Assembly: GCA_034717495.1 (NCBI GenBank)
Contig: JAYELL010000107.1
Location: 1-63,311, forward strand
DNA from: Chloroflexota bacterium
GTDB lineage: Bacteria; Chloroflexota; Anaerolineae; JAAEKA01
DNA length: 63,311 bases
Direction of reading: 5' to 3'
Both the position numbers and the translations under genes were made by a program. Position 1 is the stretch's first letter. Each line of letters opens with the position of its first letter. A model generated the notes under the pieces. That model searched no databases and was not told the DNA's origin. It worked only from the letters and a program-made list of their open reading frames with translations. Shown here piece after piece: positions 1-63,311 of the stretch.

Positions 1-10
1 CCTGCGGCCC

Positions 11-38
11 AAAAGCGCGGCGCCCCGCGTCGCTTTTC
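11..38 (+). terminator. Possible intrinsic terminator
   Basis: AAAAGCG (11-17) pairs with CGCTTTT (31-37), and further GC pairs lie inside around a short C-rich loop. The 3' arm ends in a T-run. This would terminate a plus-strand gene lying left of the window. The stem could work in both directions because it also has A's on its left side. Confidence 0.45.
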
Positions 39-119
39 GACCAGACTTTTGGGGACAGGCGCATGCCGGCCGCGTCAGTCCCAACAGGGAGCGTGAGTCT
101 TAAAACGGATACGATCTGT

Positions 120-148
120 TTGCGCCCCGGTGAAGAGTGTGATAAAAT
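120..148 (+). promoter_or_regulatory. Possible weak promoter for the methyltransferase
   Basis: TTGCGC at 120-125 and TAAAAT at 143-148 are 17 bases apart, a sigma-70-like arrangement. Transcription from here would leave a leader of about 200 bases before the start at 354. There is no other support. Confidence 0.25.
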
Positions 149-353
149 CAGCCATTGCCCGTGGTTTGGAGCAGGCTGCTGCCCTTGTATGTCTGAGAAT
201 TGTTGTCCCTGTGTCCCACATGATGATCCCTGCTTATTGACGCGGGTTGTTTGTCGTTGCTGTTGTACAGGCTTTCCCATATCTCAGTCCGATGTAGCAA
301 TTGCTCAGTCTCTGCCGAAGTAAGTGCCAACATCCTTAGATGGAGTAAGGACA

Positions 354-1163
354 ATGACAAGAAACCGAGATAGCATCGTCGATGCCAGCAGGCCCAGCGC
401 CGGTCGGATATATGACTACTACCTGGGCGGTCACCATAACTTCGAAGTTGACCGTCAGACGGCCGAGCAAGTTCTGCAATTGCTGCCTTTCTTGAGAAAA
501 ATGGTGCGCCTTCAGCGGTGGAGCCTGCAGGATGTTGCCGAAGAACTGACAATCAATCGTGGTTACGACGTCATCATTGACTTTGCTTCAGGAATCCCCA
601 CCCAGGACCATCTCCATGCTGTTGTGCCTTCAGGCACGACGGTGATCTATTCCGATTACGATCCGGTCGTAGTCGAGTATGCGCGTGAGATTCTGGGTGA
701 AACCCCGGATGTGTATTTCTTCGAGGCGGATGCCCGCAGACCGGAGGAATTTCTCAATCGCCCAGAGTTGCTCGATATTCTGGGTGATAGGCGACGGGTG
801 GCTGTTGTCTATTGGGGAATTGCAGGGTTCTTGACCGACGAGGAGATCATTCACGCAGTTCGAGTCCTGTATGATTGGACCGCGGATGGCAGTTGTTTGG
901 CGTTTAATGCGCAGGTTGCCGATGCAAATCCTTCCGATCCATCAGGCGCCAGGGTGTTGAAGATATACGAGGAGATGGGTACTCCTATCCATGTTCGTTC
1001 TCGCGATCAGTACGAGGAGTTGCTTCGGCCCTGGCGGGTTGACCAGGGCGGTTTTGTCTCTCTGCTCGACTGGCACGGCTTCGACGAATCTGATTTGGGT
1101 GAGGAGAGTAGAGATGCCTTCGGGCCTACCGGTGCAGGCTACGGCGTATATCTTGAGAAGTGA
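354..1163 (+). CDS. DUF574-type SAM-dependent methyltransferase
   Basis: The 269-residue product resembles the S-adenosylmethionine-dependent methyltransferase family known as DUF574 (PF04672), which is common in actinobacteria and also seen in Chloroflexota. The N-terminus has the family signature PSAGRIYDYYLGGHHNFEVDR (residues about 15-35, motif YDYYLGG). It is followed by the SAM-binding strand IIDFASGIPTQDH and the acidic loop IYSDYDP. The substrate is not known for the family. The ATG at 354 is preferred over an in-frame GTG at 324 because GGAG lies 8 bases before 354. The gene stands alone. The next gene starts 83 bases on and appears to belong to a signalling pair. Confidence 0.85.
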   Translation: MTRNRDSIVDASRPSAGRIYDYYLGGHHNFEVDRQTAEQVLQLLPFLRKMVRLQRWSLQDVAEELTINRGYDVIIDFASGIPTQDHLHAVVPSGTTVIYSDYDPVVVEYAREILGETPDVYFFEADARRPEEFLNRPELLDILGDRRRVAVVYWGIAGFLTDEEIIHAVRVLYDWTADGSCLAFNAQVADANPSDPSGARVLKIYEEMGTPIHVRSRDQYEELLRPWRVDQGGFVSLLDWHGFDESDLGEESRDAFGPTGAGYGVYLEK

Positions 1164-1246
1164 TTTGGTGGTTTGTGATACAGGAACATTGCGATGATTT
1201 GTGCCCTCCGGTTTTTTTCTCTCGGTTTTAATCCCACCCTTTTTGA

Positions 1247-1672
1247 ATGAAGGACTTTTCGCAGCATCTCAGCCAGGATCAACTCTCGGACGAACTTGTG
1301 AGGACATTACGCACTACAGTGTTCTCAAGTGGCTTGCGGGTTTCGCCGCGGCGGGTTAAGCAGATAGGCGAAGAGATGGCGGCAGACTTTTTCCGCTATT
1401 ACGATCAGCGAGACCAGGATTCAGTTCGACAGTATGGCGTTTCTTTGGCTGGGGAAGGACTTGGCCCCAGGTCGATGCTGGTGATGGTGGAAGCCTTGGG
1501 TCAGATGTGTCGGGAGGCCTCCAATCCGGTGGTGGAACTTCCGGATGTGGCTGGGAAATACTCGATGGCGCTCCTTGAAAGTTACATCGCAAGCCGGGAG
1601 GAGAATCTTCTGCGTGAACAGGAACTCACACATCGAGCCCACCTTCGGGCGCTGGGCGTGAGCGAGGGATAG
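1247..1672 (+). CDS. Stand-alone RsbRD_N-like helical domain protein
   Basis: The 141-residue protein has no catalytic motif. Its sequence parallels the first ~140 residues of the histidine kinase encoded 5 bases downstream: a helical N-terminus, then a conserved GVSLAGEGLG-type turn, then a LLESYIASREENLLREQE helix. This pattern resembles the N-terminal domain of RsbR/RsbRD-type stress-signalling proteins, an inference from pattern only. It ends where the kinase continues into a coiled coil. The spacing implies co-transcription, and hetero-oligomerisation with the kinase N-terminus is a plausible role. The start is an ATG without a clear Shine-Dalgarno sequence. Confidence 0.75.
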   Translation: MKDFSQHLSQDQLSDELVRTLRTTVFSSGLRVSPRRVKQIGEEMAADFFRYYDQRDQDSVRQYGVSLAGEGLGPRSMLVMVEALGQMCREASNPVVELPDVAGKYSMALLESYIASREENLLREQELTHRAHLRALGVSEG

Positions 1673-1677
1673 TCGAA

Positions 1678-3372
1678 TTGACTGACCTGGTCGACGCTGC
1701 CGAAGCCAGGATTGATAAGTTGGCTCAGGCTCGCGAGGAATTGAGCTCAGCGATCTTTGGGGCGCTGCGGGCGACATTGTTTGAAAGCCGCGCCTTCATT
1801 CGGCCAAAGGATCTACGGCGTTTGTCTTCTGAGGAGACAGACGCTTTTTTTGGCTTTTTGGCCGATGGGGAATCAAGCAGTGTGGCCGATCGAGGAAAGA
1901 GATTGTGTCATCGCGGGGTGGGCGATCTGGCCGTCCTGAGAATCGGCCAGGTACTTCGGCGATTCGTAAGCGATAATACCAGCGAGCAGGATGTAATCGA
2001 CCTCCTGGAGGCGGCCGAAGGTTATCATCGCGCGTTATTGCAGGGCTACCTCGGTGCCCAGCGCGATATCATCCTCGAAGAACAGGAACGTATCAGGTTT
2101 GCTTTGCAGCAGACTTTGCACCGTTATACGATCCAGGTTCAGACGGCTTCCGAGGTGGCCCAGGCTACGATCTCGACTCTCGATTTGGGCGAATTGCTTA
2201 CGACTGCAGTTGATTTGATCGGAGAACGCTTCTCCTTGGATTACGTCGGCGTTTACCTGGTCGATGAGGCCCAACAGTACGCCATTCTGCGAGCCGCGAT
2301 CGGCCTGGCTGGACGGCGGCGGATGGCTACCGGACATCGACTGCGAGTGGTTGGTCCCTCAACCGTGGGAAGATGTATTAAATCCCGACAGCACCTTCTC
2401 GTGAATGATATTTCGGGGGCAGTGCTCCACGTGGAGACTTCCTGGGTCGAGGGTGTCCGCTCGGAGATCGCCCTGCCCTTGATCACCCGCGATTCGGTGA
2501 TCGGCGCCCTGACGGTGCAGAGCAATCGAGCCAGTGCCTTCTCCTCCCTCGATGTCCCCGGATTCCAGATCATGGGGGACCAGGTGGCCAACGCCATTGC
2601 CAACGCCCGCCTCTATGCCGCTGCTCGCCGTCGCGCCGACGAACTTTCTCTCGCCTACGAGCGCCTCAAGGATCTGGAGGAACTCAAGGACCAGTTTGTC
2701 CAGAACGTCTCCCATGAATTGAAGACACCCTTGACCCTCGTCACCGGCTATGCCGATGCTATGAAAGCGGCTCAGTTGGGTCCCATCACACCGGAACAGA
2801 TGGAGGCCCTGGAGGTCATCTCTCGCTCCTCCAGCGCCTTGGGTGACCTGTTCGACGATATCCTGACCATTTTGCAGGTAAGCGCTTCCCGGCCCAGCAT
2901 TATTCCCATTTCGCTGGCGGAGGTTGCGGGGTCGCGGGTGGTGGAATTCGAGGCAGAGGCCAGGGAAAAGGACATTACGATCGAAGCCGATCTACGACCT
3001 TCCGGACAGCTCAGTTTCGTCGTGGTCCGCCCCAACCACATTCGCCGCATTGTCGACAACCTGTTGAGCAACGCAGTGAAGTTCACCCCCAGTGGTGGTC
3101 AGGTTTTGGTTCGCGTCTGGGAAGGTGAGGATCAGGTGTTCCTGGATGTTTCCGATTCCGGCATCGGTATTCCCCTGGAAGCCCAGGATCGGGTATTTGA
3201 TCGTTTCTTCCAGGTCGATGGCTCCGTTCGCAGACGTTTCGGTGGCACCGGGCTGGGGCTGGCCCTGGTTCGTGAACTGGTTGAGTATTCCGGTGGCACC
3301 GTGGCGGTTTCCAGCCCAGGTGTGAACCAGGGCACTACCTTCACGGTGGCCTTCCCCGCTGCTCAGATTTGA
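1678..3372 (+). CDS. GAF-containing sensor histidine kinase with RsbRD_N-like N-terminus
   Basis: This 564-residue kinase has no predicted membrane segment and is probably cytoplasmic. Residues 1-140 form a helical domain like the preceding small protein. About 165-315 is a GAF sensor domain, followed by a coiled coil. The HisKA dimerisation domain has the phospho-acceptor His at about 345 (SHELKTPL). The HATPase_c domain shows the N box (DNLLSNAVKF, about 460), G1 (DSGIGI), F box (DRFFQ) and G2 (GGTGLGLAL). The start is TTG at 1678, supported by GAGGGAT shortly upstream and by the 5-base gap to the previous stop. No response regulator gene is adjacent. An orphan receiver protein lies at 30.8 kb, but pairing the two would be speculation. 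Confidence 0.93.
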   Translation: MTDLVDAAEARIDKLAQAREELSSAIFGALRATLFESRAFIRPKDLRRLSSEETDAFFGFLADGESSSVADRGKRLCHRGVGDLAVLRIGQVLRRFVSDNTSEQDVIDLLEAAEGYHRALLQGYLGAQRDIILEEQERIRFALQQTLHRYTIQVQTASEVAQATISTLDLGELLTTAVDLIGERFSLDYVGVYLVDEAQQYAILRAAIGLAGRRRMATGHRLRVVGPSTVGRCIKSRQHLLVNDISGAVLHVETSWVEGVRSEIALPLITRDSVIGALTVQSNRASAFSSLDVPGFQIMGDQVANAIANARLYAAARRRADELSLAYERLKDLEELKDQFVQNVSHELKTPLTLVTGYADAMKAAQLGPITPEQMEALEVISRSSSALGDLFDDILTILQVSASRPSIIPISLAEVAGSRVVEFEAEAREKDITIEADLRPSGQLSFVVVRPNHIRRIVDNLLSNAVKFTPSGGQVLVRVWEGEDQVFLDVSDSGIGIPLEAQDRVFDRFFQVDGSVRRRFGGTGLGLALVRELVEYSGGTVAVSSPGVNQGTTFTVAFPAAQI

Positions 3373-3378
3373 TTTCCT

Positions 3379-3435
3379 GATGTCGGAATGTCAACATATC
3401 GATATCGCATTCTGGAATCATGACATCATGACATC
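3379..3435. repeat. TGTCA/TGACA octamer palindrome, copy 1
   Basis: TGTC(G/A) units at 3381 and 3389 face TGACA units at 3421 and 3429, each pair exactly 8 bases apart. The element is an imperfect palindrome about 57 bases long, between the convergent kinase and sugar-nucleotide genes. A fold-back RNA from it could act as a terminator. Related elements are at 16565-16627 and 23946-24019. Confidence 0.75.
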
Positions 3436-3464
3436 AAAACGCCGCCGCGCCCCCGCGGTCTCGC

Positions 3465-4403
3465 TCAGTCGATCCCCATGCGCTTCTGGAAGTCGGCCGC
3501 GGTTGCTGTGAGGCCCTGTTCGAGCGAGACCTCGGGGGTCCACTTTAGCAGGCGTTGCGCCTTGCTGATATCGGGCTGGCGTATCTTGGGGTCATCCTCG
3601 GGCAAGGGCTTGAAGACCACGCCGGCTTCATTGCCCGTTATTTCGTTGATCAGGTGGGCAAAACGAAGGATGGTCATCTCATGAGGATTGCCCAGATTAA
3701 CCGGACCAACTTCGTCGGAGAGAAGTAAACGCAGGAGTCCTTCGACCAGGTCGGCAACATAGCAGAAGCTGCGGGTCTGAGAACCATCGCCATACACCGT
3801 CAATGGTTTTCCACGCAATGCCTGCCCCAGGAAATTCGGCACGACGCGGCCATCCTCGATCCGCATGCGGGGTCCGTAGGTATTGAAGATGCGAACGATG
3901 CGGGTATCCAGACCGTGGCTGCGGTGATAAGCCATCGTCATGGCTTCGGCAAAACGTTTGGCTTCGTCGTAGACACCTCGCGGTCCTATGGGGTTCACAT
4001 TGCCCCAGTAGTCCTCCGGCTGGGGATGTACGAGGGGATCGCCGTATATCTCGGAGGTCGAGGCCAGCAGAAAGCGAGCCTCCTTGGCTTTTGCCAGCCC
4101 CAGCGCCTTGTGGGTACCCAGGGCACCAACCTTCAGTGTCTGTATCGGGAAATTGAGGTAATCTACCGGACTGGCCGGCGACGCGAAATGCAGGACCGCG
4201 TCCACGGGGCCTTCCAGGTAGATGTAATTGGTGACATCGTGAAAGATGAAGGTAAATTGTCGAGTGCCTGCCAGGCGGGCGATATTATCAGTGCTGCCCG
4301 TGATCAGATTATCCATGGCAATGACATCATGACCGTCTGCAACCAGACGTTCGCAGAGGTGAGAACCGATAAAGCCGGCACCGCCGGTGACGAGAATACG
4401 CAT
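3465..4403 (-). CDS. UDP-glucuronate decarboxylase-like NAD-dependent epimerase/dehydratase
   Basis: The 312-residue protein is an extended short-chain dehydrogenase. It has the N-terminal Rossmann motif [11 protein letters not shown], an active-site Ser/Thr region ([12 protein letters not shown]) and a YDEAKR Tyr-Lys pair. Its [22 protein letters not shown] region is typical of UDP-xylose synthase (UDP-glucuronate decarboxylase), which turns UDP-glucuronate into UDP-xylose. The family also includes dTDP-glucose 4,6-dehydratases, so the exact substrate is not proven. The frame is open to 4565, but the ATG at 4403 is chosen because the Rossmann motif begins immediately and AGGAGA lies just upstream. 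It follows the O-antigen-ligase fusion by 17 bases, so both probably serve surface polysaccharide synthesis. Confidence 0.88.
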
Positions 4404-4420
4404 GAATTCAGGTCTCCTGT

Positions 4421-7400
4421 TCAAATATCGTTCCACGAGCGACCGATCAGACCCAGGCTGAGCATAAACAGGATCATCAGGTCGGTCAGGAACACGGAAT
4501 TGTCGATCAGCCCGTGGAGCAGGGTGGCAACCAACGATGCCAATAGACCAAGCATCAGGGCCCACTGATCACCGCTCAACGATTTCAAGCGTTGCCGGCC
4601 CTGCCAGAATCCCGCAGCAAAGAGCCAGACGCCGACGATGACACCGATCAAACCAAGCCGCGTCCAGAAATCCAGAAGGATGTTGTGGGGGTGGCTCAGA
4701 TTCAGTTCCTGCCATGCGGTCGGCAGGGCATAGATAGTCCGGTAGGTGTAGAGGAAGTTATCCAGACCGACGCCAAGCCAGGGATTGTCCTTGATCATGT
4801 TCCAGGCGCCCCGCCAGAGTTGGACCCGCTGGTAACTCGTGCCATCATTCAGATCAAACAGCCCGGCGAAACGTTCTGTGCTATAGAGGGGTATGAGCAA
4901 CAAGAATCCAGCCGCAACCGTGGCCAATGCGATCCAGCGCCAGCGTCCCCCGGCAGCAAATCCCAGGAAGAGGATTGCAGCTGGCAGGCCCAGAATCAGG
5001 GCGCCCTTGCTGTAGGTCAGGAGCAACGCTGCAAGCACAGGCAACAGCAGCAGCAGAGCCAGGATGCGCCGGTTGCGGCTTCTGCCCAGCGCGCTGACTG
5101 CGATCAGCACAGGGGCAACATGGGCCAGGTAAAGAGCCAGGTTGTTGGGTGATCCGAAGGGCCCTCGAATGCGCCTCACCCCTTCGGCTACGATCAGGTC
5201 CAATCCTGTCACGGCCTGGCTGAGGCCCCAGACTGCCACGATGAGGGCTCCCAGGCCAACAGCCCAGGTGACGGGCCAGGGGTCAAAGGCACCTTTTCCC
5301 ACCGGAGGCGACAGCCTGACCAGTCCGTAAACCAGCACACCCGCCAGGATCACAGTACGAAATTCGCGGGCGGCCACACCAAAATGGACTGCGAAGGGCA
5401 AAGAGAGAATCGAAATCAGTAACAACGCGACCACGGCCCAGTCCAGTATGGAAAGCTTTAACAAGGGCTTATTTGTTTCATTGTTCTTGTCCCTCCCCGT
5501 TGCCAGGTAGACAAGGATGGTTCTGACAACCAGAGCGACAGCGGTCATCCAGATGATCAGTTCCGTGGGGCTGAACCCCCGGCCCAGGATGTGGACAGGC
5601 ACCAGGAAAAGGGGAATCGACAGGGCTATGAGGGCAATACCGGCGGCTGGAAAGGGCACCAGCCAGAGGAAGAGCAATCCTAACCCGATGATCCCGAGGA
5701 AACCGGGCAGGATCACTGAAAGCAGTGCCAGAAGAGCCGCCGCCCCATAGACCAGGGGGACCGGCAGATTGTCAAGCCGCTCGAAGCGTTGCTGTATTCC
5801 TGCGGGCGACTGGGATCCCGTAGAAGTGACCCACGATCTCACGGTGGCGCTGCTGGCCATCAAACAGATCAGACCTATGCCTGCCAACAACCAGGGTAGC
5901 CAGGCGGGCCAACTTGTGGCAGGCTTGCTTTCGATCACAATCTGTTCCAGTGGCCACTGCTGCCAGCCGCCATGGGCGCTGATTTCCATCCGGTGGGGAC
6001 CGCCAGCCAGGTTGCGGGCGACCGAAACCACTGCCCTTCCTGCCAGCGGATCGTGGAGCAGCAGATTGGAGCGCCCATTGTCATCGACAGGCAGGGCGTT
6101 GGCGGGCGCACCGTCGACAGTGACATCCAAATAGCCCCAGTAGGGACCTCGCTGAATCGTCAGGGCTGCACCGGTACCTTCGAACTGCACCAGCAACCGG
6201 TTGTTAGCGATGGTTGCGCCATGGGGTGGGTCTGCCGCCAGATCTGTGATCCGCCAACCACCTTGTTGCGAAACAGCCGGATGAGAAGGGGGCCAGACCC
6301 CGGGAGAAAGGGGTTTGACGTCATGGTTCCACTTGTCGAGGGCATTCAATGCCGGGCGCTTCAGGCCGTCTTCTGTTACTAGTGCGAAGCCCCAGTGAGG
6401 ATCGCCGGCTGGCTGAGGGGGTTGCCACCAGGCCCAGGCCATGCCACCCAGCCAGGGCCAGAAACCTCTCGCCCGTTCCGCAGCCGCTGCAGCCCACTCG
6501 GCCTGGGTGGCCTCGTCTACCGATTTCCAGGGACTCTCGCTGCCGGTCATAGTTGGTGATGGCGCATGCCAGCCGAACGAGGACAACCAAAGGGCTGTGC
6601 CGGCATCTTCGTGGTCCTGCATGACGTCACGCAGCAGCATCGCCCGGTTGAAATTCAGTACCTCCTGGTGTGCCGGGTCCGACGGAGGCAGATCAAATCC
6701 GTAGGGCTGTGCCGACACCGCATCGAAGTAGGGGGCTGCCCCCGAACTGTAAAGATCGTCCAGATAGCTGATATCGCTCTGGTTGATGCCACCCGGCTCC
6801 ACATTGGGAGCCAGGGCAGCGGCCATCACAATGGCTTCTGGATCTGCCTCCCGGATCTGGATGGCCGCTTCCCGCAACAGCCCGGCATACTCGGTGGCAT
6901 CGACCGGTCCGGCGCCCCAGTGAGGGGCGATATTGGGCTCATCCCACACTTGATAGAATCTGATTTGCTCGCCGTAACGTTGAGCGAATGCCGCCGCGAA
7001 GTTGCCAAAATCGGCGCTGGTCCCGGGGGGTGCCAGGGGGTTGGCACTGTCCTGTTGTGGCCGTGCCCAGGCGGGTGAACCATCTAGGACGGCCACCAGG
7101 CTAAGACCACTCTCATCAATCGCTCGGACGATTTCGTCCCATTGCGACCAGTCGAATTCCTGCGGCTCAGGTTCTATGAGATCCCAGGGGAAGCGCTGGC
7201 GAACCCACCCGAAACCAGCGCCTGCGATTGCCTGCAAGACATCGTATCGTTGGGCATTGTCGCCATATTGTTGTAGCGCGACATTTGTGCCCATGATGGG
7301 GCTGTGTCGCGGGATAACGGCTTGAGTTGGGGGGTCAACCGACGGGGTAGCGGGCAGAACGCCGGCCCAAAGCAGCAGGGCGGTCGCCAGCAGGAGTACA

Positions 7401-7429
7401 CCCACAAAAACGAGTAGTCCTTTGCCCAT
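4421..7429 (-). CDS. GH39/cellulase-fold domain fused to O-antigen ligase membrane domain
   Basis: The 1002-residue protein starts with a signal-anchor helix. Residues about 45-390 form a TIM-barrel glycosidase-like domain with WDEPN at about 161, matching the acid/base Glu motif of clan GH-A families. The position where these families carry the nucleophile (usually TEFGW) reads LSSFGW at about 283, so the nucleophile Glu is replaced by Ser. A beta-rich linker follows. From about 515 there are a dozen or so membrane helices with O-antigen ligase (PF04932) features, including [11 protein letters not shown] and the conserved-His loop [18 protein letters not shown] near the C-terminus. The ligase part probably polymerises or transfers surface glycans. 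The extracellular barrel may bind glycan rather than cleave it. The gene precedes the UDP-xylose-synthase-like gene. Confidence 0.85.
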
Positions 7430-7461
7430 AGAGCTTAAATCCTACCATAACGTTCCATGTT

Positions 7462-7490
7462 TTGACGAATCCCCTGACTTGGGCTAGAAT
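7462..7490 (+). promoter_or_regulatory. Promoter of rplY
   Basis: TTGACG (7462-7467) and TAGAAT (7485-7490) are separated by 17 bases, close to the sigma-70 consensus. Transcription should start near 7497, giving a leader of roughly 150 bases before the L25 gene. Within the leader, GGCCCGCACCC (near 7500) can pair with the GGGAGCGGGTC region about 20 bases later. Confidence 0.7.
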
Positions 7491-7659
7491 AGGTCGATTG
7501 GCCCGCACCCTGGTCAACAATGGGAGCGGGTCAACCGCGCAAATAACGAGTATGTTTGTGGTGGGCGGCTCTCTGTAGGCGGCCCCCTCAGATTTGGAAT
7601 GCATGGCTGGCGATTTCTTGGCGGCGGTCGGGTGAGAGATGGAGGAAAAGCAGAGAAAA

Positions 7660-8319
7660 ATGGATGAGTTCACCATTGAAATTCAGAAACGCACCGAAGT
7701 GGGCAGCAAAGCGCGGCTTTTACGCGTTCAGGGTGTGGTCCCCGGTGTCCTTTATGGCGGCGAGGCAGACCCGGAAAATGTTCAGGTCGATGGCAAGACA
7801 TTCGATAGAATGCTTGCCAGGGGTGGCGCTGCCCATGTTGTCGAACTGGTTGGCGATGGAATTCCCCAGACACAGGTCTTAATTCGCGAGGTGCAACGTC
7901 ATCCCGTCCGGCGAAACGTCCTGCATGTGGATTTCGTGCGGATCGCCAGGGACGTCAGGATTCGAATGGCCGTTCCCGTGGTGTTGTTCGGTGAGGCGCC
8001 CGCCACTGCAGAGGGTGCAATCTTACTTCAGGGTATGGATGCCGTTGAGATTGAGTGTCTACCGGCTGATTTGCCTTCGCAGTTCGAAATCGATGTCTCC
8101 GGTCTGGAGCATATCAGCGACCGTGTTACGTTGGATGATTTAATACTCCCGGAGGGTGTGGTGTTGTACGGTGAGGTTGGCGACAAAACGATCGTCAGTC
8201 TTACCATACCTCGTTCTGTGCTTCATGACGAAGACGAGGAAGCGGAAATCCTTGACGAGGAGATGCTTGATGGTGAGGTTGAAGCTGAAGAGGCTGAGGC
8301 TGAATCCGAGCAAGACTGA
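7660..8319 (+). CDS. rplY: 50S ribosomal protein L25/general stress protein Ctc family
   Basis: The 219-residue protein has the 5S-rRNA-binding L25 domain (EIQKRTEVGSKARLLR...GVVPGVLYG) and the C-terminal TL5/Ctc beta domain (about 100-190). An acidic tail of Glu and Asp follows, as is common in long-form L25 proteins. It binds 5S rRNA in the large subunit. ATG at 7660 matches the family N-terminus, with GGAGG 14 bases upstream. An in-frame ATG at 7639 would add seven residues and cannot be excluded. It is monocistronic: a consensus-like promoter lies upstream and a strong bidirectional hairpin follows. Confidence 0.93.
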   Translation: MDEFTIEIQKRTEVGSKARLLRVQGVVPGVLYGGEADPENVQVDGKTFDRMLARGGAAHVVELVGDGIPQTQVLIREVQRHPVRRNVLHVDFVRIARDVRIRMAVPVVLFGEAPATAEGAILLQGMDAVEIECLPADLPSQFEIDVSGLEHISDRVTLDDLILPEGVVLYGEVGDKTIVSLTIPRSVLHDEDEEAEILDEEMLDGEVEAEEAEAESEQD

Positions 8320-8343
8320 AGCATCAGTTGAAAGTGTGGTAAT

Positions 8344-8379
8344 AAATGGCGGCAGGCCCATGGGCTGGCCGCCATTTTT
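8344..8379. terminator. Bidirectional terminator between rplY and pfkA
   Basis: AAATGGCGGC (8344-8353) pairs perfectly with GCCGCCATTT downstream, with an inner GCCC/GGGC pair and a short loop. The 3' side ends in a T-run (8375-8379) and the other side starts with A's. It therefore fits termination of both convergent genes. Confidence 0.85.
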
Positions 8380-8383
8380 GATG

Positions 8384-9523
8384 TCAGCCCAGGGAGATAC
8401 CCAGCTGTCTTGCGGTTTGAATTAAATCGCAATCCATTGGGATGGAACGAGGCACCCTGGCGACGCGTGACAGAGGCAGGTCGGTAAGGAATTCGCCGCG
8501 CAAAGCGACCATCCGGCCGAGTCGTCCCTGCTCAATCAAGCGTACGGCAGCGGCACCAAAACGAGTGGCCAACACGCGGTCGGTACTGCTTGGTGTGCCA
8601 CCGCGCTGGACATGGCCCAGCACGGTTACCCGGATATCGTAATCATGCTGGCTGCTTTCCGGCGGCAACTGATCTCGCCGTTTTCTCAGCAACCAGGCCA
8701 GATGATCGCCGATACCGCCAAGTTTGGGTTTATCCTCGCCGGGCAGCGGGTCGCGGAAGACCTTATCGCCACCGGCGACACTTGCCCCTTCGGCAACGAC
8801 CACGATGGCCGAACGCTGGACCTGGGCAAAACAGCGCTGGAGTCGATTGTAGACGGTGTCCAATTCGAAGGGGTGCTCCGGGACCAGAACCACGTCTGCT
8901 CCGCCCGCCACACCTGAGTGCAGAGCAATCCAGCCTGCGTGACGGCCCATCACCTCCACGATCATTGCCCGATGATGGCTTTCTGCTGTGGTTCGCAACC
9001 TATCAATGGCTTCAGTGGCGATACCGACGGCCGTATCAAAGCCGAAGCTGACATCGGTGCCATCTACATCGTTGTCAATGGTCTTTGGAACCCCAACCAT
9101 GGGAGCACCCATGTCGTGGAGCTCCCGAGCAATGCGCATTGTGCCATCCCCTCCAATCACGACGACGGCATCCAACTGTAGCTCTCGAATTCGCTCGAGC
9201 ACGCGAGGGGTCACATCAAGCTCAACCCTATTCCCTCTGAGGCGCTTCGAATAGAGGAAGGGGTTTGCACGGCTGGCCGCGCCCAGGATGGTGCCTCCCT
9301 GTGCCAGAATACCGTAGACCGATTCGAAGGTGAGTGGCACGGTGGCATTCTCATCGGTGATCAGTCCCTCGAAACCATCCCGAATTCCGATGACCTGCCA
9401 GCCGTAGGTCAAGATAGCGGTTTTGACCACTGCCCTGATGACGGCGTTCAGGCCCGGGCAATCACCGCCGGCAGTGAGAATACCGATTCGTCGGATGGGT
9501 TGTCTTGTTCTGATGAACCGCAT
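8384..9523 (-). CDS. pfkA: 6-phosphofructokinase
   Basis: The 379-residue enzyme phosphorylates fructose 6-phosphate in glycolysis. It shows the N-terminal TAGGDCPGLN motif, GGDGT at about 103, PKTIDND at about 125, and MGRHAGWIA. In the family, Gly in GGDG favours ATP whereas Lys in PKTIDND is typical of pyrophosphate-using or group III enzymes, so the phosphoryl donor cannot be decided from sequence alone. ATG at 9523 has GAGG six to nine bases upstream. The gene is last in a minus-strand run after the LysM-M23 peptidase, with a gap of 55 bases. Confidence 0.93.
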   Translation of the reverse strand: MRFIRTRQPIRRIGILTAGGDCPGLNAVIRAVVKTAILTYGWQVIGIRDGFEGLITDENATVPLTFESVYGILAQGGTILGAASRANPFLYSKRLRGNRVELDVTPRVLERIRELQLDAVVVIGGDGTMRIARELHDMGAPMVGVPKTIDNDVDGTDVSFGFDTAVGIATEAIDRLRTTAESHHRAMIVEVMGRHAGWIALHSGVAGGADVVLVPEHPFELDTVYNRLQRCFAQVQRSAIVVVAEGASVAGGDKVFRDPLPGEDKPKLGGIGDHLAWLLRKRRDQLPPESSQHDYDIRVTVLGHVQRGGTPSSTDRVLATRFGAAAVRLIEQGRLGRMVALRGEFLTDLPLSRVARVPRSIPMDCDLIQTARQLGISLG

Positions 9524-9578
9524 TGTCTACCTCATGGCAGTGTCCTGCAATGGTTGCGACCCGCGATCGACGGCAAGG

Positions 9579-10925
9579 CTAGCGGAAGGAAGTCGTGGTC
9601 CACTGGAGAGGGTTGATGGCAAATCCGTGCAACCGCAGTTCCCAGTGCAGGTGATTGCCGGTGCTCAGTCCGGTTGTTCCTACATGGCCGAGCAGGTCAC
9701 CAGGTTGCACGATCTGTCCCGCCACAACCGCGATGTCGAACAGGTGCCAGTAACCGGTGTAGACGCCGCCACCATGGTCGATTATCACCGCGTTGCCACG
9801 AACGGTCAATGGTTCGGCAAGAACGACCGTTCCTGGGCCGGCAGCGGTCACTGCCGCGCCCTCTGGCGCGGCGAAATCCTGACCCGAATGGAAGCCGCTG
9901 ACAGGGCCACCATTGTAGGATCGCCTCTGCCCGTATGGCGCGCTGGTGACATACTGATCGCCAATGGGACGCAAGAATTTTCGCTGCCAAACCGGCTCGG
10001 TTTCGGGCAGACTCCAGATAGCCGCCAGTTTCTCTGCTTCGGCCCGAACCAGGTCGGGCTGTAAGAGACCACCTTTGGACGGCGGCAGAACGATATCATA
10101 GGTGGGATACCCGCCTTCGACAACCTCGATCGGCCACTGCATGCCACCTGTTTGCTCAAGGTCATCCTCGCCCTGCCAGGAGAGATCGAGGCGCGCGTAG
10201 CCCGGTTCGTGTAAGGCGTGGATAGCCACCAGCCCCCAATGTGCGCCATCCTGCGTCCGTCGCAACGGAACAATTTGATCGCCCAGAGTCATTGTCAGGC
10301 TGATCGGATCGCTCGTCTCGACCTGGATCAGCACCGCACTTCCCTGGGTAGCTTTTTCCGGCCAAACGACGATTCGCTGGATCGGGCTATCGGGCAGTGC
10401 AGGTGATGGGCCACCAGGGTCTGCAGGAACCAGGAGGTCCTGGCCGATCCAAAGACGTGCCTGCGATGGCATTCCGTTGATCTCCTGTAGCATTTCGGGG
10501 GAAGTGCGAAAACGCCGCGCGATACGGCCGAGGGTATCGCCTGGTTGGACCTCCACCCTCAGCAGGGGCGCGTTGGCTGGCGGGATTACCAGCCACTGCC
10601 CGGCAAAGATCTCATCTGGGTCGGCCAACAGATTGGCGGCAGCGATCGCATGCACCGTGCTGCCAAATTCCTGGGCGATGGCTGAGAGCGTGTCTCCGGA
10701 TTGCACTTCGTAGCGCGATACAGTCTCATCCTGGGCGTTAGCTGGTGATGGGGAAACAAGGAAGAGGCCCAGCGCGAACAGGAGAAGGAGCGCGGTCGCC
10801 AGACGCTGTGCCAGCTTCGCCCGGTAAACGGGATCGATGGACCGCCGCTTTTGCGTGTACCACGCGGTCGCCCGCGGGCGCGGCATAGTGCCCGGATTGT
10901 CATCGCTGTGCCGTCGGGTGTGCAT
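9579..10925 (-). CDS. LysM-LysM-M23 peptidoglycan endopeptidase
   Basis: The 448-residue protein has an N-terminal hydrophobic segment (about 38-60) acting as a signal peptide or anchor. Two LysM domains follow (about 72-115 and 121-166, each with a SGDTL/PGDTL start). A middle domain of unknown fold comes next. The C-terminal M23 metallopeptidase domain has its zinc ligands in HSGQD and HLHWE (about 345-440). It should bind and cut peptidoglycan cross-links outside the membrane. The start ATG at 10925 lies 11 bases after the hpt stop, so the two are co-transcribed. An in-frame ATG 13 codons later is an alternative start. Confidence 0.9.
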   Translation of the reverse strand: MHTRRHSDDNPGTMPRPRATAWYTQKRRSIDPVYRAKLAQRLATALLLLFALGLFLVSPSPANAQDETVSRYEVQSGDTLSAIAQEFGSTVHAIAAANLLADPDEIFAGQWLVIPPANAPLLRVEVQPGDTLGRIARRFRTSPEMLQEINGMPSQARLWIGQDLLVPADPGGPSPALPDSPIQRIVVWPEKATQGSAVLIQVETSDPISLTMTLGDQIVPLRRTQDGAHWGLVAIHALHEPGYARLDLSWQGEDDLEQTGGMQWPIEVVEGGYPTYDIVLPPSKGGLLQPDLVRAEAEKLAAIWSLPETEPVWQRKFLRPIGDQYVTSAPYGQRRSYNGGPVSGFHSGQDFAAPEGAAVTAAGPGTVVLAEPLTVRGNAVIIDHGGGVYTGYWHLFDIAVVAGQIVQPGDLLGHVGTTGLSTGNHLHWELRLHGFAINPLQWTTTSFR

Positions 10926-10936
10926 AGTGCCTTGTC

Positions 10937-11500
10937 TTACTCGTAGATCTCCGGTTTCAACACACCAATAAAGGGCAACTGCCGGTAAAGCTCGGCGAAG
11001 TCAAGGCCATAGCCCACGACGAACTCGTCGGGTACCTCGAATCCCACATAGTCGATCGGTACCTCGATCTCGCGCCGGGACACCTTGTCGAGCAAGCTGC
11101 AGACGTGAATGGTCGCCGGATTTCGTTGGCGCAGTAAGCGCAGCAGGTAATCAAGGGTTCGACCAGAATCTACGATGTCTTCCACGATCAGAATGTGACG
11201 GCCCTCGATCGCGTCATCCAGATCTTTGAGGATGCGGACCACGCCACTGCTTTCCGTGCCAGCGCCGTAACTGGCAATGGCCATGAAATCTACCGCCAGG
11301 GGCAGGTCTATCCGCCTGATCAGATCGGCCAGAAAGAGCATGGCGCCCTTGAGGACGGCGACAATCACGATCTCCTCGCCGGCGAAATCCCGGGTAATCC
11401 GGGCTCCCAGAACTGCCACGCGTGCCTGGATTTCCTCGTCCGAAATGAGGATTTCTGCCACATCGTTATACAAACTTGAAGGGTCTCGCGCGGGTGTCAA
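10937..11500 (-). CDS. hpt: Hypoxanthine phosphoribosyltransferase
   Basis: The 187-residue enzyme salvages hypoxanthine or guanine with PRPP. It shows the VAVLKGAMLFLADL loop and the PRPP-binding motif ILIVEDIVDSGRTL (about 98-111). The C-terminal YVGFEVPDEFVVGYGLDF stretch is typical of bacterial Hpt. The start is TTG at 11500: AGGAGG lies five bases before it and no better ATG exists. The gene sits 37 bases after the GH99-like gene and 11 bases before the M23 peptidase gene. Confidence 0.95.
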   Translation of the reverse strand: MTPARDPSSLYNDVAEILISDEEIQARVAVLGARITRDFAGEEIVIVAVLKGAMLFLADLIRRIDLPLAVDFMAIASYGAGTESSGVVRILKDLDDAIEGRHILIVEDIVDSGRTLDYLLRLLRQRNPATIHVCSLLDKVSRREIEVPIDYVGFEVPDEFVVGYGLDFAELYRQLPFIGVLKPEIYE

Positions 11501-11537
11501 ATCAACCTCCTGTGTACACGTAGTTGATGGTGACGAG

Positions 11538-12893
11538 TCAGTCGGCTGTCAGGCCCCTCCAGGAAGGGGCGCCGGTCGCCGTGATGTCGACAACTGGCAC
11601 CTCCGCCAGTTTCTCCTCAGGCCCGACCGGCTGGACATAGTCGGCGCTGACCCAGCCATAACGCAAGTTGACACAACAAACCTGCCACCAGCTGTCGTCG
11701 GCCAGCCGGGCCGTGACGGGCAACATTCTACCGGCCGGCAGTTGAGCAAGCTGTTCCGCGGCGATGCTGGGGCCACTCCTGACATTGAGTGCCGCGGTTT
11801 CGACGCGGACGGCGGCGTGATCGGGCTCGGCAAGGACAGGCGCGACCCAGGATGAGGAGATCGCCACTGCCGGTGGCGGGTCATAGTTGGATGGCGCGCC
11901 GCTCTTGAACCGGCCGGTCCATTGGGCAGTCAGGTGCAGGAAGAGATCACCGTAGCTCCGGCTTGGCTCGATGTAGGTGCCTTCCGGCCACTCATTCCAG
12001 GACGTGATGATGACCCAGTCGGGATTGCTGTTGATGGCAGCCTGCCAGGTCTGGACATAATAGGACCCATTGTCGCGGCCCCGGATAAAGGCATTGCCGC
12101 GGCCTGTGCGCGTGTCGTCGTAGCCGGGCATGGTGGTAGCCACCCAATAGCGATGTCCACCGTATTGCTGGCCGGCATTGTCGACCCAGCGGCTGAACTT
12201 GTTGGCCGTGTACGACACATCGCTGGGCGGGTTCCAGGTGACAGAGTAGAGATGATGGCCATCGAACACCGACTGATAGCTCATATCGATGCCTTCGGCA
12301 ATCCAGATGCTGTCGTGATTCGGGTCCACCTGGTTTCGGATCCACTGCCAGGTTGCCAGATCGAAGCGCTGTTGGCGCCAGAAAAAGAACACAGGTTTGC
12401 CATTCGCTCGCAGGTAAGCGGGATGGGCGGCGTGAACTCGCAGTGCGTGCTGAAGCATCTCGACCACGGACCCGGGTCCAGCAACAAATGGGCTGGTTAC
12501 CTCGACGTCAAGCCCGACCCTGAAACTGCGGGCGGCCGCGACGTCCAACATGGCCGCGAAATTGCTCTCGGTCTGGTTGTTGACGCCGCCCCATGGGCCG
12601 TACCAGCTGACCACAAAGGCATCGATACCAGCGCCTTGCGCCTGGGCGATATGGCGATCCATGGTGCCCTGATCGCGACTGACGTAGGTCTGAACCGGAA
12701 AATCGGGCACCTTGGCCGGTGTCCAGCTGTTTTCGTCGAACCAGGTATAGTAGAAAGCCAGCACCAGTGGCGGGCCACCCGCTTCAACTGGCGCAGTCGA
12801 GTTGGTTGGTAAGCTCCCTGCTGCCTGGAAAAGCGGCGCGGCAACCAGACTGATAATTATGGTGATCAGGATGTGCAGAATTCTTCTGGGCAA
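11538..12893 (-). CDS. Secreted GH99/WbsX-like glycosidase with C-terminal SH3b domain
   Basis: The predicted 451-residue protein starts with a signal peptide (PRRILHILITIIISLVAA). It then has a TIM-barrel of the GH99-like/WbsX type: AFYYTWFDENSW near the start, DAFVVSWYGPW, and the diagnostic SWNEWPEGTYIEPS near residue 360. The C-terminus is a bacterial SH3 domain (LNVRSGPS...WWQVCCVN...GWVSADYV), probably for cell-wall attachment. GH99 enzymes are endo-acting on mannans, but many members of the wider family are uncharacterised. TTG at 12893 is chosen because GAGGAAC precedes it and the signal peptide starts there. The frame stays open to 13367 only through G-rich repeat DNA. It heads the run with hpt. 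Confidence 0.82.
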   Translation of the reverse strand: MPRRILHILITIIISLVAAPLFQAAGSLPTNSTAPVEAGGPPLVLAFYYTWFDENSWTPAKVPDFPVQTYVSRDQGTMDRHIAQAQGAGIDAFVVSWYGPWGGVNNQTESNFAAMLDVAAARSFRVGLDVEVTSPFVAGPGSVVEMLQHALRVHAAHPAYLRANGKPVFFFWRQQRFDLATWQWIRNQVDPNHDSIWIAEGIDMSYQSVFDGHHLYSVTWNPPSDVSYTANKFSRWVDNAGQQYGGHRYWVATTMPGYDDTRTGRGNAFIRGRDNGSYYVQTWQAAINSNPDWVIITSWNEWPEGTYIEPSRSYGDLFLHLTAQWTGRFKSGAPSNYDPPPAVAISSSWVAPVLAEPDHAAVRVETAALNVRSGPSIAAEQLAQLPAGRMLPVTARLADDSWWQVCCVNLRYGWVSADYVQPVGPEEKLAEVPVVDITATGAPSWRGLTAD

Positions 12894-12959
12894 GCGGTTC
12901 CTCAGTGTTCTGAGCGTGATGGGATCGATTATACCAGACGGAACCAGGGAAGGCCAAAG

Positions 12960-13066
12960 AATCAGGGACGCGGGGATGGGGAGACGTGGGGACGCGGGGA
13001 TGGGGGGACGCGGGGACACGGGGATGGGGGGACACGGGGACGCCGCCAGCAGGCGTACCGTGAGGT
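12960..13066. repeat. G-rich GGGGACGCGGGGAT-type tandem repeat
   Basis: This stretch is built of imperfect units reading GGGGA(C/T)G(C/T/G)GGG and ends in CGCCAGCAGGCGTACCGTGAGG. The same unit type and the same ending occur at 54773-55160. The repeats begin about 65 bases upstream of the GH99-like start. Confidence 0.85.
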
Positions 13067-13068
13067 AG

Positions 13069-13312
13069 GGAGGGTTTGGACCACGGTGGCGCGAAGGTCC
13101 GCGAAGGTCGCAAAGCGCGAAGGGCACGAAGCAGGAAGGGAGTTGATGGCAGGCAGAAGACGGCAGAGAGACGGGTAGGAGTCGAGGCTTTAGCCGGGGG
13201 GAGCGACGCGAGGACACAGGAGGGTTTGGACCACGGTGGCGCGAAGGTCCGCGAAGGTCGCAAAGCACGAAGGGCACGAAGCAGGAAGGGAGTTGATGGC
13301 AGGCAGAAGACG
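13069..13312. repeat. 94-base direct repeat pair
   Basis: Bases 13069-13162 and 13219-13312 are identical over 94 positions except one (GCGCG against GCACG). Each copy starts GGAGGGTTTGGACCACGG and ends GGCAGGCAGAAGACG. They contain smaller CGCGAAGG-type units. The inner unit TTTGGACCACG(G/A)(A/T)GGCGCGAAG recurs near 54788 and 54902. Confidence 0.9.
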
Positions 13313-13409
13313 ACGGACCGCGGACGGCAGACGGCGGCCGGCACAGAAGAGGGAGGTCAGTGGTCACGCATCCTGTGTGAAAGGTGCATCGGCTCGACTT
13401 GCCGGTCTG

Positions 13410-13456
13410 AAAAACCAGCGACCCGCTGCATCTCAGAGAAACGGCGGGTCGCTGGT
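13410..13456 (-). terminator. Intrinsic terminator downstream of the sulfatase remnant
   Basis: ACCAGCGACCCGC (13414-13426) pairs perfectly over 13 bases with GCGGGTCGCTGGT (13444-13456), with a 17-base loop. Read on the minus strand, the stem is followed by TTTTTC. It therefore fits a terminator just after the sulfatase stop codon. Confidence 0.8.
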
Positions 13457-13552
13457 AGTTCTATTCGGCGATGGGCAAGCGGAGGTCCAGGATCATCGTT
13501 GCAGGATCGGATTTACCATCCATCCAGCTCTGTTCCAGTCCCTACTCATGAC

Positions 13553-14787
13553 CTATTGCCGGGCCATGATCATTCGCATTTCGGCTTCGTCATCCTTGAT
13601 TACATCGCCGCTGACATCGAAGGTCACGCTGTAAACTGTGCCCGTGAATTCGAAGGGCGTTTCGTAGAACGGTGCCACCGGGGCACCAGGGTCGGCGCCA
13701 ACGGTGATGCCGCCGGTTAACCCCAGGCTGAGAGGGGTGGTGTAGGGAAAGTCATTTTGGCCCACAAGCCTGTCATCGATGTAAAGTTGGGCGCGGCCTG
13801 GCGTTCCCTTGCCGTTGGCGATATCGGGCGGTCCGGAGACTTCGAACTCGAAACGCAGCTCGTGATGCCCAGTCGTCACCGCTTCGGTGGACTCGACATG
13901 CAGGTAGTCGCGAGCCACAAAGTTTTGCACGTATTGCAGTTTGCCATCCTGGACGAAGAGGGAGTAGCCGCCGTCGGTGCCTCCGAAGGAGACCAGCACG
14001 CCCCCCGAGCTCCCTTCTGGAATGTCCACGTCGGCCGTGATCGTGTGGGTTCGATTCAAGAGTTGCGGGCCGGCGTTGCTGGGTACCGCCTGCGTGTGCG
14101 GGTAGAAGGTGTAGCTGGTGCGATCTTTGGTAAGCTGGGGACGCTCTTCTGCGAAACGCAGCGTGCCGCGTCCATCCACCGGCAGCACATTGTACTTGCC
14201 TGCCTCGACGTACCACATACCGATCATGTCGATCAGCTTGGCTCGGACCTCGTCGGCCACGTTGCGTCCCTCGTTCAGCCACGTCTTGAGGGCGCCGACC
14301 GCGTTCTCCAGATTCAGCTCAGCGAGATTGTGGTTCTCGGCAAAGTCCTCTGCCACGTGATACAGTTCCCAGCCCGTGGCATCCAGCTCCGTCAACTTCT
14401 CGGCCGGGATTGGCTCGCCGAAGAATGCACCCGATTCGCTGAACGAGGGGCCGGGCCAGGGGCAGACCGCCCGCCAGCCGTCGTGATAGATGGAGCGATG
14501 GCCCATCATCTCGAAGTATTGGGTGTGATGGTTGCTGGCTGCCTCGCTGTCTTCAAATGTGTGAGCAAAGCTGACACCTTCCATTGGGGATTGGGTAACG
14601 CCCTTGATGCTGGCCGGCGGATCGATCTTGAGCATGTCGAGCACGGTGGGGACCATGTCGATGGCATGGGTGAATTGGGTGCGAACTGAGCTTTTGGCCT
14701 GGATGCCCTTGGGGAAGTGGACGATGAAGGGATCGCTGATACCGCCGCGGTAGGTTTCGCGCTTCCAGCGGCGGAAGGGGGTGTTAC
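13553..14787 (-). pseudogene. 5'-truncated arylsulfatase (C-terminal part only)
   Basis: The minus frame encodes the C-terminal part of an AtsA-like sulfatase: NTPFRRWKRETYRGGISDPF at the top, then a DMVPTVLDML helix and a long beta-rich C-terminal domain. The N-terminal catalytic half is missing, including the C/S-x-P-x-R formylglycine motif and the metal-binding Asp residues. Similarity stops abruptly just before GNTPF, near 14787. The residues encoded beyond that point do not look like a sulfatase, and the frame meets a stop within about 100 bases. An ATG at 14656 lies inside the remnant and has no clear ribosome site. A deletion that joined it to the end of the YerB-like gene region is the simplest history. 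Confidence 0.8.
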
Positions 14788-14916
14788 CTTGTATGATATG
14801 CGAGCAATCGGTTGCGAAATCGACCGTTGCGCAGAAGCCCCGCGCCCGGGAGATAGATATCCCCGGCTATTATGGGTGAATCCACTGATTGAGGCACAAC
14901 TCAGCGATTATCTCAC

Positions 14917-16530
14917 CTATTGCACCGCGATATTGTAGTTAGGGGGCACAATCTGGAACCAGCTGTTGCCCGGTTTGAGAGCCAGGGGATTGCCGCTGCC
15001 ATCCACCAGCTCCAGGTTGTTCCATTTATCGGGCACGCGCCAGCGTCCCTCGACGGCGACGCCATCCCTCAGCACGATAGCCCGCCCCTCGCGCCCGGTC
15101 AGGTAGGTGCGAACACTTTTGCTGCCTATGCTATCCTCGACAAGATCGGTTAGCGCATGTTCCACGAACAGGATGACCACATTGGCGGCCGTCACCGGCT
15201 GTCCCGTATTGCCGTCGGACATGGGGATCCGACTGGTGCCCTGGAAGCGCTGATAGCGGCCCGTGCCAGGATCGTAGCGCCATTCCACCTGGAAGTAGCC
15301 ACGGGGGATGTAGGGAACCACTACGCTGTTGCCTGGGGAACCCGCCGGTGGCGAGTCGCTGAAGATAAAGGGCTTGACCGAGGTTGGCGTATTGAGTCCG
15401 TTAGCCTCGACATAGGTTCGCAGTTTAGGGATGCTGGTGACCACGCGATTGCGCCAGTCGGAGCTCTCGACATCGGGGTTGGGGTTCATGAAGTATGGCC
15501 GGGAGTAACAGCGCTCATCCAGGTCCTGGATTCCCGATTGATAGGCGATCACCTGGTTCGGTCCGACTGCACCGCTGTTGGCCAGGGGGGCGTTGTACAT
15601 CTGGGCCAACTGGATGCTGGTGGCTCGGTAGGAGCGCACCGGGCCCACTATCGGGGCATCTCCCGCCAGCCAAACCGATGTGAAGCGGGTGGTGTTCATG
15701 CTGTCCAGCAATTCCTCGAAGACCAGGTCAGCCCCGTCGAGACCGTAGTATTGCTCGACCTCCGACTGGTGTCCATGCCGGACCAGGAGGATGGGTCGCT
15801 GAAGTTGGGCTGGATCAACCTGCAATCCGGTGAGGGGATTGACGTTGCCGCCGACCGCCGGCCGGCTTGGGGGCACCTCCCGCACAGGACGATTCACGTC
15901 CAGATTGCACAGGCCCCAAAAACGTCCCGGAGGGGGGGTGTCGAAGTCGGGCACAACATTGCCGATCGCGACAGTGCCTCCGGCACCGGGACCCGATCCG
16001 GCGCTGGCAGAATCGCCCCCTGTATCGGCGTTCAGGGGCGGACTATCGATCACGGCGATGGAATCAGTTTCGCCACTCAGGTCGAGGAACTGGCCGGAAA
16101 CCCAGGCTTGCTCCCCGTTGACGCAACAGAGTTTATACCAGGAGTTGTCCTCGTTGGTGCCCAACACTTCCAGGTTGTCGTTGGTGTAGACCAGGCCCAC
16201 CTTGCCGTAGCGGGTGCTCGGACCCTTGCGTGCGTTGACCCCGTCTCTGGTGGAACTGGCGAAGGCCTTGGGCTGGGGCGTCGGCGTCGGTGGCTCTTCC
16301 GTCGGTTCCGGGGTTTCGGTAGGCTCAGGTGTAGCCGTCGGTGGTTCAGGGGTGTCGGTGGGCACCGTGGTTGGCGGCACCAGCGTATCGGTCGGTACCT
16401 GAGCGATGGCCGTAGGTGTTTTGGTCGGCGTCGGGATTGCTTCCGGTTCGTCGTCGCCACAGCCAGCCAGCGTGAACGCCAGGACGATCAGGGCAAAAAA
16501 CAGTATTGTGCGCAGGATGTTTTCTCTCAT
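14917..16530 (-). CDS. YerB-like (DUF3048) lipoprotein with SH3b domain
   Basis: The 537-residue protein has a lipoprotein signal peptide ending in LAGC at residue 24. A Thr/Pro/Glu-rich linker (about 30-88) and an SH3b domain (about 90-150, WYKLCCVNGEQAWVSG) follow. From about 210 the DUF3048 region known from Bacillus YerB begins with NPLTGLQVDP. It continues with a GPVRSYR motif and the C-terminal DUF3048_C domain, which includes VDGSGNPLALKPGNSWFQIVP. The function is unknown, but the protein should be anchored outside the membrane. ATG at 16530 has GAGGAAGAA just upstream. The upstream intergenic region carries a TGTCA-type palindrome. Confidence 0.88.
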   Translation of the reverse strand: MRENILRTILFFALIVLAFTLAGCGDDEPEAIPTPTKTPTAIAQVPTDTLVPPTTVPTDTPEPPTATPEPTETPEPTEEPPTPTPQPKAFASSTRDGVNARKGPSTRYGKVGLVYTNDNLEVLGTNEDNSWYKLCCVNGEQAWVSGQFLDLSGETDSIAVIDSPPLNADTGGDSASAGSGPGAGGTVAIGNVVPDFDTPPPGRFWGLCNLDVNRPVREVPPSRPAVGGNVNPLTGLQVDPAQLQRPILLVRHGHQSEVEQYYGLDGADLVFEELLDSMNTTRFTSVWLAGDAPIVGPVRSYRATSIQLAQMYNAPLANSGAVGPNQVIAYQSGIQDLDERCYSRPYFMNPNPDVESSDWRNRVVTSIPKLRTYVEANGLNTPTSVKPFIFSDSPPAGSPGNSVVVPYIPRGYFQVEWRYDPGTGRYQRFQGTSRIPMSDGNTGQPVTAANVVILFVEHALTDLVEDSIGSKSVRTYLTGREGRAIVLRDGVAVEGRWRVPDKWNNLELVDGSGNPLALKPGNSWFQIVPPNYNIAVQ

Positions 16531-16560
16531 TACTTCTTCCTCATGATATGGATCTTGGTA

Positions 16561-16627
16561 TGATTGTCATGATGTCAATATGTCAAGATGCTACATGTCA
16601 AGATGCGGAATCATGACATTCTGACAT
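16561..16627. repeat. TGTCA/TGACA octamer palindrome, copy 2
   Basis: TGTCA occurs at 16565, 16573 and 16581 (8-base period) and again at 16596. The inverse TGACA lies at 16614 and 16622. The element fills the gap between two minus-strand genes. On the minus strand it creates several TTGACA hexamers, which could serve as -35 boxes for the YerB-like gene. Confidence 0.8.
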
Positions 16628-16641
16628 TCCGCCCCTCCGAC

Positions 16642-17286
16642 CTATTCCACGCCGGCATCGGACTTCAGGTTCACCACCTGTTCGGCGCGGATGATCCGCC
16701 ACTGCTGACGCCCGCGGGGGCGGGCGAACCAGCGTTCCCAGGGCAATCCCCAGTTGTAGGCGACGGAGTCGTGGGCATCATCGAGCAGGTAGAAGGTAAT
16801 GGTCGATGATGTCAGATCTTCGTGGGGAATCTGGTCGAGGGGAAGACCACAATTGGCGGCATGTTGGCTCAACTGTACGTTGACGCGGGCCGTGAAGGCA
16901 TCGGTGCCATCCTCCATCTGCTGTGGTTCACAACAGGAGGTCCAATAGGTGGCAGGTGAGACTCGGTAGTCGTGCAGCGTGTCAGCCAGTTCAATGGTGA
17001 AGTCGATGGCTGCATCCGGTGTCGCGGCAGCCATCGAATCGGCCTCAACCGGCGCTGCGACCGGAGCGAGCGCCATCACGCCGGTTGCTTGGGTATGTCC
17101 GGGATCAGAAAGCCGCCAGAGCTTCAACGCCGCCAACTCGTTCCCCTGTTGAACCTGCGCCAGGTACTCGGTGACACTGTTTTCGGCCGTCGGGCCAGTG
17201 CCAGGCCAAAACTCGACAACCAGAATGAATGCCAGAAAAGAAACAGTTGATGTAAGGAGAACGACAAGAGGTAGACGTTGGCGCAT
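16642..17286 (-). CDS. Membrane-anchored extracytoplasmic protein of unknown function
   Basis: I do not recognise a family for this 214-residue protein. It has a short basic start and one hydrophobic helix (about 6-27), so most of it should lie outside the membrane. The first part (SVTEYLAQVQQGNELAALKLW) resembles the helical start of NTF2-like or DUF4878-type domains. The C-terminal half is rich in beta strands and Trp, and there is a CCEPQQ pair of Cys. It lies between the PD-(D/E)XK-like gene (52-base gap) and the YerB-like gene. A hairpin just upstream partly overlaps its weak GGAAG ribosome site. Confidence 0.65.
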   Translation of the reverse strand: MRQRLPLVVLLTSTVSFLAFILVVEFWPGTGPTAENSVTEYLAQVQQGNELAALKLWRLSDPGHTQATGVMALAPVAAPVEADSMAAATPDAAIDFTIELADTLHDYRVSPATYWTSCCEPQQMEDGTDAFTARVNVQLSQHAANCGLPLDQIPHEDLTSSTITFYLLDDAHDSVAYNWGLPWERWFARPRGRQQWRIIRAEQVVNLKSDAGVE

Positions 17287-17301
17287 TTCGTTAACTCAAC
17301 T

Positions 17302-17326
17302 TCCAGGAAGCTCCCAGCTTCCTGGA
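17302..17326. other. Perfect 11-bp hairpin before the anchored protein gene
   Basis: TCCAGGAAGCT (17302-17312) and AGCTTCCTGGA (17316-17326) form a perfect 11-base-pair stem with a three-base loop. On the minus strand it lies between the stop of the PD-(D/E)XK-like gene and the next start, and its distal arm overlaps the GGAAG ribosome site. No T-run follows on the minus strand, so an mRNA structure affecting translation or stability is more likely than a terminator. Confidence 0.65.
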
Positions 17327-17338
17327 GATTTTCAACAG

Positions 17339-17938
17339 TTACAAACAGGCAATCGACTCGCCGGCGCCCGGCCTGTGAGATTGCAATGCCCGCACTTCCT
17401 CGCCGAGATCGCGGGCCAGGTAGGTATTGATGAAGGCAAAGACATCCCGAAGATGTTGGAAGGCCCGACCATTTCGCCGGTCCAGCAGCCATTTGGCCTT
17501 CACGCGCCTGGTTTGCCGGTTGATGGGTCGCTCGATCCGCACCCGGGGCTGGCAAAACAGGTCGATAATCGTGAAACAGACGAATGGGTCCATTTCAACC
17601 GTATGATCCCAGAAGAGCAGGAAGGCCCTCGGGGCGTGAACCAGGAGCTTGCGGGCCGACACCTCATCCTGCACCAGCAACAATTCCTCCGGGAAATCGA
17701 CCTCTTGCACCCAGCCCTGGCGGTAGTGCTGGCGTTTTTCCTTGGCCTCAAGCGCAACCTTGACCGGCTTGTTCCTTAGCGGCAACCTGAAGAGGAAATC
17801 GGGCCGGTTATGAGACTCGGTTTGATCCTTGAAGGGCCATCCCAGGGTGTCCAGCTGGTCCTTGATCAATTCCTCGAAGGAGCGATCAGCCAGGTCCCTG
17901 GTCCAGTAGTCGGCTCGACGTTCGTATGTTTCTGACAT
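17339..17938 (-). CDS. PD-(D/E)XK-like nuclease-fold protein
   Basis: The 199-residue protein shows a spaced E...PD...ExK pattern: SFEELIKDQL (about 20), NRPDFLF (about 44-50) and VALEAKEKRQHY (about 61-72). This matches the core of the PD-(D/E)XK nuclease superfamily, an inference from motif only. No specific family is recognised, and the rest (FLLFWDHTVEMDPFVCF and a basic RRVKAKWLLDRR stretch) gives no further clue. ATG at 17938 has AAGGA upstream. It is 44 bases after rlmI in the tilS-rlmI run, so a role linked to RNA or DNA housekeeping is possible. Confidence 0.65.
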   Translation of the reverse strand: MSETYERRADYWTRDLADRSFEELIKDQLDTLGWPFKDQTESHNRPDFLFRLPLRNKPVKVALEAKEKRQHYRQGWVQEVDFPEELLLVQDEVSARKLLVHAPRAFLLFWDHTVEMDPFVCFTIIDLFCQPRVRIERPINRQTRRVKAKWLLDRRNGRAFQHLRDVFAFINTYLARDLGEEVRALQSHRPGAGESIACL

Positions 17939-17982
17939 GAACAGTCCTTTTGCATTTCACCACCGATCACCCTGCCTGGAGT

Positions 17983-19191
17983 TCACCACACGCGACAGAT
18001 CAGACCCTTGAGATACTCTCCTTCGGGGAAACTGAGCAGAACCGGATGATCCGAGCCCTGGCTCAGTCGTTCCACGATCTGCGCATCCCGGTTGGCATCA
18101 ACAGAGGCGCCGAAGATGATCTTCTGGAATAGATCGGCCGAGACCAACCCGGAGCAGGAAAAGGTCACCAGGACGCCGCCGGGCCGCAGGAGTTGCATGG
18201 CAAGCAGATTAACATCCTTGTAAGCGCGGGCGGCCCGATCGACCTGTCGCCGGTTGTGCGCGAACTTGGGTGGATCCAGAATGATCGCATCGAACTGTTC
18301 CCTGCTTGCCCGCCAATCTCGCAGAACGTCAAACACGTTGCCGAGGATTCCTTCGGCCTGTGCGTCGGGATCAAAACCGTTGAGCGCCAGGTTGCGTTCG
18401 CCAAGCTCCAGGGCCTCCAGTGAGGAATCGACGTTGATCACATGGCGGGCACCGCCTCCCAGTCCGTAGACTGCGAAACCGCCGGAGTAGGCGAAGGCAT
18501 TCACCATGCGCGCGCCGGCGCAGTAGGGGGCAATGCGGCGTCGATTCTCTCGCTGGTCAAGATAGAAGCCAGTTTTCTGGCCGCCAAGGATATCCACGTG
18601 AAACCGATAACCGTTCTCCTGAATCGTCAGTGCCGCCCGATTGGGGTCCTCGTCTGGTGCCATGTCGCCGGAGACGATCCCTGCGAACATGGGCAGCCCT
18701 TCCTTTTTGCGGACATCCACGTCGGAACGCTCGACGATGGCCTGTGGTTGACACAGTTCCTCGAGAAGCCTGATGATGGTAGGTTTTATCCGCTCCATGC
18801 CCAGGGTCAGTATCTGGATAACCAGCCAATCATCGTATCGATCGACGATCAGCCCGGGCAGGCCATCACTCTCGGCATGGACGAGACGGTAGGCATTGGT
18901 CGTTGGGTCTGCCGCCAGGGCCGCTCTCTGTTCAATTGCCCGCTCCAGGCGATAGCGCCAGAAGGCCTCGTCGACCACCTCATCGCGCTGCCAGGTGAGA
19001 AGCCGAAGCTGAATCTGGGAACGGCGGTTGACATAGCCACGCGCCAGCCAATTGCCACCATTGTCGACGACATCGGCCACCTGGCCATCTTCTGCGGTGG
19101 GGTCGATGCGATCGATGGCACCCGAAAAAACCCACGGATGGCGATTTTGCACCGGTTTCAGGCGTTTGGGTTTGAGCGTTACAGTTGTCAT
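17983..19191 (-). CDS. rlmI: 23S rRNA m5C methyltransferase, RlmI family
   Basis: The 402-residue protein has an N-terminal PUA domain (LKPKRLKPVQNRHPWVFSGAI), a middle EEHEA-like domain and a C-terminal Rossmann methyltransferase domain. Motifs include LVNAFAYSGGFAVYG for SAM binding, IILDPPKFAHNR, and FSCSG with the likely catalytic Cys. RlmI in E. coli methylates C1962 of 23S rRNA. ATG at 19191 is preferred, and a GTG five codons earlier (19206) overlaps the tilS stop. Either start keeps the gene tightly joined to tilS. Confidence 0.9.
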   Translation of the reverse strand: MTTVTLKPKRLKPVQNRHPWVFSGAIDRIDPTAEDGQVADVVDNGGNWLARGYVNRRSQIQLRLLTWQRDEVVDEAFWRYRLERAIEQRAALAADPTTNAYRLVHAESDGLPGLIVDRYDDWLVIQILTLGMERIKPTIIRLLEELCQPQAIVERSDVDVRKKEGLPMFAGIVSGDMAPDEDPNRAALTIQENGYRFHVDILGGQKTGFYLDQRENRRRIAPYCAGARMVNAFAYSGGFAVYGLGGGARHVINVDSSLEALELGERNLALNGFDPDAQAEGILGNVFDVLRDWRASREQFDAIILDPPKFAHNRRQVDRAARAYKDVNLLAMQLLRPGGVLVTFSCSGLVSADLFQKIIFGASVDANRDAQIVERLSQGSDHPVLLSFPEGEYLKGLICRVW

Positions 19192-19196
19192 GACTG

Positions 19197-20723
19197 TTAG
19201 CGACACTCGCTTTTGGCGATCAGGCGCACATGCAGCACTCGATCCGTGTTATTGGATACCTTCGCCCTTTCGTCGACGCGAAGTCCGCAGACCCAGAGAA
19301 TGGTGTCCTCGCAGTCAACCAGCAGGGGCCAGCGGTCCCGTGCTGGGGCAGGCACCTTTTCATTGGCGAAATATTCGCCCAGAAGCTTGCTGTGCCCTGC
19401 CATGCCCAAGGGCTGGAAGCGATCGCCGTCCTGTCTGGCGCGAAGGCGAAGTGGAGCACCTCCGTCCTCAATAGCCAGCCAGGCCTGCCAGGGATCGCTG
19501 TTCTCCCGCCAACCGAACGGCAGATCGGCCTGTGAAATCCAATCGGTTATTATGCACCACTCTGAAGCGCCGATTCGGATCGTTTGAGGCACTCTCAGCG
19601 GGAGAGATTGCCGATCCAAAAGAGGGAAACTGTCTATTGGCAGTTCGACAGGTGCCGTGCCCACAGCAAACTGGTGGTAGCCAAGCACCGCTTGTAGATC
19701 TGCTGGAAAGGTGATCCGGTCGCCCGTGTGGCCATCCTGGAGGATCCGGCGGGCGTTCTCGATGTGAACGAAGTTGATGTTGCGCAGGTTTTTTCGCAAC
19801 CGGCCGACTATCTCTCGCAGCACGCTGCGCTGGAGGCTCATAGGCAGGGCGCGCCAGCCAGCGAGATCAACAACAATCCTGCCAGCTGTTTGGTGGACTG
19901 TCAGCTTGTCAAAGGCATCGTCCACCAATGTTCGCAGCAGGGCATAATCGTCACCCAGGACTTGGGCTGAGTTGCGCAGTATCCGGCGAATCTGGGGGTT
20001 ATACTGTTCCAGGATCGGCAGGAGTTCATGGCGTAGCCGGTTGCGAAACAGGGTCGTGTCCTGGTTGGAGCGGTCGAAACGGGGCACCAGATCGTGATCG
20101 GCACAGTAACGCAGAACAGCATCGCGCGGGATCTCAAGCAGGGGCCTGACAACCCGAACGGTTCCCGGAATGGCAGGGAACGATGATCCCGAAGTTGCCG
20201 TTGCAGGCTGATCGGCGCCGCTTGCGGTGAGCCGGTAGTCCGATAGAAAGGTTTCGGGCATCATACCTCGCAGCCCTGCCAGGCCGCTGCCTCGAAGCAA
20301 ATGCATCAGTACAGTCTCTGTTTGATCGTCGGCATTGTGGCCTACGGCAACCGCGTCAGTGCCGAGATCGCCGGCAAGACCAGACAGAAAGGTGTAACGG
20401 GCATGGCGAGCAGCTTCCTCCACCGACACCCCTGGCTGCCTGGCCTGGGCCGGCACATCGGCCAATGAAACGGTGCAGGGCAGGCCCCAGGAATCCGCCA
20501 TCTTATTGACAAAGGCCGCGTCGGCATCAGCCTGTGCACCCCGCAGGCCATGGTGCAGATGTCCCACATGCAGGTTGAGTGCCCAGCTCTGTTCCAGTTG
20601 TTTCAGCACATGTAGCAGGCAAAGGGAATCGGGTCCACCGGAAACACCGACGACGACGGTGTCGCCAGGTGAGATCAGGTTGTAGCGCCAGATTGTATTC
20701 TCAACGGCCTTGAAGACATCCAC
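19197..20723 (-). CDS. tilS: tRNA(Ile)-lysidine synthetase
   Basis: The 508-residue enzyme attaches lysine to C34 of tRNA-Ile(CAU). The N-terminal PP-loop ATPase motif is VSGGPDSLCLLH (about 29-40). It also has the family LHHGLRGAQADADA and GHNADDQTETVLMHLLRGSG motifs and a C-terminal TilS domain. The frame is open to 20849, but GTG at 20723 fits the family start (VFKAVENTIWRYNLI). A TATAAT box lies only six bases before it, so translation probably starts at the 5' end of the mRNA. It is the first gene of a minus-strand run. Confidence 0.92.
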   Translation of the reverse strand: MDVFKAVENTIWRYNLISPGDTVVVGVSGGPDSLCLLHVLKQLEQSWALNLHVGHLHHGLRGAQADADAAFVNKMADSWGLPCTVSLADVPAQARQPGVSVEEAARHARYTFLSGLAGDLGTDAVAVGHNADDQTETVLMHLLRGSGLAGLRGMMPETFLSDYRLTASGADQPATATSGSSFPAIPGTVRVVRPLLEIPRDAVLRYCADHDLVPRFDRSNQDTTLFRNRLRHELLPILEQYNPQIRRILRNSAQVLGDDYALLRTLVDDAFDKLTVHQTAGRIVVDLAGWRALPMSLQRSVLREIVGRLRKNLRNINFVHIENARRILQDGHTGDRITFPADLQAVLGYHQFAVGTAPVELPIDSFPLLDRQSLPLRVPQTIRIGASEWCIITDWISQADLPFGWRENSDPWQAWLAIEDGGAPLRLRARQDGDRFQPLGMAGHSKLLGEYFANEKVPAPARDRWPLLVDCEDTILWVCGLRVDERAKVSNNTDRVLHVRLIAKSECR

Positions 20724-20729
20724 GCCGCG

Positions 20730-20735
20730 ATTATA
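20730..20735 (-). promoter_or_regulatory. -10 box of tilS (leaderless promoter)
   Basis: On the minus strand, TATAAT occupies 20735 to 20730 and the GTG start lies six bases downstream at 20723. RNA polymerase normally starts about seven bases after the -10 box, so the start codon would be at or next to the mRNA 5' end. A good -35 is not evident; TTCGCC at a 19-base spacing is the best match. Confidence 0.65.
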
Positions 20736-20776
20736 CCATAGAGGAAGAGGGTCGGGCGAAGAACAGGACTGTACTT

Positions 20777-20804
20777 TTGAGGAATTTTGAACCAGTTGTA
20801 TAAT
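20777..20804 (+). promoter_or_regulatory. Promoter of the plus-strand run starting at 20812
   Basis: TTGAGG (20777-20782) and TATAAT (20799-20804) are 16 bases apart. The ATG at 20812 is seven bases after the -10 box, predicting a leaderless mRNA. The promoter is back-to-back with the tilS promoter. Confidence 0.7.
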
Positions 20805-20811
20805 ATCACTG

Positions 20812-21282
20812 ATGACTGCCGATATGCCACTCTCCCGAAAAGAAAGCACAATGCAGCCCGGAAACCTTCTGGCAAGCCTGCGAGCGCGCCGAACCTACCT
20901 GATTATCTATCAAGGCTACCTGCGCTGGCGCCCCAAGAGCGATTTTGCCGAACTGCTCGAGGTCTTGATTCAAGAAACGCAGGATGCCATCGCATCCATC
21001 AGTGGTACCATGCGGCGTCTGGAGGTAGATCCGAAACTGGCTGGCATCAATGAGACATTGCTGGCCCAAGGGGCTCGTCGAAAGGGCACTGCCAGCAAGC
21101 TGAACTTTTTGCTGGTCGGCGCCAATAATACGCTGGAGTGGTACCAAACCCTGGAGGCATCTGAAGAGGTCGAGGAAGTCCAGGTGTTGTGGCAGGCGTT
21201 GTCTCTGATGGAGCGCCGCCACCGGCAGATGATCGAGGAATTAATGGACAAGATTCAGATAGCGACCAGCCGCGTTTCCTGA
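20812..21282 (+). CDS. Small helical protein of unknown function
   Basis: The 156-residue protein is predicted to be almost entirely alpha-helical. Two long amphipathic segments (SDFAELLEVLIQETQDAIASISGTMRRL and the EVLWQALSLMERRHRQMIEELM region) recall ferritin-like or bacterioferritin-type helical bundles. I see no clear metal-ligand motif and name no family. The start ATG at 20812 is set by the promoter. ATGs at 20824 and 20851 are in frame but would leave a leader without a clear ribosome site. It opens a plus-strand run of tightly spaced genes. Confidence 0.75.
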   Translation: MTADMPLSRKESTMQPGNLLASLRARRTYLIIYQGYLRWRPKSDFAELLEVLIQETQDAIASISGTMRRLEVDPKLAGINETLLAQGARRKGTASKLNFLLVGANNTLEWYQTLEASEEVEEVQVLWQALSLMERRHRQMIEELMDKIQIATSRVS

Positions 21283-21326
21283 TGCCGGCGGGGTGCCCGT
21301 TCTGAACTGGTGACAAGGAGAGAGGG

Positions 21327-22178
21327 ATGGCGATCAACAAGGTGGGGGTTTGCGGCTGTGGCCAGATGGGTTCGGGTATCGCCGAAGTCTGTGCCCGTGC
21401 GGGTTACCAGGTGGTCGTCTATGAAATCGACCAGTCGCTGCTCGATGGTGGACTGGCGAGGATCGAGAAGTCTCTCGCCAGGGCCGTAGCAAAGGCCAAG
21501 ATTTCTGAACAGGAAAAAGAGGCGGCTCTGGCCCGCATCTCAGGCTGTACGGCAACGGAGAATCTGCGCGACAACGACTTGGTGATCGAAGCGGTCTTCG
21601 AGGATATTCAGACCAAACAACATATCTTTTCGATGTTGGACGAGATCGTCCAGCCCGACGCGATTCTGGCAACCAACACATCGTCGATTTCGGTCTCTTC
21701 GATTGCCACGGCAACCGATCGGGGTGACAGAGTCATCGGGTTGCACTTTTTTAATCCGGTGCCAGTCATGCCACTGGTCGAAGTGGTGCCCACGGTATTG
21801 ACCTCCGAGGAGACGGTGGGGCGAGCCAGGGCCTTCGCCGAGTCGTTGGGCAAGACCACCGTTCTGGCCAGCGACACCCCCGGTTTTATCGTCAATCGTC
21901 TATTGTTGGCCTTTTTGATCGATGCGATCCGGGCCTACGAACAGGGGCTTGGCAGCAAGGAAGATATCGACAATGCGCTCAGGTTGGGGGCCGGCCACCC
22001 CATGGGACCTCTGACGTTGTGTGATTTCATCGGACTCGACGTTGTCGCCCACGTGGCCGACACCTTTTTCGATGCCTACGGCGAAGCTCGTTTCAAGGCG
22101 CCACCTCTGCTAACCCAGATGATTGCTGTGGGACACCTGGGCCGCAAGGCTGGCCGCGGATTCTATGACTATGGATAG
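21327..22178 (+). CDS. hbd: 3-hydroxybutyryl-CoA dehydrogenase
   Basis: The 283-residue enzyme interconverts acetoacetyl-CoA and 3-hydroxybutyryl-CoA with NAD(P). It has the Rossmann motif GCGQMGSGIA at about 10 and the EAVFEDIQTKQ stretch. The catalytic His lies in LHFFNPVPVMPLVE (about 139), and the C-terminal domain has GAGHPMGPLTLCDFIGLD. The length is normal for the single-domain bacterial form. ATG at 21327 has AAGGAGAGAGGG just upstream. It may serve butyrate-type or beta-oxidation metabolism, but no other gene of those pathways is adjacent. Confidence 0.94.
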   Translation: MAINKVGVCGCGQMGSGIAEVCARAGYQVVVYEIDQSLLDGGLARIEKSLARAVAKAKISEQEKEAALARISGCTATENLRDNDLVIEAVFEDIQTKQHIFSMLDEIVQPDAILATNTSSISVSSIATATDRGDRVIGLHFFNPVPVMPLVEVVPTVLTSEETVGRARAFAESLGKTTVLASDTPGFIVNRLLLAFLIDAIRAYEQGLGSKEDIDNALRLGAGHPMGPLTLCDFIGLDVVAHVADTFFDAYGEARFKAPPLLTQMIAVGHLGRKAGRGFYDYG

Positions 22179-22202
22179 TTCCCACTCTTGCCAGGCGGTG
22201 TC

Positions 22203-22601
22203 ATGACAGGTTTGGACCAGACAACCGTAGACGCTGCATTGATTTCGGTTACTGATCCAGCCCTGGGCGAGAACATCGTCGATCTGGGCTATGTGCGCTC
22301 TGTGCGTACCGATGGGTCTGGCGCTATCCAGATCGATCTGCGGTTGCCCTCCGAGGACTATCCTCCTGCAGCAGCCATCCTGCAGGAGGTCCGCGCACAA
22401 GTGGCCGTGGCAACCGGTGCAAAAAACATGGAGATCAAACTCGTCAGGGATGGTCTCTGGACGCCCTACGATATGTCTGATCGTATCAAGGTTGTGCTGG
22501 GATTGCCATCGGTGGAGCCCCCACCACCTGCCATGCCACGATCTGGCTCGGGCATTGATCGCCTGATCAAAGGCCTGATGCGCCGCATTAGCATTAGATG
22601 A
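22203..22601 (+). CDS. DUF59/MIP18-family protein
   Basis: The 132-residue protein resembles the DUF59 (MIP18, SufT/PaaD) family, whose members assist iron-sulfur cluster assembly or delivery. It has the family start (VDAALISVTDPALGENIVDLGYVRSV) and the following beta-alpha-beta core (IQIDLRLPSEDYPPAAAILQEVRAQVA). The C-terminal 50 residues are more variable. The start ATG at 22203 is preferred to an upstream in-frame TTG at 22188, which lacks a ribosome site. Its stop overlaps the next start (ATGA), so translation of the two is coupled. Confidence 0.8.
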   Translation: MTGLDQTTVDAALISVTDPALGENIVDLGYVRSVRTDGSGAIQIDLRLPSEDYPPAAAILQEVRAQVAVATGAKNMEIKLVRDGLWTPYDMSDRIKVVLGLPSVEPPPPAMPRSGSGIDRLIKGLMRRISIR

Positions 22602-23215
22602 AGGAGCCACCCTTGCCTCGTACCCGAACTCTCGTGTTGCTCTCAGTGCCCTGGATAATCAGTGCCATTGTCGGCTGGTTCATCCTGACGGACCAGTGGT
22701 TTGCCGGGCCGGACCAGGTCCTGTTGCGTTATCTGTTCCTGGCTGTAATTGTGGTGCATACCATTGCCCTGATTATCGGATGGGCGTTATATATCTGGCG
22801 GCGACTGCAGCCAACTCCGGAAAGCCCTGCACTGCCCGAAGAACAGGACCTGCTGCCCGTTCTCCAGGAGATGTCTCCCTCGGAGTTTGAGGTGTGGGTG
22901 AAGGAACTGTTCGAGGAGCGGGGATACTGGGTTGAAAATACGCCGGATTCGTCCGATCACGGTATCGACCTGCGGATTGTGGCCCCAGACGGCACGCAGG
23001 CCCTGGTACAATGCAAGCGCTATTCGGGAACGGTGGGCGAGCCCGCGGTTCGAGACCTCTACGGCGCGATGCAGCACGAGGATGTGAATCAGGGATATCT
23101 GGTCACCACCGGTCGCTTCAGCCAGGCAGCGGAACAATGGGCCGTGGGAAAACCGATTGAATTGATCGATGGTCAGCAGCTGGTGCAGCTGGCATCAGGC
23201 GAAGGGACCTTGTGA
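22598..23215 (+). CDS. Membrane protein with Mrr-like restriction endonuclease domain
   Basis: The 205-residue protein has two N-terminal transmembrane helices (about 12-31 and 44-67). A cytosolic Mrr_cat domain (PF04471) follows at about 88-200. It shows the nuclease core: a Glu-containing helix MSPSEFEVWVKELFEERGY, then DHGIDLRI, then the QCKRY Lys. Such membrane-tethered Mrr-like proteins are widespread and mostly uncharacterised; Mrr itself cuts modified DNA. No methyltransferase or other restriction gene lies nearby. It overlaps the DUF59 gene by four bases, and the following GDPD gene overlaps its stop. Confidence 0.85.
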   Translation: MKEPPLPRTRTLVLLSVPWIISAIVGWFILTDQWFAGPDQVLLRYLFLAVIVVHTIALIIGWALYIWRRLQPTPESPALPEEQDLLPVLQEMSPSEFEVWVKELFEERGYWVENTPDSSDHGIDLRIVAPDGTQALVQCKRYSGTVGEPAVRDLYGAMQHEDVNQGYLVTTGRFSQAAEQWAVGKPIELIDGQQLVQLASGEGTL

Positions 23216-23991
23216 GTCTTGCTCCTGCGCGAAGTCGGCCCCGAATTGTGGGCCACCGGGGAGCGAAGGGGTTGGCGCCGGAAAACACCCTCGCGGCGTT
23301 TCGCGTCGCCATCGAAGTGGGTGCCGACGGGGTGGAGCTGGATGTGCAGCGTTCGTCGGATGGTCATCTGCTCGTTTTCCACGATGACGATTTGCAGCGA
23401 ATCACAGGGGTTCCCGGCAAGCTGGTCGAATGGCCTCTGGCCCGCTTGAAGGAACTGGACGCCGGCAGCCACTTCGGTCCGCAATTCGCGGGCGAGCCAA
23501 TTCCTACCCTGGACGAAGTGATTGCCTCCTTGCCGCGGGATTGCTGGATCAACATCGAAGCGAAACGGTCCACCTGGGCATCGGACGGTCTGGAGAACGC
23601 CATTGTGGACGTGGTGCGAAACTGGAACCTGTATGAGCGCACGGTCATCTCTTCCTTCAACCCGGCAGCACTTTGGCGAATCGCCCGCATGGATCACCAG
23701 ATTCCACTGGGCCTGCTTTATGCGCCCCACATGCCGCTGTGGTTGGGCACTGCCTGGCCCCGGCACTTTCTGCGCCTCCAGGACTTGCATCCCCATTTCT
23801 CCCAGGTGACGCCGGACCTGGTGCAGCAGGCTCGACAGGCGGGGCAGGCGGTCAACACCTGGACTGTCAACGAACCCGCGGAAATGCAGGCGATGGTCGA
23901 TCTGGGCGTTGATGGTATCATTACCGATCAGCCGGCCGGCGTTTTGATGTCAATATTTCAAGATGTCAAAAAGTCAAAATGCGAATCGTGA
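23212..23991 (+). CDS. Glycerophosphodiester phosphodiesterase
   Basis: The 259-residue enzyme hydrolyses glycerophosphodiesters to glycerol 3-phosphate and an alcohol. It shows GHRGAKGLAPENTLAAF with the catalytic His, the metal ligands in GVELDVQRSSDGHLLVFHDD, and INIEAKR. There is no signal peptide, so it resembles cytosolic UgpQ forms. The GTG start at 23212 overlaps the stop of the Mrr-like gene and GAAGGGA lies upstream. The last 15 or so residues (MSIFQDVKKSKCES) are encoded by a TGTCA-type palindrome that has invaded the end of the gene. Confidence 0.93.
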   Translation: MSLAPARSRPRIVGHRGAKGLAPENTLAAFRVAIEVGADGVELDVQRSSDGHLLVFHDDDLQRITGVPGKLVEWPLARLKELDAGSHFGPQFAGEPIPTLDEVIASLPRDCWINIEAKRSTWASDGLENAIVDVVRNWNLYERTVISSFNPAALWRIARMDHQIPLGLLYAPHMPLWLGTAWPRHFLRLQDLHPHFSQVTPDLVQQARQAGQAVNTWTVNEPAEMQAMVDLGVDGIITDQPAGVLMSIFQDVKKSKCES

Positions 23992-24019
23992 CATGATGAC
24001 ATAATGACATGTTGACATT
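23946..24019. repeat. TGTCA/TGACA octamer palindrome, copy 3
   Basis: This is the most regular copy. TCA units are spaced exactly 8 bases apart at 23950, 23958, 23966 and 23974, and TGACAT units lie at 23989, 23997, 24005 and 24013. The two arms are symmetric about position 23982. The element starts inside the GDPD gene and forms its stop codon region. Confidence 0.88.
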
Positions 24020-24174
24020 CTGCCTCGGCAACCCTGCGCCCTTCCGCAAGGAGCGATTGACTTTCCAGGGGTCCCGGGATAAAATAGCCAGCGCCTGATA
24101 GCTGTTTTCGCGCATGGACAGGGCCAGGTTTTGCGCCCGCGTTGCCATGCCTCATTTTTCATCCGGAGTCTGTT

Positions 24175-24393
24175 GTGTCCGCAGCAAAAAAGAAGAACAC
24201 TCTCGAATACGATTGGGATCCCCGCAAGTCGGTGGTCATTCGCAATGTCGGCGACAAGAATATCCTGCTTGACCTGCCCACCGGTCAATTTCGCCTGGAT
24301 ATCGGTCGCAGCTTTCGCATGACGCCCGAAGTCGCTGATTTGCCGCAGGTCAAGGAACTGATCGCTGCCGGCGCGATCGAGCTTGACGAATAG
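24175..24393 (+). CDS. Small conserved-looking protein of unknown function
   Basis: The predicted 72-residue protein has a basic N-terminus (SAAKKKN). A short beta-rich middle follows (KSVVIRNVGDKNILLDLPTGQFRLDIGRSF), and the C-terminus is a helix plus a Glu/Asp end (VKELIAAGAIELDE). I do not recognise a family. GTG at 24175 is chosen because CGGAG lies seven bases upstream; an upstream TTG at 24142 is in frame but unsupported. It precedes polA by 15 bases, and its codon use looks like that of its neighbours. Confidence 0.7.
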   Translation: MSAAKKKNTLEYDWDPRKSVVIRNVGDKNILLDLPTGQFRLDIGRSFRMTPEVADLPQVKELIAAGAIELDE

Positions 24394-24408
24394 GACATCG
24401 GTCCAATC

Positions 24409-27246
24409 ATGACAGAGAAACTTATCCTGATCGACGGGCATTCCCTGGCTTTCCGGGCCTATCACGCCCTGCCACCCGGGATGTCAACCCGCGACGGCGA
24501 ACCCACCAACGCCACCTTCGGCTTCTTTTCCATGTTGCTCAACGTGCTGCGTGACGAGGCTCCGGAGTACGTGGCCGTTGCTTTTGACGTGGGTGAGACC
24601 TTCCGCCATCGCCAATATCCCGATTACAAGGGGCACCGGGAGCGCATGCCCGACGATCTGCGTCTTCAGATCGAAAGAATCCAGGAGATTGTGGAGGCGC
24701 TCAATATTCCGATTTTCACCCGGAAAGGCTACGAGGCCGACGATGTCCTCGGCACTCTGGCCAAGCAAGCCGACGATGTGCCAGTCAATACGATGATTGT
24801 CACCGGTGACCGGGATATCGTACAGTGCGTTACCGACTGGACCCATGTGCTCACCAGCGGGCGTCGCTTCAGCGATACGATTATTTACGATCCCGATAAG
24901 GTTCAGGAACGCTATGGCCTGGGGCCAGGACAGATCATCGATTTCAAGGCGTTGGTAGGTGACAAGTCGGACAACGTGCCGGGGGTTCGTGGAGTCGGCG
25001 AAAAAGGGGCAACCAACCTGCTCCAGCAGTATGACACGCTGGAGAATATCTACGACAACCTGGACGAGATCACGGCCAAGCGCACCCGAAGCGCCCTGGA
25101 AGCGGGGCGGGAGGACGCTTTCCTCAGCAAAGAACTGGTCACGATCGTTACCGATGTTCCCGGCGTGACCCTTGATCTCGACGCCTGCCGCACCCGCGAC
25201 TACGATCAAGTGAAAGTTGTATCTCTCTTCCGCGACCTGGAGTTCCGCAGTTTGGTTGATCGTCTCCCCGCGAGCAGCCGCTCCAAGGAGGCCCAGAGCC
25301 CGCCCCCCACCGTGACACCCACCGGTCAATTGGCCCTCTTCTCCGAGATGGCGGAATCTGCTGCGACTGTCGCTGCCTCGCCCGGTGATGCCGAAGCAGT
25401 TGCCCTGCCCTATGGCATGGTTGTCAGCGATGAAGGGCTGGAGCGACTGGTTGCGATGCTGCAGGATGCCCAGTTGATTGCCTTCGATACGGAGACAACG
25501 GGCACCGACGCACAGACCGCCGAATTGGTGGGCATTTCGTTTGCCTGGGCCGAGGGAGAATCGGTCTACGTCCCGGTCGGTCATAAGGATTCCGGCGCCG
25601 GCGAGTCCGGCGAAACAGCGCAGCAACTGGCGCTGGACAGGGTCATTTCCGCCTTGAAACCGGTGTTGGAAGATCCCCGCATCGAGAAGGCCGCCCACAA
25701 CGCCGAGTACGATCTGACGATGTTGGGTCGATATGGAATCCAGGTATCGGGGCCCCTGTTTGATACCATGATCGCCGAGTGGTTGATCAACCCCGGCAGC
25801 ATGAATCTGGGTCTCAAGAATCTAACCTGGCAGCGGCTGGGGGTGGAGATGACTGCCATCAGCGCGTTGTTGGGCAGCGGTCGCAATCAGATTACGATGG
25901 ACCTGGTACCGATGGCTGCTGCGGCCGGCTATGCCGCGGCCGACACCGATATGACCTGGCAACTTGTGTCTATCCTGCGGGAGGAACTTGAAGCCCTGGC
26001 GCTGACCGATCTGTTCCGCAACCTTGAGATGCCCCTGGTGCCGGTTCTGGTCGATATGCAGGCGGCCGGAATCGGACTGGATGCCGATTATCTGCACGAG
26101 ATGTCCAATCGCCTCAGGAAACGGCTGGTGGAGATCGAGGAACAGATCCATCAGTTGGTGGGATATCGCTTCAATATCAATTCCACGCAGCAGCTTTCGG
26201 ATGTGTTGTTCGGAACGTTGGGGTTGCCAACCCGGGGTCTCAAAAGAACCAAGTCTGGACACTATTCGACCGCCGCCGGTGTGCTGGAGGGTTTTCGGGG
26301 GCAGCATCCGGTCATCGATCTTATTCTGGAGCAGCGCCAGTTGACCAAACTGTTGAACACCTATGTCGACGCGTTGCCCCAGATGGTCAACCCGCAGACA
26401 GGTCGGGTGCATACCAGCTTCAATCAAACGGGCGCCGAGACGGGCCGGATCAGCAGCAGCAATCCCAATCTGCAGAACATTCCCATTCGCACCGAGCTGG
26501 GACGCCAGATTCGTCGGGCCTTTGTGGCCGAGCCGGGAACCGTTTTGCTGGCGGCTGACTATTCCCAGGTGGAACTGCGAATCCTGGCCCACATCTCAGA
26601 AGACAGGAACATGCTGGCGGCATTCAGAGCTGGCGAGGACATCCATCGCAGTACCGCGGCCAGAATCTACGATGTGCCGCTCGATCAGGTGACATCGGAG
26701 CAGCGCAGCATCGCCAAAATGGTCAATTTCGCCACCAGTTATGGCGTAAGCGCCTTTGGCCTCTCCCGCCGCACCGATCTGAGCCGCGCAGAAGCGCAGG
26801 CTTTCCTGGACACTTATTTCGCGACCTATCCCGGCATCCGTGGCTATGTGGACGAGACCATCGCTGCCGCTCGAGAACATGGCTATGTGGAAACGCTGTT
26901 GGGCCGGCGCCGCTATTTTCCGGCGCTGAAGGGTGGCCGGCGGGGTAACGAGCAGCAGCGGGCGGAGCGCGCAGCCATCAACCATCCCATTCAAGGCACG
27001 GCAGCCGACATCATCAAGATCGCCATGATCCGTCTGCACGGGGAGCTGCAGGAACGGGGCCTGAGAAGCCGGATGTTGTTGCAGGTCCACGATGAATTGG
27101 TGCTCGAGGTGCCGGAGGAGGAACTGGCGGAGGTTGTGCCTTTGGTGCGAGAGACAATGGAAGAAGCCTACCGATTGGATGTACCCTTGCAGGTCGATGC
27201 CAAGGTTGGGCCCAACTGGTACGAGATGGAGACGATGCCCACGTGA
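24409..27246 (+). CDS. polA: DNA polymerase I
   Basis: The 945-residue protein has all three Pol I domains. The 5' nuclease (about 1-290) carries FDVGETFRHRQYPDYKGHR and the metal loop GDKSDNVPGVRGVGEKGA. The 3'-5' exonuclease (about 335-515) retains the DxE motif in AFDTETTG (about 360), HNAEYDLTML and the terminal Asp motif, so proofreading should be active. The polymerase (about 535-945) has motif A ADYSQVELRI (about 717), motif B RSIAKMVNFATSYG and motif C VHDE (about 893). It acts in repair and Okazaki-fragment processing. Its stop overlaps the argS start by four bases. Confidence 0.97.
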   Translation: MTEKLILIDGHSLAFRAYHALPPGMSTRDGEPTNATFGFFSMLLNVLRDEAPEYVAVAFDVGETFRHRQYPDYKGHRERMPDDLRLQIERIQEIVEALNIPIFTRKGYEADDVLGTLAKQADDVPVNTMIVTGDRDIVQCVTDWTHVLTSGRRFSDTIIYDPDKVQERYGLGPGQIIDFKALVGDKSDNVPGVRGVGEKGATNLLQQYDTLENIYDNLDEITAKRTRSALEAGREDAFLSKELVTIVTDVPGVTLDLDACRTRDYDQVKVVSLFRDLEFRSLVDRLPASSRSKEAQSPPPTVTPTGQLALFSEMAESAATVAASPGDAEAVALPYGMVVSDEGLERLVAMLQDAQLIAFDTETTGTDAQTAELVGISFAWAEGESVYVPVGHKDSGAGESGETAQQLALDRVISALKPVLEDPRIEKAAHNAEYDLTMLGRYGIQVSGPLFDTMIAEWLINPGSMNLGLKNLTWQRLGVEMTAISALLGSGRNQITMDLVPMAAAAGYAAADTDMTWQLVSILREELEALALTDLFRNLEMPLVPVLVDMQAAGIGLDADYLHEMSNRLRKRLVEIEEQIHQLVGYRFNINSTQQLSDVLFGTLGLPTRGLKRTKSGHYSTAAGVLEGFRGQHPVIDLILEQRQLTKLLNTYVDALPQMVNPQTGRVHTSFNQTGAETGRISSSNPNLQNIPIRTELGRQIRRAFVAEPGTVLLAADYSQVELRILAHISEDRNMLAAFRAGEDIHRSTAARIYDVPLDQVTSEQRSIAKMVNFATSYGVSAFGLSRRTDLSRAEAQAFLDTYFATYPGIRGYVDETIAAAREHGYVETLLGRRRYFPALKGGRRGNEQQRAERAAINHPIQGTAADIIKIAMIRLHGELQERGLRSRMLLQVHDELVLEVPEEELAEVVPLVRETMEEAYRLDVPLQVDAKVGPNWYEMETMPT

Positions 27247-28922
27247 TAAAAGATGAACTGATCGTTCTTTTCGGGAAAGCCATCAAAAAGGCGCAGAAAA
27301 AGGGGGATCTTCCCAAATTCGACATCCCCGAGATCGAGGTTGAACATCCAAAAAACCCGGCGCATGGCGATTATTCCTGTAATATCGCCATGAAGTCTGC
27401 TCGCCTGGCCAGGATGGCGCCGGTCAAGATCGCGGAGCAGATCATCAAACGCTTTCCCGAGGCGGACTTTGTTGGCAAGCTGGACATCGCTCACCCGGGC
27501 TTCGTCAACGTTACCCTGGACGAGGAGTGGCTGGCCCAGCAGGTCGCAGGGATAGAATCGGAGCCCGAAACATTCGGGAATTCAGATGCCGGCCAGGGAC
27601 GCAAGGCGCAGGTGGAGTTCGTCAGCGCGAACCCGACCGGCCCCCTTACGATCGGACACGCCTGGGGTGCCGTGCTGGGCGATTCCATTGGTACTCTGTT
27701 GGAGGCCACCGGTTGGGATGTGACCCGGGAATACTATTTCAACAATGGCGGGCGACAAATGCGTCTGCTCGGCGAGAGTCTGCGAGTTCGATACATGGAA
27801 CTGTTGGGCCAGCTCGAAGCGATTCCTGAGGATGGTTATCAGGGGGACTATCTTCGCTGGATTGCAGCAGGTCTGTATGCTGAACATGGCAAATCGCTTG
27901 CCGACGAAAGTGCGGATTTCTTCCGCAAGAAGGCGGAGGAGGCGATCTTCGCCAACATCCGATCCACGCTCGAGCGCCTGGATGTTCATTTCGATGTCTA
28001 TTACAACGAACTCGATCTGTATGAAACGGGCAAGATCAATGGGGCGGTACAGAAGCTGACCAACAGCGGATATGCCTACGAAAAAGATGGGGCGGTCTGG
28101 CTGCGCACCTCCGATCTGGGTCTCAAAAAAGACCGGGTGATCATCAAGTCCAGCGGCGAACCGACCTATCGAATGCCCGATATTGCCTACCACGTGGACA
28201 AGCTGGAGCGAGGCTTCGAATACGTCGTCGATATATTCGGGGCGGATCATCATGCCACCTGGCCCGATGTCCTGGCGGGCGTTCGAGCGCTGGGCTACGA
28301 TACCGAACAGATCAAGGTTATCCTGCACCAGTTCATTACCCTGATTCGGGAGGGACAGGAGGTCAAAATGTCCACCCGGAAGGGGGAATTCGTAACGATC
28401 GACGAACTGCTGGACGAAGTGACTACCGAATTGATCCCCGGCAAGGATGTGGTGCGCTTTACGCTGCTGACCCGGTCGCCAGACAGTCCCATGACCTTTG
28501 ACCTGGACCTGGCCGTTCAGGAGAGCAGTGAAAACCCGGTTTTCTACGTCCAGTATGCGCATGCCCGCATCAACTCGATTTTGCGCAAGGCTGCGCAAGA
28601 GGGCCTTAGCCCCGATCTTTATGCCGACGGTGATCTGAGCCTGCTCAGACATCCGTCGGAGTTGGCCTTGATTCGTAAGATGCTCGAACTGCCTGAGGAG
28701 GTCGTGACTGCCGCGGAGCAGTTGGCTCCCCATCACCTGAGTCATTATGCCAGGTCGCTGGCGACGCAGTTCCATACCTTTTACCGGGATTGCCGGGTGA
28801 TCTCAACCGATCCATCCGACCTGGAGGTCAGTAAGGCGAGGCTTCGGCTCAGTGAGGCTGCACGAATCACCCTGGCGCGGGTTCTGAATCTGATGGGAGT
28901 GACGGCACCGGAACGGATGTAG
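27243..28922 (+). CDS. argS: Arginyl-tRNA synthetase
   Basis: The 559-residue class I synthetase charges tRNA-Arg. The N-terminal Arg-tRNA-synthetase additional domain is present. The ATP-binding HIGH motif appears as GPLTIGHA near 136, where the first His is Thr, a variation also known in other ArgS proteins. The second motif is VKMSTRKGEF, a KMSK variant. The C-terminal DALR anticodon-binding domain ends in RLRLSEAARITLARVLNLMGVTAPERM. GTG at 27243 overlaps the polA stop, indicating translational coupling. Confidence 0.96.
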   Translation: MIKDELIVLFGKAIKKAQKKGDLPKFDIPEIEVEHPKNPAHGDYSCNIAMKSARLARMAPVKIAEQIIKRFPEADFVGKLDIAHPGFVNVTLDEEWLAQQVAGIESEPETFGNSDAGQGRKAQVEFVSANPTGPLTIGHAWGAVLGDSIGTLLEATGWDVTREYYFNNGGRQMRLLGESLRVRYMELLGQLEAIPEDGYQGDYLRWIAAGLYAEHGKSLADESADFFRKKAEEAIFANIRSTLERLDVHFDVYYNELDLYETGKINGAVQKLTNSGYAYEKDGAVWLRTSDLGLKKDRVIIKSSGEPTYRMPDIAYHVDKLERGFEYVVDIFGADHHATWPDVLAGVRALGYDTEQIKVILHQFITLIREGQEVKMSTRKGEFVTIDELLDEVTTELIPGKDVVRFTLLTRSPDSPMTFDLDLAVQESSENPVFYVQYAHARINSILRKAAQEGLSPDLYADGDLSLLRHPSELALIRKMLELPEEVVTAAEQLAPHHLSHYARSLATQFHTFYRDCRVISTDPSDLEVSKARLRLSEAARITLARVLNLMGVTAPERM

Positions 28923-29003
28923 GATAATGGCAAACGGTCAATCCACTCCGCTTCGCTGCGGGACCTTGTGGTCAATAGTTAATTGTCAATGGCAGAGGTT
29001 GCA

Positions 29004-30584
29004 GTGAGAGACAGGGTTTTAATCGCCGATAAACTGGCTCCCGAGGGTATTGCCCATCTCGAACCACATGTCGAGGTGGTATTCGATCCATCTATCTCAG
29101 CCGAGACATTGACGGCAGCTATTCCCGGCTTCGACGGTTTGATCGTGCGCAGCCGGACGCGGGTATCGAGCGAAGTGATTCAGGCTGGTGGGCGATTGCA
29201 GGTCATCGGGCGGGCAGGCGTCGGCGTGGACAATATAGACGTGGCCGCGGCAACTCAGGCGGGCGTCACCGTGGTCAATGCGCCGACTGGCAACGCCGTT
29301 GCCGCGGCAGAGCATGCTGTCACCGTTTTGCTTGCGTTGGCTCGCAACGTGCCCCAGGCCGACCAATCGGTGCGTTCCGGTCAATGGCAACGCACTCGTT
29401 TCATGGGTGTCGAGGTACATGACAAACGGTTAGGGTTGCTTGGCCTGGGGAGAATCGCATCCCTGGTGGCCACGCGGGCCCAGGCCTTTGGCATGGAAGT
29501 AGTCGCATTCGATCCATACGTGGGAGAGGAGTACGCGGCGCGTCTCGGCGTAGAGCTGCTTCCCTTCGAAGAGCTTGTGGCGAGCGCAGACTTCATCTCG
29601 ATCCATATCCCGCTGACCGAGCAGACGAAGAATCTACTGGGAGCAACGGAATTCGGGCGCTGCAAACCGACGGTGCGAATCGTCAACTGCGCTCGAGGGG
29701 GTATTGTTGACGAGGCTGCCTTGCTGGAGGCCCTCGATGCGGACAGGGTGGCCGGCGCAGCCCTGGATGTGTTTTCCATGGAACCCCCGGTGGATAATCC
29801 CCTTCTGGACCATGCCAAAGTGGTGCTTACGCCGCACATTGCCGGATCGACTCACGAGGCCCAGCAACAGGTTGCCGTGGATGTCGCCGATCAAGTTCTG
29901 GCCGTGTTGCAGGGCAAGCCCGCCATGCACGCCATCAATATGCCGATCATTCCTCCCAAGGATCTGGAAATCCTGATACCCTTCGTTGACCTGGTGGAGC
30001 GCATGGGGCACTTGCTCACCCAGTTCGAACCGGGTGTACTGGGCTCCATGGAACTGACCGTGCACGGACCGATCGCCAATTTCGACAGCAGCTACCTGCA
30101 GGCAGCCGCTCTCAAGGGGCTGCTCGACAATGTGGTGACGGAGCGCATCAACCTGGTCAATGCCAGACATATTGCGCGCCAGCGCGGTTTGATCCTGTCG
30201 GAACGACGGCAACGGCATCATGAGGAACGGTACGAAAACATGTTGACCCTGGCGGTAACCAACGGGGATCGTTCCAGCATGGTGCGGGGTTCGGTTCTTC
30301 AAGGGGTACCCCACATCGTTGCCATCGACGACCTGTGGGTCGATTTTGAAGCCAGAGGCCATTTCCTGTTGACCTGGCATTACGACCGTCCAGGAATCAT
30401 CGGCAGGATTGGAACTATCCTGGGCGAGAACGATATCAATATCGCCTTCATGCACGTGGGAAGGCGCTCGCCGCGAGGTGAAGCCATCATGGTGCTCGGG
30501 CTGGATGACCCTATTCCGGAGGCACTATTCCCGCAGATCCTGGCCATGCCTCACAACTATTGGGTGAAGGCCCTGGAGCTCTGA
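29004..30584 (+). CDS. serA: D-3-phosphoglycerate dehydrogenase
   Basis: The roughly 526-residue enzyme oxidises 3-phosphoglycerate in the first step of serine synthesis. It has the substrate/NAD domain (GRAGVGVDNIDVAAA, GLGRIASLVATRAQAFG, catalytic Arg in NCARGGIVDE and His in LTPHIAGST). An intervening domain and a C-terminal ACT domain (LTWHYDRPGIIGRIGTILGENDINIAFM) follow, so serine feedback is possible. GTG at 29004 has GAGG five bases upstream. An in-frame ATG at 28989 would add five residues but lacks a ribosome site. It follows argS after a short gap. Confidence 0.93.
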   Translation: MRDRVLIADKLAPEGIAHLEPHVEVVFDPSISAETLTAAIPGFDGLIVRSRTRVSSEVIQAGGRLQVIGRAGVGVDNIDVAAATQAGVTVVNAPTGNAVAAAEHAVTVLLALARNVPQADQSVRSGQWQRTRFMGVEVHDKRLGLLGLGRIASLVATRAQAFGMEVVAFDPYVGEEYAARLGVELLPFEELVASADFISIHIPLTEQTKNLLGATEFGRCKPTVRIVNCARGGIVDEAALLEALDADRVAGAALDVFSMEPPVDNPLLDHAKVVLTPHIAGSTHEAQQQVAVDVADQVLAVLQGKPAMHAINMPIIPPKDLEILIPFVDLVERMGHLLTQFEPGVLGSMELTVHGPIANFDSSYLQAAALKGLLDNVVTERINLVNARHIARQRGLILSERRQRHHEERYENMLTLAVTNGDRSSMVRGSVLQGVPHIVAIDDLWVDFEARGHFLLTWHYDRPGIIGRIGTILGENDINIAFMHVGRRSPRGEAIMVLGLDDPIPEALFPQILAMPHNYWVKALEL

Positions 30585-30594
30585 CAGGAAATCC

Positions 30595-30616
30595 AGGCGA
30601 GACTCGTCTGTTTTTT
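30595..30616 (+). terminator. Intrinsic terminator after serA
   Basis: AGGCGAG and CTCGTCT form a 7-bp stem with one mismatch and a very short loop, followed by G and six T's (30611-30616). It lies about 10 bases after the serA stop. The short stem makes this moderate. Confidence 0.5.
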
Positions 30617-30742
30617 CGCGACGGCATTCCGTCACGCATCGCATCGACTGAGTTTTTGGGATCAGAAAATAGTACCAGCGTACTAGTGCAAACAGCGCCG
30701 AAACATGGTATGCTGTTAAGGGTTTGCAAATAGAAGGGGGCC

Positions 30743-30816
30743 CTTGTGCGTACGCGGGTGGGATTTTGCCGCGCAGGGCCTGGTTAAGTGTTGGAAAAGC
30801 GGACGCACAAGTCCGC
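30743..30816 (+). promoter_or_regulatory. Leader with mutually exclusive RNA structures before the receiver gene
   Basis: CTTGTGCGT (30743-30751) is exactly complementary to ACGCACAAG (30803-30811). The same downstream bases also form a local hairpin, GCGGAC (30799-30804) with GTCCGC (30811-30816). The two structures cannot coexist. The second one sits six bases upstream of the GGAGGG ribosome site of the response-regulator gene. An attenuator or riboswitch-like control is possible but not shown; no known class is recognised. Confidence 0.4.
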
Positions 30817-30835
30817 CCTTTGGAGGGAATCCGCG

Positions 30836-31285
30836 ATGACTGCAGCTCAGGCTCAATCGCCAGAGAATGATGGGAAGGACAACATCTTCCAGAGACCTGG
30901 GGAGGTTGAACCTCAGGTTCTGGTAATCGAAGACAACCCCGACATGAGAGCGTTCCTTCGGCGCGTTCTCGAGCACCAGGGCTGTTCGGTCATGGAGGCA
31001 GCGGATGGGACCGGCGGGATTTCGATGGCCCGGGAGCACCAGCCGTCACTTATCCTCATGGACCTGTCTCTACCTGATCAGGACGGCCTGGAAGCGATAA
31101 AAAGGCTCAAGTCAGATCCGCTGACCAGAGACATTCCTGTTGTGGCGGTGACCGCGCGTGCCCATCCGGTGGATGAAATTCGAGCTCTTGATGCCGGCTG
31201 CGACGGTTATCTGAACAAACCCTACAGCCTTCGCGAATTCATTGAACTGGTGAACAGGTTCCTGAAGCGGGACCCGGTAGATTGA
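30836..31285 (+). CDS. Single-domain response regulator receiver protein
   Basis: The 149-residue protein has a short flexible N-terminus followed by a complete receiver domain (about 28-145). It contains the acidic pair VIEDN, the phospho-acceptor Asp in LILMDLSLPDQDG (about 79), Thr in AVTARAHP and Lys in LNKPYS. There is no output domain, so it probably signals by protein contact, like CheY or DivK-type proteins. ATG at 30836 has GGAGGG eight bases upstream. No histidine kinase is adjacent. Confidence 0.93.
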   Translation: MTAAQAQSPENDGKDNIFQRPGEVEPQVLVIEDNPDMRAFLRRVLEHQGCSVMEAADGTGGISMAREHQPSLILMDLSLPDQDGLEAIKRLKSDPLTRDIPVVAVTARAHPVDEIRALDAGCDGYLNKPYSLREFIELVNRFLKRDPVD

Positions 31286-31297
31286 AGAGAAAAAAGG

Positions 31298-31326
31298 TTG
31301 CTGCTGAGGCGTCTCTGTGGTATACT
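31298..31326 (+). promoter_or_regulatory. Promoter of the SH3b lipoprotein gene (leaderless)
   Basis: TTGCTG (31298-31303) and TATACT (31321-31326) are separated by 17 bases. The ATG at 31335 lies eight bases after the -10 box, so the mRNA would begin at or within about two bases of the start codon. Confidence 0.75.
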
Positions 31327-31334
31327 GCCGCATC

Positions 31335-32099
31335 ATGCGCAGTGCCAGTCGATCATCCTCCAATTGGCGACCTATCATAGTGCCTTTTCTGGTGCTGGCC
31401 GCGGTGAGTCTTGCCTGCGGGAGCTTTGCGCCGAGACCAACCCCCATACCTCAGAAACCCTCGTCTACACCCATTGTTGAAGTTGCTCAGACTCAGAATA
31501 CGCCCATACCCACACCAACGCGAAAGTTGCCTACCTCGGTTCCGACGCGGGTGGTTCCAACGGCGACTTTCACACCAACCCCCGTACCCGGCACCGAGAT
31601 AATTGTTGGGCAACCCGCGCGAGTTGCGGCGGCCCAGGGCCTGAACGTGCGCAAGGGTCCATCCGTTGAAGGTGAGCGCATGGGGCGCTATGCACCGGGC
31701 ACCTTGCTCAGCATCCTGGAAGGCCCCGTCGATGTCGATGGCTATCGGTGGTGGCGGGTGGGCAACAACGAGTTGAGCGGTTGGGTAGCCGAGGGGGATG
31801 ACACCCAGGTTTGGTTGAGTCCCAAGATTGGCAGCACGCAGCCGGTCGATCGCCCTGTTCAACTCGGTGATGAGGTCATTGTGACGGTGGAAAGCACCGG
31901 TTTCCTGAAGCTGAGGGTGAAACCCGGCCTGGACTCGTTGATCGATCACCGGGTTCAGCAGGATACCCAGCTTTCGGTGGTGGAAGGCCCTGTGGATGTC
32001 AACGGCTATCGTTGGTGGTTGGTGACCGACGGGGGCGGCGTTTCGGGGTGGGCCGCGGAGGCAAGCCGCAGCGAACGTTGGCTGACTCCGTTGGAATAG
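31335..32099 (+). CDS. Lipoprotein with two SH3b domains
   Basis: The 254-residue protein has a basic start and a hydrophobic segment ending in VSLACGS, a lipobox-like site with Cys near residue 28. A Thr/Pro-rich linker (about 35-85) spans the wall. Two bacterial SH3 domains follow: about 95-165 (LNVRKGPSVEGERMGRYAPG...YRWWRVGNNELSGWVAE) and 180-250 (VDVNGYRWWLVTDGGGVSGWAAE). They should bind cell-wall material outside the membrane. No enzyme domain is present. The start is fixed by the promoter just upstream. It is the first of three short plus-strand genes. Confidence 0.85.
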   Translation: MRSASRSSSNWRPIIVPFLVLAAVSLACGSFAPRPTPIPQKPSSTPIVEVAQTQNTPIPTPTRKLPTSVPTRVVPTATFTPTPVPGTEIIVGQPARVAAAQGLNVRKGPSVEGERMGRYAPGTLLSILEGPVDVDGYRWWRVGNNELSGWVAEGDDTQVWLSPKIGSTQPVDRPVQLGDEVIVTVESTGFLKLRVKPGLDSLIDHRVQQDTQLSVVEGPVDVNGYRWWLVTDGGGVSGWAAEASRSERWLTPLE

Positions 32100-32117
32100 C
32101 GGGCGAGGAGTGGCTGC

Positions 32118-32495
32118 ATGAATTCTGATCGTGAACGACCGGCGGATCTGACGGTGAACCGTCCGGCTCAAAGGTTGGAGATTGTCTGGGGGGATGGACA
32201 TCAAAGTCACTACCCTCTCAGTGGTCTGCGAAATGTCTGTCCGTGCGCCGATTGTCGCGGCGGGCATGAAAATATGGGCGGGCCGGTTGACAGAGCGGCG
32301 CTGCACCAGGTTTCTGACAAGACATGGGAAATTAAGCGGGCTGACCTGGTCGGCAACTACGCGCTCAATCTTACCTGGGCCGATGGCCACAACGGCGGGA
32401 TATATTCATGGTCGTTTCTGCGGGAACTCTGTCCGTGTGATCAGTGTGAGGCTGAGGCGCGTCAAGCGGCCGAGGAAGCCGGGACCCTGGAATAG
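32118..32495 (+). CDS. DUF971 (gamma-butyrobetaine hydroxylase N-terminal-like) protein
   Basis: The 125-residue protein matches the DUF971/GBBH-like N-terminal family (PF06155): LEIVWGDGHQSHYPLSGLRNVCPCADC near the start and YALNLTWADGHNGGIYSWSFLRELCPC near the end. Two Cys clusters (CPCADC, CPCDQC) suggest metal or iron-sulfur binding. Bacterial stand-alone members are often linked to Fe-S proteins of the Mrp type, but the role is not settled. It starts 18 bases after the SH3b lipoprotein gene and ends 11 bases before the SUI1 gene. Confidence 0.85.
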   Translation: MNSDRERPADLTVNRPAQRLEIVWGDGHQSHYPLSGLRNVCPCADCRGGHENMGGPVDRAALHQVSDKTWEIKRADLVGNYALNLTWADGHNGGIYSWSFLRELCPCDQCEAEARQAAEEAGTLE

Positions 32496-32506
32496 GGCGA
32501 ACGATC

Positions 32507-32908
32507 ATGGCAAAGAGCGACGACAAGGTAGTCTATTCCTCGGGAGACGATGATACGCCCAATCCCTTCGCCGAAAGCCTGGGCTTGACCCCGCCCAAGG
32601 CGGAGCCAGCTCCGACGGACCGTCAGACCTCCAGGCCATCCGGGGCGCCCGTTCCCTCCCTTCAGCGGGACACGCCTGTGCGGGTTTTCCGGGATCGGAA
32701 AGGCCGGCGGGGCAAGACTGTCTGCGTGATCACCGGTGTGATGAGTCGGACTAAAGGCAAAAAAGCACTGCTCAAAAAGCTCAAGAGCCAGTTGGGCACC
32801 GGTGGGACGCTCAAGGGGGACACCATCGAAATCCAGGGAGACCACCGGGAACGAATCGTGGAGATACTGAACGGTTTAGGTTTCAAGGCCAAGGCCGCAG
32901 GCGGATAG
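32507..32908 (+). CDS. SUI1/YciH-family translation factor
   Basis: The 133-residue protein has a disordered Pro/Ser-rich N-terminus and a C-terminal SUI1 domain (about 65-130). Motifs include GKTVCVITGVMSRTKGKKALLKKLKSQLGTGGTLK and IEIQGDHRERIVEILNGLGF, typical of eIF1/YciH proteins. Bacterial YciH is thought to influence translation start fidelity or repress translation under stress. ATG at 32507 follows the DUF971 stop by 11 bases, so the two are co-expressed. Confidence 0.9.
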   Translation: MAKSDDKVVYSSGDDDTPNPFAESLGLTPPKAEPAPTDRQTSRPSGAPVPSLQRDTPVRVFRDRKGRRGKTVCVITGVMSRTKGKKALLKKLKSQLGTGGTLKGDTIEIQGDHRERIVEILNGLGFKAKAAGG

Positions 32909-33072
32909 CGGGACCAGGATGTCGTAGCCCTGCCACGAATCTCGCCGTTGGGGTCTGGCCTGTGCGCGGCGCCTTTACGGTCAGGCGGCTCCATGATTTT
33001 TCCACAAAACACCGGCTGAAACCTCGACTCCTCTGTAAATTCAGAATGCCCAGGGGTGTTGCCTCTCTTGAT

Positions 33073-36000
33073 CTATTGGGTTAGCCAACGCAGTGTCAGC
33101 GCCACGATCTCTCCACTGCGCTGCAATTTGGCGATGTCCAACGACTTGGCTCTGTCACGAACGCTGTTGATGTCGTCGTCAGCACCATCCCAGATCATCA
33201 AAACGGCTGGTACGTCCATCGTCTGGAACGGCGTATGGTCCCCTTCGTCCTTGCTGGAACGAACGTCAGCGCGAATGCCCAGCGCATCGGAGGAGGCGGA
33301 CAATGCCCAGTGCAGCAATGATTCCCGACGCCGATCCCCTTCGAAGGTTGGGAAGAACCCCTGTCCCCCCGCGATGCTGTCGAGGTTGATGACGCCCAGG
33401 GTCTGCGACAGGGGAAGGGTCGGTTGCGCCACGTAGACTGTCGAGCCCCGTTGGTCAAGCTCGTCGCCATCCCAGGCCGCGAAGAGCACCGATCGGGAGG
33501 GTTCCATCCCCTGCTGCTTCCAGGTTCGGGCTACTTCCAGAAGTACAGAGACACCGGAGGCGTTGTCGTTGGCACTGGAATAGAGGGTGCCGTCCGGCCC
33601 CATACCCGCGCCGTCGTAGTGGGCACTCAGGACAACGACTTCGTCTGCCAATTCAGGGTTGGACCCGGGCCAGAGGGCCAGCACATTGCGGCCCTGTTGC
33701 TCCTGGGGCTCACCCAGGGGAACGAGCGCCTCCGCTTCAAGGTCGAGGCGCAACACCTCAGGTGCCGTGTTCAAATCCCTCAGGGTGATCTCGCCAAAAC
33801 CCAGCAGAGCTTCAAAGGCATCTTTGGTCAACTGCATTACCGGCAGGGTTGGCGATATCGTCTGACTAAGGTCAACCGGCCGCCGGCTGCGAAGCTCGTT
33901 GGGTCCAATGTCGTTGGCCAGGATCAACGCGCCGGCGCCGGCCTCGGCTGCCCGGCGAACTTCCTCGTCCAATGCCTCCGATGGCTTGCGCAACGCCACC
34001 TTGCCGCCCAAGTTCATGTTGGTATAGTCAGAGTCCCGGACCCACACTACCTGCTCCCTGACGTCGCCGCCCAGGCCGTTGCCCTGCGTGAACTCCATGA
34101 AATCCTCGCGGTAGACCAGGGGCAGGCTTTCCCCGTTGCGATGCAAGGCCAGGACAGGCGTGGCTGCGGGCTGGGTCCGGGAAATGGCAAAGGTCTGAAA
34201 GTAGGAGCCATCAGCGCCGCCCGGAGCCAGACCCAGTTGCTGGAACTGGGCGGCGATGCTGTCACCGGCCAACCGGCCCCCTTCTGTACCGATTTCTCTG
34301 CCCTGGTACTGCTCACTGTCAAGGGTTTCGATCGATCCCATGGCGCGCTCGCCATCGAATGCCCGTGCCAGGGTTACCCAGTCGGCCGGGATGTGGTAAG
34401 CAGCCGAGGACTCCTTCCAGGCCTGTTCGAAATCCGCCAGTGAAAGGCCCAGCGCCGCCGGTATCGCGTCGATCAATGATGTGCTTTCGGAAAGCCTGGT
34501 CAGCAGATCATCCAGGCCCTGGCGGCCGTAGGTGTTCAACAGGTAGCGTGTGGCATCCCATCCCTGAGCTCGGGCCAGCGCTCGCTCGCTGATGGCCAGG
34601 CTTGCCGGCAGGGGCAGCTCTGCCAGGGGCCATAAGTTGTCCCGTTGAGCTGCCTTGGCTGCCTTACCGCTAAGACTGCCGGCCTGCTGCCAGCCGGTGC
34701 GCGGTGTTACCCATTGCAAGGCCAGGCGGCCCAGACCTGTGCGGAGCCACTGCGTTTCTGCCGACGATGAGATCCCGGCCTGAAGAAGCAGCTGCTCTAC
34801 CAGGCTGTCCAGCAGCCTGTTACGCACATCCTGCACATCAGAAGCCCGATCACCGGCCTCGGCCAGGACGCGGATCGATTGACCATTGCCGGTCCATGTT
34901 TTGAGAGCTTCAGGCGCGGTGAAACCGGACGCCAGGGCGAATTCCCTGTCGTTGTTGTACAGATTAACCACCACAGGAGCCGCAGGCAGTCCCAGTATTT
35001 CGCCGATCAAGGCATGTGCCTGCTCAATCTGTGGCAGCAATGCTTCGGCCAGATCGCGATTGCTATGGCGATAGCGCAGGGTTACCAGGTCGCCTGCCGT
35101 TGAAAGCCATTGCGGACCGCCATATTGGAGGCGGTTCTCCTGTTCGGGGAACACCGCCTGGAAAGTGGCCCGCTTTGGTTCGCCATCCTCTTGCCACGTC
35201 GCACTGATTGCTGCGAGTGCGCCATCGGCGGTCAAACCATCCAGCCTGGCGGTGAGTTCCAGGTCATCGGGACGATTGGCCTCATCCAGCAAGGCAGTGA
35301 ACCAGGTAGCTTCCTCGGAAAGCAGGGCGGGGTCCGCCGTGGCCACTGTGGACATGAACAGAGCCTGGTTGCCCTCGGAGATGGCCTGGGACCGGCGATT
35401 CATCAGCTCGGCGATCTGCCTATCGGCTCGTTGGAGGCGGTCCCGCCATTGGGCTTGCCAGGCCTGGTCGAAATCAGATGGGGATCGGCCAAGCACCTGC
35501 TGGAAGGCAAGCCTGGGATCATTGGACTCCGCCAGCGCTCTTGCCAGTTCGGGGACGATCTCCTCACCGTATTCCTGCAGGAGGAAACCGGTGGTGGCCC
35601 AGGCGACTGCCTGCCACGCGGAACTGCCGCCGGCAGGGTCCCGCAGCGAGGGGAAATCGTGTATCTGGTAGGGCACGGTGTCCTCCAGCATGGCTTTCAG
35701 GGAGGCCAGATACTGGCCTGGCTGAGCCTGACGGCCGGCGGAACTGGCGAAATGCAGGGGAAGCCCGTGCCACAGCCACGGCGCCGTCTCTTCCTGCAAG
35801 CCCAGTTGCGCCAGGGCCAACTGGGTGACGACGGTGGTGAGGGTTTCGGTACGGGTGATCTGTGAGCTGGCAATCAGGTGGACATTGTTGTCAACGACCC
35901 AGGTTTCCACGCTGTTGGGTAGGTTCAGGCCTGCGGCGACCTGCAACCGCTCCCGGGTTGGATGGAGATAGAAATCGCCGGGCGGCGCCTGTCGGGAAAT

Positions 36001-38142
36001 GCCCATCCGTTCCCGCACTGCCTCGTAGTTGTTCCCGGCCATTTCGAGTACTTCGTCGACGAATCTGTCCGGTTGATAGGCGTGATGGAGGATCAAGGAT
36101 GGGTTAGCCGTCGCTTCCAGGGCAGGCCCATCCAGCAGCCAGCGGCCCGTTTCCCGGGAGAACAGGGTTGGTCCGCTGAATCGTCGCACTACATCCCTGT
36201 CGGGGGAGCGCATTTCGTAGCGCAACGTGCCGGTGGCGACATCGCCGACCACAATCGGATTGGCAAGCAGGATATCGAGATGCTCCGGGGGAGCAACAGA
36301 GAGATCGAGCCACCAGCTTGCGGCCAGCGATCTCCGATCGGCCTCAAAGGTATCCAGAAAGGCATCCATATCTCGCTGGTCAATGGCTGTGCGTTGCTGA
36401 TCAAGCAGTTGTTCGAGTTCAGGTTCCACCGATGCAAAGGAAAACAGGGCCAGTTGTGCCAGTTCGCCTGCCGCCTGGAGTTTATCCGGATCGATGACGT
36501 TGATCTGGTCGATGGGACGGTGGTAGTGGGCCAGTCCGGGGTCGTCTGCGGCGTAGTCGGCAAACCAGATGATCATACTGGCATCCACGCCGGCAGCCCG
36601 GAAGGGTACATGGTCGCTGCGCCCGCCATCCTCCAGGGTAGCCGAGATACCCTTGCTGGTGGCCAGGGCGATGAACTGATCGGCCACCGGGCCAGTTCCG
36701 TCCACCGCCAGGGTATCGCTGCCTGCGCCCACCATGTCCAGGTTGAGATAGGCCACGGTTCTGGAGAGAGGAAGCGTCGGGTTTTCGACAAAGTAGCTGG
36801 AGCCCCACAGTCCCTGTTCCTCGGCGTCCCACGCCGCGAAGACCACCGAGCGGCGGGGCACGAAACCCTGCTCCTGCCAGTCCCGGGCGATTTCCAACAG
36901 AGTGGCGATGCCCGACGCGTTGTCGTTGGCGCCCCAATAGACAGCGCCATCGACCCGGCGACAGATCTCGTCGCCGTCGATATTCTCTCGTGTGCAGAGC
37001 AGCCCGTCCGGGTCATCCCCAAGGTGATCGAAGTGCCCGCCCACCATTACTACCTGGCCGGCGAAATCGGGATCGGAACCGGGAATGATACCAAGCACGT
37101 TGCGCGCGATTGCACCCGTTTTTTCTTCCAGTTCTACCTGGAGGTGAGCATGGGTTTGCAGAGGTGTCCCCTGGGCCTGGATGGTCAGATCTTCCAGGGT
37201 GAGGTCGCTGCCGGCCAGCAGATCATGGACCAGCGCGGGTTCTATGATGAAGGCAGGCAGGGGGACCGGCACCAGCGGAATTCGGTAGCGTCCAATGCGG
37301 TCGATGGGTCGTTCGTCCGGTGCACCGATCAATAGCAGGCCGGCAGCGCCATGCTCGATGGCGTTGCGGGTGACATCCTCGGCGCCACCTTGCCGGCAGA
37401 GCACGATCGTATCCACCGCGTCAACCTGGTCGAAGTCGGCGTGCCGGCAGTAGTTGGCCCAAACCAGCGGACCCTCGGCTTCCCCCTGGCCGGCGTAATC
37501 GCGCACAAAGGAGCTGTAGTCGGTGCGAAACTCGTAGGGTCCCAGGGCCTCACCGTTGGGGTCGAAGATTTCGAGGACAGGCGGGGTGGTGTAGCCGATG
37601 AAGTAGTCTAGGGGGAATTCCTGAAAAAAACTGCGTTCGCCGTCCCGGGTCAGATCCCCGGCTGGCTGCAGATCATAACGGGAAAAGGCGTCGGCGATGT
37701 ACTCGGCAGCCGCGCTGCCCCCTGCTGTGCCGGGCCGGCGGCCATCGAAGGGTGGCGCCGCAAGGATACCGATGCGCTCCATGGCCTGTTCTGCCGAAAA
37801 TGCCTCTGCCAGAGCCTCGTGATCTCCCTCGCGGGCGGCGTTGCCAGGTTCACGGAGCAGCGGCGTGGTTCCGATGTTGAGGGTGTTGGCAGTGGAAGGC
37901 TGACCAGCCATCCCGGTGGATTCTGCCAGGGCCGCGGTTTGGCCCTGGCCATTTCCTGTAGCGTCGGCCGGCACCAACTCTCCCGAACTGGCGCTCGAGG
38001 TGGTGGAGATTTCACCGGGCGTCCTGGTGATCTCATCGATTCGCTCATTTTGCTGGAACCACCAATAACCCAGGCCCATGGCCCAAGCCGTCAGGAGTAT
38101 CCAGGCAATGATGAGTAGGGGTTTTTGTTTTTCACTCGTCAT
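33073..38142 (-). CDS. Giant anchored protein: M28 peptidase - degenerate MA-like modules - second M28
   Basis: The 1689-residue protein has an N-terminal membrane anchor (about 9-28). A PA-like plus M28 aminopeptidase domain follows (about 110-570) with complete metal ligands: HFDH (about 370), GANDNASG (about 404), DAEEQG (about 440), NLDMVG (about 467) and SDHVPF (about 510). Residues about 690-900 and 950-1270 resemble gluzincin peptidase_MA modules (PWLWHGLPLHFASS, QWLRTGLGRLALQW), but the HExxH zinc helix is absent in both. A second PA/M28 unit (about 1290-1689) keeps HYDG, SANDNASG, NLDS and GDHTPF, but has Asp-Glu where the first has Glu-Glu, changing the catalytic base. It should act outside the membrane. 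It is last in the permease run. Confidence 0.88.
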   Translation of the reverse strand: MTSEKQKPLLIIAWILLTAWAMGLGYWWFQQNERIDEITRTPGEISTTSSASSGELVPADATGNGQGQTAALAESTGMAGQPSTANTLNIGTTPLLREPGNAAREGDHEALAEAFSAEQAMERIGILAAPPFDGRRPGTAGGSAAAEYIADAFSRYDLQPAGDLTRDGERSFFQEFPLDYFIGYTTPPVLEIFDPNGEALGPYEFRTDYSSFVRDYAGQGEAEGPLVWANYCRHADFDQVDAVDTIVLCRQGGAEDVTRNAIEHGAAGLLLIGAPDERPIDRIGRYRIPLVPVPLPAFIIEPALVHDLLAGSDLTLEDLTIQAQGTPLQTHAHLQVELEEKTGAIARNVLGIIPGSDPDFAGQVVMVGGHFDHLGDDPDGLLCTRENIDGDEICRRVDGAVYWGANDNASGIATLLEIARDWQEQGFVPRRSVVFAAWDAEEQGLWGSSYFVENPTLPLSRTVAYLNLDMVGAGSDTLAVDGTGPVADQFIALATSKGISATLEDGGRSDHVPFRAAGVDASMIIWFADYAADDPGLAHYHRPIDQINVIDPDKLQAAGELAQLALFSFASVEPELEQLLDQQRTAIDQRDMDAFLDTFEADRRSLAASWWLDLSVAPPEHLDILLANPIVVGDVATGTLRYEMRSPDRDVVRRFSGPTLFSRETGRWLLDGPALEATANPSLILHHAYQPDRFVDEVLEMAGNNYEAVRERMGISRQAPPGDFYLHPTRERLQVAAGLNLPNSVETWVVDNNVHLIASSQITRTETLTTVVTQLALAQLGLQEETAPWLWHGLPLHFASSAGRQAQPGQYLASLKAMLEDTVPYQIHDFPSLRDPAGGSSAWQAVAWATTGFLLQEYGEEIVPELARALAESNDPRLAFQQVLGRSPSDFDQAWQAQWRDRLQRADRQIAELMNRRSQAISEGNQALFMSTVATADPALLSEEATWFTALLDEANRPDDLELTARLDGLTADGALAAISATWQEDGEPKRATFQAVFPEQENRLQYGGPQWLSTAGDLVTLRYRHSNRDLAEALLPQIEQAHALIGEILGLPAAPVVVNLYNNDREFALASGFTAPEALKTWTGNGQSIRVLAEAGDRASDVQDVRNRLLDSLVEQLLLQAGISSSAETQWLRTGLGRLALQWVTPRTGWQQAGSLSGKAAKAAQRDNLWPLAELPLPASLAISERALARAQGWDATRYLLNTYGRQGLDDLLTRLSESTSLIDAIPAALGLSLADFEQAWKESSAAYHIPADWVTLARAFDGERAMGSIETLDSEQYQGREIGTEGGRLAGDSIAAQFQQLGLAPGGADGSYFQTFAISRTQPAATPVLALHRNGESLPLVYREDFMEFTQGNGLGGDVREQVVWVRDSDYTNMNLGGKVALRKPSEALDEEVRRAAEAGAGALILANDIGPNELRSRRPVDLSQTISPTLPVMQLTKDAFEALLGFGEITLRDLNTAPEVLRLDLEAEALVPLGEPQEQQGRNVLALWPGSNPELADEVVVLSAHYDGAGMGPDGTLYSSANDNASGVSVLLEVARTWKQQGMEPSRSVLFAAWDGDELDQRGSTVYVAQPTLPLSQTLGVINLDSIAGGQGFFPTFEGDRRRESLLHWALSASSDALGIRADVRSSKDEGDHTPFQTMDVPAVLMIWDGADDDINSVRDRAKSLDIAKLQRSGEIVALTLRWLTQ

Positions 38143-38180
38143 TACTATCTACCGAATCTACGCTCGATTTCCTCTCTCCT

Positions 38181-39458
38181 TCAGTAAACTGGCTGCCAGG
38201 CTGGCTGGCTATTATTTCCCTGGTCCTCGGTGATCTGGGTCGTCGCGCTGCCCAGATCATCGACCAGGTGGATCAGCATGTCGCCATCGGGCACAAAGCC
38301 TCGACCGCTGGCTGTGTAGTGCTGGGATACGAAAGCGGCCTGGCGTCCATCGGGGGACCAAACGGGCACAAAGGCAGGATCGGCGACTCGCTGGCTCAGG
38401 TTGGTCAACTCGTCGTCGGCGATATCCAGGCTGTAGATGTCGGGCGCTGAGTTGCCTGTGCCGCCCATGAAGATCAAACGGTTGCCGTCGGGGTGCCAGG
38501 ACATCCTGGTGAGAAACTCGAAGCCCAATCCACCCATGAGCATGGTCGTATCGCGTCCCGTTTCCAGCTCGTAGATAATCAGGCGCCGTCGTCGCCGTCC
38601 CGTGTCTTCGATCTCTCTGAATACCGCCAGCTGGCTGCCATCGGGGGAGAGCGCCGAGTCCAGGATGGTGCCTTCGATCAGCAGCTCGGGTGGTCCACCA
38701 TCCAGCGCAAATGCATACATTCCCTGGCCATCCTCGCCATCCAAAGCCAGAAAAAGGGTGTTGCCATCGTTGGAGAATAGAATGGCCAGGTTGCTCTGGG
38801 CCTGGCTGATAGAAATGCCAGCGCGCCCGGCCAGGAGGTCCACCGGCTCCAAGTCTGCTTCGTTGGGATTAAAAAGCAGCAGTTGGGCTTGATCGTTCTC
38901 ATTCCTTTCGTTGTTTTCGTCGCTGTCCTCGATGAAGAAAATGGCCGCCCTGGTGAAATCCTGGCTATGACCGCCGCTTTCCACCCAGCCTCCCCTCTTT
39001 TGCATGATCAGCTGGCGGTCGCCGCCGTCGGGCGTGGCCGAATGGACGCTGACTGTGTCGGTGGAATCGCCGAAGACACCGTTATCGTTGGTATCCTCGA
39101 TCCGAGTCCAGATCAGGCGGGATCCGTCGGAAGGCCAGAAGGGATTTTCATCCATTCCCTCGTTTTCGGTGATACGCAGCTGATCGCTGCCGTCAGGCTG
39201 CATGACGTAGATCTCATCGTTGCCATCTCGGTCAGAGACAAAGGCGATCAACCCGTTGCGGGCGTTGCCGAGGGCTTGCGGCGGGCTTGCGATTGCCTGG
39301 TCGGTATCCGATTGGGTACTTTCCACGACTGCTTCGACCATGCCTGCCGGTTGGGCGGTTTCAGCAAGGCCGCGTTGGCGTACAGCCAAATAGACAGACC
39401 CTGCCAACAACATGAGTGCCACTATTCCAGTGATTGTCCACGCCAGTCTAAGGTTCAT
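38181..39458 (-). CDS. Membrane-anchored TolB-like beta-propeller (PD40 repeats)
   Basis: The 425-residue protein has one N-terminal membrane helix (about 7-27) and a linker. A propeller follows with PD40/WD40-like repeats, each with a PDGSQL or SPDGRQ turn (DRDGNDEIYVMQPDGSDQL, WPSDGSRLIWTR, LSPDGSQLAVFR, WHPDGNRLIFMGG, WSPDGRQAAFVSQHY). TolB-type propellers bind partner proteins or peptides outside the cytoplasm. The gene lies six bases after the permease-peptidase fusion and 38 bases before the giant M28 protein. It may be a docking part of that set, but this is inference. Confidence 0.85.
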   Translation of the reverse strand: MNLRLAWTITGIVALMLLAGSVYLAVRQRGLAETAQPAGMVEAVVESTQSDTDQAIASPPQALGNARNGLIAFVSDRDGNDEIYVMQPDGSDQLRITENEGMDENPFWPSDGSRLIWTRIEDTNDNGVFGDSTDTVSVHSATPDGGDRQLIMQKRGGWVESGGHSQDFTRAAIFFIEDSDENNERNENDQAQLLLFNPNEADLEPVDLLAGRAGISISQAQSNLAILFSNDGNTLFLALDGEDGQGMYAFALDGGPPELLIEGTILDSALSPDGSQLAVFREIEDTGRRRRRLIIYELETGRDTTMLMGGLGFEFLTRMSWHPDGNRLIFMGGTGNSAPDIYSLDIADDELTNLSQRVADPAFVPVWSPDGRQAAFVSQHYTASGRGFVPDGDMLIHLVDDLGSATTQITEDQGNNSQPAWQPVY

Positions 39459-39464
39459 GGTTGC

Positions 39465-41990
39465 TCACCAGCTTGCATCCCGGCTGACCACAATCAGGGC
39501 CAGGTTTATCGCCGCACCAGCTTCCTGTAGCATCTCCGCTGAAAGAAGATCAATGGTGTCCCTGCGGATGTCGATCTCTGAATCGATTCGTTGGATGACG
39601 ATGTTGGGTATTTCACGCCGCAACACCTGTTGATAGTCGTGGTGCAGGGGATCACCCCGCCGGACGTCAACGCCCAGGTCGCTGGCAGTGCGTTCGACCA
39701 GGTCGGCGACCCGTTCCGGCCTCTGGCTGATTTCCAGGGCATCGCCGCCGGCTCCCAGCCGGGTTAGGTTGAATCCAGCGACGGGGTTTAGTGGTCCAAC
39801 TGGTCCTCCATAACTCTCGACATAATACTCGGCGCCCGACTTGGTCAATTCCGATCCGGTCAACACAGCGAAGAGTACCGTCCGGCGGGGGGTATAATCC
39901 TGCTCGTGCCAGAGCCGGGCAATCTCCATCAGGATACCGATTCCGCTGGCGCTGTCGTTGGCGCCGTCGTAGCGGACACTGCCATCGGGTTCGATACCGG
40001 GTGAATCGTAATGCGTGTTGATCACCACCAGCTGTTGGTTGAGGGCCACATCCTGGCCCGGATAGTAGCCCAATACGTTGTTTATCGTAACCCGTTCCGG
40101 TTCCGTCAATTCTACCTTGATTTCAGCCTGTACAGGAAGCGGGGCTTCGAGCCACGCACTGCCACCCGAATCTCTCAGATCGGCGACCTGCTCTTCCAGC
40201 GCTTCCAGGCTTGACCCCCCGGCCTTCAATAACCTATCGGCCGCGTCGGGCGACAGGGCCAGCACCGGAAGGGTAGGTTGTCGCAGGTAATCCTTCTCCA
40301 CATCGGCCAGGTGAAAAGTACTCCTCAACTTCAGAGGATCCTCTTCGACAAGGATGACTGCTTGCGCTCCCCGGATCAACGCTTCGGTGGTAAAGCCGTC
40401 GGGCATGTTGTGGCCCAACGCCAGCACGATACGATCGCGCAGATCCATCCCTCGGTAGCTTTCGTTGTCCCAGCGGCGCCGACCAAAGGCGATGGCGGTG
40501 ATGGGGGCCTGGGCCTCGCCACTGCCGGCGTGGTCGTCGATGCGCACGCCGAAGTCAATCTGGTGATCAAAGTTTTGCACCAGCTGTCCCGACGGGTCGA
40601 CAAGCCTTAGCTGCGGCGTGCCCAGGGGCTTTACCAGATCGGTCTCGATCTTCTGAAAGTAGGAGCGCCCGCCGCCGGCTGGTTGCATGCCGTATGCTTC
40701 GAACCTGGCGGCGATATAGTCCGCCACTGCGTCATGACCGGCGCTGCCTGCCCGTCGACCTTCACTGGACTCTGTCGGCCCGGCAGGGTCTGCCAGTTCA
40801 AGGATGTCGGAGGCAGTCGCCAGGGCAGCCTGCCCATCGAAGGTCTGAGCCAGGCGGGCGTAGGATGGCGCCGGCCCAACATTGTTGATGATATACCAGG
40901 TGGCGGCAACCACCATGACGACGACCACCAACATGCGTTTACTCAGCAGCATAGCCGTGTTCACGCCGGCGTGTTCGATCAGGCGACGTAGTCCCTCGCC
41001 CATGGCGTTGAAGCCGAGAACTGCCAGGAAAAAGGCCATGGCAGGATATAAGACCATCCAGGGGCGGCCGCGGGCCCAAACGCGGCTGTCGGCCATCATG
41101 GCGCCCCATTCGGGAATGTCAGGAATGGTCGCAGAGACCTGGAAGATGTTTTCCTGCTGGGTGCCGCCCCCCATAAACACGCTGACGAATCCCAACTCAC
41201 CCAGCAGCATCAGGGTCGCGCCCATCTCCAGGAGGGAGATGACTATCAGAGCTGGCAGGATATTGGGCAAGACGTGCCGGACGGCGATGGCGGAGCCTGT
41301 CAGACCCATGGCCCTGGCCCCCTCGATGAACGGCCGGTTGCGCAACACCAAGAACTCGCCGCGAATATACTGGGCGATCTCACCCCAGCCAACAACACAG
41401 AGGGCGATCAAAAAGACGATGATTCCCTTGCGAATGTCCAGGGCAAAGATAAGGATCATGCCGGTCAGAAGCAATGGCAACGCGGTGGTGACGCCGACCG
41501 TGCCCATGATGAACCGATCCATGCTCTCCCCTTCGTTCCAGCCGGCAAGGATACCCAGGATCGTGCCAAGCAGCACTCTTGCCATAGTGATGAAGGTGGC
41601 GGCAACCATGGTATTGCGGGTGCCATAGAGCAGCAGGCTGAGAATATCCCGGCCCCACTGATCGCTGCCCATGGGTTGTTGGGGCGAAGGTGGAAAGGGA
41701 GGCGACTGAAGTTTGCCCTCCACCATGGTCAGGCTGGTGGTGCCAACCAAATAAGGATTCTCCGGTGCGAAAAGGGGGCCGAAGAGGGTGATGAAAAAGA
41801 GAAAAACCACGATCACCATGCCCACCATCAGGGGCAAGTTCATCACCAGGTTGCGAGCGCTGACCCGCGGCCGGGAATGGGCTATCCTGGTTCCCGGATC
41901 CTCGTCCTCGGGCCTGGGCGGCAGCTGGAGGTTGCTGAAATCCGGTTTCCCGTTTAGAAACCGTTTCAGCGTGCGTGCGTGATCAGTCAT
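39465..41990 (-). CDS. DppC-type ABC permease fused to an inactive-looking M28 peptidase domain
   Basis: The first ~350 of 841 residues are an oligopeptide/dipeptide permease. They comprise the N-terminal OppC region, about six membrane helices, QQPMGSDQWGRDILS and the ATPase-contact EAA loop EGARAMGLTGSAIAVRHVLPN. A further helix (about 360-382, MLVVVVMVVAATWYIINN) crosses the membrane. A PA-like plus M28 domain follows (about 390-841), with the leader RRAGSAGHDAVADYIAARF shared with the giant neighbour. It keeps HYDS and GANDSASG, but the catalytic Glu-Glu is Ser-Glu (GSELTKSG) and the Asp of NLD is Thr (NLTRLG). It therefore probably binds rather than cuts peptides. It starts nine bases after the DppB-type gene. 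Confidence 0.9.
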   Translation of the reverse strand: MTDHARTLKRFLNGKPDFSNLQLPPRPEDEDPGTRIAHSRPRVSARNLVMNLPLMVGMVIVVFLFFITLFGPLFAPENPYLVGTTSLTMVEGKLQSPPFPPSPQQPMGSDQWGRDILSLLLYGTRNTMVAATFITMARVLLGTILGILAGWNEGESMDRFIMGTVGVTTALPLLLTGMILIFALDIRKGIIVFLIALCVVGWGEIAQYIRGEFLVLRNRPFIEGARAMGLTGSAIAVRHVLPNILPALIVISLLEMGATLMLLGELGFVSVFMGGGTQQENIFQVSATIPDIPEWGAMMADSRVWARGRPWMVLYPAMAFFLAVLGFNAMGEGLRRLIEHAGVNTAMLLSKRMLVVVVMVVAATWYIINNVGPAPSYARLAQTFDGQAALATASDILELADPAGPTESSEGRRAGSAGHDAVADYIAARFEAYGMQPAGGGRSYFQKIETDLVKPLGTPQLRLVDPSGQLVQNFDHQIDFGVRIDDHAGSGEAQAPITAIAFGRRRWDNESYRGMDLRDRIVLALGHNMPDGFTTEALIRGAQAVILVEEDPLKLRSTFHLADVEKDYLRQPTLPVLALSPDAADRLLKAGGSSLEALEEQVADLRDSGGSAWLEAPLPVQAEIKVELTEPERVTINNVLGYYPGQDVALNQQLVVINTHYDSPGIEPDGSVRYDGANDSASGIGILMEIARLWHEQDYTPRRTVLFAVLTGSELTKSGAEYYVESYGGPVGPLNPVAGFNLTRLGAGGDALEISQRPERVADLVERTASDLGVDVRRGDPLHHDYQQVLRREIPNIVIQRIDSEIDIRRDTIDLLSAEMLQEAGAAINLALIVVSRDASW

Positions 41991-41999
41991 TGTCGTTCA

Positions 42000-42917
42000 T
42001 CAGGCGGCCTGGTCGCGCAGCCGGGGGTCGATAAAACGATACATAACGTCCAGCGCCAGGTTGACCAGCAAAAAGGTAGTGCCCAGGGCCAGGGCCAGGG
42101 CAGCGACCACCTGCGTCTCGCCGTTCTGGATTCCAAGTAGTAGACGATTGCCCAGGCCGGGCCAACCGAAAAAGAACTCGACCACTGGTAGTGTGCCCAG
42201 GGCAAAGCGCAGCGAGATGGCTCCAGCCGTGAAGATCGGGACCGCGGCATTGCGCAGGGCATGTCCGTTGATTACCTGTCTGAGGCTAAGCCCTTTGGCC
42301 GTTGCGGTGCGAATGTAATCCTGGCCCAGGACTTCACCAAGGGTCACAAAGGTTACGCGTGTGATGTAGGCAACCGGGCGGGCCGATAGCACGATGAGTG
42401 GGAAGAGCATGTGCCGCCAATCCCAACCGAAACCACCGACGAAGGCGATGCGTATCCCATAGTTCTGCACTACCTTGATGGAGAGCATCTGCAGGAGCAT
42501 GGCAACGAAAAAAGAGGGAATCGAGATACCGATGACCGTTGCCGAAAGCAGTGCGAAGGATGCCAGCGATGTTCGTCGCAGCGCCGCAATGGTGCCCACC
42601 AACAGGCCCAACAGGGTCGAGATGACCAGAGAAGCAAGCAACAGCCCCATGCTGTTGACATAAGTTTCCTTAAGGATGTCGGTAATGGGTGTGGCGTGGT
42701 CACGGCTGACCTGCACCGCGCCCAGGTCTCCTTTTATCAGGTTGATGAAAAAGGTTTCCGTTTCGCCCACCGCAGCCTGGGCGTGGCGGCCAATGCGGTA
42801 ATCGGGCCTGGGTGCGGTGGAATTGCGGGCCATACGCATGCCCAGGAAAACGAAGAAGACGATGGCAATAGCGACCACGAGGATAAAGGTGGCCCGACGG
42901 AGTGCGAATGAGATCAT
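42000..42917 (-). CDS. DppB/OppB-type ABC transporter permease
   Basis: The 305-residue protein has an N-terminal membrane helix (about 8-28) and an extracellular loop. Five more helices follow with the permease domain (PF00528), including the EAA-like loop DYIRTATAKGLSLRQVINGHALRN and PVVEFFFGWPGLGNRLLLG. It would form a heterodimeric channel with the fused DppC-type permease encoded nine bases downstream. No ATPase (DppD/F) or solute-binding protein gene lies beside it, so these must be encoded elsewhere if the transporter works. The start lacks a clear ribosome site. Confidence 0.92.
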   Translation of the reverse strand: MISFALRRATFILVVAIAIVFFVFLGMRMARNSTAPRPDYRIGRHAQAAVGETETFFINLIKGDLGAVQVSRDHATPITDILKETYVNSMGLLLASLVISTLLGLLVGTIAALRRTSLASFALLSATVIGISIPSFFVAMLLQMLSIKVVQNYGIRIAFVGGFGWDWRHMLFPLIVLSARPVAYITRVTFVTLGEVLGQDYIRTATAKGLSLRQVINGHALRNAAVPIFTAGAISLRFALGTLPVVEFFFGWPGLGNRLLLGIQNGETQVVAALALALGTTFLLVNLALDVMYRFIDPRLRDQAA

Positions 42918-43008
42918 CGGTGGTGGTTTGGGAACGATTCACCAGGAGCTTGCATGGAATGGCGCGCGTCCTATGTACACAAACACGCGGGAGACAAGGT
43001 TCAATCCG

Positions 43009-44652
43009 TCATGTCAGTTGCGGCAAAACAAAGGCATAAAGAGCGACCAGATCCAGCAGCGCCAGCCCGGCGAAGGGCAGGGCGTAGGCAAACCTCATCA
43101 TTCGGAGTTGAGTGGGCTCGCTCCAGCGGGGAATCAGGGCGCTCCAGGCGAAAAAGAAGAGACTTGAGGCAGCGAAGATAGCCAGCGACCATTTGTTGAT
43201 GCCCGCGCCGAGCAATCCCCACATCACCGCGGCCAGGGCCGCTACGATGTAGACGATTGCCATCCAGCGCGCGGACACTGGACGCAATATGGCACACCAG
43301 CCCAGGGCAACTGCCAGTGCGATGGCGGGCAGGGCAGGAAATAGATAACGCCCCTGGGGCTGTACAAATATCATGTTATAGGCCGCATAGATTGCGACGG
43401 TCAGCAGGGCAGAAAGTGCCAGCAAACCGAGGGCCCATTTCTGGAAACGGATCTGGGCGGTATCGTTGGACTGTAGCGTCGCGCGATTGCGTGATTGCGA
43501 TCCGTCGTTGACTCTTCGACCAACCAACAACGCCAAACATCCAGTTAAAACGGCCAGCGTGAAGGCCAGTAGCAGGGTATAGATCCGGCTGTCCATCCAG
43601 ACACCCATCCATCCAAATACACCCCAGAAGCTGTCGTGGCTCCAGACAGCGAACCGTTCCAGCGCCGGACCCAGACCCGACTCTGCCAGCAGGGTGGCGG
43701 TGCGAAGCTGGCCTTTGACGACCGCGTCGTGGGTGCGGCGGGCCAGGAAATCCATCTGGCCATATTCACGGGCGTTGCGGGCATACCAGGGCAACGCCAT
43801 GAGCAACGCCGCCACCGCCGCTACCGCTGCGAAGGTTATCGGTCCCTGCCGGGAGAAGAAGGCGGGGCAGGCAGTGGCCGGCGCGGTTGCCGCACTGCCA
43901 GCAGTTCTGCCTGGACGACCGGTTGTCGGACGGCCCTGTTCAACCCAGACGATCAGCGGCGCTGCCAGGGCGACCGGGACAGCTACATAGGCGCTCACCT
44001 TGGTGATCAGCGCAAAACCCAGCAGCAAACCGAGTAACAGGGCGTCAAGCCAATTCAGGCTGGCAGGGTCGACAAGACCGATTTTGACGTAACGTATCGA
44101 AGCGAACAGCACGGCTGCCAGCACCACCTCGGCCAACGCATCGTTGTTTATGGAAGCGGCCATGGCCACATGCATGGGCAAGTAGGCCACAAAGGCAGCG
44201 CCTCCGAGCTGAATGGCCGGACGATCGGGAAAGATCAGGCGAGCGATGCCGAAGATGAGCAAGACAAAGAGGGCGCCCAATAGAATTGACATAAAACGCA
44301 GCGGCAACAGGGCTCCACTGGCAAGGCGGAAGGTGACAGCCTGTAACAGATAGTAGAGGGGAAGTTGATGGCTCTCGTAGCGCACCGGGTCAATGGAGAG
44401 CTCAAGTGGGAAACGTTGACTTTTCAGCGCTTCCAGATAGGCTTCATCGTAGTCGCCGTCGCGCAACACAGGAAACTGACCGGATGTCGCCAGCTCTTTG
44501 ATGTAGTTGTAATGGGCTGGCTCATCGGGGGCCTGCCAGGCCGGGATCTGCCATGCATACAGGCCCGCAATACCCAGGTAAATGAGAATGATCAGGATCA
44601 GCCAGATCCAGGTCGCAGCCATCCGACCTGCCCCGGCAGTTTGGCGAGACAT
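43009..44652 (-). CDS. Polytopic membrane protein, DUF2142/GT39-like
   Basis: The 547-residue protein has about 12 membrane helices. Its first extracellular loop carries the acidic motif WQAPDEPAHYNYIKELATSGQFP, and a second loop carries SINNDALAEV. Both are usual in DUF2142 and related lipid-sugar-dependent glycosyltransferases of the GT-C fold, in which the Asp acts in catalysis. The donor and acceptor are unknown. A TACAAT box lies seven bases before the ATG at 44652, favouring that start over the ATG at 44661 that overlaps the box. It heads the run with the permeases, though the link may be only transcriptional. Confidence 0.82.
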   Translation of the reverse strand: MSRQTAGAGRMAATWIWLILIILIYLGIAGLYAWQIPAWQAPDEPAHYNYIKELATSGQFPVLRDGDYDEAYLEALKSQRFPLELSIDPVRYESHQLPLYYLLQAVTFRLASGALLPLRFMSILLGALFVLLIFGIARLIFPDRPAIQLGGAAFVAYLPMHVAMAASINNDALAEVVLAAVLFASIRYVKIGLVDPASLNWLDALLLGLLLGFALITKVSAYVAVPVALAAPLIVWVEQGRPTTGRPGRTAGSAATAPATACPAFFSRQGPITFAAVAAVAALLMALPWYARNAREYGQMDFLARRTHDAVVKGQLRTATLLAESGLGPALERFAVWSHDSFWGVFGWMGVWMDSRIYTLLLAFTLAVLTGCLALLVGRRVNDGSQSRNRATLQSNDTAQIRFQKWALGLLALSALLTVAIYAAYNMIFVQPQGRYLFPALPAIALAVALGWCAILRPVSARWMAIVYIVAALAAVMWGLLGAGINKWSLAIFAASSLFFFAWSALIPRWSEPTQLRMMRFAYALPFAGLALLDLVALYAFVLPQLT

Positions 44653-44659
44653 GGGACCC

Positions 44660-44665
44660 ATTGTA
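44660..44665 (-). promoter_or_regulatory. -10 box upstream of the DUF2142-like gene
   Basis: TACAAT on the minus strand occupies 44665 to 44660, seven bases before the ATG at 44652. No good -35 is visible at 17 bases (TTTTCC is nearest). Confidence 0.5.
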
Positions 44666-44709
44666 CCGCAGATGGGTGGAAGGGGAAAAAAGCTTGGTTC
44701 AGGGGTGGT

Positions 44710-44738
44710 TTGACACGAGGTGAGGCTGCTGCTATTTT
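44710..44738 (+). promoter_or_regulatory. Promoter of the GH172-like gene (leaderless)
   Basis: TTGACA (44710-44715) and TATTTT (44733-44738) have the ideal 17-base spacing. The ATG at 44745 follows the -10 box by only six bases, so the start codon should be the mRNA 5' end. Confidence 0.82.
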
Positions 44739-44744
44739 AGTGGA

Positions 44745-47654
44745 ATGAACGGAATGCTTGCCTTTATCCTTGTGACGCTGATGGCGGTCCATTCCATGCC
44801 GGCCCCGGGTGCTGGCATGCCTGGTCCGGCGCGGCCTGTTTTCCTGACGCAGTCCCCACCGGCACCCACCCGCTTAACCCAGCTGGATCGGTTCGGTGAT
44901 CTCCCGCTGGCAGATCTGCTGGGTGAGCCGGAGATTGGTTTTCGTTTCCAGGTCCTGAGTTCGCCCGGTGATCTTCTTCGGGCTGAAGTCGAACTGCGGC
45001 CCACCGGCGAGGCTTTCAACCAGGCCAATCTCGTCGGCGACCCTGTGCCGGCTGGCGGAACCGCCCAGTGGCTCGAGGTTTGGAATCGCGATCGGTTGCG
45101 ACAAAGCGGCTATCACTGGCGGGCACGGGTTGTGGGGTCAGGAGGCGCCAGCGCCTGGGTCAACTTCGGCGACAACAGTGACACGGTGCAACCTCCAGCC
45201 CGATTCGCCGATGCCGATTTCTATAACCTGCACGAACCGATGGTGGCCTATCCAGACCCGCCTGCGGGATTCGAGGGCCTGGCACGGATTGGGCAACTTC
45301 CTCTGCTGGTCCCATCGGTGCAAACCTTCCAGGTGTCTTCATTTGATCGAAGCGAAGGCAACGCGGATGGGGGAAGCGAAGAACCGGGTCTGGAGACCTA
45401 CTTCTACCGGGAGGGGGCAGCAGAGGTCGTGCTGGAGGCAAAGGGTCCTGGCCAGATCAACCGCATCTGGTTTGCCGAATCCAACGACCCGTCCTTTGTC
45501 AATACCCGCCTGCAGGTGTTTTTCGGCGGCGCCACGGAGCCGACCATTGATCTGCCTGTGGTGGACTTGATGTCGGGCGAGGTGCCGCCCTTCGTCGAGC
45601 CTTTCGTCTTGAATGCCGACCGTTCATCGGGGGGACTGATCTCCTATGTTCCCATGCCATTTCGGGATGGGGTCAAGGTACGATTCGCAGGACCCCACGC
45701 GCACTATCAGATCACCTATCAGTTGTTCGCTGAGCGGGGGAACATCGAGACCTTCACTGGCAACGAGGATTATACGCTCGCGCAGCACCTGTGGCGACGC
45801 ACCGGCCTGGATCCCAAGCCCACGCGAGGCAATGAAACAGAGCAGATCGATGCGAACCTTGCATCGGGCGCTACTGTGATGCTCGTTGACCTGCAAGGTC
45901 CGGGGGCGCTGCAGAGTCTGCGGCTGCAACTTCCCCAGCTTCAGACAACCATTTACAGCGACCCGCCCCTGGAGGACACAGTCCGGGCCCATCTGGCAGG
46001 GGAGTCTCGCTTTCATCTCAGACCGCTTTTTTCCGATACGCCGACGCGGCTGCGAATGCGACGCGGTTGCCGTTTCGCGCCCCAGACTGCAACGGTCTTC
46101 GCTGGCGGGGCGGAACTGGGCCAGTGGATGCGCCAGGAGGGCAACGATCGCAACCGCTGGTGCGACGACAGTTTTTACCTGCCGTCGGACGTGGTTCTGG
46201 CAGGCATGCCCATCGACCTGCGGCTGGTCAGCGAGTCGACCGGCCATCCCTGGGAGGAGGCCCGCTACTGGCTGGAGCAACTCGATCTGGGCCATTGGCG
46301 GACTGCCGACGAACTGGATGTGGGCGATGTTCTGTCGGAGCAGGAACATGGCTACAGCATCGCGGGGCAGACAGGCTTTGGATTACAGGTCAACACCTAT
46401 CCGGCGATCGTTGTATCCAGGCCGGACAGCCAGGCGCTGCTGGCAGGGCTGCGATTGCGAATCACCGCGGACGACCATGAGACAGCGGATGTGGATATCC
46501 CGGTTGGTGCCTTCTTTGGCTCAGCCGTTGGTGAGACGAACATCGAGTCGCTGATGGCTGGCATACAGCCAGAGAGGCATATCCTCTACTCCTATTGGCC
46601 CATGCCCTACGCCCATAGGCTGAAGATTGAATTGGTGAATACCAGTCACATACCTGTTCATGCCATGCATGCTGAGATTGCCTACGACCATACGGTCTAT
46701 CCTTCACCAGGACGCCACACTGGCTATTTCCGGTCAGCGGAGTATCTTTCCCGGCCAACTGAAACGAGCACCGACCACGGGCTGATCCATGCCCGGAGCG
46801 CGGGCAAACTGGTGGGTCTGCACCTCCTGGTGCACTCGGGCAACGAAGCCTTCATCGAGGGGGATGAACGCTGGCATGTGGACGGTGCGCGAACGCCTCA
46901 GGTACGGGGCACGGGCACGGAGGATGTCTTCAACGGCGGTTGGTACTACAATCGAGGCCGTATTATTCGGCCGGTGCACGGTGCCAACAGTACTAGGCTG
47001 GAGGGCTGGATCGATCAATACCGCTGGTTTCTCAACGATTTCATCTCCTTCGCAGACCGTCTCGATGGCGGCATCGAACATGGCCCGACCAACGATATCA
47101 ACGGTGATTATTCATCGTGGACCTTTGCCTACGCGGCCGAAGGCAGCGCGTTGCTTGGAACGGACAGTGTGGATCTGGACGACCCCGATTCGATGATGGA
47201 TCACCAGGTTGAACTATCTGGACCGGTGCAGCCTTTTCAGATGGTCGGCCAGTTTGAGGGCGACGACGATTCGCTGGTTTCGGATGGCGGATTGCAGTTG
47301 CAGGCGGGATCGGTGCTTTCGGTCACGCTGGCGGTGGATCCGGCAGCGCGTCAGATTCTACTGCGCCGGCGCTACGACCAGGGTGAGAACAAGGAACAAC
47401 TTCGGGTCTGGGTCGATGGGCAGCAGGCTGGCTTCTGGGTGGACGGGGGCCGAAATACCAGCAGGCGTTGGCGGGAGTCGATTTTCCTGGTGCCGCCGGA
47501 ACTGACGGCGGGTAAAGGCCGTGTGATGGTGCGTTTCGAACCAGTGTCGTGGGCCGGCAGCCAGGGTGCAACGATGGCCCGGTTGACAGCGCTCAGCCAA
47601 TACCGGGCCGAGCATGACATGTGGTTGCCCATGGTTATCGTCAATAGTCATTGA
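44745..47654 (+). CDS. Secreted DUF2961/GH172-like protein
   Basis: The 969-residue protein has a signal peptide (about 1-25). It then has a beta-rich N-terminal domain with a fibronectin-like SGYHWRARV pattern (about 80-125). From about 200 it has features of DUF2961, now glycoside hydrolase family 172: VSSFDRSEGNADGG, YFYREGAAEVVLEAKGPGQINRIWF and ISYVPMPFRDGVKVRF. A later RGTGTEDVFNGGWYYNRG matches the conserved GTGTEDYF signature. Known GH172 enzymes act on fructofuranose or arabinofuranose. Several positions commonly conserved there differ here (PVVDLMSG, ITYQ), so activity is uncertain. A consensus promoter directly precedes the start. Confidence 0.8.
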   Translation: MNGMLAFILVTLMAVHSMPAPGAGMPGPARPVFLTQSPPAPTRLTQLDRFGDLPLADLLGEPEIGFRFQVLSSPGDLLRAEVELRPTGEAFNQANLVGDPVPAGGTAQWLEVWNRDRLRQSGYHWRARVVGSGGASAWVNFGDNSDTVQPPARFADADFYNLHEPMVAYPDPPAGFEGLARIGQLPLLVPSVQTFQVSSFDRSEGNADGGSEEPGLETYFYREGAAEVVLEAKGPGQINRIWFAESNDPSFVNTRLQVFFGGATEPTIDLPVVDLMSGEVPPFVEPFVLNADRSSGGLISYVPMPFRDGVKVRFAGPHAHYQITYQLFAERGNIETFTGNEDYTLAQHLWRRTGLDPKPTRGNETEQIDANLASGATVMLVDLQGPGALQSLRLQLPQLQTTIYSDPPLEDTVRAHLAGESRFHLRPLFSDTPTRLRMRRGCRFAPQTATVFAGGAELGQWMRQEGNDRNRWCDDSFYLPSDVVLAGMPIDLRLVSESTGHPWEEARYWLEQLDLGHWRTADELDVGDVLSEQEHGYSIAGQTGFGLQVNTYPAIVVSRPDSQALLAGLRLRITADDHETADVDIPVGAFFGSAVGETNIESLMAGIQPERHILYSYWPMPYAHRLKIELVNTSHIPVHAMHAEIAYDHTVYPSPGRHTGYFRSAEYLSRPTETSTDHGLIHARSAGKLVGLHLLVHSGNEAFIEGDERWHVDGARTPQVRGTGTEDVFNGGWYYNRGRIIRPVHGANSTRLEGWIDQYRWFLNDFISFADRLDGGIEHGPTNDINGDYSSWTFAYAAEGSALLGTDSVDLDDPDSMMDHQVELSGPVQPFQMVGQFEGDDDSLVSDGGLQLQAGSVLSVTLAVDPAARQILLRRRYDQGENKEQLRVWVDGQQAGFWVDGGRNTSRRWRESIFLVPPELTAGKGRVMVRFEPVSWAGSQGATMARLTALSQYRAEHDMWLPMVIVNSH

Positions 47655-47679
47655 CATTCGGGTAGCTCTCGATTAGAAT
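47651..47679 (+). promoter_or_regulatory. Promoter of the C39-TPR lipoprotein gene
   Basis: TTGACA (47651-47656) begins at the stop codon of the GH172-like gene, and TAGAAT (47674-47679) follows after 17 bases. Transcription should start near 47686, which excludes an ATG at 47678 as the start codon. Confidence 0.8.
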
Positions 47680-47758
47680 GGCCAGACAGCGCCGCGGCAT
47701 GGGTTGGCGAACGATCGGATTGGAGAGAGACTGGAAAGCAGGGCGCTGCGACAACCTA

Positions 47759-49153
47759 ATGGAGGACCATCTGACTTCTTCGAAGACACGCGACCAGGCA
47801 CCTTTGCGCCTCTTGCTGACCGCGGCCGGCACCCTGCTGCTGGGTGCCATCCTGCTTCTTCTGCTGGTGGGCTGCGCTCGCTACGGGGGCGCGGAAGGAC
47901 TGGTCAAACGCATCCAGGTTGAGCTCGCCTCCCAGAAACCCCATCCCGAAATGGTGCCAACACCGCTGCCGACGCCGACGCGCGCTGCTGCTGAGACCAA
48001 TGGTCCATCGCCAACGGCTGCTGCTTCAACCCCGCTGGAAACGCTTGTGCTATCGCCATCCTCCCCCAGCGCGGTGGAATCAGCGGAACAGACACCGGAC
48101 GCCGATCTCGCTGATTCAGTTCCCGATGAGCCAACACCGACACTGATAGCGACTCCGATGGCGCCTTCTGCCAGCCCGACCGCTGCAGGCTTGCCCGTGG
48201 CGCTTGCGTTGGAAGGTTTGTCTCATTATTGGCAGACCTGGAACAACTGTGGCCCTGCAACCCTGGCGATGAATCTGAGCTACTTCGGCAGCACCTTGAG
48301 CCAGGAGGAGACAGCGGCCGTTCTCAAGCCGGACGACGACGACAAGAATGTCAGTCCCCGGGAGATGGCGGAATTCTCGCGGGCGCTGGGATTGCGGGCG
48401 TTGGTTCAGGTCAATGGCAATCCGGCCGTTTTGCGCCGGCTGCTGGACGCCGGCGTTCCCGTGTTGATCGAAACCTGGCTGGAGCCTGAGCCAAACGATG
48501 GCATGGGCCACTATCGTCTGCTAACAGGCTTCGACGACTCGCGGCGGCAGTGGATCGTTTATGACAGTTACGTCAGCGAGGGAGTCGATCCCGAAAAGCC
48601 CTATGCGGGCATCCGGTTGAGTTACGATGAGACGGAAGCGCTGTGGCGGGTATTCAACCGGACCTATCTGGCAATCTTCGATGACGCGCGAGCGCCGGCT
48701 GTGCTGGAAATCCTGCGTGATGAGGTTGATGCCGGAACGATGTGGACGCGGTCGAGGGCAACCGCCCAGGCTGAGGTCGAGAGACAGCCGGACGATGCCT
48801 ACGCCTGGTTCAATCTGGGCAGCAGCCTGGTCTCGCTGGGCCGGTACGACGAGGCTGCCAGTGCCTTCGACCGGGCCCGGGTGATTGGTTTGCCCTGGCG
48901 AATGCTTTGGTACCAGTTCGGGCCCTTCGAGGCCTATTTTGAGACGGGGCGATTCGCCGAGGTCATTGCTCTGGCAGATGCAACTATCGCCACGGTCGAC
49001 AACATCGAGGAGATTCATTTTTGGAAGGGCAAGGCGTACCAGGCGACGGGTGACCTGCAAGCGGCCCGAGCGGCTTTAGAACAGGCCATCGGTTACAACC
49101 CAAACTTCGTTGGGGCGGTTGAGGCCCTGGCGGAATTGGGAACCACCGACTGA
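47759..49153 (+). CDS. Lipoprotein with C39-like peptidase domain and TPR repeats
   Basis: The 464-residue protein has a hydrophobic N-terminus ending in LLVGCARY, a lipobox-like site near residue 39. A Ser/Thr/Pro linker follows. The papain-fold Peptidase_C39_2 domain (about 150-300) has NCGPATLAMNL with the catalytic Cys, MGHYRLLTGFDD with the His, and IVYDSY with the Asp. The C-terminal TPR array (about 340-460) includes PDDAYAWFNLGSSLVSLGRYDEAASAF. It may be an extracellular thiol peptidase or a peptide-binding module. The frame opens at 47678, inside the -10 box. ATG at 47759 gives a normal signal, and ATG at 47699 is an alternative. Confidence 0.83.
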   Translation: MEDHLTSSKTRDQAPLRLLLTAAGTLLLGAILLLLLVGCARYGGAEGLVKRIQVELASQKPHPEMVPTPLPTPTRAAAETNGPSPTAAASTPLETLVLSPSSPSAVESAEQTPDADLADSVPDEPTPTLIATPMAPSASPTAAGLPVALALEGLSHYWQTWNNCGPATLAMNLSYFGSTLSQEETAAVLKPDDDDKNVSPREMAEFSRALGLRALVQVNGNPAVLRRLLDAGVPVLIETWLEPEPNDGMGHYRLLTGFDDSRRQWIVYDSYVSEGVDPEKPYAGIRLSYDETEALWRVFNRTYLAIFDDARAPAVLEILRDEVDAGTMWTRSRATAQAEVERQPDDAYAWFNLGSSLVSLGRYDEAASAFDRARVIGLPWRMLWYQFGPFEAYFETGRFAEVIALADATIATVDNIEEIHFWKGKAYQATGDLQAARAALEQAIGYNPNFVGAVEALAELGTTD

Positions 49154-49278
49154 GTGCCGCTTATTTCGCAGTGCTTTTTGACGCCGACGCAGCGACCTGG
49201 TGACACGAGGACGCGGCGACATCGCTGCCTGAGTGTGCGCCTGGTTTTCTGTTCACATCCTTCCAACCACCCGACACC

Positions 49279-50883
49279 ATGACCAACGAATCGGCTACTG
49301 CCGCTGGCGAGACACGTCGCCAAAACTCGCAGCGACTGACCCACATCAGCCGCAACACCCTCATCGTCGCTGCATCTTTTGGGTTGGCAGCCGTGGTGGG
49401 CCTGGTGCGAAACGTTGTCATTGCTCAGCAGTTTGGCATCGGTGCAGACCTGGACGCCTATTTCGCGGCCTTCAAGCTGCCCGACCTGCTTTTCACCATC
49501 GTGGCGGGGGGTGCCCTGGCAACGGCATTCATCCCGATTTTTGCCAACTTCCTTTCGGCGGGGGATCGAAAGGGAGCCTGGCGTCTCGCCAGCGCCATCA
49601 CCAATCTGGTGATGATCGTAGTGTCGACCCTTGCAATCCTGGCCGCGGTCGCTGCGCCATGGTTGGTAGAGACATTGATCGCTCCTGGATTTAGCGCAGC
49701 CCAACAGGCTGAAACGGTCGATGTGATGCGCATCGTGCTGATCTCGACGGTCATCTTTGGCATAAGTGCCGTTCAGGGCAGCGTGTTGCACGGCTTCAAA
49801 CACTTCCTGTTGCCCGCCTTGGCGCCGGTGGTCTATCCACTGGGTATCGTGGTGGGTGCCATCTTTCTGGCGCCAACCATGGGTATCAAGGGCCTGGCAA
49901 TTGGCGCTGTGATCGGCTCGTTGCTGAACCTGCTCATCAAGGTACCTGGATTGATCTATTATGGATTCCACTGGTGGCCGGTGCTGGATCTGCGGGGTGT
50001 CCACGCGGAGCCAGTGCGCCGGGTGCTGGTGCTGATGGGGCCGCGCGTGCTCGATCTGGCCGTGTTTCACGCCACGCTGCTGGCGGCGACTAATCTAGCT
50101 TCCCGGCTGGGTGAGGGCAGCGTCAGTGCTCTTGAATGGGGGTGGGACGCTATGCAGTTGCCCGAGACGGTCATTGGCACGGCGTTCGGATTGGTGGCAT
50201 TCCCGACCATGGCGGAACTGGCGGCACGTAACGATCGCGACGGGCTGCGTGACACCCTGGGTGAAACCCTGCGAGCGGTGATTGCTTTCAGTGTGCCCGC
50301 GGCTGTGGGCTTGATCCTCTTGGGCCGGCCGCTCCTGGCCCTGCTCTATCAACGAGGCGCTTTCGATACCCAGGCGACGGAAGCGGTCTACACCACCCTG
50401 CGGCTCTTCGCCCTGGGCCTGGTTGGCCACGTATGCCTTGAGCTTGTGGCCAGGGCGTATTTCGCAGAGAGGGATACTATCACGCCGCTGATTGTTGCCG
50501 TGGTATTCGCTGTTGTCTATCTGTTACTGGCAATTGCCCTGATGGTGCCCATGGGCGCGGGTGGCCTGGCTCTGGCCAATTCACTGGCCATCACTGCCGA
50601 AGTGCTGACGCTGGTGTGGATACTGCGCCGGCGCTGGGATGGCATCCAGGGGATGGCTACCCTGTGCTCGTTGGCGCGGGTTCTTCTGGCCAGTGGCATT
50701 ATGGCATTGGCGCTGTTGGCGGTTCTGGCCGCAGCGGAGAGCGCAGGTCTGGACGCCCTGCCGACCGTGGTCATCGCCGGTGGTATTGGCTTTCTGACCT
50801 ACCTGGTGGCAGGGTTGCTTCTGGACGTGCGAATCCTGCGCGAGCTACCGAGAGCGCTGTTGGGAATGGAAAGCGACTGGTAA
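49279..50883 (+). CDS. murJ: Lipid II flippase MurJ
   Basis: The 534-residue protein has about 14 membrane helices of the MATE/MviN fold. It carries the family start (SRNTLIVAASFGLAAVVGLVRNVVIAQQFG), LPDLLFTIVAGGALATAFIPIF and LYQRGAFD near the middle of the second half. It moves lipid II across the membrane for peptidoglycan synthesis. The N-terminal ~25 residues are hydrophilic. ATG at 49279 has no Shine-Dalgarno sequence. The gap to the upstream C39 gene (125 bases) contains a short GACACGAGGACGCGGCGAC stretch like the G-rich repeats at 13 and 55 kb. Confidence 0.95.
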   Translation: MTNESATAAGETRRQNSQRLTHISRNTLIVAASFGLAAVVGLVRNVVIAQQFGIGADLDAYFAAFKLPDLLFTIVAGGALATAFIPIFANFLSAGDRKGAWRLASAITNLVMIVVSTLAILAAVAAPWLVETLIAPGFSAAQQAETVDVMRIVLISTVIFGISAVQGSVLHGFKHFLLPALAPVVYPLGIVVGAIFLAPTMGIKGLAIGAVIGSLLNLLIKVPGLIYYGFHWWPVLDLRGVHAEPVRRVLVLMGPRVLDLAVFHATLLAATNLASRLGEGSVSALEWGWDAMQLPETVIGTAFGLVAFPTMAELAARNDRDGLRDTLGETLRAVIAFSVPAAVGLILLGRPLLALLYQRGAFDTQATEAVYTTLRLFALGLVGHVCLELVARAYFAERDTITPLIVAVVFAVVYLLLAIALMVPMGAGGLALANSLAITAEVLTLVWILRRRWDGIQGMATLCSLARVLLASGIMALALLAVLAAAESAGLDALPTVVIAGGIGFLTYLVAGLLLDVRILRELPRALLGMESDW

Positions 50884-50891
50884 GGCCGGAC

Positions 50892-51053
50892 TTAGCCGCA
50901 GGAGGAGCCGTTGCACTCGTTCTGCAGGTGAATCGGCTGGTCACCCTGCAGATTTGAAACGGCATCTGCCATTGGGAAGGAGAGGGTGGCAACTCCAACC
51001 AGAAAGAGAGCTGTTACCCAGCGCCGAAGATTGCGGGCGAGGGAGAGAGTCAT
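50892..51053 (-). CDS. Small secreted peptide ending in a two-Cys motif
   Basis: This minus-strand gene of 53 codons is too short for most gene callers, but it is well supported. GGAGG lies seven to eight bases before the ATG at 51053. The translation has a basic N-region (LARNLRRW) and a 17-residue hydrophobic core (VTALFLVGVATLSFPMA), with a possible cleavage site near ADA-V. The mature end of about 20 residues reads HLQNECNGSSCG. Two Cys three residues apart, separated by small residues, suggest a disulfide-bonded or modified secreted peptide. It sits convergent to murJ and downstream of the DJ-1-like gene. I do not recognise a family. Confidence 0.75.
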   Translation of the reverse strand: MTLSLARNLRRWVTALFLVGVATLSFPMADAVSNLQGDQPIHLQNECNGSSCG

Positions 51054-51167
51054 GGTCGTTCCTCCGTTGAATGACTGGAGGTTTAACGAACCAGGGGATC
51101 CCGCCGCAGACGCGGCTCACGTGACTGTCTCGGAAAACCCGGCTGACTATGGGGTTGTGTCCCTCCG

Positions 51168-51209
51168 GTGGGATAAGCTGCTCTCCCCCCAGAAGGCAGC
51201 TTATCCCAC
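51168..51209. other. 14-bp perfect hairpin between DJ-1-like and small-peptide genes
   Basis: GTGGGATAAGCTGC (51168-51181) and GCAGCTTATCCCAC (51196-51209) pair perfectly around a 14-base loop. Neither side has a T-run, so it is not a classic intrinsic terminator. It may separate the DJ-1-like transcript from the small-peptide gene or stabilise the mRNA. Confidence 0.75.
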
Positions 51210-51271
51210 TCGAAGGCCTGGGCAATTGTCTGGCGAACCTTGTTGCCTGAGGCCAGGGTCTGGAAGTCGTA

Positions 51272-51700
51272 TCAGGATTGCAGGGTGCTGGCCAGATGGC
51301 GGGCAAATTCGAAGATTCCCTCTTCTGGCGGGAAAAACTCCACATCACCTGCTTGAAGCATTCTTCGGTCACGGGCACCGGAGTCGCCACCAGGACCCGC
51401 TACAATTTTCGCGTCGCTGGTGCATACCTGCTTGAGAAGCTGGGCAAGCCGTGGATCGTGCCTGAATTGATTCAACATGCGCAGACCGGCCGGAATGACA
51501 AGGCATTCTGTTTCGGGTGCAGCCGCCAGGGCCTCACCAAGGCGCATGTCCGGCTCGATGGCCAGGCCATGGGTGCCGGTGATGTGCTGTCCATGCAGAC
51601 CGACGATCTTGACCTTTAGTCCGGCCTCTCGCAGAACACTGACGAAAACGGTGACTGGCACCTCGTCGAACTGGGTTCCCCAGAGTACGAATATCATCAT
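51272..51700 (-). CDS. DJ-1/PfpI-like protein lacking the nucleophile Cys
   Basis: The 142-residue protein has the DJ-1/PfpI flavodoxin-like fold pattern: IFVLWGTQFDEVPVTVFVSVLREAGLKVKIVGL, then ECLVIPAGLRM, then KIVAGPGG. The conserved Glu (FDE) is present. Where the family has a Cys at the nucleophile elbow (AICAGP), this protein reads IVAGP, so Val replaces Cys. It is also shorter than typical members (about 180). Peptidase, glyoxalase or deglycase activity is therefore unlikely, and a binding or regulatory role is possible. Confidence 0.78.
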   Translation of the reverse strand: MMIFVLWGTQFDEVPVTVFVSVLREAGLKVKIVGLHGQHITGTHGLAIEPDMRLGEALAAAPETECLVIPAGLRMLNQFRHDPRLAQLLKQVCTSDAKIVAGPGGDSGARDRRMLQAGDVEFFPPEEGIFEFARHLASTLQS

Positions 51701-52161
51701 TTACGACTCCCGTTCGTGACTGCCACATCGTCAGGTTCCCGCCACCACCCATGTCATTCTCACACCAACACTTCTCTGGTTACAGCATACACTACCTGGA
51801 CTCTATTGGACTATCGATTGTCTACACAGACTCTGTCCAAGTCTTTCGAACACTGCAAAAGCCTTTGCTACGCGATCAGAGGATCGGCGCTGCAATTGCC
51901 TGGCTCGCCTGCGCCCTCGTGTCCTGGAGACAGTGCAATAGGCTGCGCGTCATTCCTGCATGACATGCCGTGGCAAAGTGCTTGGCGCGCGCGGGGCTAG
52001 GGGGTGGGTCAAAAATGCCGAATTGAGAATTGCGCCATGTTCTCTTGCATCCTGGACGTTTTGTGGTATCCTACTTTGCACTTTCGCCCCCTGTTTTCCC
52101 GGATTCCATCGCCCTTGGCGAACCCGATCTGGTGGGGATGGCTGAGACAAGGATCACTGCC
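51701..52161. other. Intergenic region without a supported gene
   Basis: Apart from a likely promoter at 52045-52072, I see no gene or strong structure here. Short open frames (such as 51751-51963) have no ribosome site and atypical composition. Confidence 0.6.
52045..52072 (+). promoter_or_regulatory. Promoter of the NB-ARC NTPase gene
   Basis: TTGCAT (52045-52050) and TATCCT (52067-52072) are 16 bases apart. Transcription would start near 52079, downstream of the first in-frame start-like codons of the open frame. Confidence 0.55.
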
Positions 52162-53574
52162 ATGCAAGACCAATCATTGGACAGCCTTCGCGAGCAGGTA
52201 AAAAAGACTCTGTCGCAGTGGGGAAAGGGTTCTTCCGAACATGCCCTGAAACACCTGCAACTTGTCAGGAAGCGAAGCCGGGAATCGGGCGTTTCTCAGA
52301 CTCAGGCTGCCAACCAGGTGCTGTTTGAGGCTCTTGAACGGCTCGAGATGGAAGCCCCGCAAGGAGCCCGGATACTGCAGTTGCATTATCTGGAAGGCAT
52401 GAGCATGCAGCAGGTCGCCAATCGTTCCAATCGTGCCCAGGCCTCCTGTTTCAATATCCAGCGACGGGCCATTGACCGGCTTGCCAAGATCATCGACAGG
52501 CAAGAGAGCGAACTGCTTGAGAGCATGGCCCGCGAAGCAACGGCGCGCCTTGGTCTACCCTCCTACGACCGCTTGTTTGGGGTCGACGCTCACCTGGACG
52601 AACTGCAGAGCCTGGTTCGTCGTTCAGCTCAACCCTGGCTCATTCTGCTGGAGGGAATCGGCGGCATTGGCAAGACGAGCCTGGCCGATGCCCTGGCACG
52701 CCGGGTGTTGGCAGAGGGTGATTTTGACGGCATCGTCTGGACGACCGCCCGCAAGCAGGTCTTTCGGCTGAGCGGCCATATTGAAACAGTGGTCGATCCT
52801 GTGCTGTCGGCCGAGGCGCTGGTGGAGCGGCTGGCCGAGCAGGTCATCGGCGACATGGCCTTGTTGCCCGTTCCCTTCGACATCGATCGAGTGCTGCCGA
52901 TCCTGCAACAACACCTGGATGAGCGCCCGCACCTGCTGGTGATCGACAACCTGGAGACGGTGGTCGATCTGGAGACCTTGTTGCCCTCCCTGGCATCTCT
53001 GGCCAATCCCTCCAAGGTGTTGCTGACCTCGCGAACCGGCTTGCAGGATATGCCCAATATCTTCCGTCTGAACGTACCTCCCCTCAGCCAGGACGATGCG
53101 CGCGCTCTCCTCCGCTACGAGGCTCAACTGCGCAATGCCGTCCACCTGGCAGCGGCCAGTGACGGCGACCTGAACGCCATTTATGCCAGCACTGGCGGCA
53201 ACCCCCTGGTGCTGCGCCTGGTGGTGGGACAGACCCTGGTCCACGATCTGCCTACCATTCTTCAGTCTCTGGGTGAGGCCCGTGGCCAGACGGTGGACCA
53301 GCTTTACACCTACATCTACTGGCAGGCGTGGAACAACCTGGACGAAAATGCCCAACGGGCCTTATTGGTCATGCCCCTGGTGCCGCCCAAGGGACAGGAT
53401 CTCGATTTTCTGGTGCGCATCAGTGGCCTCGATCGGGCGCAAATGGTGGATGCCCTGGAAAGCCTGGTCAACCTGAATCTGGTGGATCGCCGCGGTGACT
53501 TGCACCAGAGCCGTTACACGATCCATCCCCTGACCCATGGCTTTTTGCAGGAGCAAGTGGCGAAATGGCAGTAG
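52162..53574 (+). CDS. STAND NTPase: sigma-region-4-like HTH plus NB-ARC domain
   Basis: The protein of about 470 residues starts with a helical region carrying a sigma-70 region 4-like helix-turn-helix (ARILQLHYLEGMSMQQVANRSNRAQASCFNIQRRAIDRL, about 70-105). A STAND/NB-ARC ATPase follows: Walker A GIGGIGKTSLA (about 170), Walker B LLVIDNLE, sensor LLTSRTG and the GLPL-like GGNPLVLRLV. A winged-helix part (LNLVDRRGDLHQSRYTIHPLTHGFL) ends the protein. No sensor repeats are in this polypeptide. They are encoded by the overlapping TPR gene. ATG at 52162 has AAGG nine bases upstream; ATG at 52138 is an alternative. Confidence 0.85.
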   Translation: MQDQSLDSLREQVKKTLSQWGKGSSEHALKHLQLVRKRSRESGVSQTQAANQVLFEALERLEMEAPQGARILQLHYLEGMSMQQVANRSNRAQASCFNIQRRAIDRLAKIIDRQESELLESMAREATARLGLPSYDRLFGVDAHLDELQSLVRRSAQPWLILLEGIGGIGKTSLADALARRVLAEGDFDGIVWTTARKQVFRLSGHIETVVDPVLSAEALVERLAEQVIGDMALLPVPFDIDRVLPILQQHLDERPHLLVIDNLETVVDLETLLPSLASLANPSKVLLTSRTGLQDMPNIFRLNVPPLSQDDARALLRYEAQLRNAVHLAAASDGDLNAIYASTGGNPLVLRLVVGQTLVHDLPTILQSLGEARGQTVDQLYTYIYWQAWNNLDENAQRALLVMPLVPPKGQDLDFLVRISGLDRAQMVDALESLVNLNLVDRRGDLHQSRYTIHPLTHGFLQEQVAKWQ

Positions 53575-54770
53575 GCCCCGACCTCGACGCGCCTGCCTTA
53601 TTTCAGACTTACATACAGCGCACGGTTCAGGCTGCCCTGGAGCAACTGGAGGGATCGGGCACGGCGTTGCCATTTGACGACGATCGCGATCTGGCGTTGC
53701 ACACGTTGACCTTTGCTCTGGAACTGCCCACTGCCTGGGATGACACCAGTCGTCTGCTGATGACGCTGGCGCCCAAGATGGAACAGGCCGGCTTTCGCTC
53801 CGAGTGGATGGCGCTGCTGGACGAGGGTATCCAGACCAGCCAGAGGCGGGGAGACCGGCGCACCGAGGGGGAACTTCGCCTGCAGAAGGGCGTGCTTTGC
53901 CAGTTTCTGACCGACTACGATGGTGCGGCTGAACAATTCGGCCTGAGCGAGCGCTGTTTCCGTGTTTCAGGGGATGCGCGTGCACGCGCCCGGGTCTGGA
54001 ACCGGCAGGCGTCGCTGGCCAGGCGGCAGGGGAAGCAGGAGGAAGCCGGGCGTCTGGTGGCAGCAGCATTGGAGGTTCTGCAGGATGCCGATGCGGAGCT
54101 GGGTTACAGCTATCTGGTGCTGGGCTTGATCGCCCTGGATGAGCGGCGATGGCCCGAGGCTGTAGAGAATTTCGAGGTGGCGTTGCGGCTCTTTGAACGG
54201 GCCGATGCCCAACGCTACCAGGCCTGGTGTCATAGCAATCTGGGATTGGTGCGGTGGTACCAGGGCGAGCTTGAGTTGGCGGAGAATCACCTATTGCGGG
54301 CGATCGGGCTCTTCGAGAGGATTGGCGACCCTATTCACCGGGGATCGGCCCTGATCAATCTGGGCAATGTTTACATCGATCGGGGCCAGCCCGCCAGTGC
54401 CCTGGCGTGTTATGGGGAGGCCGAGCCCATCTTTCGGCAGGCTCAGGACACGTTGAACCAGGCGATGATCTACAACAACATGGGCAAGGCCTATCGCGAG
54501 ATGGGGAGATTTGGCGAGGCGCTGCCTGTCTGCCAGCGCAGTGTGGCGTTGTTCGGGCAGTTGCCCGGCCTGTTCAACCATCTGAACGCCATGGAGGGAC
54601 TGGGGGAGACCTATCTGGCTCTGGAGTGCTTTGGGGATGCGCAGGGCGTCTTCGAAGCGATTCTCCGACAGCTGCCCGGCATGGACAACGTCGAGCGCCG
54701 GGCGAAGATGGAAGCGAGAATGAATGTCTACCTGGAGGGGATTGGCCGGGCTAGGGAGGCGCGGCGCTAG
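53565..54770 (+). CDS. TPR-repeat protein coupled to the NB-ARC NTPase
   Basis: The 401-residue protein consists mainly of tetratricopeptide repeats (about eight or nine, e.g. YSYLVLGLIALDERRWPEAVENFEVALRLF and QAWCHSNLGLVRWYQGELELAENHLLRAIGLF). There is no signal peptide or enzyme motif. Its ATG overlaps the NB-ARC stop by ten bases, so the two are translationally coupled. Together they look like one STAND regulator (HTH-NB-ARC-TPR) split into two proteins. The TPRs would sense the ligand and the NTPase would switch. A start a few codons away cannot be excluded. Confidence 0.86.
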   Translation: MAVGPDLDAPALFQTYIQRTVQAALEQLEGSGTALPFDDDRDLALHTLTFALELPTAWDDTSRLLMTLAPKMEQAGFRSEWMALLDEGIQTSQRRGDRRTEGELRLQKGVLCQFLTDYDGAAEQFGLSERCFRVSGDARARARVWNRQASLARRQGKQEEAGRLVAAALEVLQDADAELGYSYLVLGLIALDERRWPEAVENFEVALRLFERADAQRYQAWCHSNLGLVRWYQGELELAENHLLRAIGLFERIGDPIHRGSALINLGNVYIDRGQPASALACYGEAEPIFRQAQDTLNQAMIYNNMGKAYREMGRFGEALPVCQRSVALFGQLPGLFNHLNAMEGLGETYLALECFGDAQGVFEAILRQLPGMDNVERRAKMEARMNVYLEGIGRAREARR

Positions 54771-54772
54771 GG

Positions 54773-55160
54773 GGATGCGGGGATGCGGGGACGGTTTGGA
54801 CCACGAAGGCGCGAAGTCTCACGCGCCAGCAGGCGTACCGTGAGGTAAGGACGCGAAGCGCGAAGGGTACGAAGGACGCGGGGATGTGGGGACGCGGGGA
54901 TGGTTTGGACCACGAAGGCGCGAAGGTTCACGAAGGACGCGAAGCGCGAAGGGTACGAAGGACGCGGGGATGTGGGGACGCGGGGATGCAGAGACGCGGA
55001 GATGACGTCCACGAATGGGGTCACGAATTCACGAATTGCGCCAGCCACTGGACTGTGTATCCGTCACTCCCGCTTATTCCTACGCCACTCCCACGAACGC
55101 CAGCAGGCGATGCGTGAGCTAGGTAGCTAGGCAGGGACGCGAGGACCCAGGACGCGGAGA
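54773..55160. repeat. Second array of G-rich and CGCGAAGG-type repeats
   Basis: This region has the same units as 12960-13312: GGGGATGCGGGGA tracts, a TTTGGACCACGAAGGCGCGAAG unit (near 54794 and 54903) and a CGCCAGCAGGCGTACCGTGAGGTA unit at 54822-54845. A variant (CGCCAGCAGGCGATGCGTGAG) lies near 55098. The stretch fills the gap after the TPR gene; no gene is supported within it. Confidence 0.88.
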
Positions 55161-55220
55161 TATGACGGCATGCGACATTTTGATATTTTTACGTTGTGAC
55201 CCTGCATCACCGCGTCCCTG

Positions 55221-56591
55221 TCAGCCGATCTCTGGCAATTCCGCCAACGCTGCCTCGATCATCTCCTCGGGATAATCGTAATCAATGAGCTGATCGTTCA
55301 GGTAGGCGTCGTAGGCAGCCAGGTCAAAGTGGCCATGGCCAGAGAAATTAAAGACGATGGTCCTGGCCTCGCCAGATTCCTTGGCCGCCAGGGCTTCATC
55401 CATGGCAGCGCGCACGGCGTGGCTGGTCTCGGGTGCAGGCAGGATGCCCTCGGTATGGGCAAAGCTAACCGCGGCTTCAAAGCAGGCATTCTGCTGCAGA
55501 GACCGGGCCTCGATCAGGCCAGCCTGGGCCAGAGCACTTACCTGGGCGGACATACCGTGATAGCGCAACCCACCTGCGTGGATGGGCGCAGGTATGAAGT
55601 TGTGGCCCAGGGTGTACATCTTGACCAACGGGGTCAACATGGCGGTGTCGCCAAAGTCATAGGCGTAGGGCCCGCGGGTGATGCTTGGCGAAGCGGCTGG
55701 CTCCACGGCAACGATCCGGCTGTTCTTGCCGCCGGTGATGTTTTCCTTGACAAATGGGAAGGCGAAACCGGCGAAATTACTGCCGCCGCCCACGCAGCCG
55801 ATGATGACATCGGGCCAATCCTCGCCGGCCAACTCCAGTTGCTTAATGGTCTCCTGGCCGATCACCGTCTGGTGCAGCATGACATGGTTGAGCACGCTGC
55901 CCAGGCTGTATTTGGTATCCTCCCGGGTGGCCGCCTCTTCAACCGCCTCGCTGATGGCGATGCCCAGGCTGCCGGTGGTATCGGGATCCCTTTCCAGGAT
56001 CATGCGACCGGCCTGGGTCTGGGTACTGGGGCTGGGGACCACTGTTGCGCCCCAGGTTTCCATCAGGATACGCCGGTAGGGCTTCTGCTCGAAGCTTACC
56101 TTCACCATGTAAACCTTGCACTCAATACCAAACATGTTGCAGGCAAAGGAGAGGGCGCTTCCCCACTGTCCCGCACCCGTTTCGGTGGCGATGCGCTTGA
56201 CACCCTCTTCCCGGTTGAAATAGGCTTGAGCCACGGCGGTATTGGGCTTGTGGCTACCAGGTGGACTCACACCTTCGTTTTTATAATAGATGCGGGCCGG
56301 TGTGTCCAGAGCCTTTTCCCAGCGATGCGCCCGATAGAGTGGCGATGGGCGCCAGAGCTTGTAGATTTCACGCACCTCATCGGGAATCTCGATGTAGCGT
56401 TCAGTGCTGACCTCTTGCATGATCAGCGCCATCGGGAACAGTGGTGCCAGGTCTGCGGGAGCGATGGGTTGCTGCGTGCCAGGATGTAATACCGGAGGCA
56501 ACTCGATACCGGCTGACGGCAGGTCTGCATTGAGGTTATACCAGTGGGTTGGAATCTCATTCTCGGGTAGAATGAACTTGGTCTGGGACAT
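55221..56591 (-). CDS. trpB: TrpB2-type tryptophan synthase beta chain
   Basis: The 456-residue PLP enzyme condenses indole with serine. It shows TrpB2 features: a long N-terminal extension, [15 protein letters not shown] and the PLP Lys motif [15 protein letters not shown] (about 110). [26 protein letters not shown] and the phosphate-binding loop [16 protein letters not shown] follow. TrpB2 enzymes often work without TrpA, acting on free indole or other beta-substitution substrates. No other trp gene is adjacent. ATG at 56591 has AAGGAG upstream. It lies 142 bases after thioredoxin, possibly in one transcript. Confidence 0.93.
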
Positions 56592-56733
56592 GGGTTCTGG
56601 ACTCCTTGATTGGGGAATTCGTTAATGGGCGGTTTTCGGTTTACGCGCGTTCAAACAGGTGAGCTGGACAGGCGATAAAGCTGGCATGGTCTGATCCAGG
56701 ATTCCTGTTTCTGGCAATCGAATCGGGAGTCTC

Positions 56734-57060
56734 TCAGGAGAAGTAAGGCTCGATCTTTTCCAGCAACCGCTCCTTGGGCATGTAGCCGACGATTCGTTCG
56801 ACCGGCTGACCATCCTTGAAGAGGATCAAGGTGGGAATGCTCATCACGCCATAGGCCATGGCAGTGGATGGATTGTGATCCACGTCCAGCTTGGTGATTT
56901 TTAACTCGTCTTCGTATTCGTCGGCCAGATCCTCAAGGATCGGCGCAATCATCTTACAGGGGCTGCACCAGACAGCCCAGAAATCGTTTAAGGTCGGCAC
57001 TGAAGCCTGCAGAACCTCTTCTTCGAAACTAGCATCTGAAACTACAACCGGCTTTGCCAT
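56734..57060 (-). CDS. trxA: Thioredoxin
   Basis: The 108-residue protein has the thioredoxin fold with the active site WCSPC (about 30-34, Ser instead of the usual Gly), the [14 protein letters not shown] stretch and the cis-Pro loop [12 protein letters not shown]. It reduces protein disulfides. The frame is open to 57183, but ATG at 57060 is chosen because GGAGG lies just upstream and it matches the family length. A consensus promoter (57155-57183) gives a leader of about 90 bases. Confidence 0.93.
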
Positions 57061-57154
57061 CGTATTATCCTCCGTAGCCGCGAAAAACTGTTGCGACGAT
57101 CGGTGCCGTCCACGTCCAGGAGAGGACAAAGGCAGCGGCTCGATCATCCCTGGT

Positions 57155-57183
57155 ATGATAGTCTGGGCAGGGTACTTTGTCAA
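57155..57183 (-). promoter_or_regulatory. Promoter of thioredoxin
   Basis: On the minus strand TTGACA (57183-57178) and TATCAT (57160-57155) are 17 bases apart, near the sigma-70 consensus. It is divergent to the holB promoter. Confidence 0.82.
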
Positions 57184-57213
57184 GAGGGGGGCTGACAGAG
57201 TTGTGAAAAATCG

Positions 57214-57242
57214 TTGGCATGGTGGTGCATTTGTGGTACAAT
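57214..57242 (+). promoter_or_regulatory. Promoter of holB (leaderless)
   Basis: TTGGCA (57214-57219) and TACAAT (57237-57242) have a 17-base spacing. The GTG at 57249 lies six bases after the -10 box, so the mRNA should start at or beside the start codon. Confidence 0.8.
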
Positions 57243-57248
57243 GAGTTT

Positions 57249-58289
57249 GTGATTACCAGGGAAGACACGAGCAACGCAAAGGGATGGCCGGTGACAGGCC
57301 ATGAATGGGCTGTCGATCTGTTGCGGCGTAGCCTGGATGCAGATCGATTGCCCCATGCATTGCTGTTGACTGGACCGCGCCAGGTTGGAAAGAGGACCCT
57401 GGCACTGGCACTGGTCTCTGCCCTGTTCTGTCAGGCGGAGAACCGCCCGTGTGGGGAATGCCGGGCATGTGTAAGGGTTGCGCATGGCAACCATCCCGAT
57501 GTGCAGGTGGTCGAAGCAACGGTGACTGGCCGGGAGAGGGAGGGTGTTCTCAGGATCGACCAGATTCGTCTGCTTCGGCGGGAAGCAGCTCTGGCGCCCC
57601 TGGAAGCGCCCCTGAAGATTTTCGTATTGCGCGAGATCGAACACGCCAATTTGCCCGCCGCTAACGCGTTGTTGAAGACCCTGGAAGAACCGCCCGATCG
57701 TGTCATGCTGATTTTGACCAGCGCGCGTCCAGATGCCTTGTTGTCAACCATCATATCACGTTGTCAGACCGTCCAGTTGCGGCCATTGGCAATTGAAATT
57801 GTCCGACAGGCTTTGATAAACGACTGGCAGGTATCTGAGGAAGAGGCCGCGTTGCTCGCCCGCCTGTCCCGGGGGCGCCTGGGATGGGCTGTGGAGCGAC
57901 TTGAAGATGAAACAGCCTGGCAAGAACGTGTGGACATCCTGGATGAGTCGTTTGAGTTGACCGGCAAGGGTCCCACTGAACGTCTGAAATTTGCTGCCAA
58001 CCTGGCTCGCACGCCCGGTCGGGTTCAACCTACTCTCGATCTTTGGGCCAGCTGGTGGCGCGATCTCCTGCTCATGCAGACGGGATGTTCAGATCAAATC
58101 AGCAACATTGACCTGGAGGCCCGTTTGGGCGAGCAGGTACACCAATTTGATACCAGTCAGGTCAGGCACTTCCTGGCTCGCCTGCAGGCGGCGCCTGGTC
58201 AACTCAACCGAAATGTCAACGCTCGCCTTCTTCTGGAGAATCTTGTCTTGCACATGCCAGAACCGGAACAAGGCGGCCTTATCGATTAG
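57249..58289 (+). CDS. holB: DNA polymerase III delta prime subunit
   Basis: The 346-residue clamp-loader subunit has an AAA+ fold. It shows [22 protein letters not shown] (P-loop-like), a zinc-ribbon CxxCxxC stretch in [67 protein letters not shown], and the SRC motif [11 protein letters not shown]. It helps load the sliding clamp. GTG at 57249 is chosen from the promoter position; the frame opens at 57219, inside the promoter. The C-terminus runs 8 bases short of ricT, so the two share a transcript. Confidence 0.93.
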
Positions 58290-58297
58290 GAGGATTC

Positions 58298-59143
58298 ATG
58301 CCTACCGTTGTTGGCGTGAGTTTTAGACCAGTCACAAGGATATACCATTTTTCTCCCGGCGACGTCGAGGGATTGCAAGCTGGCGACTATGTGGTGGTGG
58401 AGACATCAATGGGCTATGAGGTTGGCAGAGTTGCCTGGGAAGCACGAGATCTTCCTGCTCGGGAGGTGAGCGGGGGCCTGAAATCGGTTCTCAGAAGGGC
58501 AACGGTCGTCGATCTGGTGGAGCGGGATCAGTACCGGAGCACCCAGCGGGAGGTTCGCGGGATTTGCCGCGCCAAGGCCATTGAGCACAATATGTCCATC
58601 GAGGTCGTCGGCGCCGAGTATAGCTTCGACGGCACCCGCCTGATTGTCTCGTTTACCGCCGAAGGCCGGGTAGACTTCCGGGCGTTGGTCCGGGATCTTG
58701 CCCGTACGCTGAACACCCGCATCGAGATGAAACAGATCGGTGTTCGCGATGAGGCAAAGGTGTTGGATGGAATAGGCAAATGTGGTCGTCAACTCTGTTG
58801 TGCTTCCTGGCTGCGTGACTTCACTCCTGTCTCGATCAAGATGGCGAAACAACAGAATTTGCCTCTCAATCCAGCGGAGATATCGGGTGTTTGTGGTCGT
58901 TTGCTCTGCTGTCTCGCCTACGAAATTGATACCTACAGGGAAGCGCGCAGACGCCTGCCCAAGGTGGGCGCCGTTGTGATGACACCGGAGGGCAAAGGAC
59001 GGGTTCGAAAAGTCCACGCGTTGCGCGAGGCGCTAACCGTCAAGCTGGAAGATGATAAGCTTCATGATTTTTCAATTGATGATATCGAGGGATTTCAGCG
59101 CTCCGCGCAAAGCGGGAGCGGTTGTGGGGGATGTGAAAAATAG
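58298..59143 (+). CDS. ricT: PSP1-domain protein RicT (YaaT)
   Basis: The 281-residue protein has the PSP1 C-terminal core: VSFRPVTRIYHFSPGDVEGLQAGDYVVVET at the start, DFRALVRDLARTLNTRIEMKQIGVRDEAK, and the GKCGRQLCCASWL...VCGRLLCCLAYE Cys pairs. In Bacillus, RicT joins RicA and RicF in the Y-complex that binds Fe-S clusters and works with RNase Y. It ends in a CGGC motif. ATG at 58298 has GGAGG upstream. The holB-ricT pairing is common. The rny gene lies 0.7 kb away on the other strand, which fits the RNase Y link. Confidence 0.93.
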   Translation: MPTVVGVSFRPVTRIYHFSPGDVEGLQAGDYVVVETSMGYEVGRVAWEARDLPAREVSGGLKSVLRRATVVDLVERDQYRSTQREVRGICRAKAIEHNMSIEVVGAEYSFDGTRLIVSFTAEGRVDFRALVRDLARTLNTRIEMKQIGVRDEAKVLDGIGKCGRQLCCASWLRDFTPVSIKMAKQQNLPLNPAEISGVCGRLLCCLAYEIDTYREARRRLPKVGAVVMTPEGKGRVRKVHALREALTVKLEDDKLHDFSIDDIEGFQRSAQSGSGCGGCEK

Positions 59144-59264
59144 ACAAAACAGTGTATGGAAATCGAAACGCGAGGACAGAACTCATCATCGAGATCTGCC
59201 ACGCGTTTTTTCTGAAGGGATTCCCTTGACTGTCGGCTGGGACAATCCAGGGGGCTGGTGTTTT

Positions 59265-59624
59265 CTACTGGGCGTCGACGGAAATCCGCACTGCGGTGCG
59301 TTCGTTGCCGTCTATCATTACCTCTGCAAAGGCAGGCAGGCAGGTGATAACGATACCGTCAAGTTCCAGATATCCACTGGCGATGGCAATGGCCTTGACC
59401 GCCTGGTTGACAGCGCTCGCGCCGATCGCCTGCACATACGCATGTCTGTGCTCGCGAATGACACCGGCTATTGCACCGGCAACGGCTGTCGATCGGGAAT
59501 TGGCGGATACCTTGATGAGCTCCAGAGGTCGTTTTTCGCCCGGTGGATTCAACGGCGGTGTGACGGGGTGTGAATTGCTGCTATGCAAGCCGTGGGTGGT
59601 GCTTGTGTGTACGTTGACGTCCAT
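59265..59624 (-). CDS. spoVS: SpoVS-family protein with N-terminal extension
   Basis: The C-terminal ~80 of 119 residues match SpoVS (Alba-like fold): LIKVSANSRSTAVAGAIAGVIREHRHAYVQAIGASAVNQAVKAIAIASGYLELDGIVITCLPAF, then VMIDGNERTAVRISV. SpoVS in Bacillus is about 86 residues and affects sporulation; the Alba-like fold suggests nucleic-acid binding. Here about 35 extra N-terminal residues rich in His, Ser and Pro precede the domain. The frame opens at 59807, but ATG at 59624 has GGAG seven bases upstream and lies downstream of a terminator. It follows rny, as in the Bacillus rny-ymdB-spoVS cluster. No sporulation genes are visible, so a regulatory role is more likely. Confidence 0.9.
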   Translation of the reverse strand: MDVNVHTSTTHGLHSSNSHPVTPPLNPPGEKRPLELIKVSANSRSTAVAGAIAGVIREHRHAYVQAIGASAVNQAVKAIAIASGYLELDGIVITCLPAFAEVMIDGNERTAVRISVDAQ

Positions 59625-59767
59625 TCCAATTCTCCATGTTGTGTGGCGGTATTCTTCATCAATCCAAGACGCTATATTCCGTCGGAAGTTACGCCCAAAA
59701 CGCCTCAGGTTGAAGATTGGGTAAAAAGGAAAGGCAAGGTCGTCGATGGCGAGCCCGGCAAACAGAA

Positions 59768-59803
59768 GACCGAAACGCCGGGATAGTTCCCGGCGCTTCG
59801 GTC
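59768..59803 (-). terminator. Intrinsic terminator after rny
   Basis: GACCGAA-A-CGCCGGGA (from 59768) pairs with TCCCGGCG-C-TTCGGTC (to 59803), giving two stem segments with one mismatch and a short loop. Read on the minus strand, the distal arm is followed by TTCTGTTT. It lies between the rny stop and spoVS, so spoVS may be only partly read from the rny promoter. Confidence 0.75.
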
Positions 59804-59842
59804 CCATTGATCTATCGGTTTAGATGTGAAAGCCAGAATTGT

Positions 59843-61393
59843 CTACTTGGCGTAATCCACAGAGCGTGTTTCCCGGATAACTGTCACCTTGATCTGTCCA
59901 GGGTATTCCAGGTTGTCTTCAACCTTCTTGGCAACTTCCCGCGACAGTGCCACTGCCCCCAGGTCATCCACGACATTGGGCCTTACCACGATACGAATCT
60001 CGCGACCAGCTTGTATGGCAAAGCTCTGTTCAACCCCGTCAAAGGAGTTGGCTACGTCCTCCAGAGCAGTTACGCGGCGCAAGTACGTTTCCAGGGCCTC
60101 TCGACGGGCGCCCGGGCGGGCCCCTGATACTGCATCGGCTGCCTCGACAAGGACAGCCTCGAGACTTTCTGGCTCGACCTCGTGATGGTGACTGGCAATG
60201 GCATTGACAACCAGGGGTGGCACCCCATAGCGGCGAGCCAGGTCAGCGCCTATCAGGGCATGAGGTCCCTCCACCTCGTGGGTGACGGCCTTGCCCAGGT
60301 CATGCAGGAGGCCACCCATTTTGGCAAGTCGCACATTGGCACCCAGTTCGGCTGCCAGTATCCCTGCCAGGTGGGCGGACTCGATCGCATGATGGTACTG
60401 GCTTTGACCAAAACTCGTGCGATATTTCAGGCGGCCAATCAGCTTGAGTATCTCTGGATGAAGGCCCTGTAGCCCGGTTTCGTAGGCCGCCTGTTCACCA
60501 GCTTCCCATATCCGCTGATCTACCTCTTCCCGAGCCTTTTGCACCTCTTTCTCGATGCGAGCGGGATGGATGCGGCCATCGCTAACCAGTTTGGATAATG
60601 CCATGCGGGCCACTTCCCGTCGTATCGGATCGAAGCTCGAAATAATCACAGCCTCGGGGGTATCGTCGACAATCAGATCCACGCCTGTTGCGTGTTCAAT
60701 TGCCCGGATGTTGCGACCTTGCCGGCCGATAATGCGGCCCTTCATTTCGTCGCTGGGAAGGGGGACGGAGGATACGGTCGTCTCTGCAACCTGGTCTGAT
60801 GCCAGACGCTGGATGGCCACGCTGACGATCTTGCGTGCCCGTTTTTCTGCTTCCTCGTGGGCCTGGGCCTCAACCTCGCGGATCACGCGCGCCATATCCC
60901 GGCGCGTCTCGTCGCGTACCGAATCGAGCAATATCTTTTTGGCTTCTTCCCGGGTAAGACCGGAAATACGTTCCAATTCCTGATGGCGCTCCGCTTCCAG
61001 TTGGTTCAACTCGTCAGCCCGTTTATCCAGGCTGCTTTGGCGTTTCTGTAGGTTGCGATCGCGGTTTTCCAACTCCTCAAAGCGTTTATCCAGCACGTCT
61101 TGCCGGCGCTGGATTCTGTCTTCCTGCCGCTGGATGTCTCGTCGACGGCGTTCAGTCTCCAGCTCGAACTCCTCGCGCAACCGAACCTGTTCTGCCTTCT
61201 GCTCCAGTTTGATTTCCTGTTGCATCTGTTGGGCAGTGCGTTCAGCTGCCTGAATGATTTCGTCGGCCCGTTCGTTGGCCGATGAGATCTTTGCCTCTGT
61301 GATGTACCGGTGGAGGAAATAACCGCCCAGCCCGCCAATAATCAGGCCGAGCAGGAGCCCCAGCACCGGCATACCGGTTGATTGCAGATCCAT
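59843..61393 (-). CDS. rny: Ribonuclease Y
   Basis: The 516-residue membrane-anchored endoribonuclease starts RNA decay. It has an N-terminal membrane helix (about 10-27) and a long coiled coil (about 30-190, rich in Glu, Arg and Gln). A KH domain follows ([27 protein letters not shown]), then an HD domain with [12 protein letters not shown]...LLHDLGKA. The frame is open to 61432, but ATG at 61393 is preferred because GGAG lies about six bases upstream. A 7-bp stem (61406-61412 with 61423-61429) lies just before the ribosome site. Confidence 0.95.
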
Positions 61394-61582
61394 GTTTGCT
61401 CCAGTGGGGTGCAGTCTTCCGCGCACCCCCATGATTTCAAAATCTCAGTTTGTCTGACCCATCCACGATCGTTCTCCGTCAGGCGCAACAAGCAAGCTTC
61501 AGATAACGAATCGGGTCATGTTTCTTCACGTCAGGATGAGTCGAATCTGATTTGGGCCATTGGTCAGCCCGGGTTCTGTGTC

Positions 61583-62218
61583 CTAATCGTCCGGCGGTTG
61601 GTGGCGTTCCTGGCAGAGCCGCTCGACTGTGGGCCAGACCACGTCGTGGGTGAAACCTCTGCGAAGCAGGTGGCTCGCCAACTTCTTGCGGAAATCCTGT
61701 TGGTCGACGTTTACCAGCCTCTGGGCCCTTGCCAGACCAGCCCGGTAAGCGCCATCTGTCATGTCGATCGACTCGATCACCTGGTCGATGATATCGTTAG
61801 CGACTCCCTTTTGGCGCAGCTCTGCACGCAGCGCCAACGGTCCCTTTGGGCGGAATCGCTCACGATCGTTGACCCAGAAGCGAGCGAATTCCATATCGTT
61901 CAGGTATCCTGCTTCCAGCAAGCGCTCTATGACCGATTCAATCGCGGAATCGCTCACGTCATGTTTTCGCAGGTTTTTTCGTACCTCAGCAATCGTGCGC
62001 GGCCTGTATGCAAGAAAGCGCAGTGATCTCTGATAGGCCTTCTGTCGCTCATCCTCTGCTTGCAGTTGAGCGATCTCATCATCGCTCAAATAGAGACCAC
62101 GTTTCAGGGAAGCGGCCGCCAGAGCCGACAACCCGAAGGCAAATTGGTCATCCAGGTAAATATTTACGCGGTTGGCGTCACGTTTTTGGAAGCGCAGGGC
62201 AGTGATGATGCCGGCCAT
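61583..62218 (-). CDS. recX: Regulatory protein RecX
   Basis: The 211-residue protein has tandem three-helix RecX repeats: RSLRFLAYRPRTIAEVRKNLRKHDVSDSAIESVIERLLEAGYLNDMEFARFWVNDRERFRPKGPLALRAELRQKGV and a following helix set. RecX binds RecA and limits its filament activity. The frame opens at 62434, but ATG at 62218 has GGAG seven bases upstream and fits the family. The recA gene lies on the same strand upstream, after an unusually long gap of about 780 bases. The short N-terminal beta part (ITALRFQKRDANRVNIYLDDQFAFGL) is typical. Confidence 0.92.
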   Translation of the reverse strand: MAGIITALRFQKRDANRVNIYLDDQFAFGLSALAAASLKRGLYLSDDEIAQLQAEDERQKAYQRSLRFLAYRPRTIAEVRKNLRKHDVSDSAIESVIERLLEAGYLNDMEFARFWVNDRERFRPKGPLALRAELRQKGVANDIIDQVIESIDMTDGAYRAGLARAQRLVNVDQQDFRKKLASHLLRRGFTHDVVWPTVERLCQERHQPPDD

Positions 62219-63000
62219 ATTTCTCCGACCAGTACTTTCTGAATCAAAAAACTGCGACCTTCGAGGGTCACAGCCGAAGAATCCAGGTGTGGTCGTGTTG
62301 ACCAGCAGATCGCTGGCCGACTCTATCCAGTTGACGCGGTGCCATACAAAGCACCAAGCGGGTGAGTATTTGCTCACCCAGAACGGAATTCTGGCAAGGA
62401 AGGCACCGGTCTGTCCGGTAGCAGGGTGCGCCAACCAGCGCGCGAATCTAGACTCTATCGCCAGGGATGGGCGCGGACGCCCTTATGTTTCCCTGGCGTC
62501 GATACATTCAGCAGTCCTCGTCATTAGCTACTACGGGGCGACTGATTTCTGGGAGGCGAGTCAATTGCCAGCCTTCCGTTCTCTGGATTGTTCCATACGA
62601 TAGGGCAAGCCGCCGATACCGTTACATCCCTCAAGAAACTGATGGGGATGTCGCCGCTTTCAACTCCGCATTCACAGGCACGATCAGGTGCCTCGATTTT
62701 GCAAGGGAGAGATACAGCTTGTATCGTCGAAGGCATCCGAGTACATCGAAAGAAACGAAAATTCGGGTGCCGGTTTTCTTCTGCTTGCCAGGTTAGGCTA
62801 TCGCTACCTGGATTCGGGTCTGGTGACCCATCTGGTTGACTTGAGACAGCTGGTCTCAGCCAACGCCTGGGTGTGTGCGGTTTCAGCGGATAAAGTGTTG
62901 CTGCCCGCCCACGGAAATGAATCATTCCTGTTGATGCCCATCAAGTTACAGCGAAATCACAGGAACTTTGATATGTTCTGGCTTCATATAGTTGTGCCAG
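62219..63000. other. 782-base region between recA and recX without a supported gene
   Basis: I find no gene here. Several open frames exist on both strands, none with a ribosome site or a recognisable domain. A near-palindrome, GACCTTCGAGGGTC at 62256-62269, lies about 38 bases upstream of recX and could be an operator. No known LexA box is evident by eye. Confidence 0.55.
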
Positions 63001-63311
63001 TCAGGCGTCCACAGCTGTGGGACGCTCTGGCAGGCCGACGGCCTCTCTGATCTGGCTGTCAAGGGTTTCAAATAACTCAGCATCGTCCCTCAGGAAGGTC
63101 TTGGCATTTTCGCGGCCCTGTCCGAGGCGGGTATCGCCGTAGGAGTAGAAGGAACCTCTCTTGGTGATGATGTCGTATTGGACGGCCAGGTCAAGCAGGT
63201 CACCGGTCTTGCTGATGCCCTCGTTGTACATGATGTCGAACTCCGCCTGGCGGAAGGGAGGGGCAACCTTGTTCTTTTTGACGGTGACGCGGGTGCGGTT
63301 GCCGATGACGG
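63001..63311 (-). CDS. recA: RecA recombinase, C-terminal part (runs off the window)
   Basis: The minus frame is open to the window edge and encodes the RecA C-terminus: [71 protein letters not shown]. The stop TGA is at 63001. The N-terminal ATPase core lies beyond the window, so only about 103 residues are seen. RecA carries out strand exchange and SOS signalling. It lies upstream of recX on the same strand. Confidence 0.95.

Follow-up and report, generated by a model that had tools for sequence, protein, structure and literature searches.

A conserved fusion of a DppC-type permease to a degenerate PA/M28 peptidase domain in Anaerolineae

RESULTS

One reading frame joins a permease, an extra helix, and an M28 domain

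A binding protein is the defining component of type I ABC importers, and a gene in a 63,311-nucleotide stretch of DNA from a Chloroflexota bacterium (GenBank assembly GCA_034717495.1, contig JAYELL010000107.1; hereafter, the window) raises the question of whether a peptidase-derived domain tethered to the permease could act in its place. The original prediction was that this gene encodes a DppC/OppC-type permease fused in frame to an M28 domain, and this was confirmed by an uninterrupted open reading frame (ORF), with an ATG start and no internal stops, by its Pfam domains, and by structure matches. The features of the fusion are as follows:

39465..41990, minus strand: DppC permease, extra transmembrane helix, and PA/pseudo-M28 ectodomain (841-aa ORF; Pfam and model)
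40980..41567, minus strand: BPD_transp_1 core of DppC, residues 142-337 (Pfam)
41301..41330, minus strand: coupling (EAA) helix FIEGARAMGL, residues 221-230, contact for the nucleotide-binding domain (NBD)
40875..40949, minus strand: extra helix TM7, residues 348-372, which would take the chain outside (model helix 352-371)
39468..40874, minus strand: putatively extracellular PA + pseudo-M28, residues 373-841, with S713 and T743 (Pfam, alignment, and structure match)

The Pfam domains follow in the order OppC_N (residues 48-86, 8.9e-6), BPD_transp_1 (142-337, 1.8e-15), and Peptidase_M28 (638-828, 4.5e-19). An AlphaFold2 model of the 841-aa fusion was built from 18 relatives (mean pLDDT of 78) and used in a structure search by VIA-align, in which the matches listed were M28/PA and DppC chains only. 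In the model, residues 39-340 resemble E. coli DppC (8z1x_B; Z of 27.3, rmsd of 2.5, 273 residues aligned, 32% identity). In the C-terminal part, for which a comparison with M28 structures had been proposed, residues 372-841 match the PA-containing M28 aminopeptidase 2ek8 (Z of 31.3, rmsd of 4.0, 382 aligned), and transferrin receptor 1 is also among their matches (Z of about 28). The leading matches of this part are all M28/PA proteins and span the whole domain; those listed include no solute-binding protein (SBP) fold, a silence of the list that is uninformative and that leaves untouched the proposal of an SBP-like function.

TM7 bears Lys-Arg near its start and joins the permease to the PA/M28 domain. 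Since the C terminus of DppC is intracellular, this one further helix would, by the positive-inside rule, place the PA/M28 domain outside the cell, as originally predicted.

The fusion is conserved and monophyletic in Anaerolineae

Surveying genomes for further DppC-M28 fusions, as had also been proposed, we scanned 84,980 species and obtained 443 relatives. The best 79 of the 443 loci were fetched; all are from Chloroflexota, mostly labelled Anaerolineae, and those with the fusion include the chromosome record CP070811. In addition, among 298 species sampled from the window's class, 66 matched a profile of the joint, including the one-contig genome G713; a few of these matches cover the M28 side only. 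Full-length homologues are spread over many families of that class (identities of 61, 50, 48, 47, and 46% outside the window's own family), and the window's own genome encodes a paralog. Given these homologues, the 79 loci, the class survey, and the paralog, we rejected an assembly or frame error at the joint, a doubt attached to the original prediction; CP070811 and G713 likewise favor a genuine fusion. A further doubt, that the two parts might always be separate genes in relatives, was answered in the same direction, as the relatives are fused too.

The family occurs in short, middle, and long builds. The short build (C-M28, about 820 aa) has a separate DppB gene and is that of the window protein. 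The middle build (B-C-M28, about 1,200 aa) includes the paralog of the window's genome (C1:204166-207897, equivalent to L039:4167-7898 and also given as G000:C1:205408-207885), which was modeled with a pLDDT of 84. The long build (NBD-B-C-M28, about 1,450 aa) adjoins MacB/FtsX and HlyD genes. One locus (L075:1862-10112, plus strand) has a single DppB followed by three tandem DppC-M28 paralogs.

In a DppC tree of 110 rows, the M28 fusions form one clade (98/91), which takes in contig-edge fragments first labelled canonical, and a second DppC tree recovered the same clade for the Anaerolineae set (98/91). Permeases with M28 or propeller ectodomains split from canonical DppC at 100/100; one DppC without a large ectodomain (L150) falls inside this noncanonical group. 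Collectively, the Anaerolineae fusion is conserved and monophyletic. NCBIfam holds no curated model of the fusion and matched it with permease models only, all below cut-off, and our literature search found no paper describing M28-permease fusions. The part of a Thermoflexus paper that lists M28 peptidases and OppABCDF-type transporters reports no fusion (PMC8129789).

The M28 domain has lost catalytic residues and is maintained

Active sites were read by alignment to the intact M28 domain of the neighboring gene. In the window's domain, His660, the bridging Asp679, and the metal-binding Glu714 are all kept, the catalytic Glu is replaced by Ser713, and a metal-binding Asp is replaced by Thr743; the retained His and Asp and both substitutions had been read correctly in the original prediction. 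The second metal-binding His aligns with Tyr786, and His783 and His784 lie 2-3 residues off, at a site that sequence cannot settle. None of the 91 non-identical fusion proteins retains all six metal/catalytic residues, and the catalytic Glu is aligned in about 3 of the 91, counts to be read with an unsure placement of the second-His column, where the loop aligns poorly, and a Glu column that shifts by one in a few rows between alignments. In the long-form clade, Gln mostly replaces the first His, and Arg the metal-binding Asp.

The ectodomain displays dN/dS values of 0.07-0.37 (pairs with 68-97.5% identity; dS nears saturation in the more distant pairs), which indicates that the catalytically dead domain is maintained. 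The DppC part evolves more slowly (0.04-0.24, and about 0.04-0.15 for most pairs). As judged from sequence, it is established that the Anaerolineae ectodomain lost catalytic residues yet stays under purifying selection. This selection, together with the occurrence in many families, led us to reject a recent one-off pseudogene. Chance juxtaposition was rejected by the dN/dS values and by a plasmid negative control, in which 72,556 plasmids yielded 8,163 matching places, none of them covering 80% of the fusion protein.

The fusion gene is grouped with DppB and an intact M28 peptidase

The fusion gene lies in a minus-strand run of DppB, DppC-M28, PD40/TolB-like, and M28-MA-M28 genes, separated by gaps of 9, 6, and 38 bp. 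Its neighbors in this run are:

42000..42917, minus strand: DppB-type partner, 305 aa, with coupling helix YIRTATAKGL and without the SBP-docking scoop
38181..39458, minus strand: PD40/TolB-like beta-propeller protein, 425 aa, with an N-terminal hydrophobic stretch
33073..38142, minus strand: M28 - MA-like - M28 protein, 1,689 aa, with an N-terminal anchor

In the 1,689-aa protein, the first M28 domain has all six metal/catalytic residues, and it is intact in 10 of 10 alignable relatives. In the second, which varies among relatives, Asp takes the place of the catalytic Glu, and the middle domain between them is Peptidase_MA_2-like, without the HExxH motif. Many short-form loci repeat this gene order, with the PD40 gene present or absent. 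Promoter and terminator scans gave no more matches than shuffles, and the operon boundaries therefore rest on gene spacing. Elsewhere in the window, the gene for a DUF2961 protein of 969 aa (44745-47654, plus strand) precedes one for a C39-like peptidase that carries TPR repeats (47678-49153, plus strand).

The DppB partner lacks the docking scoop

In E. coli DppB, a scoop between TM1 and TM2 enters the DppA cleft, and its removal impairs import (PMC12136057). The scoop motif (PGGP...LDxP) was found in 0 of 82 fusion partners or in-chain DppBs versus 17 of 17 canonical DppBs, nine of them from the window's genome and eight from other loci; L068:101, listed under other loci, is a fusion partner and was counted as one. 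The Fisher p of about 2e-19 for this contrast assumes independent counts and is overstated by relatedness. More specifically, canonical DppBs have PG(G/D) and LDxP-like motifs, whereas the 82 fusion-associated DppBs have no PGxP and one chance LDxP. The distance from TM1 to TM2 is 78-102 residues in canonical DppBs and typically 60-81 in fusion partners.

No SBP_bac_5 gene was found on the window's contig, whereas at least 12 occur elsewhere in the genome, and no SBP gene adjoins any short-form fusion. Several long-form loci adjoin a canonical Dpp operon that is complete and includes an SBP. The earlier suggestion that the ectodomain replaces a solute-binding protein gains support from the loss of the scoop in 82 of 82 DppBs and from a window contig without an SBP gene. 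Scoop loss fits any SBP-free mode, export included.

Related permeases carry intact M28 domains or beta-propellers

Family f74, which by kinship belongs to another class, has DppC-M28 fusions in which all six M28 residues are intact (4 of 4):

L149, 7737-10106, minus strand: intact-site fusion
L183, 7309-9846, minus strand: intact-site fusion
L184, 7610-10762, minus strand: intact-site fusion
L185, 2369-5515, plus strand: intact-site fusion

An M28 lipoprotein-like gene adjoins at least three of these four, and a fifth fusion of the family (genome G415) has a very degenerate site. In the tree, the fused M28 domains of Anaerolineae group weakly with the neighboring M28x2 domains, and the intact-site fused domains group with their neighboring lipoproteins, so that the fused M28 may have arisen by either one fusion or two.

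Sister permeases of about 750 aa consist of DppC, an extra helix, and a PQQ-type beta-propeller, and 3 of their 4 genomes belong to the family of the window genome:

L145, 9798-12044, plus strand: propeller-bearing DppC
L146, 9071-11368, plus strand: propeller-bearing DppC
L147, 5263-7512, minus strand: propeller-bearing DppC
L148, 680-3007, plus strand: propeller-bearing DppC

The DppBs paired with the intact-site and propeller permeases likewise have no scoop motif.

ATP supply

The loop predicted to contact the ATPases is present at residues 221-230 of the fusion, and coupling helices are kept in the DppC and DppB halves of the window's permease (FIEGARAMGL and YIRTATAKGL) and across the family, where a simple pattern failed to detect the helix in 14 of 91 DppC and 10 of 58 in-chain DppB. 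The window's operon has no DppD/DppF-type NBD genes, and in a pattern scan of 91 cases, one had a same-strand NBD within 5 kb, although some of the loci are truncated where their contigs end. All 12 oligo_HPY ATPase matches in the genome fall within six complete Dpp-type operons, and no orphan oligo_HPY NBD was found. We infer that NBDs are supplied in trans, from elsewhere in the genome. In the same genome, two canonical clusters of SBP, DppB, and DppC (G000:C53:47850-51388, or L193, and G000:C103:25319-28508, or L198) have no oligo_HPY ATPase in their vicinity, a pattern suggestive of shared NBDs.

The long build carries its own LolD-like NBD, inspected in five loci:

L045, 8350-12678, minus strand: NBD-DppB-DppC-M28
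L053, 64-4464, minus strand: NBD-DppB-DppC-M28
L092, 7180-11508: NBD-DppB-DppC-M28
L113, 7084-11451: NBD-DppB-DppC-M28
L115, 3500-7960: NBD-DppB-DppC-M28

All five have lost the signature motif, two of them have also lost Walker A, and no further NBD was found at these loci, which lie beside MacB_PCD/FtsX and HlyD. Such degenerate fused NBDs would sit ill with ATP-driven transport by the long form.

DISCUSSION

We propose, with nearly even confidence, that the window encodes a DppBC-type permease whose tethered, dead PA/M28 domain replaced a free SBP in peptide import, with NBDs acting in trans. The anchored M28 protein of the operon, with its intact first site, would trim peptides at the cell surface; the pocket of the tethered pseudo-M28 may capture or gate the products, probably by the N terminus as M28 aminopeptidases do, and would pass them on to the DppB/DppC pore. 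NBDs from other parts of the genome would then engage the conserved coupling helices and power import. More tentatively, and somewhat short of an even chance, the window's permease may belong to a scoop-less DppBC lineage without free SBPs in which interchangeable tethered ectodomains (an intact M28 in one class, a dead M28 in Anaerolineae, and a beta-propeller in others) recognize the substrate; a single transporter family would then show a peptidase being turned into a receptor.

The lack of both an SBP gene and a DppB scoop would also suit an SBP-free DppBC-type exporter, whose M28-like ectodomain chaperones the exiting peptide or other solute or, where active, processes it. The permease halves also match SapB/SapC profiles, though more weakly than others, SapBCDF of the same permease class is a reported putrescine exporter (PMC12772348), and the NBD-fused form adjoins an export set, MacB/FtsX and HlyD. 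We nevertheless regard export as unlikely, since the permease halves match Opp/Dpp/Nik importers best and the operon carries surface peptidases and no evident precursor peptide. A permease that transports nothing, being instead a membrane anchor, scaffold, or sensor that arranges the pseudo-M28, PD40, and active M28 proteins, seems distinctly unlikely: both coupling helices are kept, which an anchor would not need, and the permease evolves more slowly than its ectodomain in most pairs (dN/dS of about 0.04-0.15), even though no NBD lies nearby, the NBDs fused in the longest form are degenerate, and a propeller takes the place of the ectodomain in sister permeases.

The many free SBPs of the genome, and the several long-form genes that follow a complete canonical Dpp operon, would suit a conventional SBP-dependent importer with the pseudo-M28 as an accessory domain and with either that domain or the pore as the docking site of a free SBP from elsewhere; the missing docking scoop (82 of 82) and the short-form fusions, which never adjoin an SBP gene, make this quite improbable. 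It is highly improbable that the ectodomain still hydrolyzes peptides through an unusual or single-metal site, as part of a peptidase-coupled transporter. The window's domain does keep His660, Asp679, Glu714, and the nearby His783/784, and a related family has the fusion with all six residues intact, but only about 3 of 91 proteins still have the general-base Glu, and the long-form clade has mostly replaced the first His and the metal-binding Asp.

If the tethered domain is indeed a receptor, a widespread lineage that lost its docking element would have found, in a peptidase-derived ectodomain, a new way for a type I permease to choose its substrate, and a bacterial parallel to nicastrin and transferrin receptor would exist for the M28 fold as a receptor. 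Since the intact-site fusion persists in another class, the peptidase-to-receptor conversion is directly testable.

With E. coli DppBCDF and DppA (8z1v/8z1x; PMC12136057), the window's permease shares the DppC fold with its six core helices, the coupling helices, and a DppB partner. It differs from that system in the TM7 and PA/M28 ectodomain added to DppC, in its scoop-less DppB, and in an operon without an SBP or NBD gene. The PA insert and M28 fold over residues 372-841 are those of the PA-containing M28 aminopeptidases (2ek8 from Aneurinibacillus, BSAP 6hc6, and PaAP 8ac7; Z of about 30), whereas the window's domain has its catalytic Glu and metal-binding Asp replaced and is tethered to a permease. 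The domain fused in OpuA and GlnPQ has the substrate-binding-protein fold. Those systems also hold an external receptor domain covalently in the permease chain (PMC11065425, PMC8025302), a receptor role that is proposed here, but the window's fused domain has a peptidase fold. An M28 fold outside the membrane without peptidase function is also found in nicastrin and transferrin receptor 1; the nicastrin ectodomain, attached to a membrane machine, has been proposed as a substrate receptor (PMC2647162). Both are, in contrast, eukaryotic, with unrelated membrane partners and no transport protein. Finally, the SapBCDF putrescine exporter (PMC12772348) has a permease of the DppBC class that reportedly operates in export, a mode without need for a binding protein; it differs from the window fusion in having no ectodomain, in encoding its own NBDs in the operon, and in exporting its substrate.
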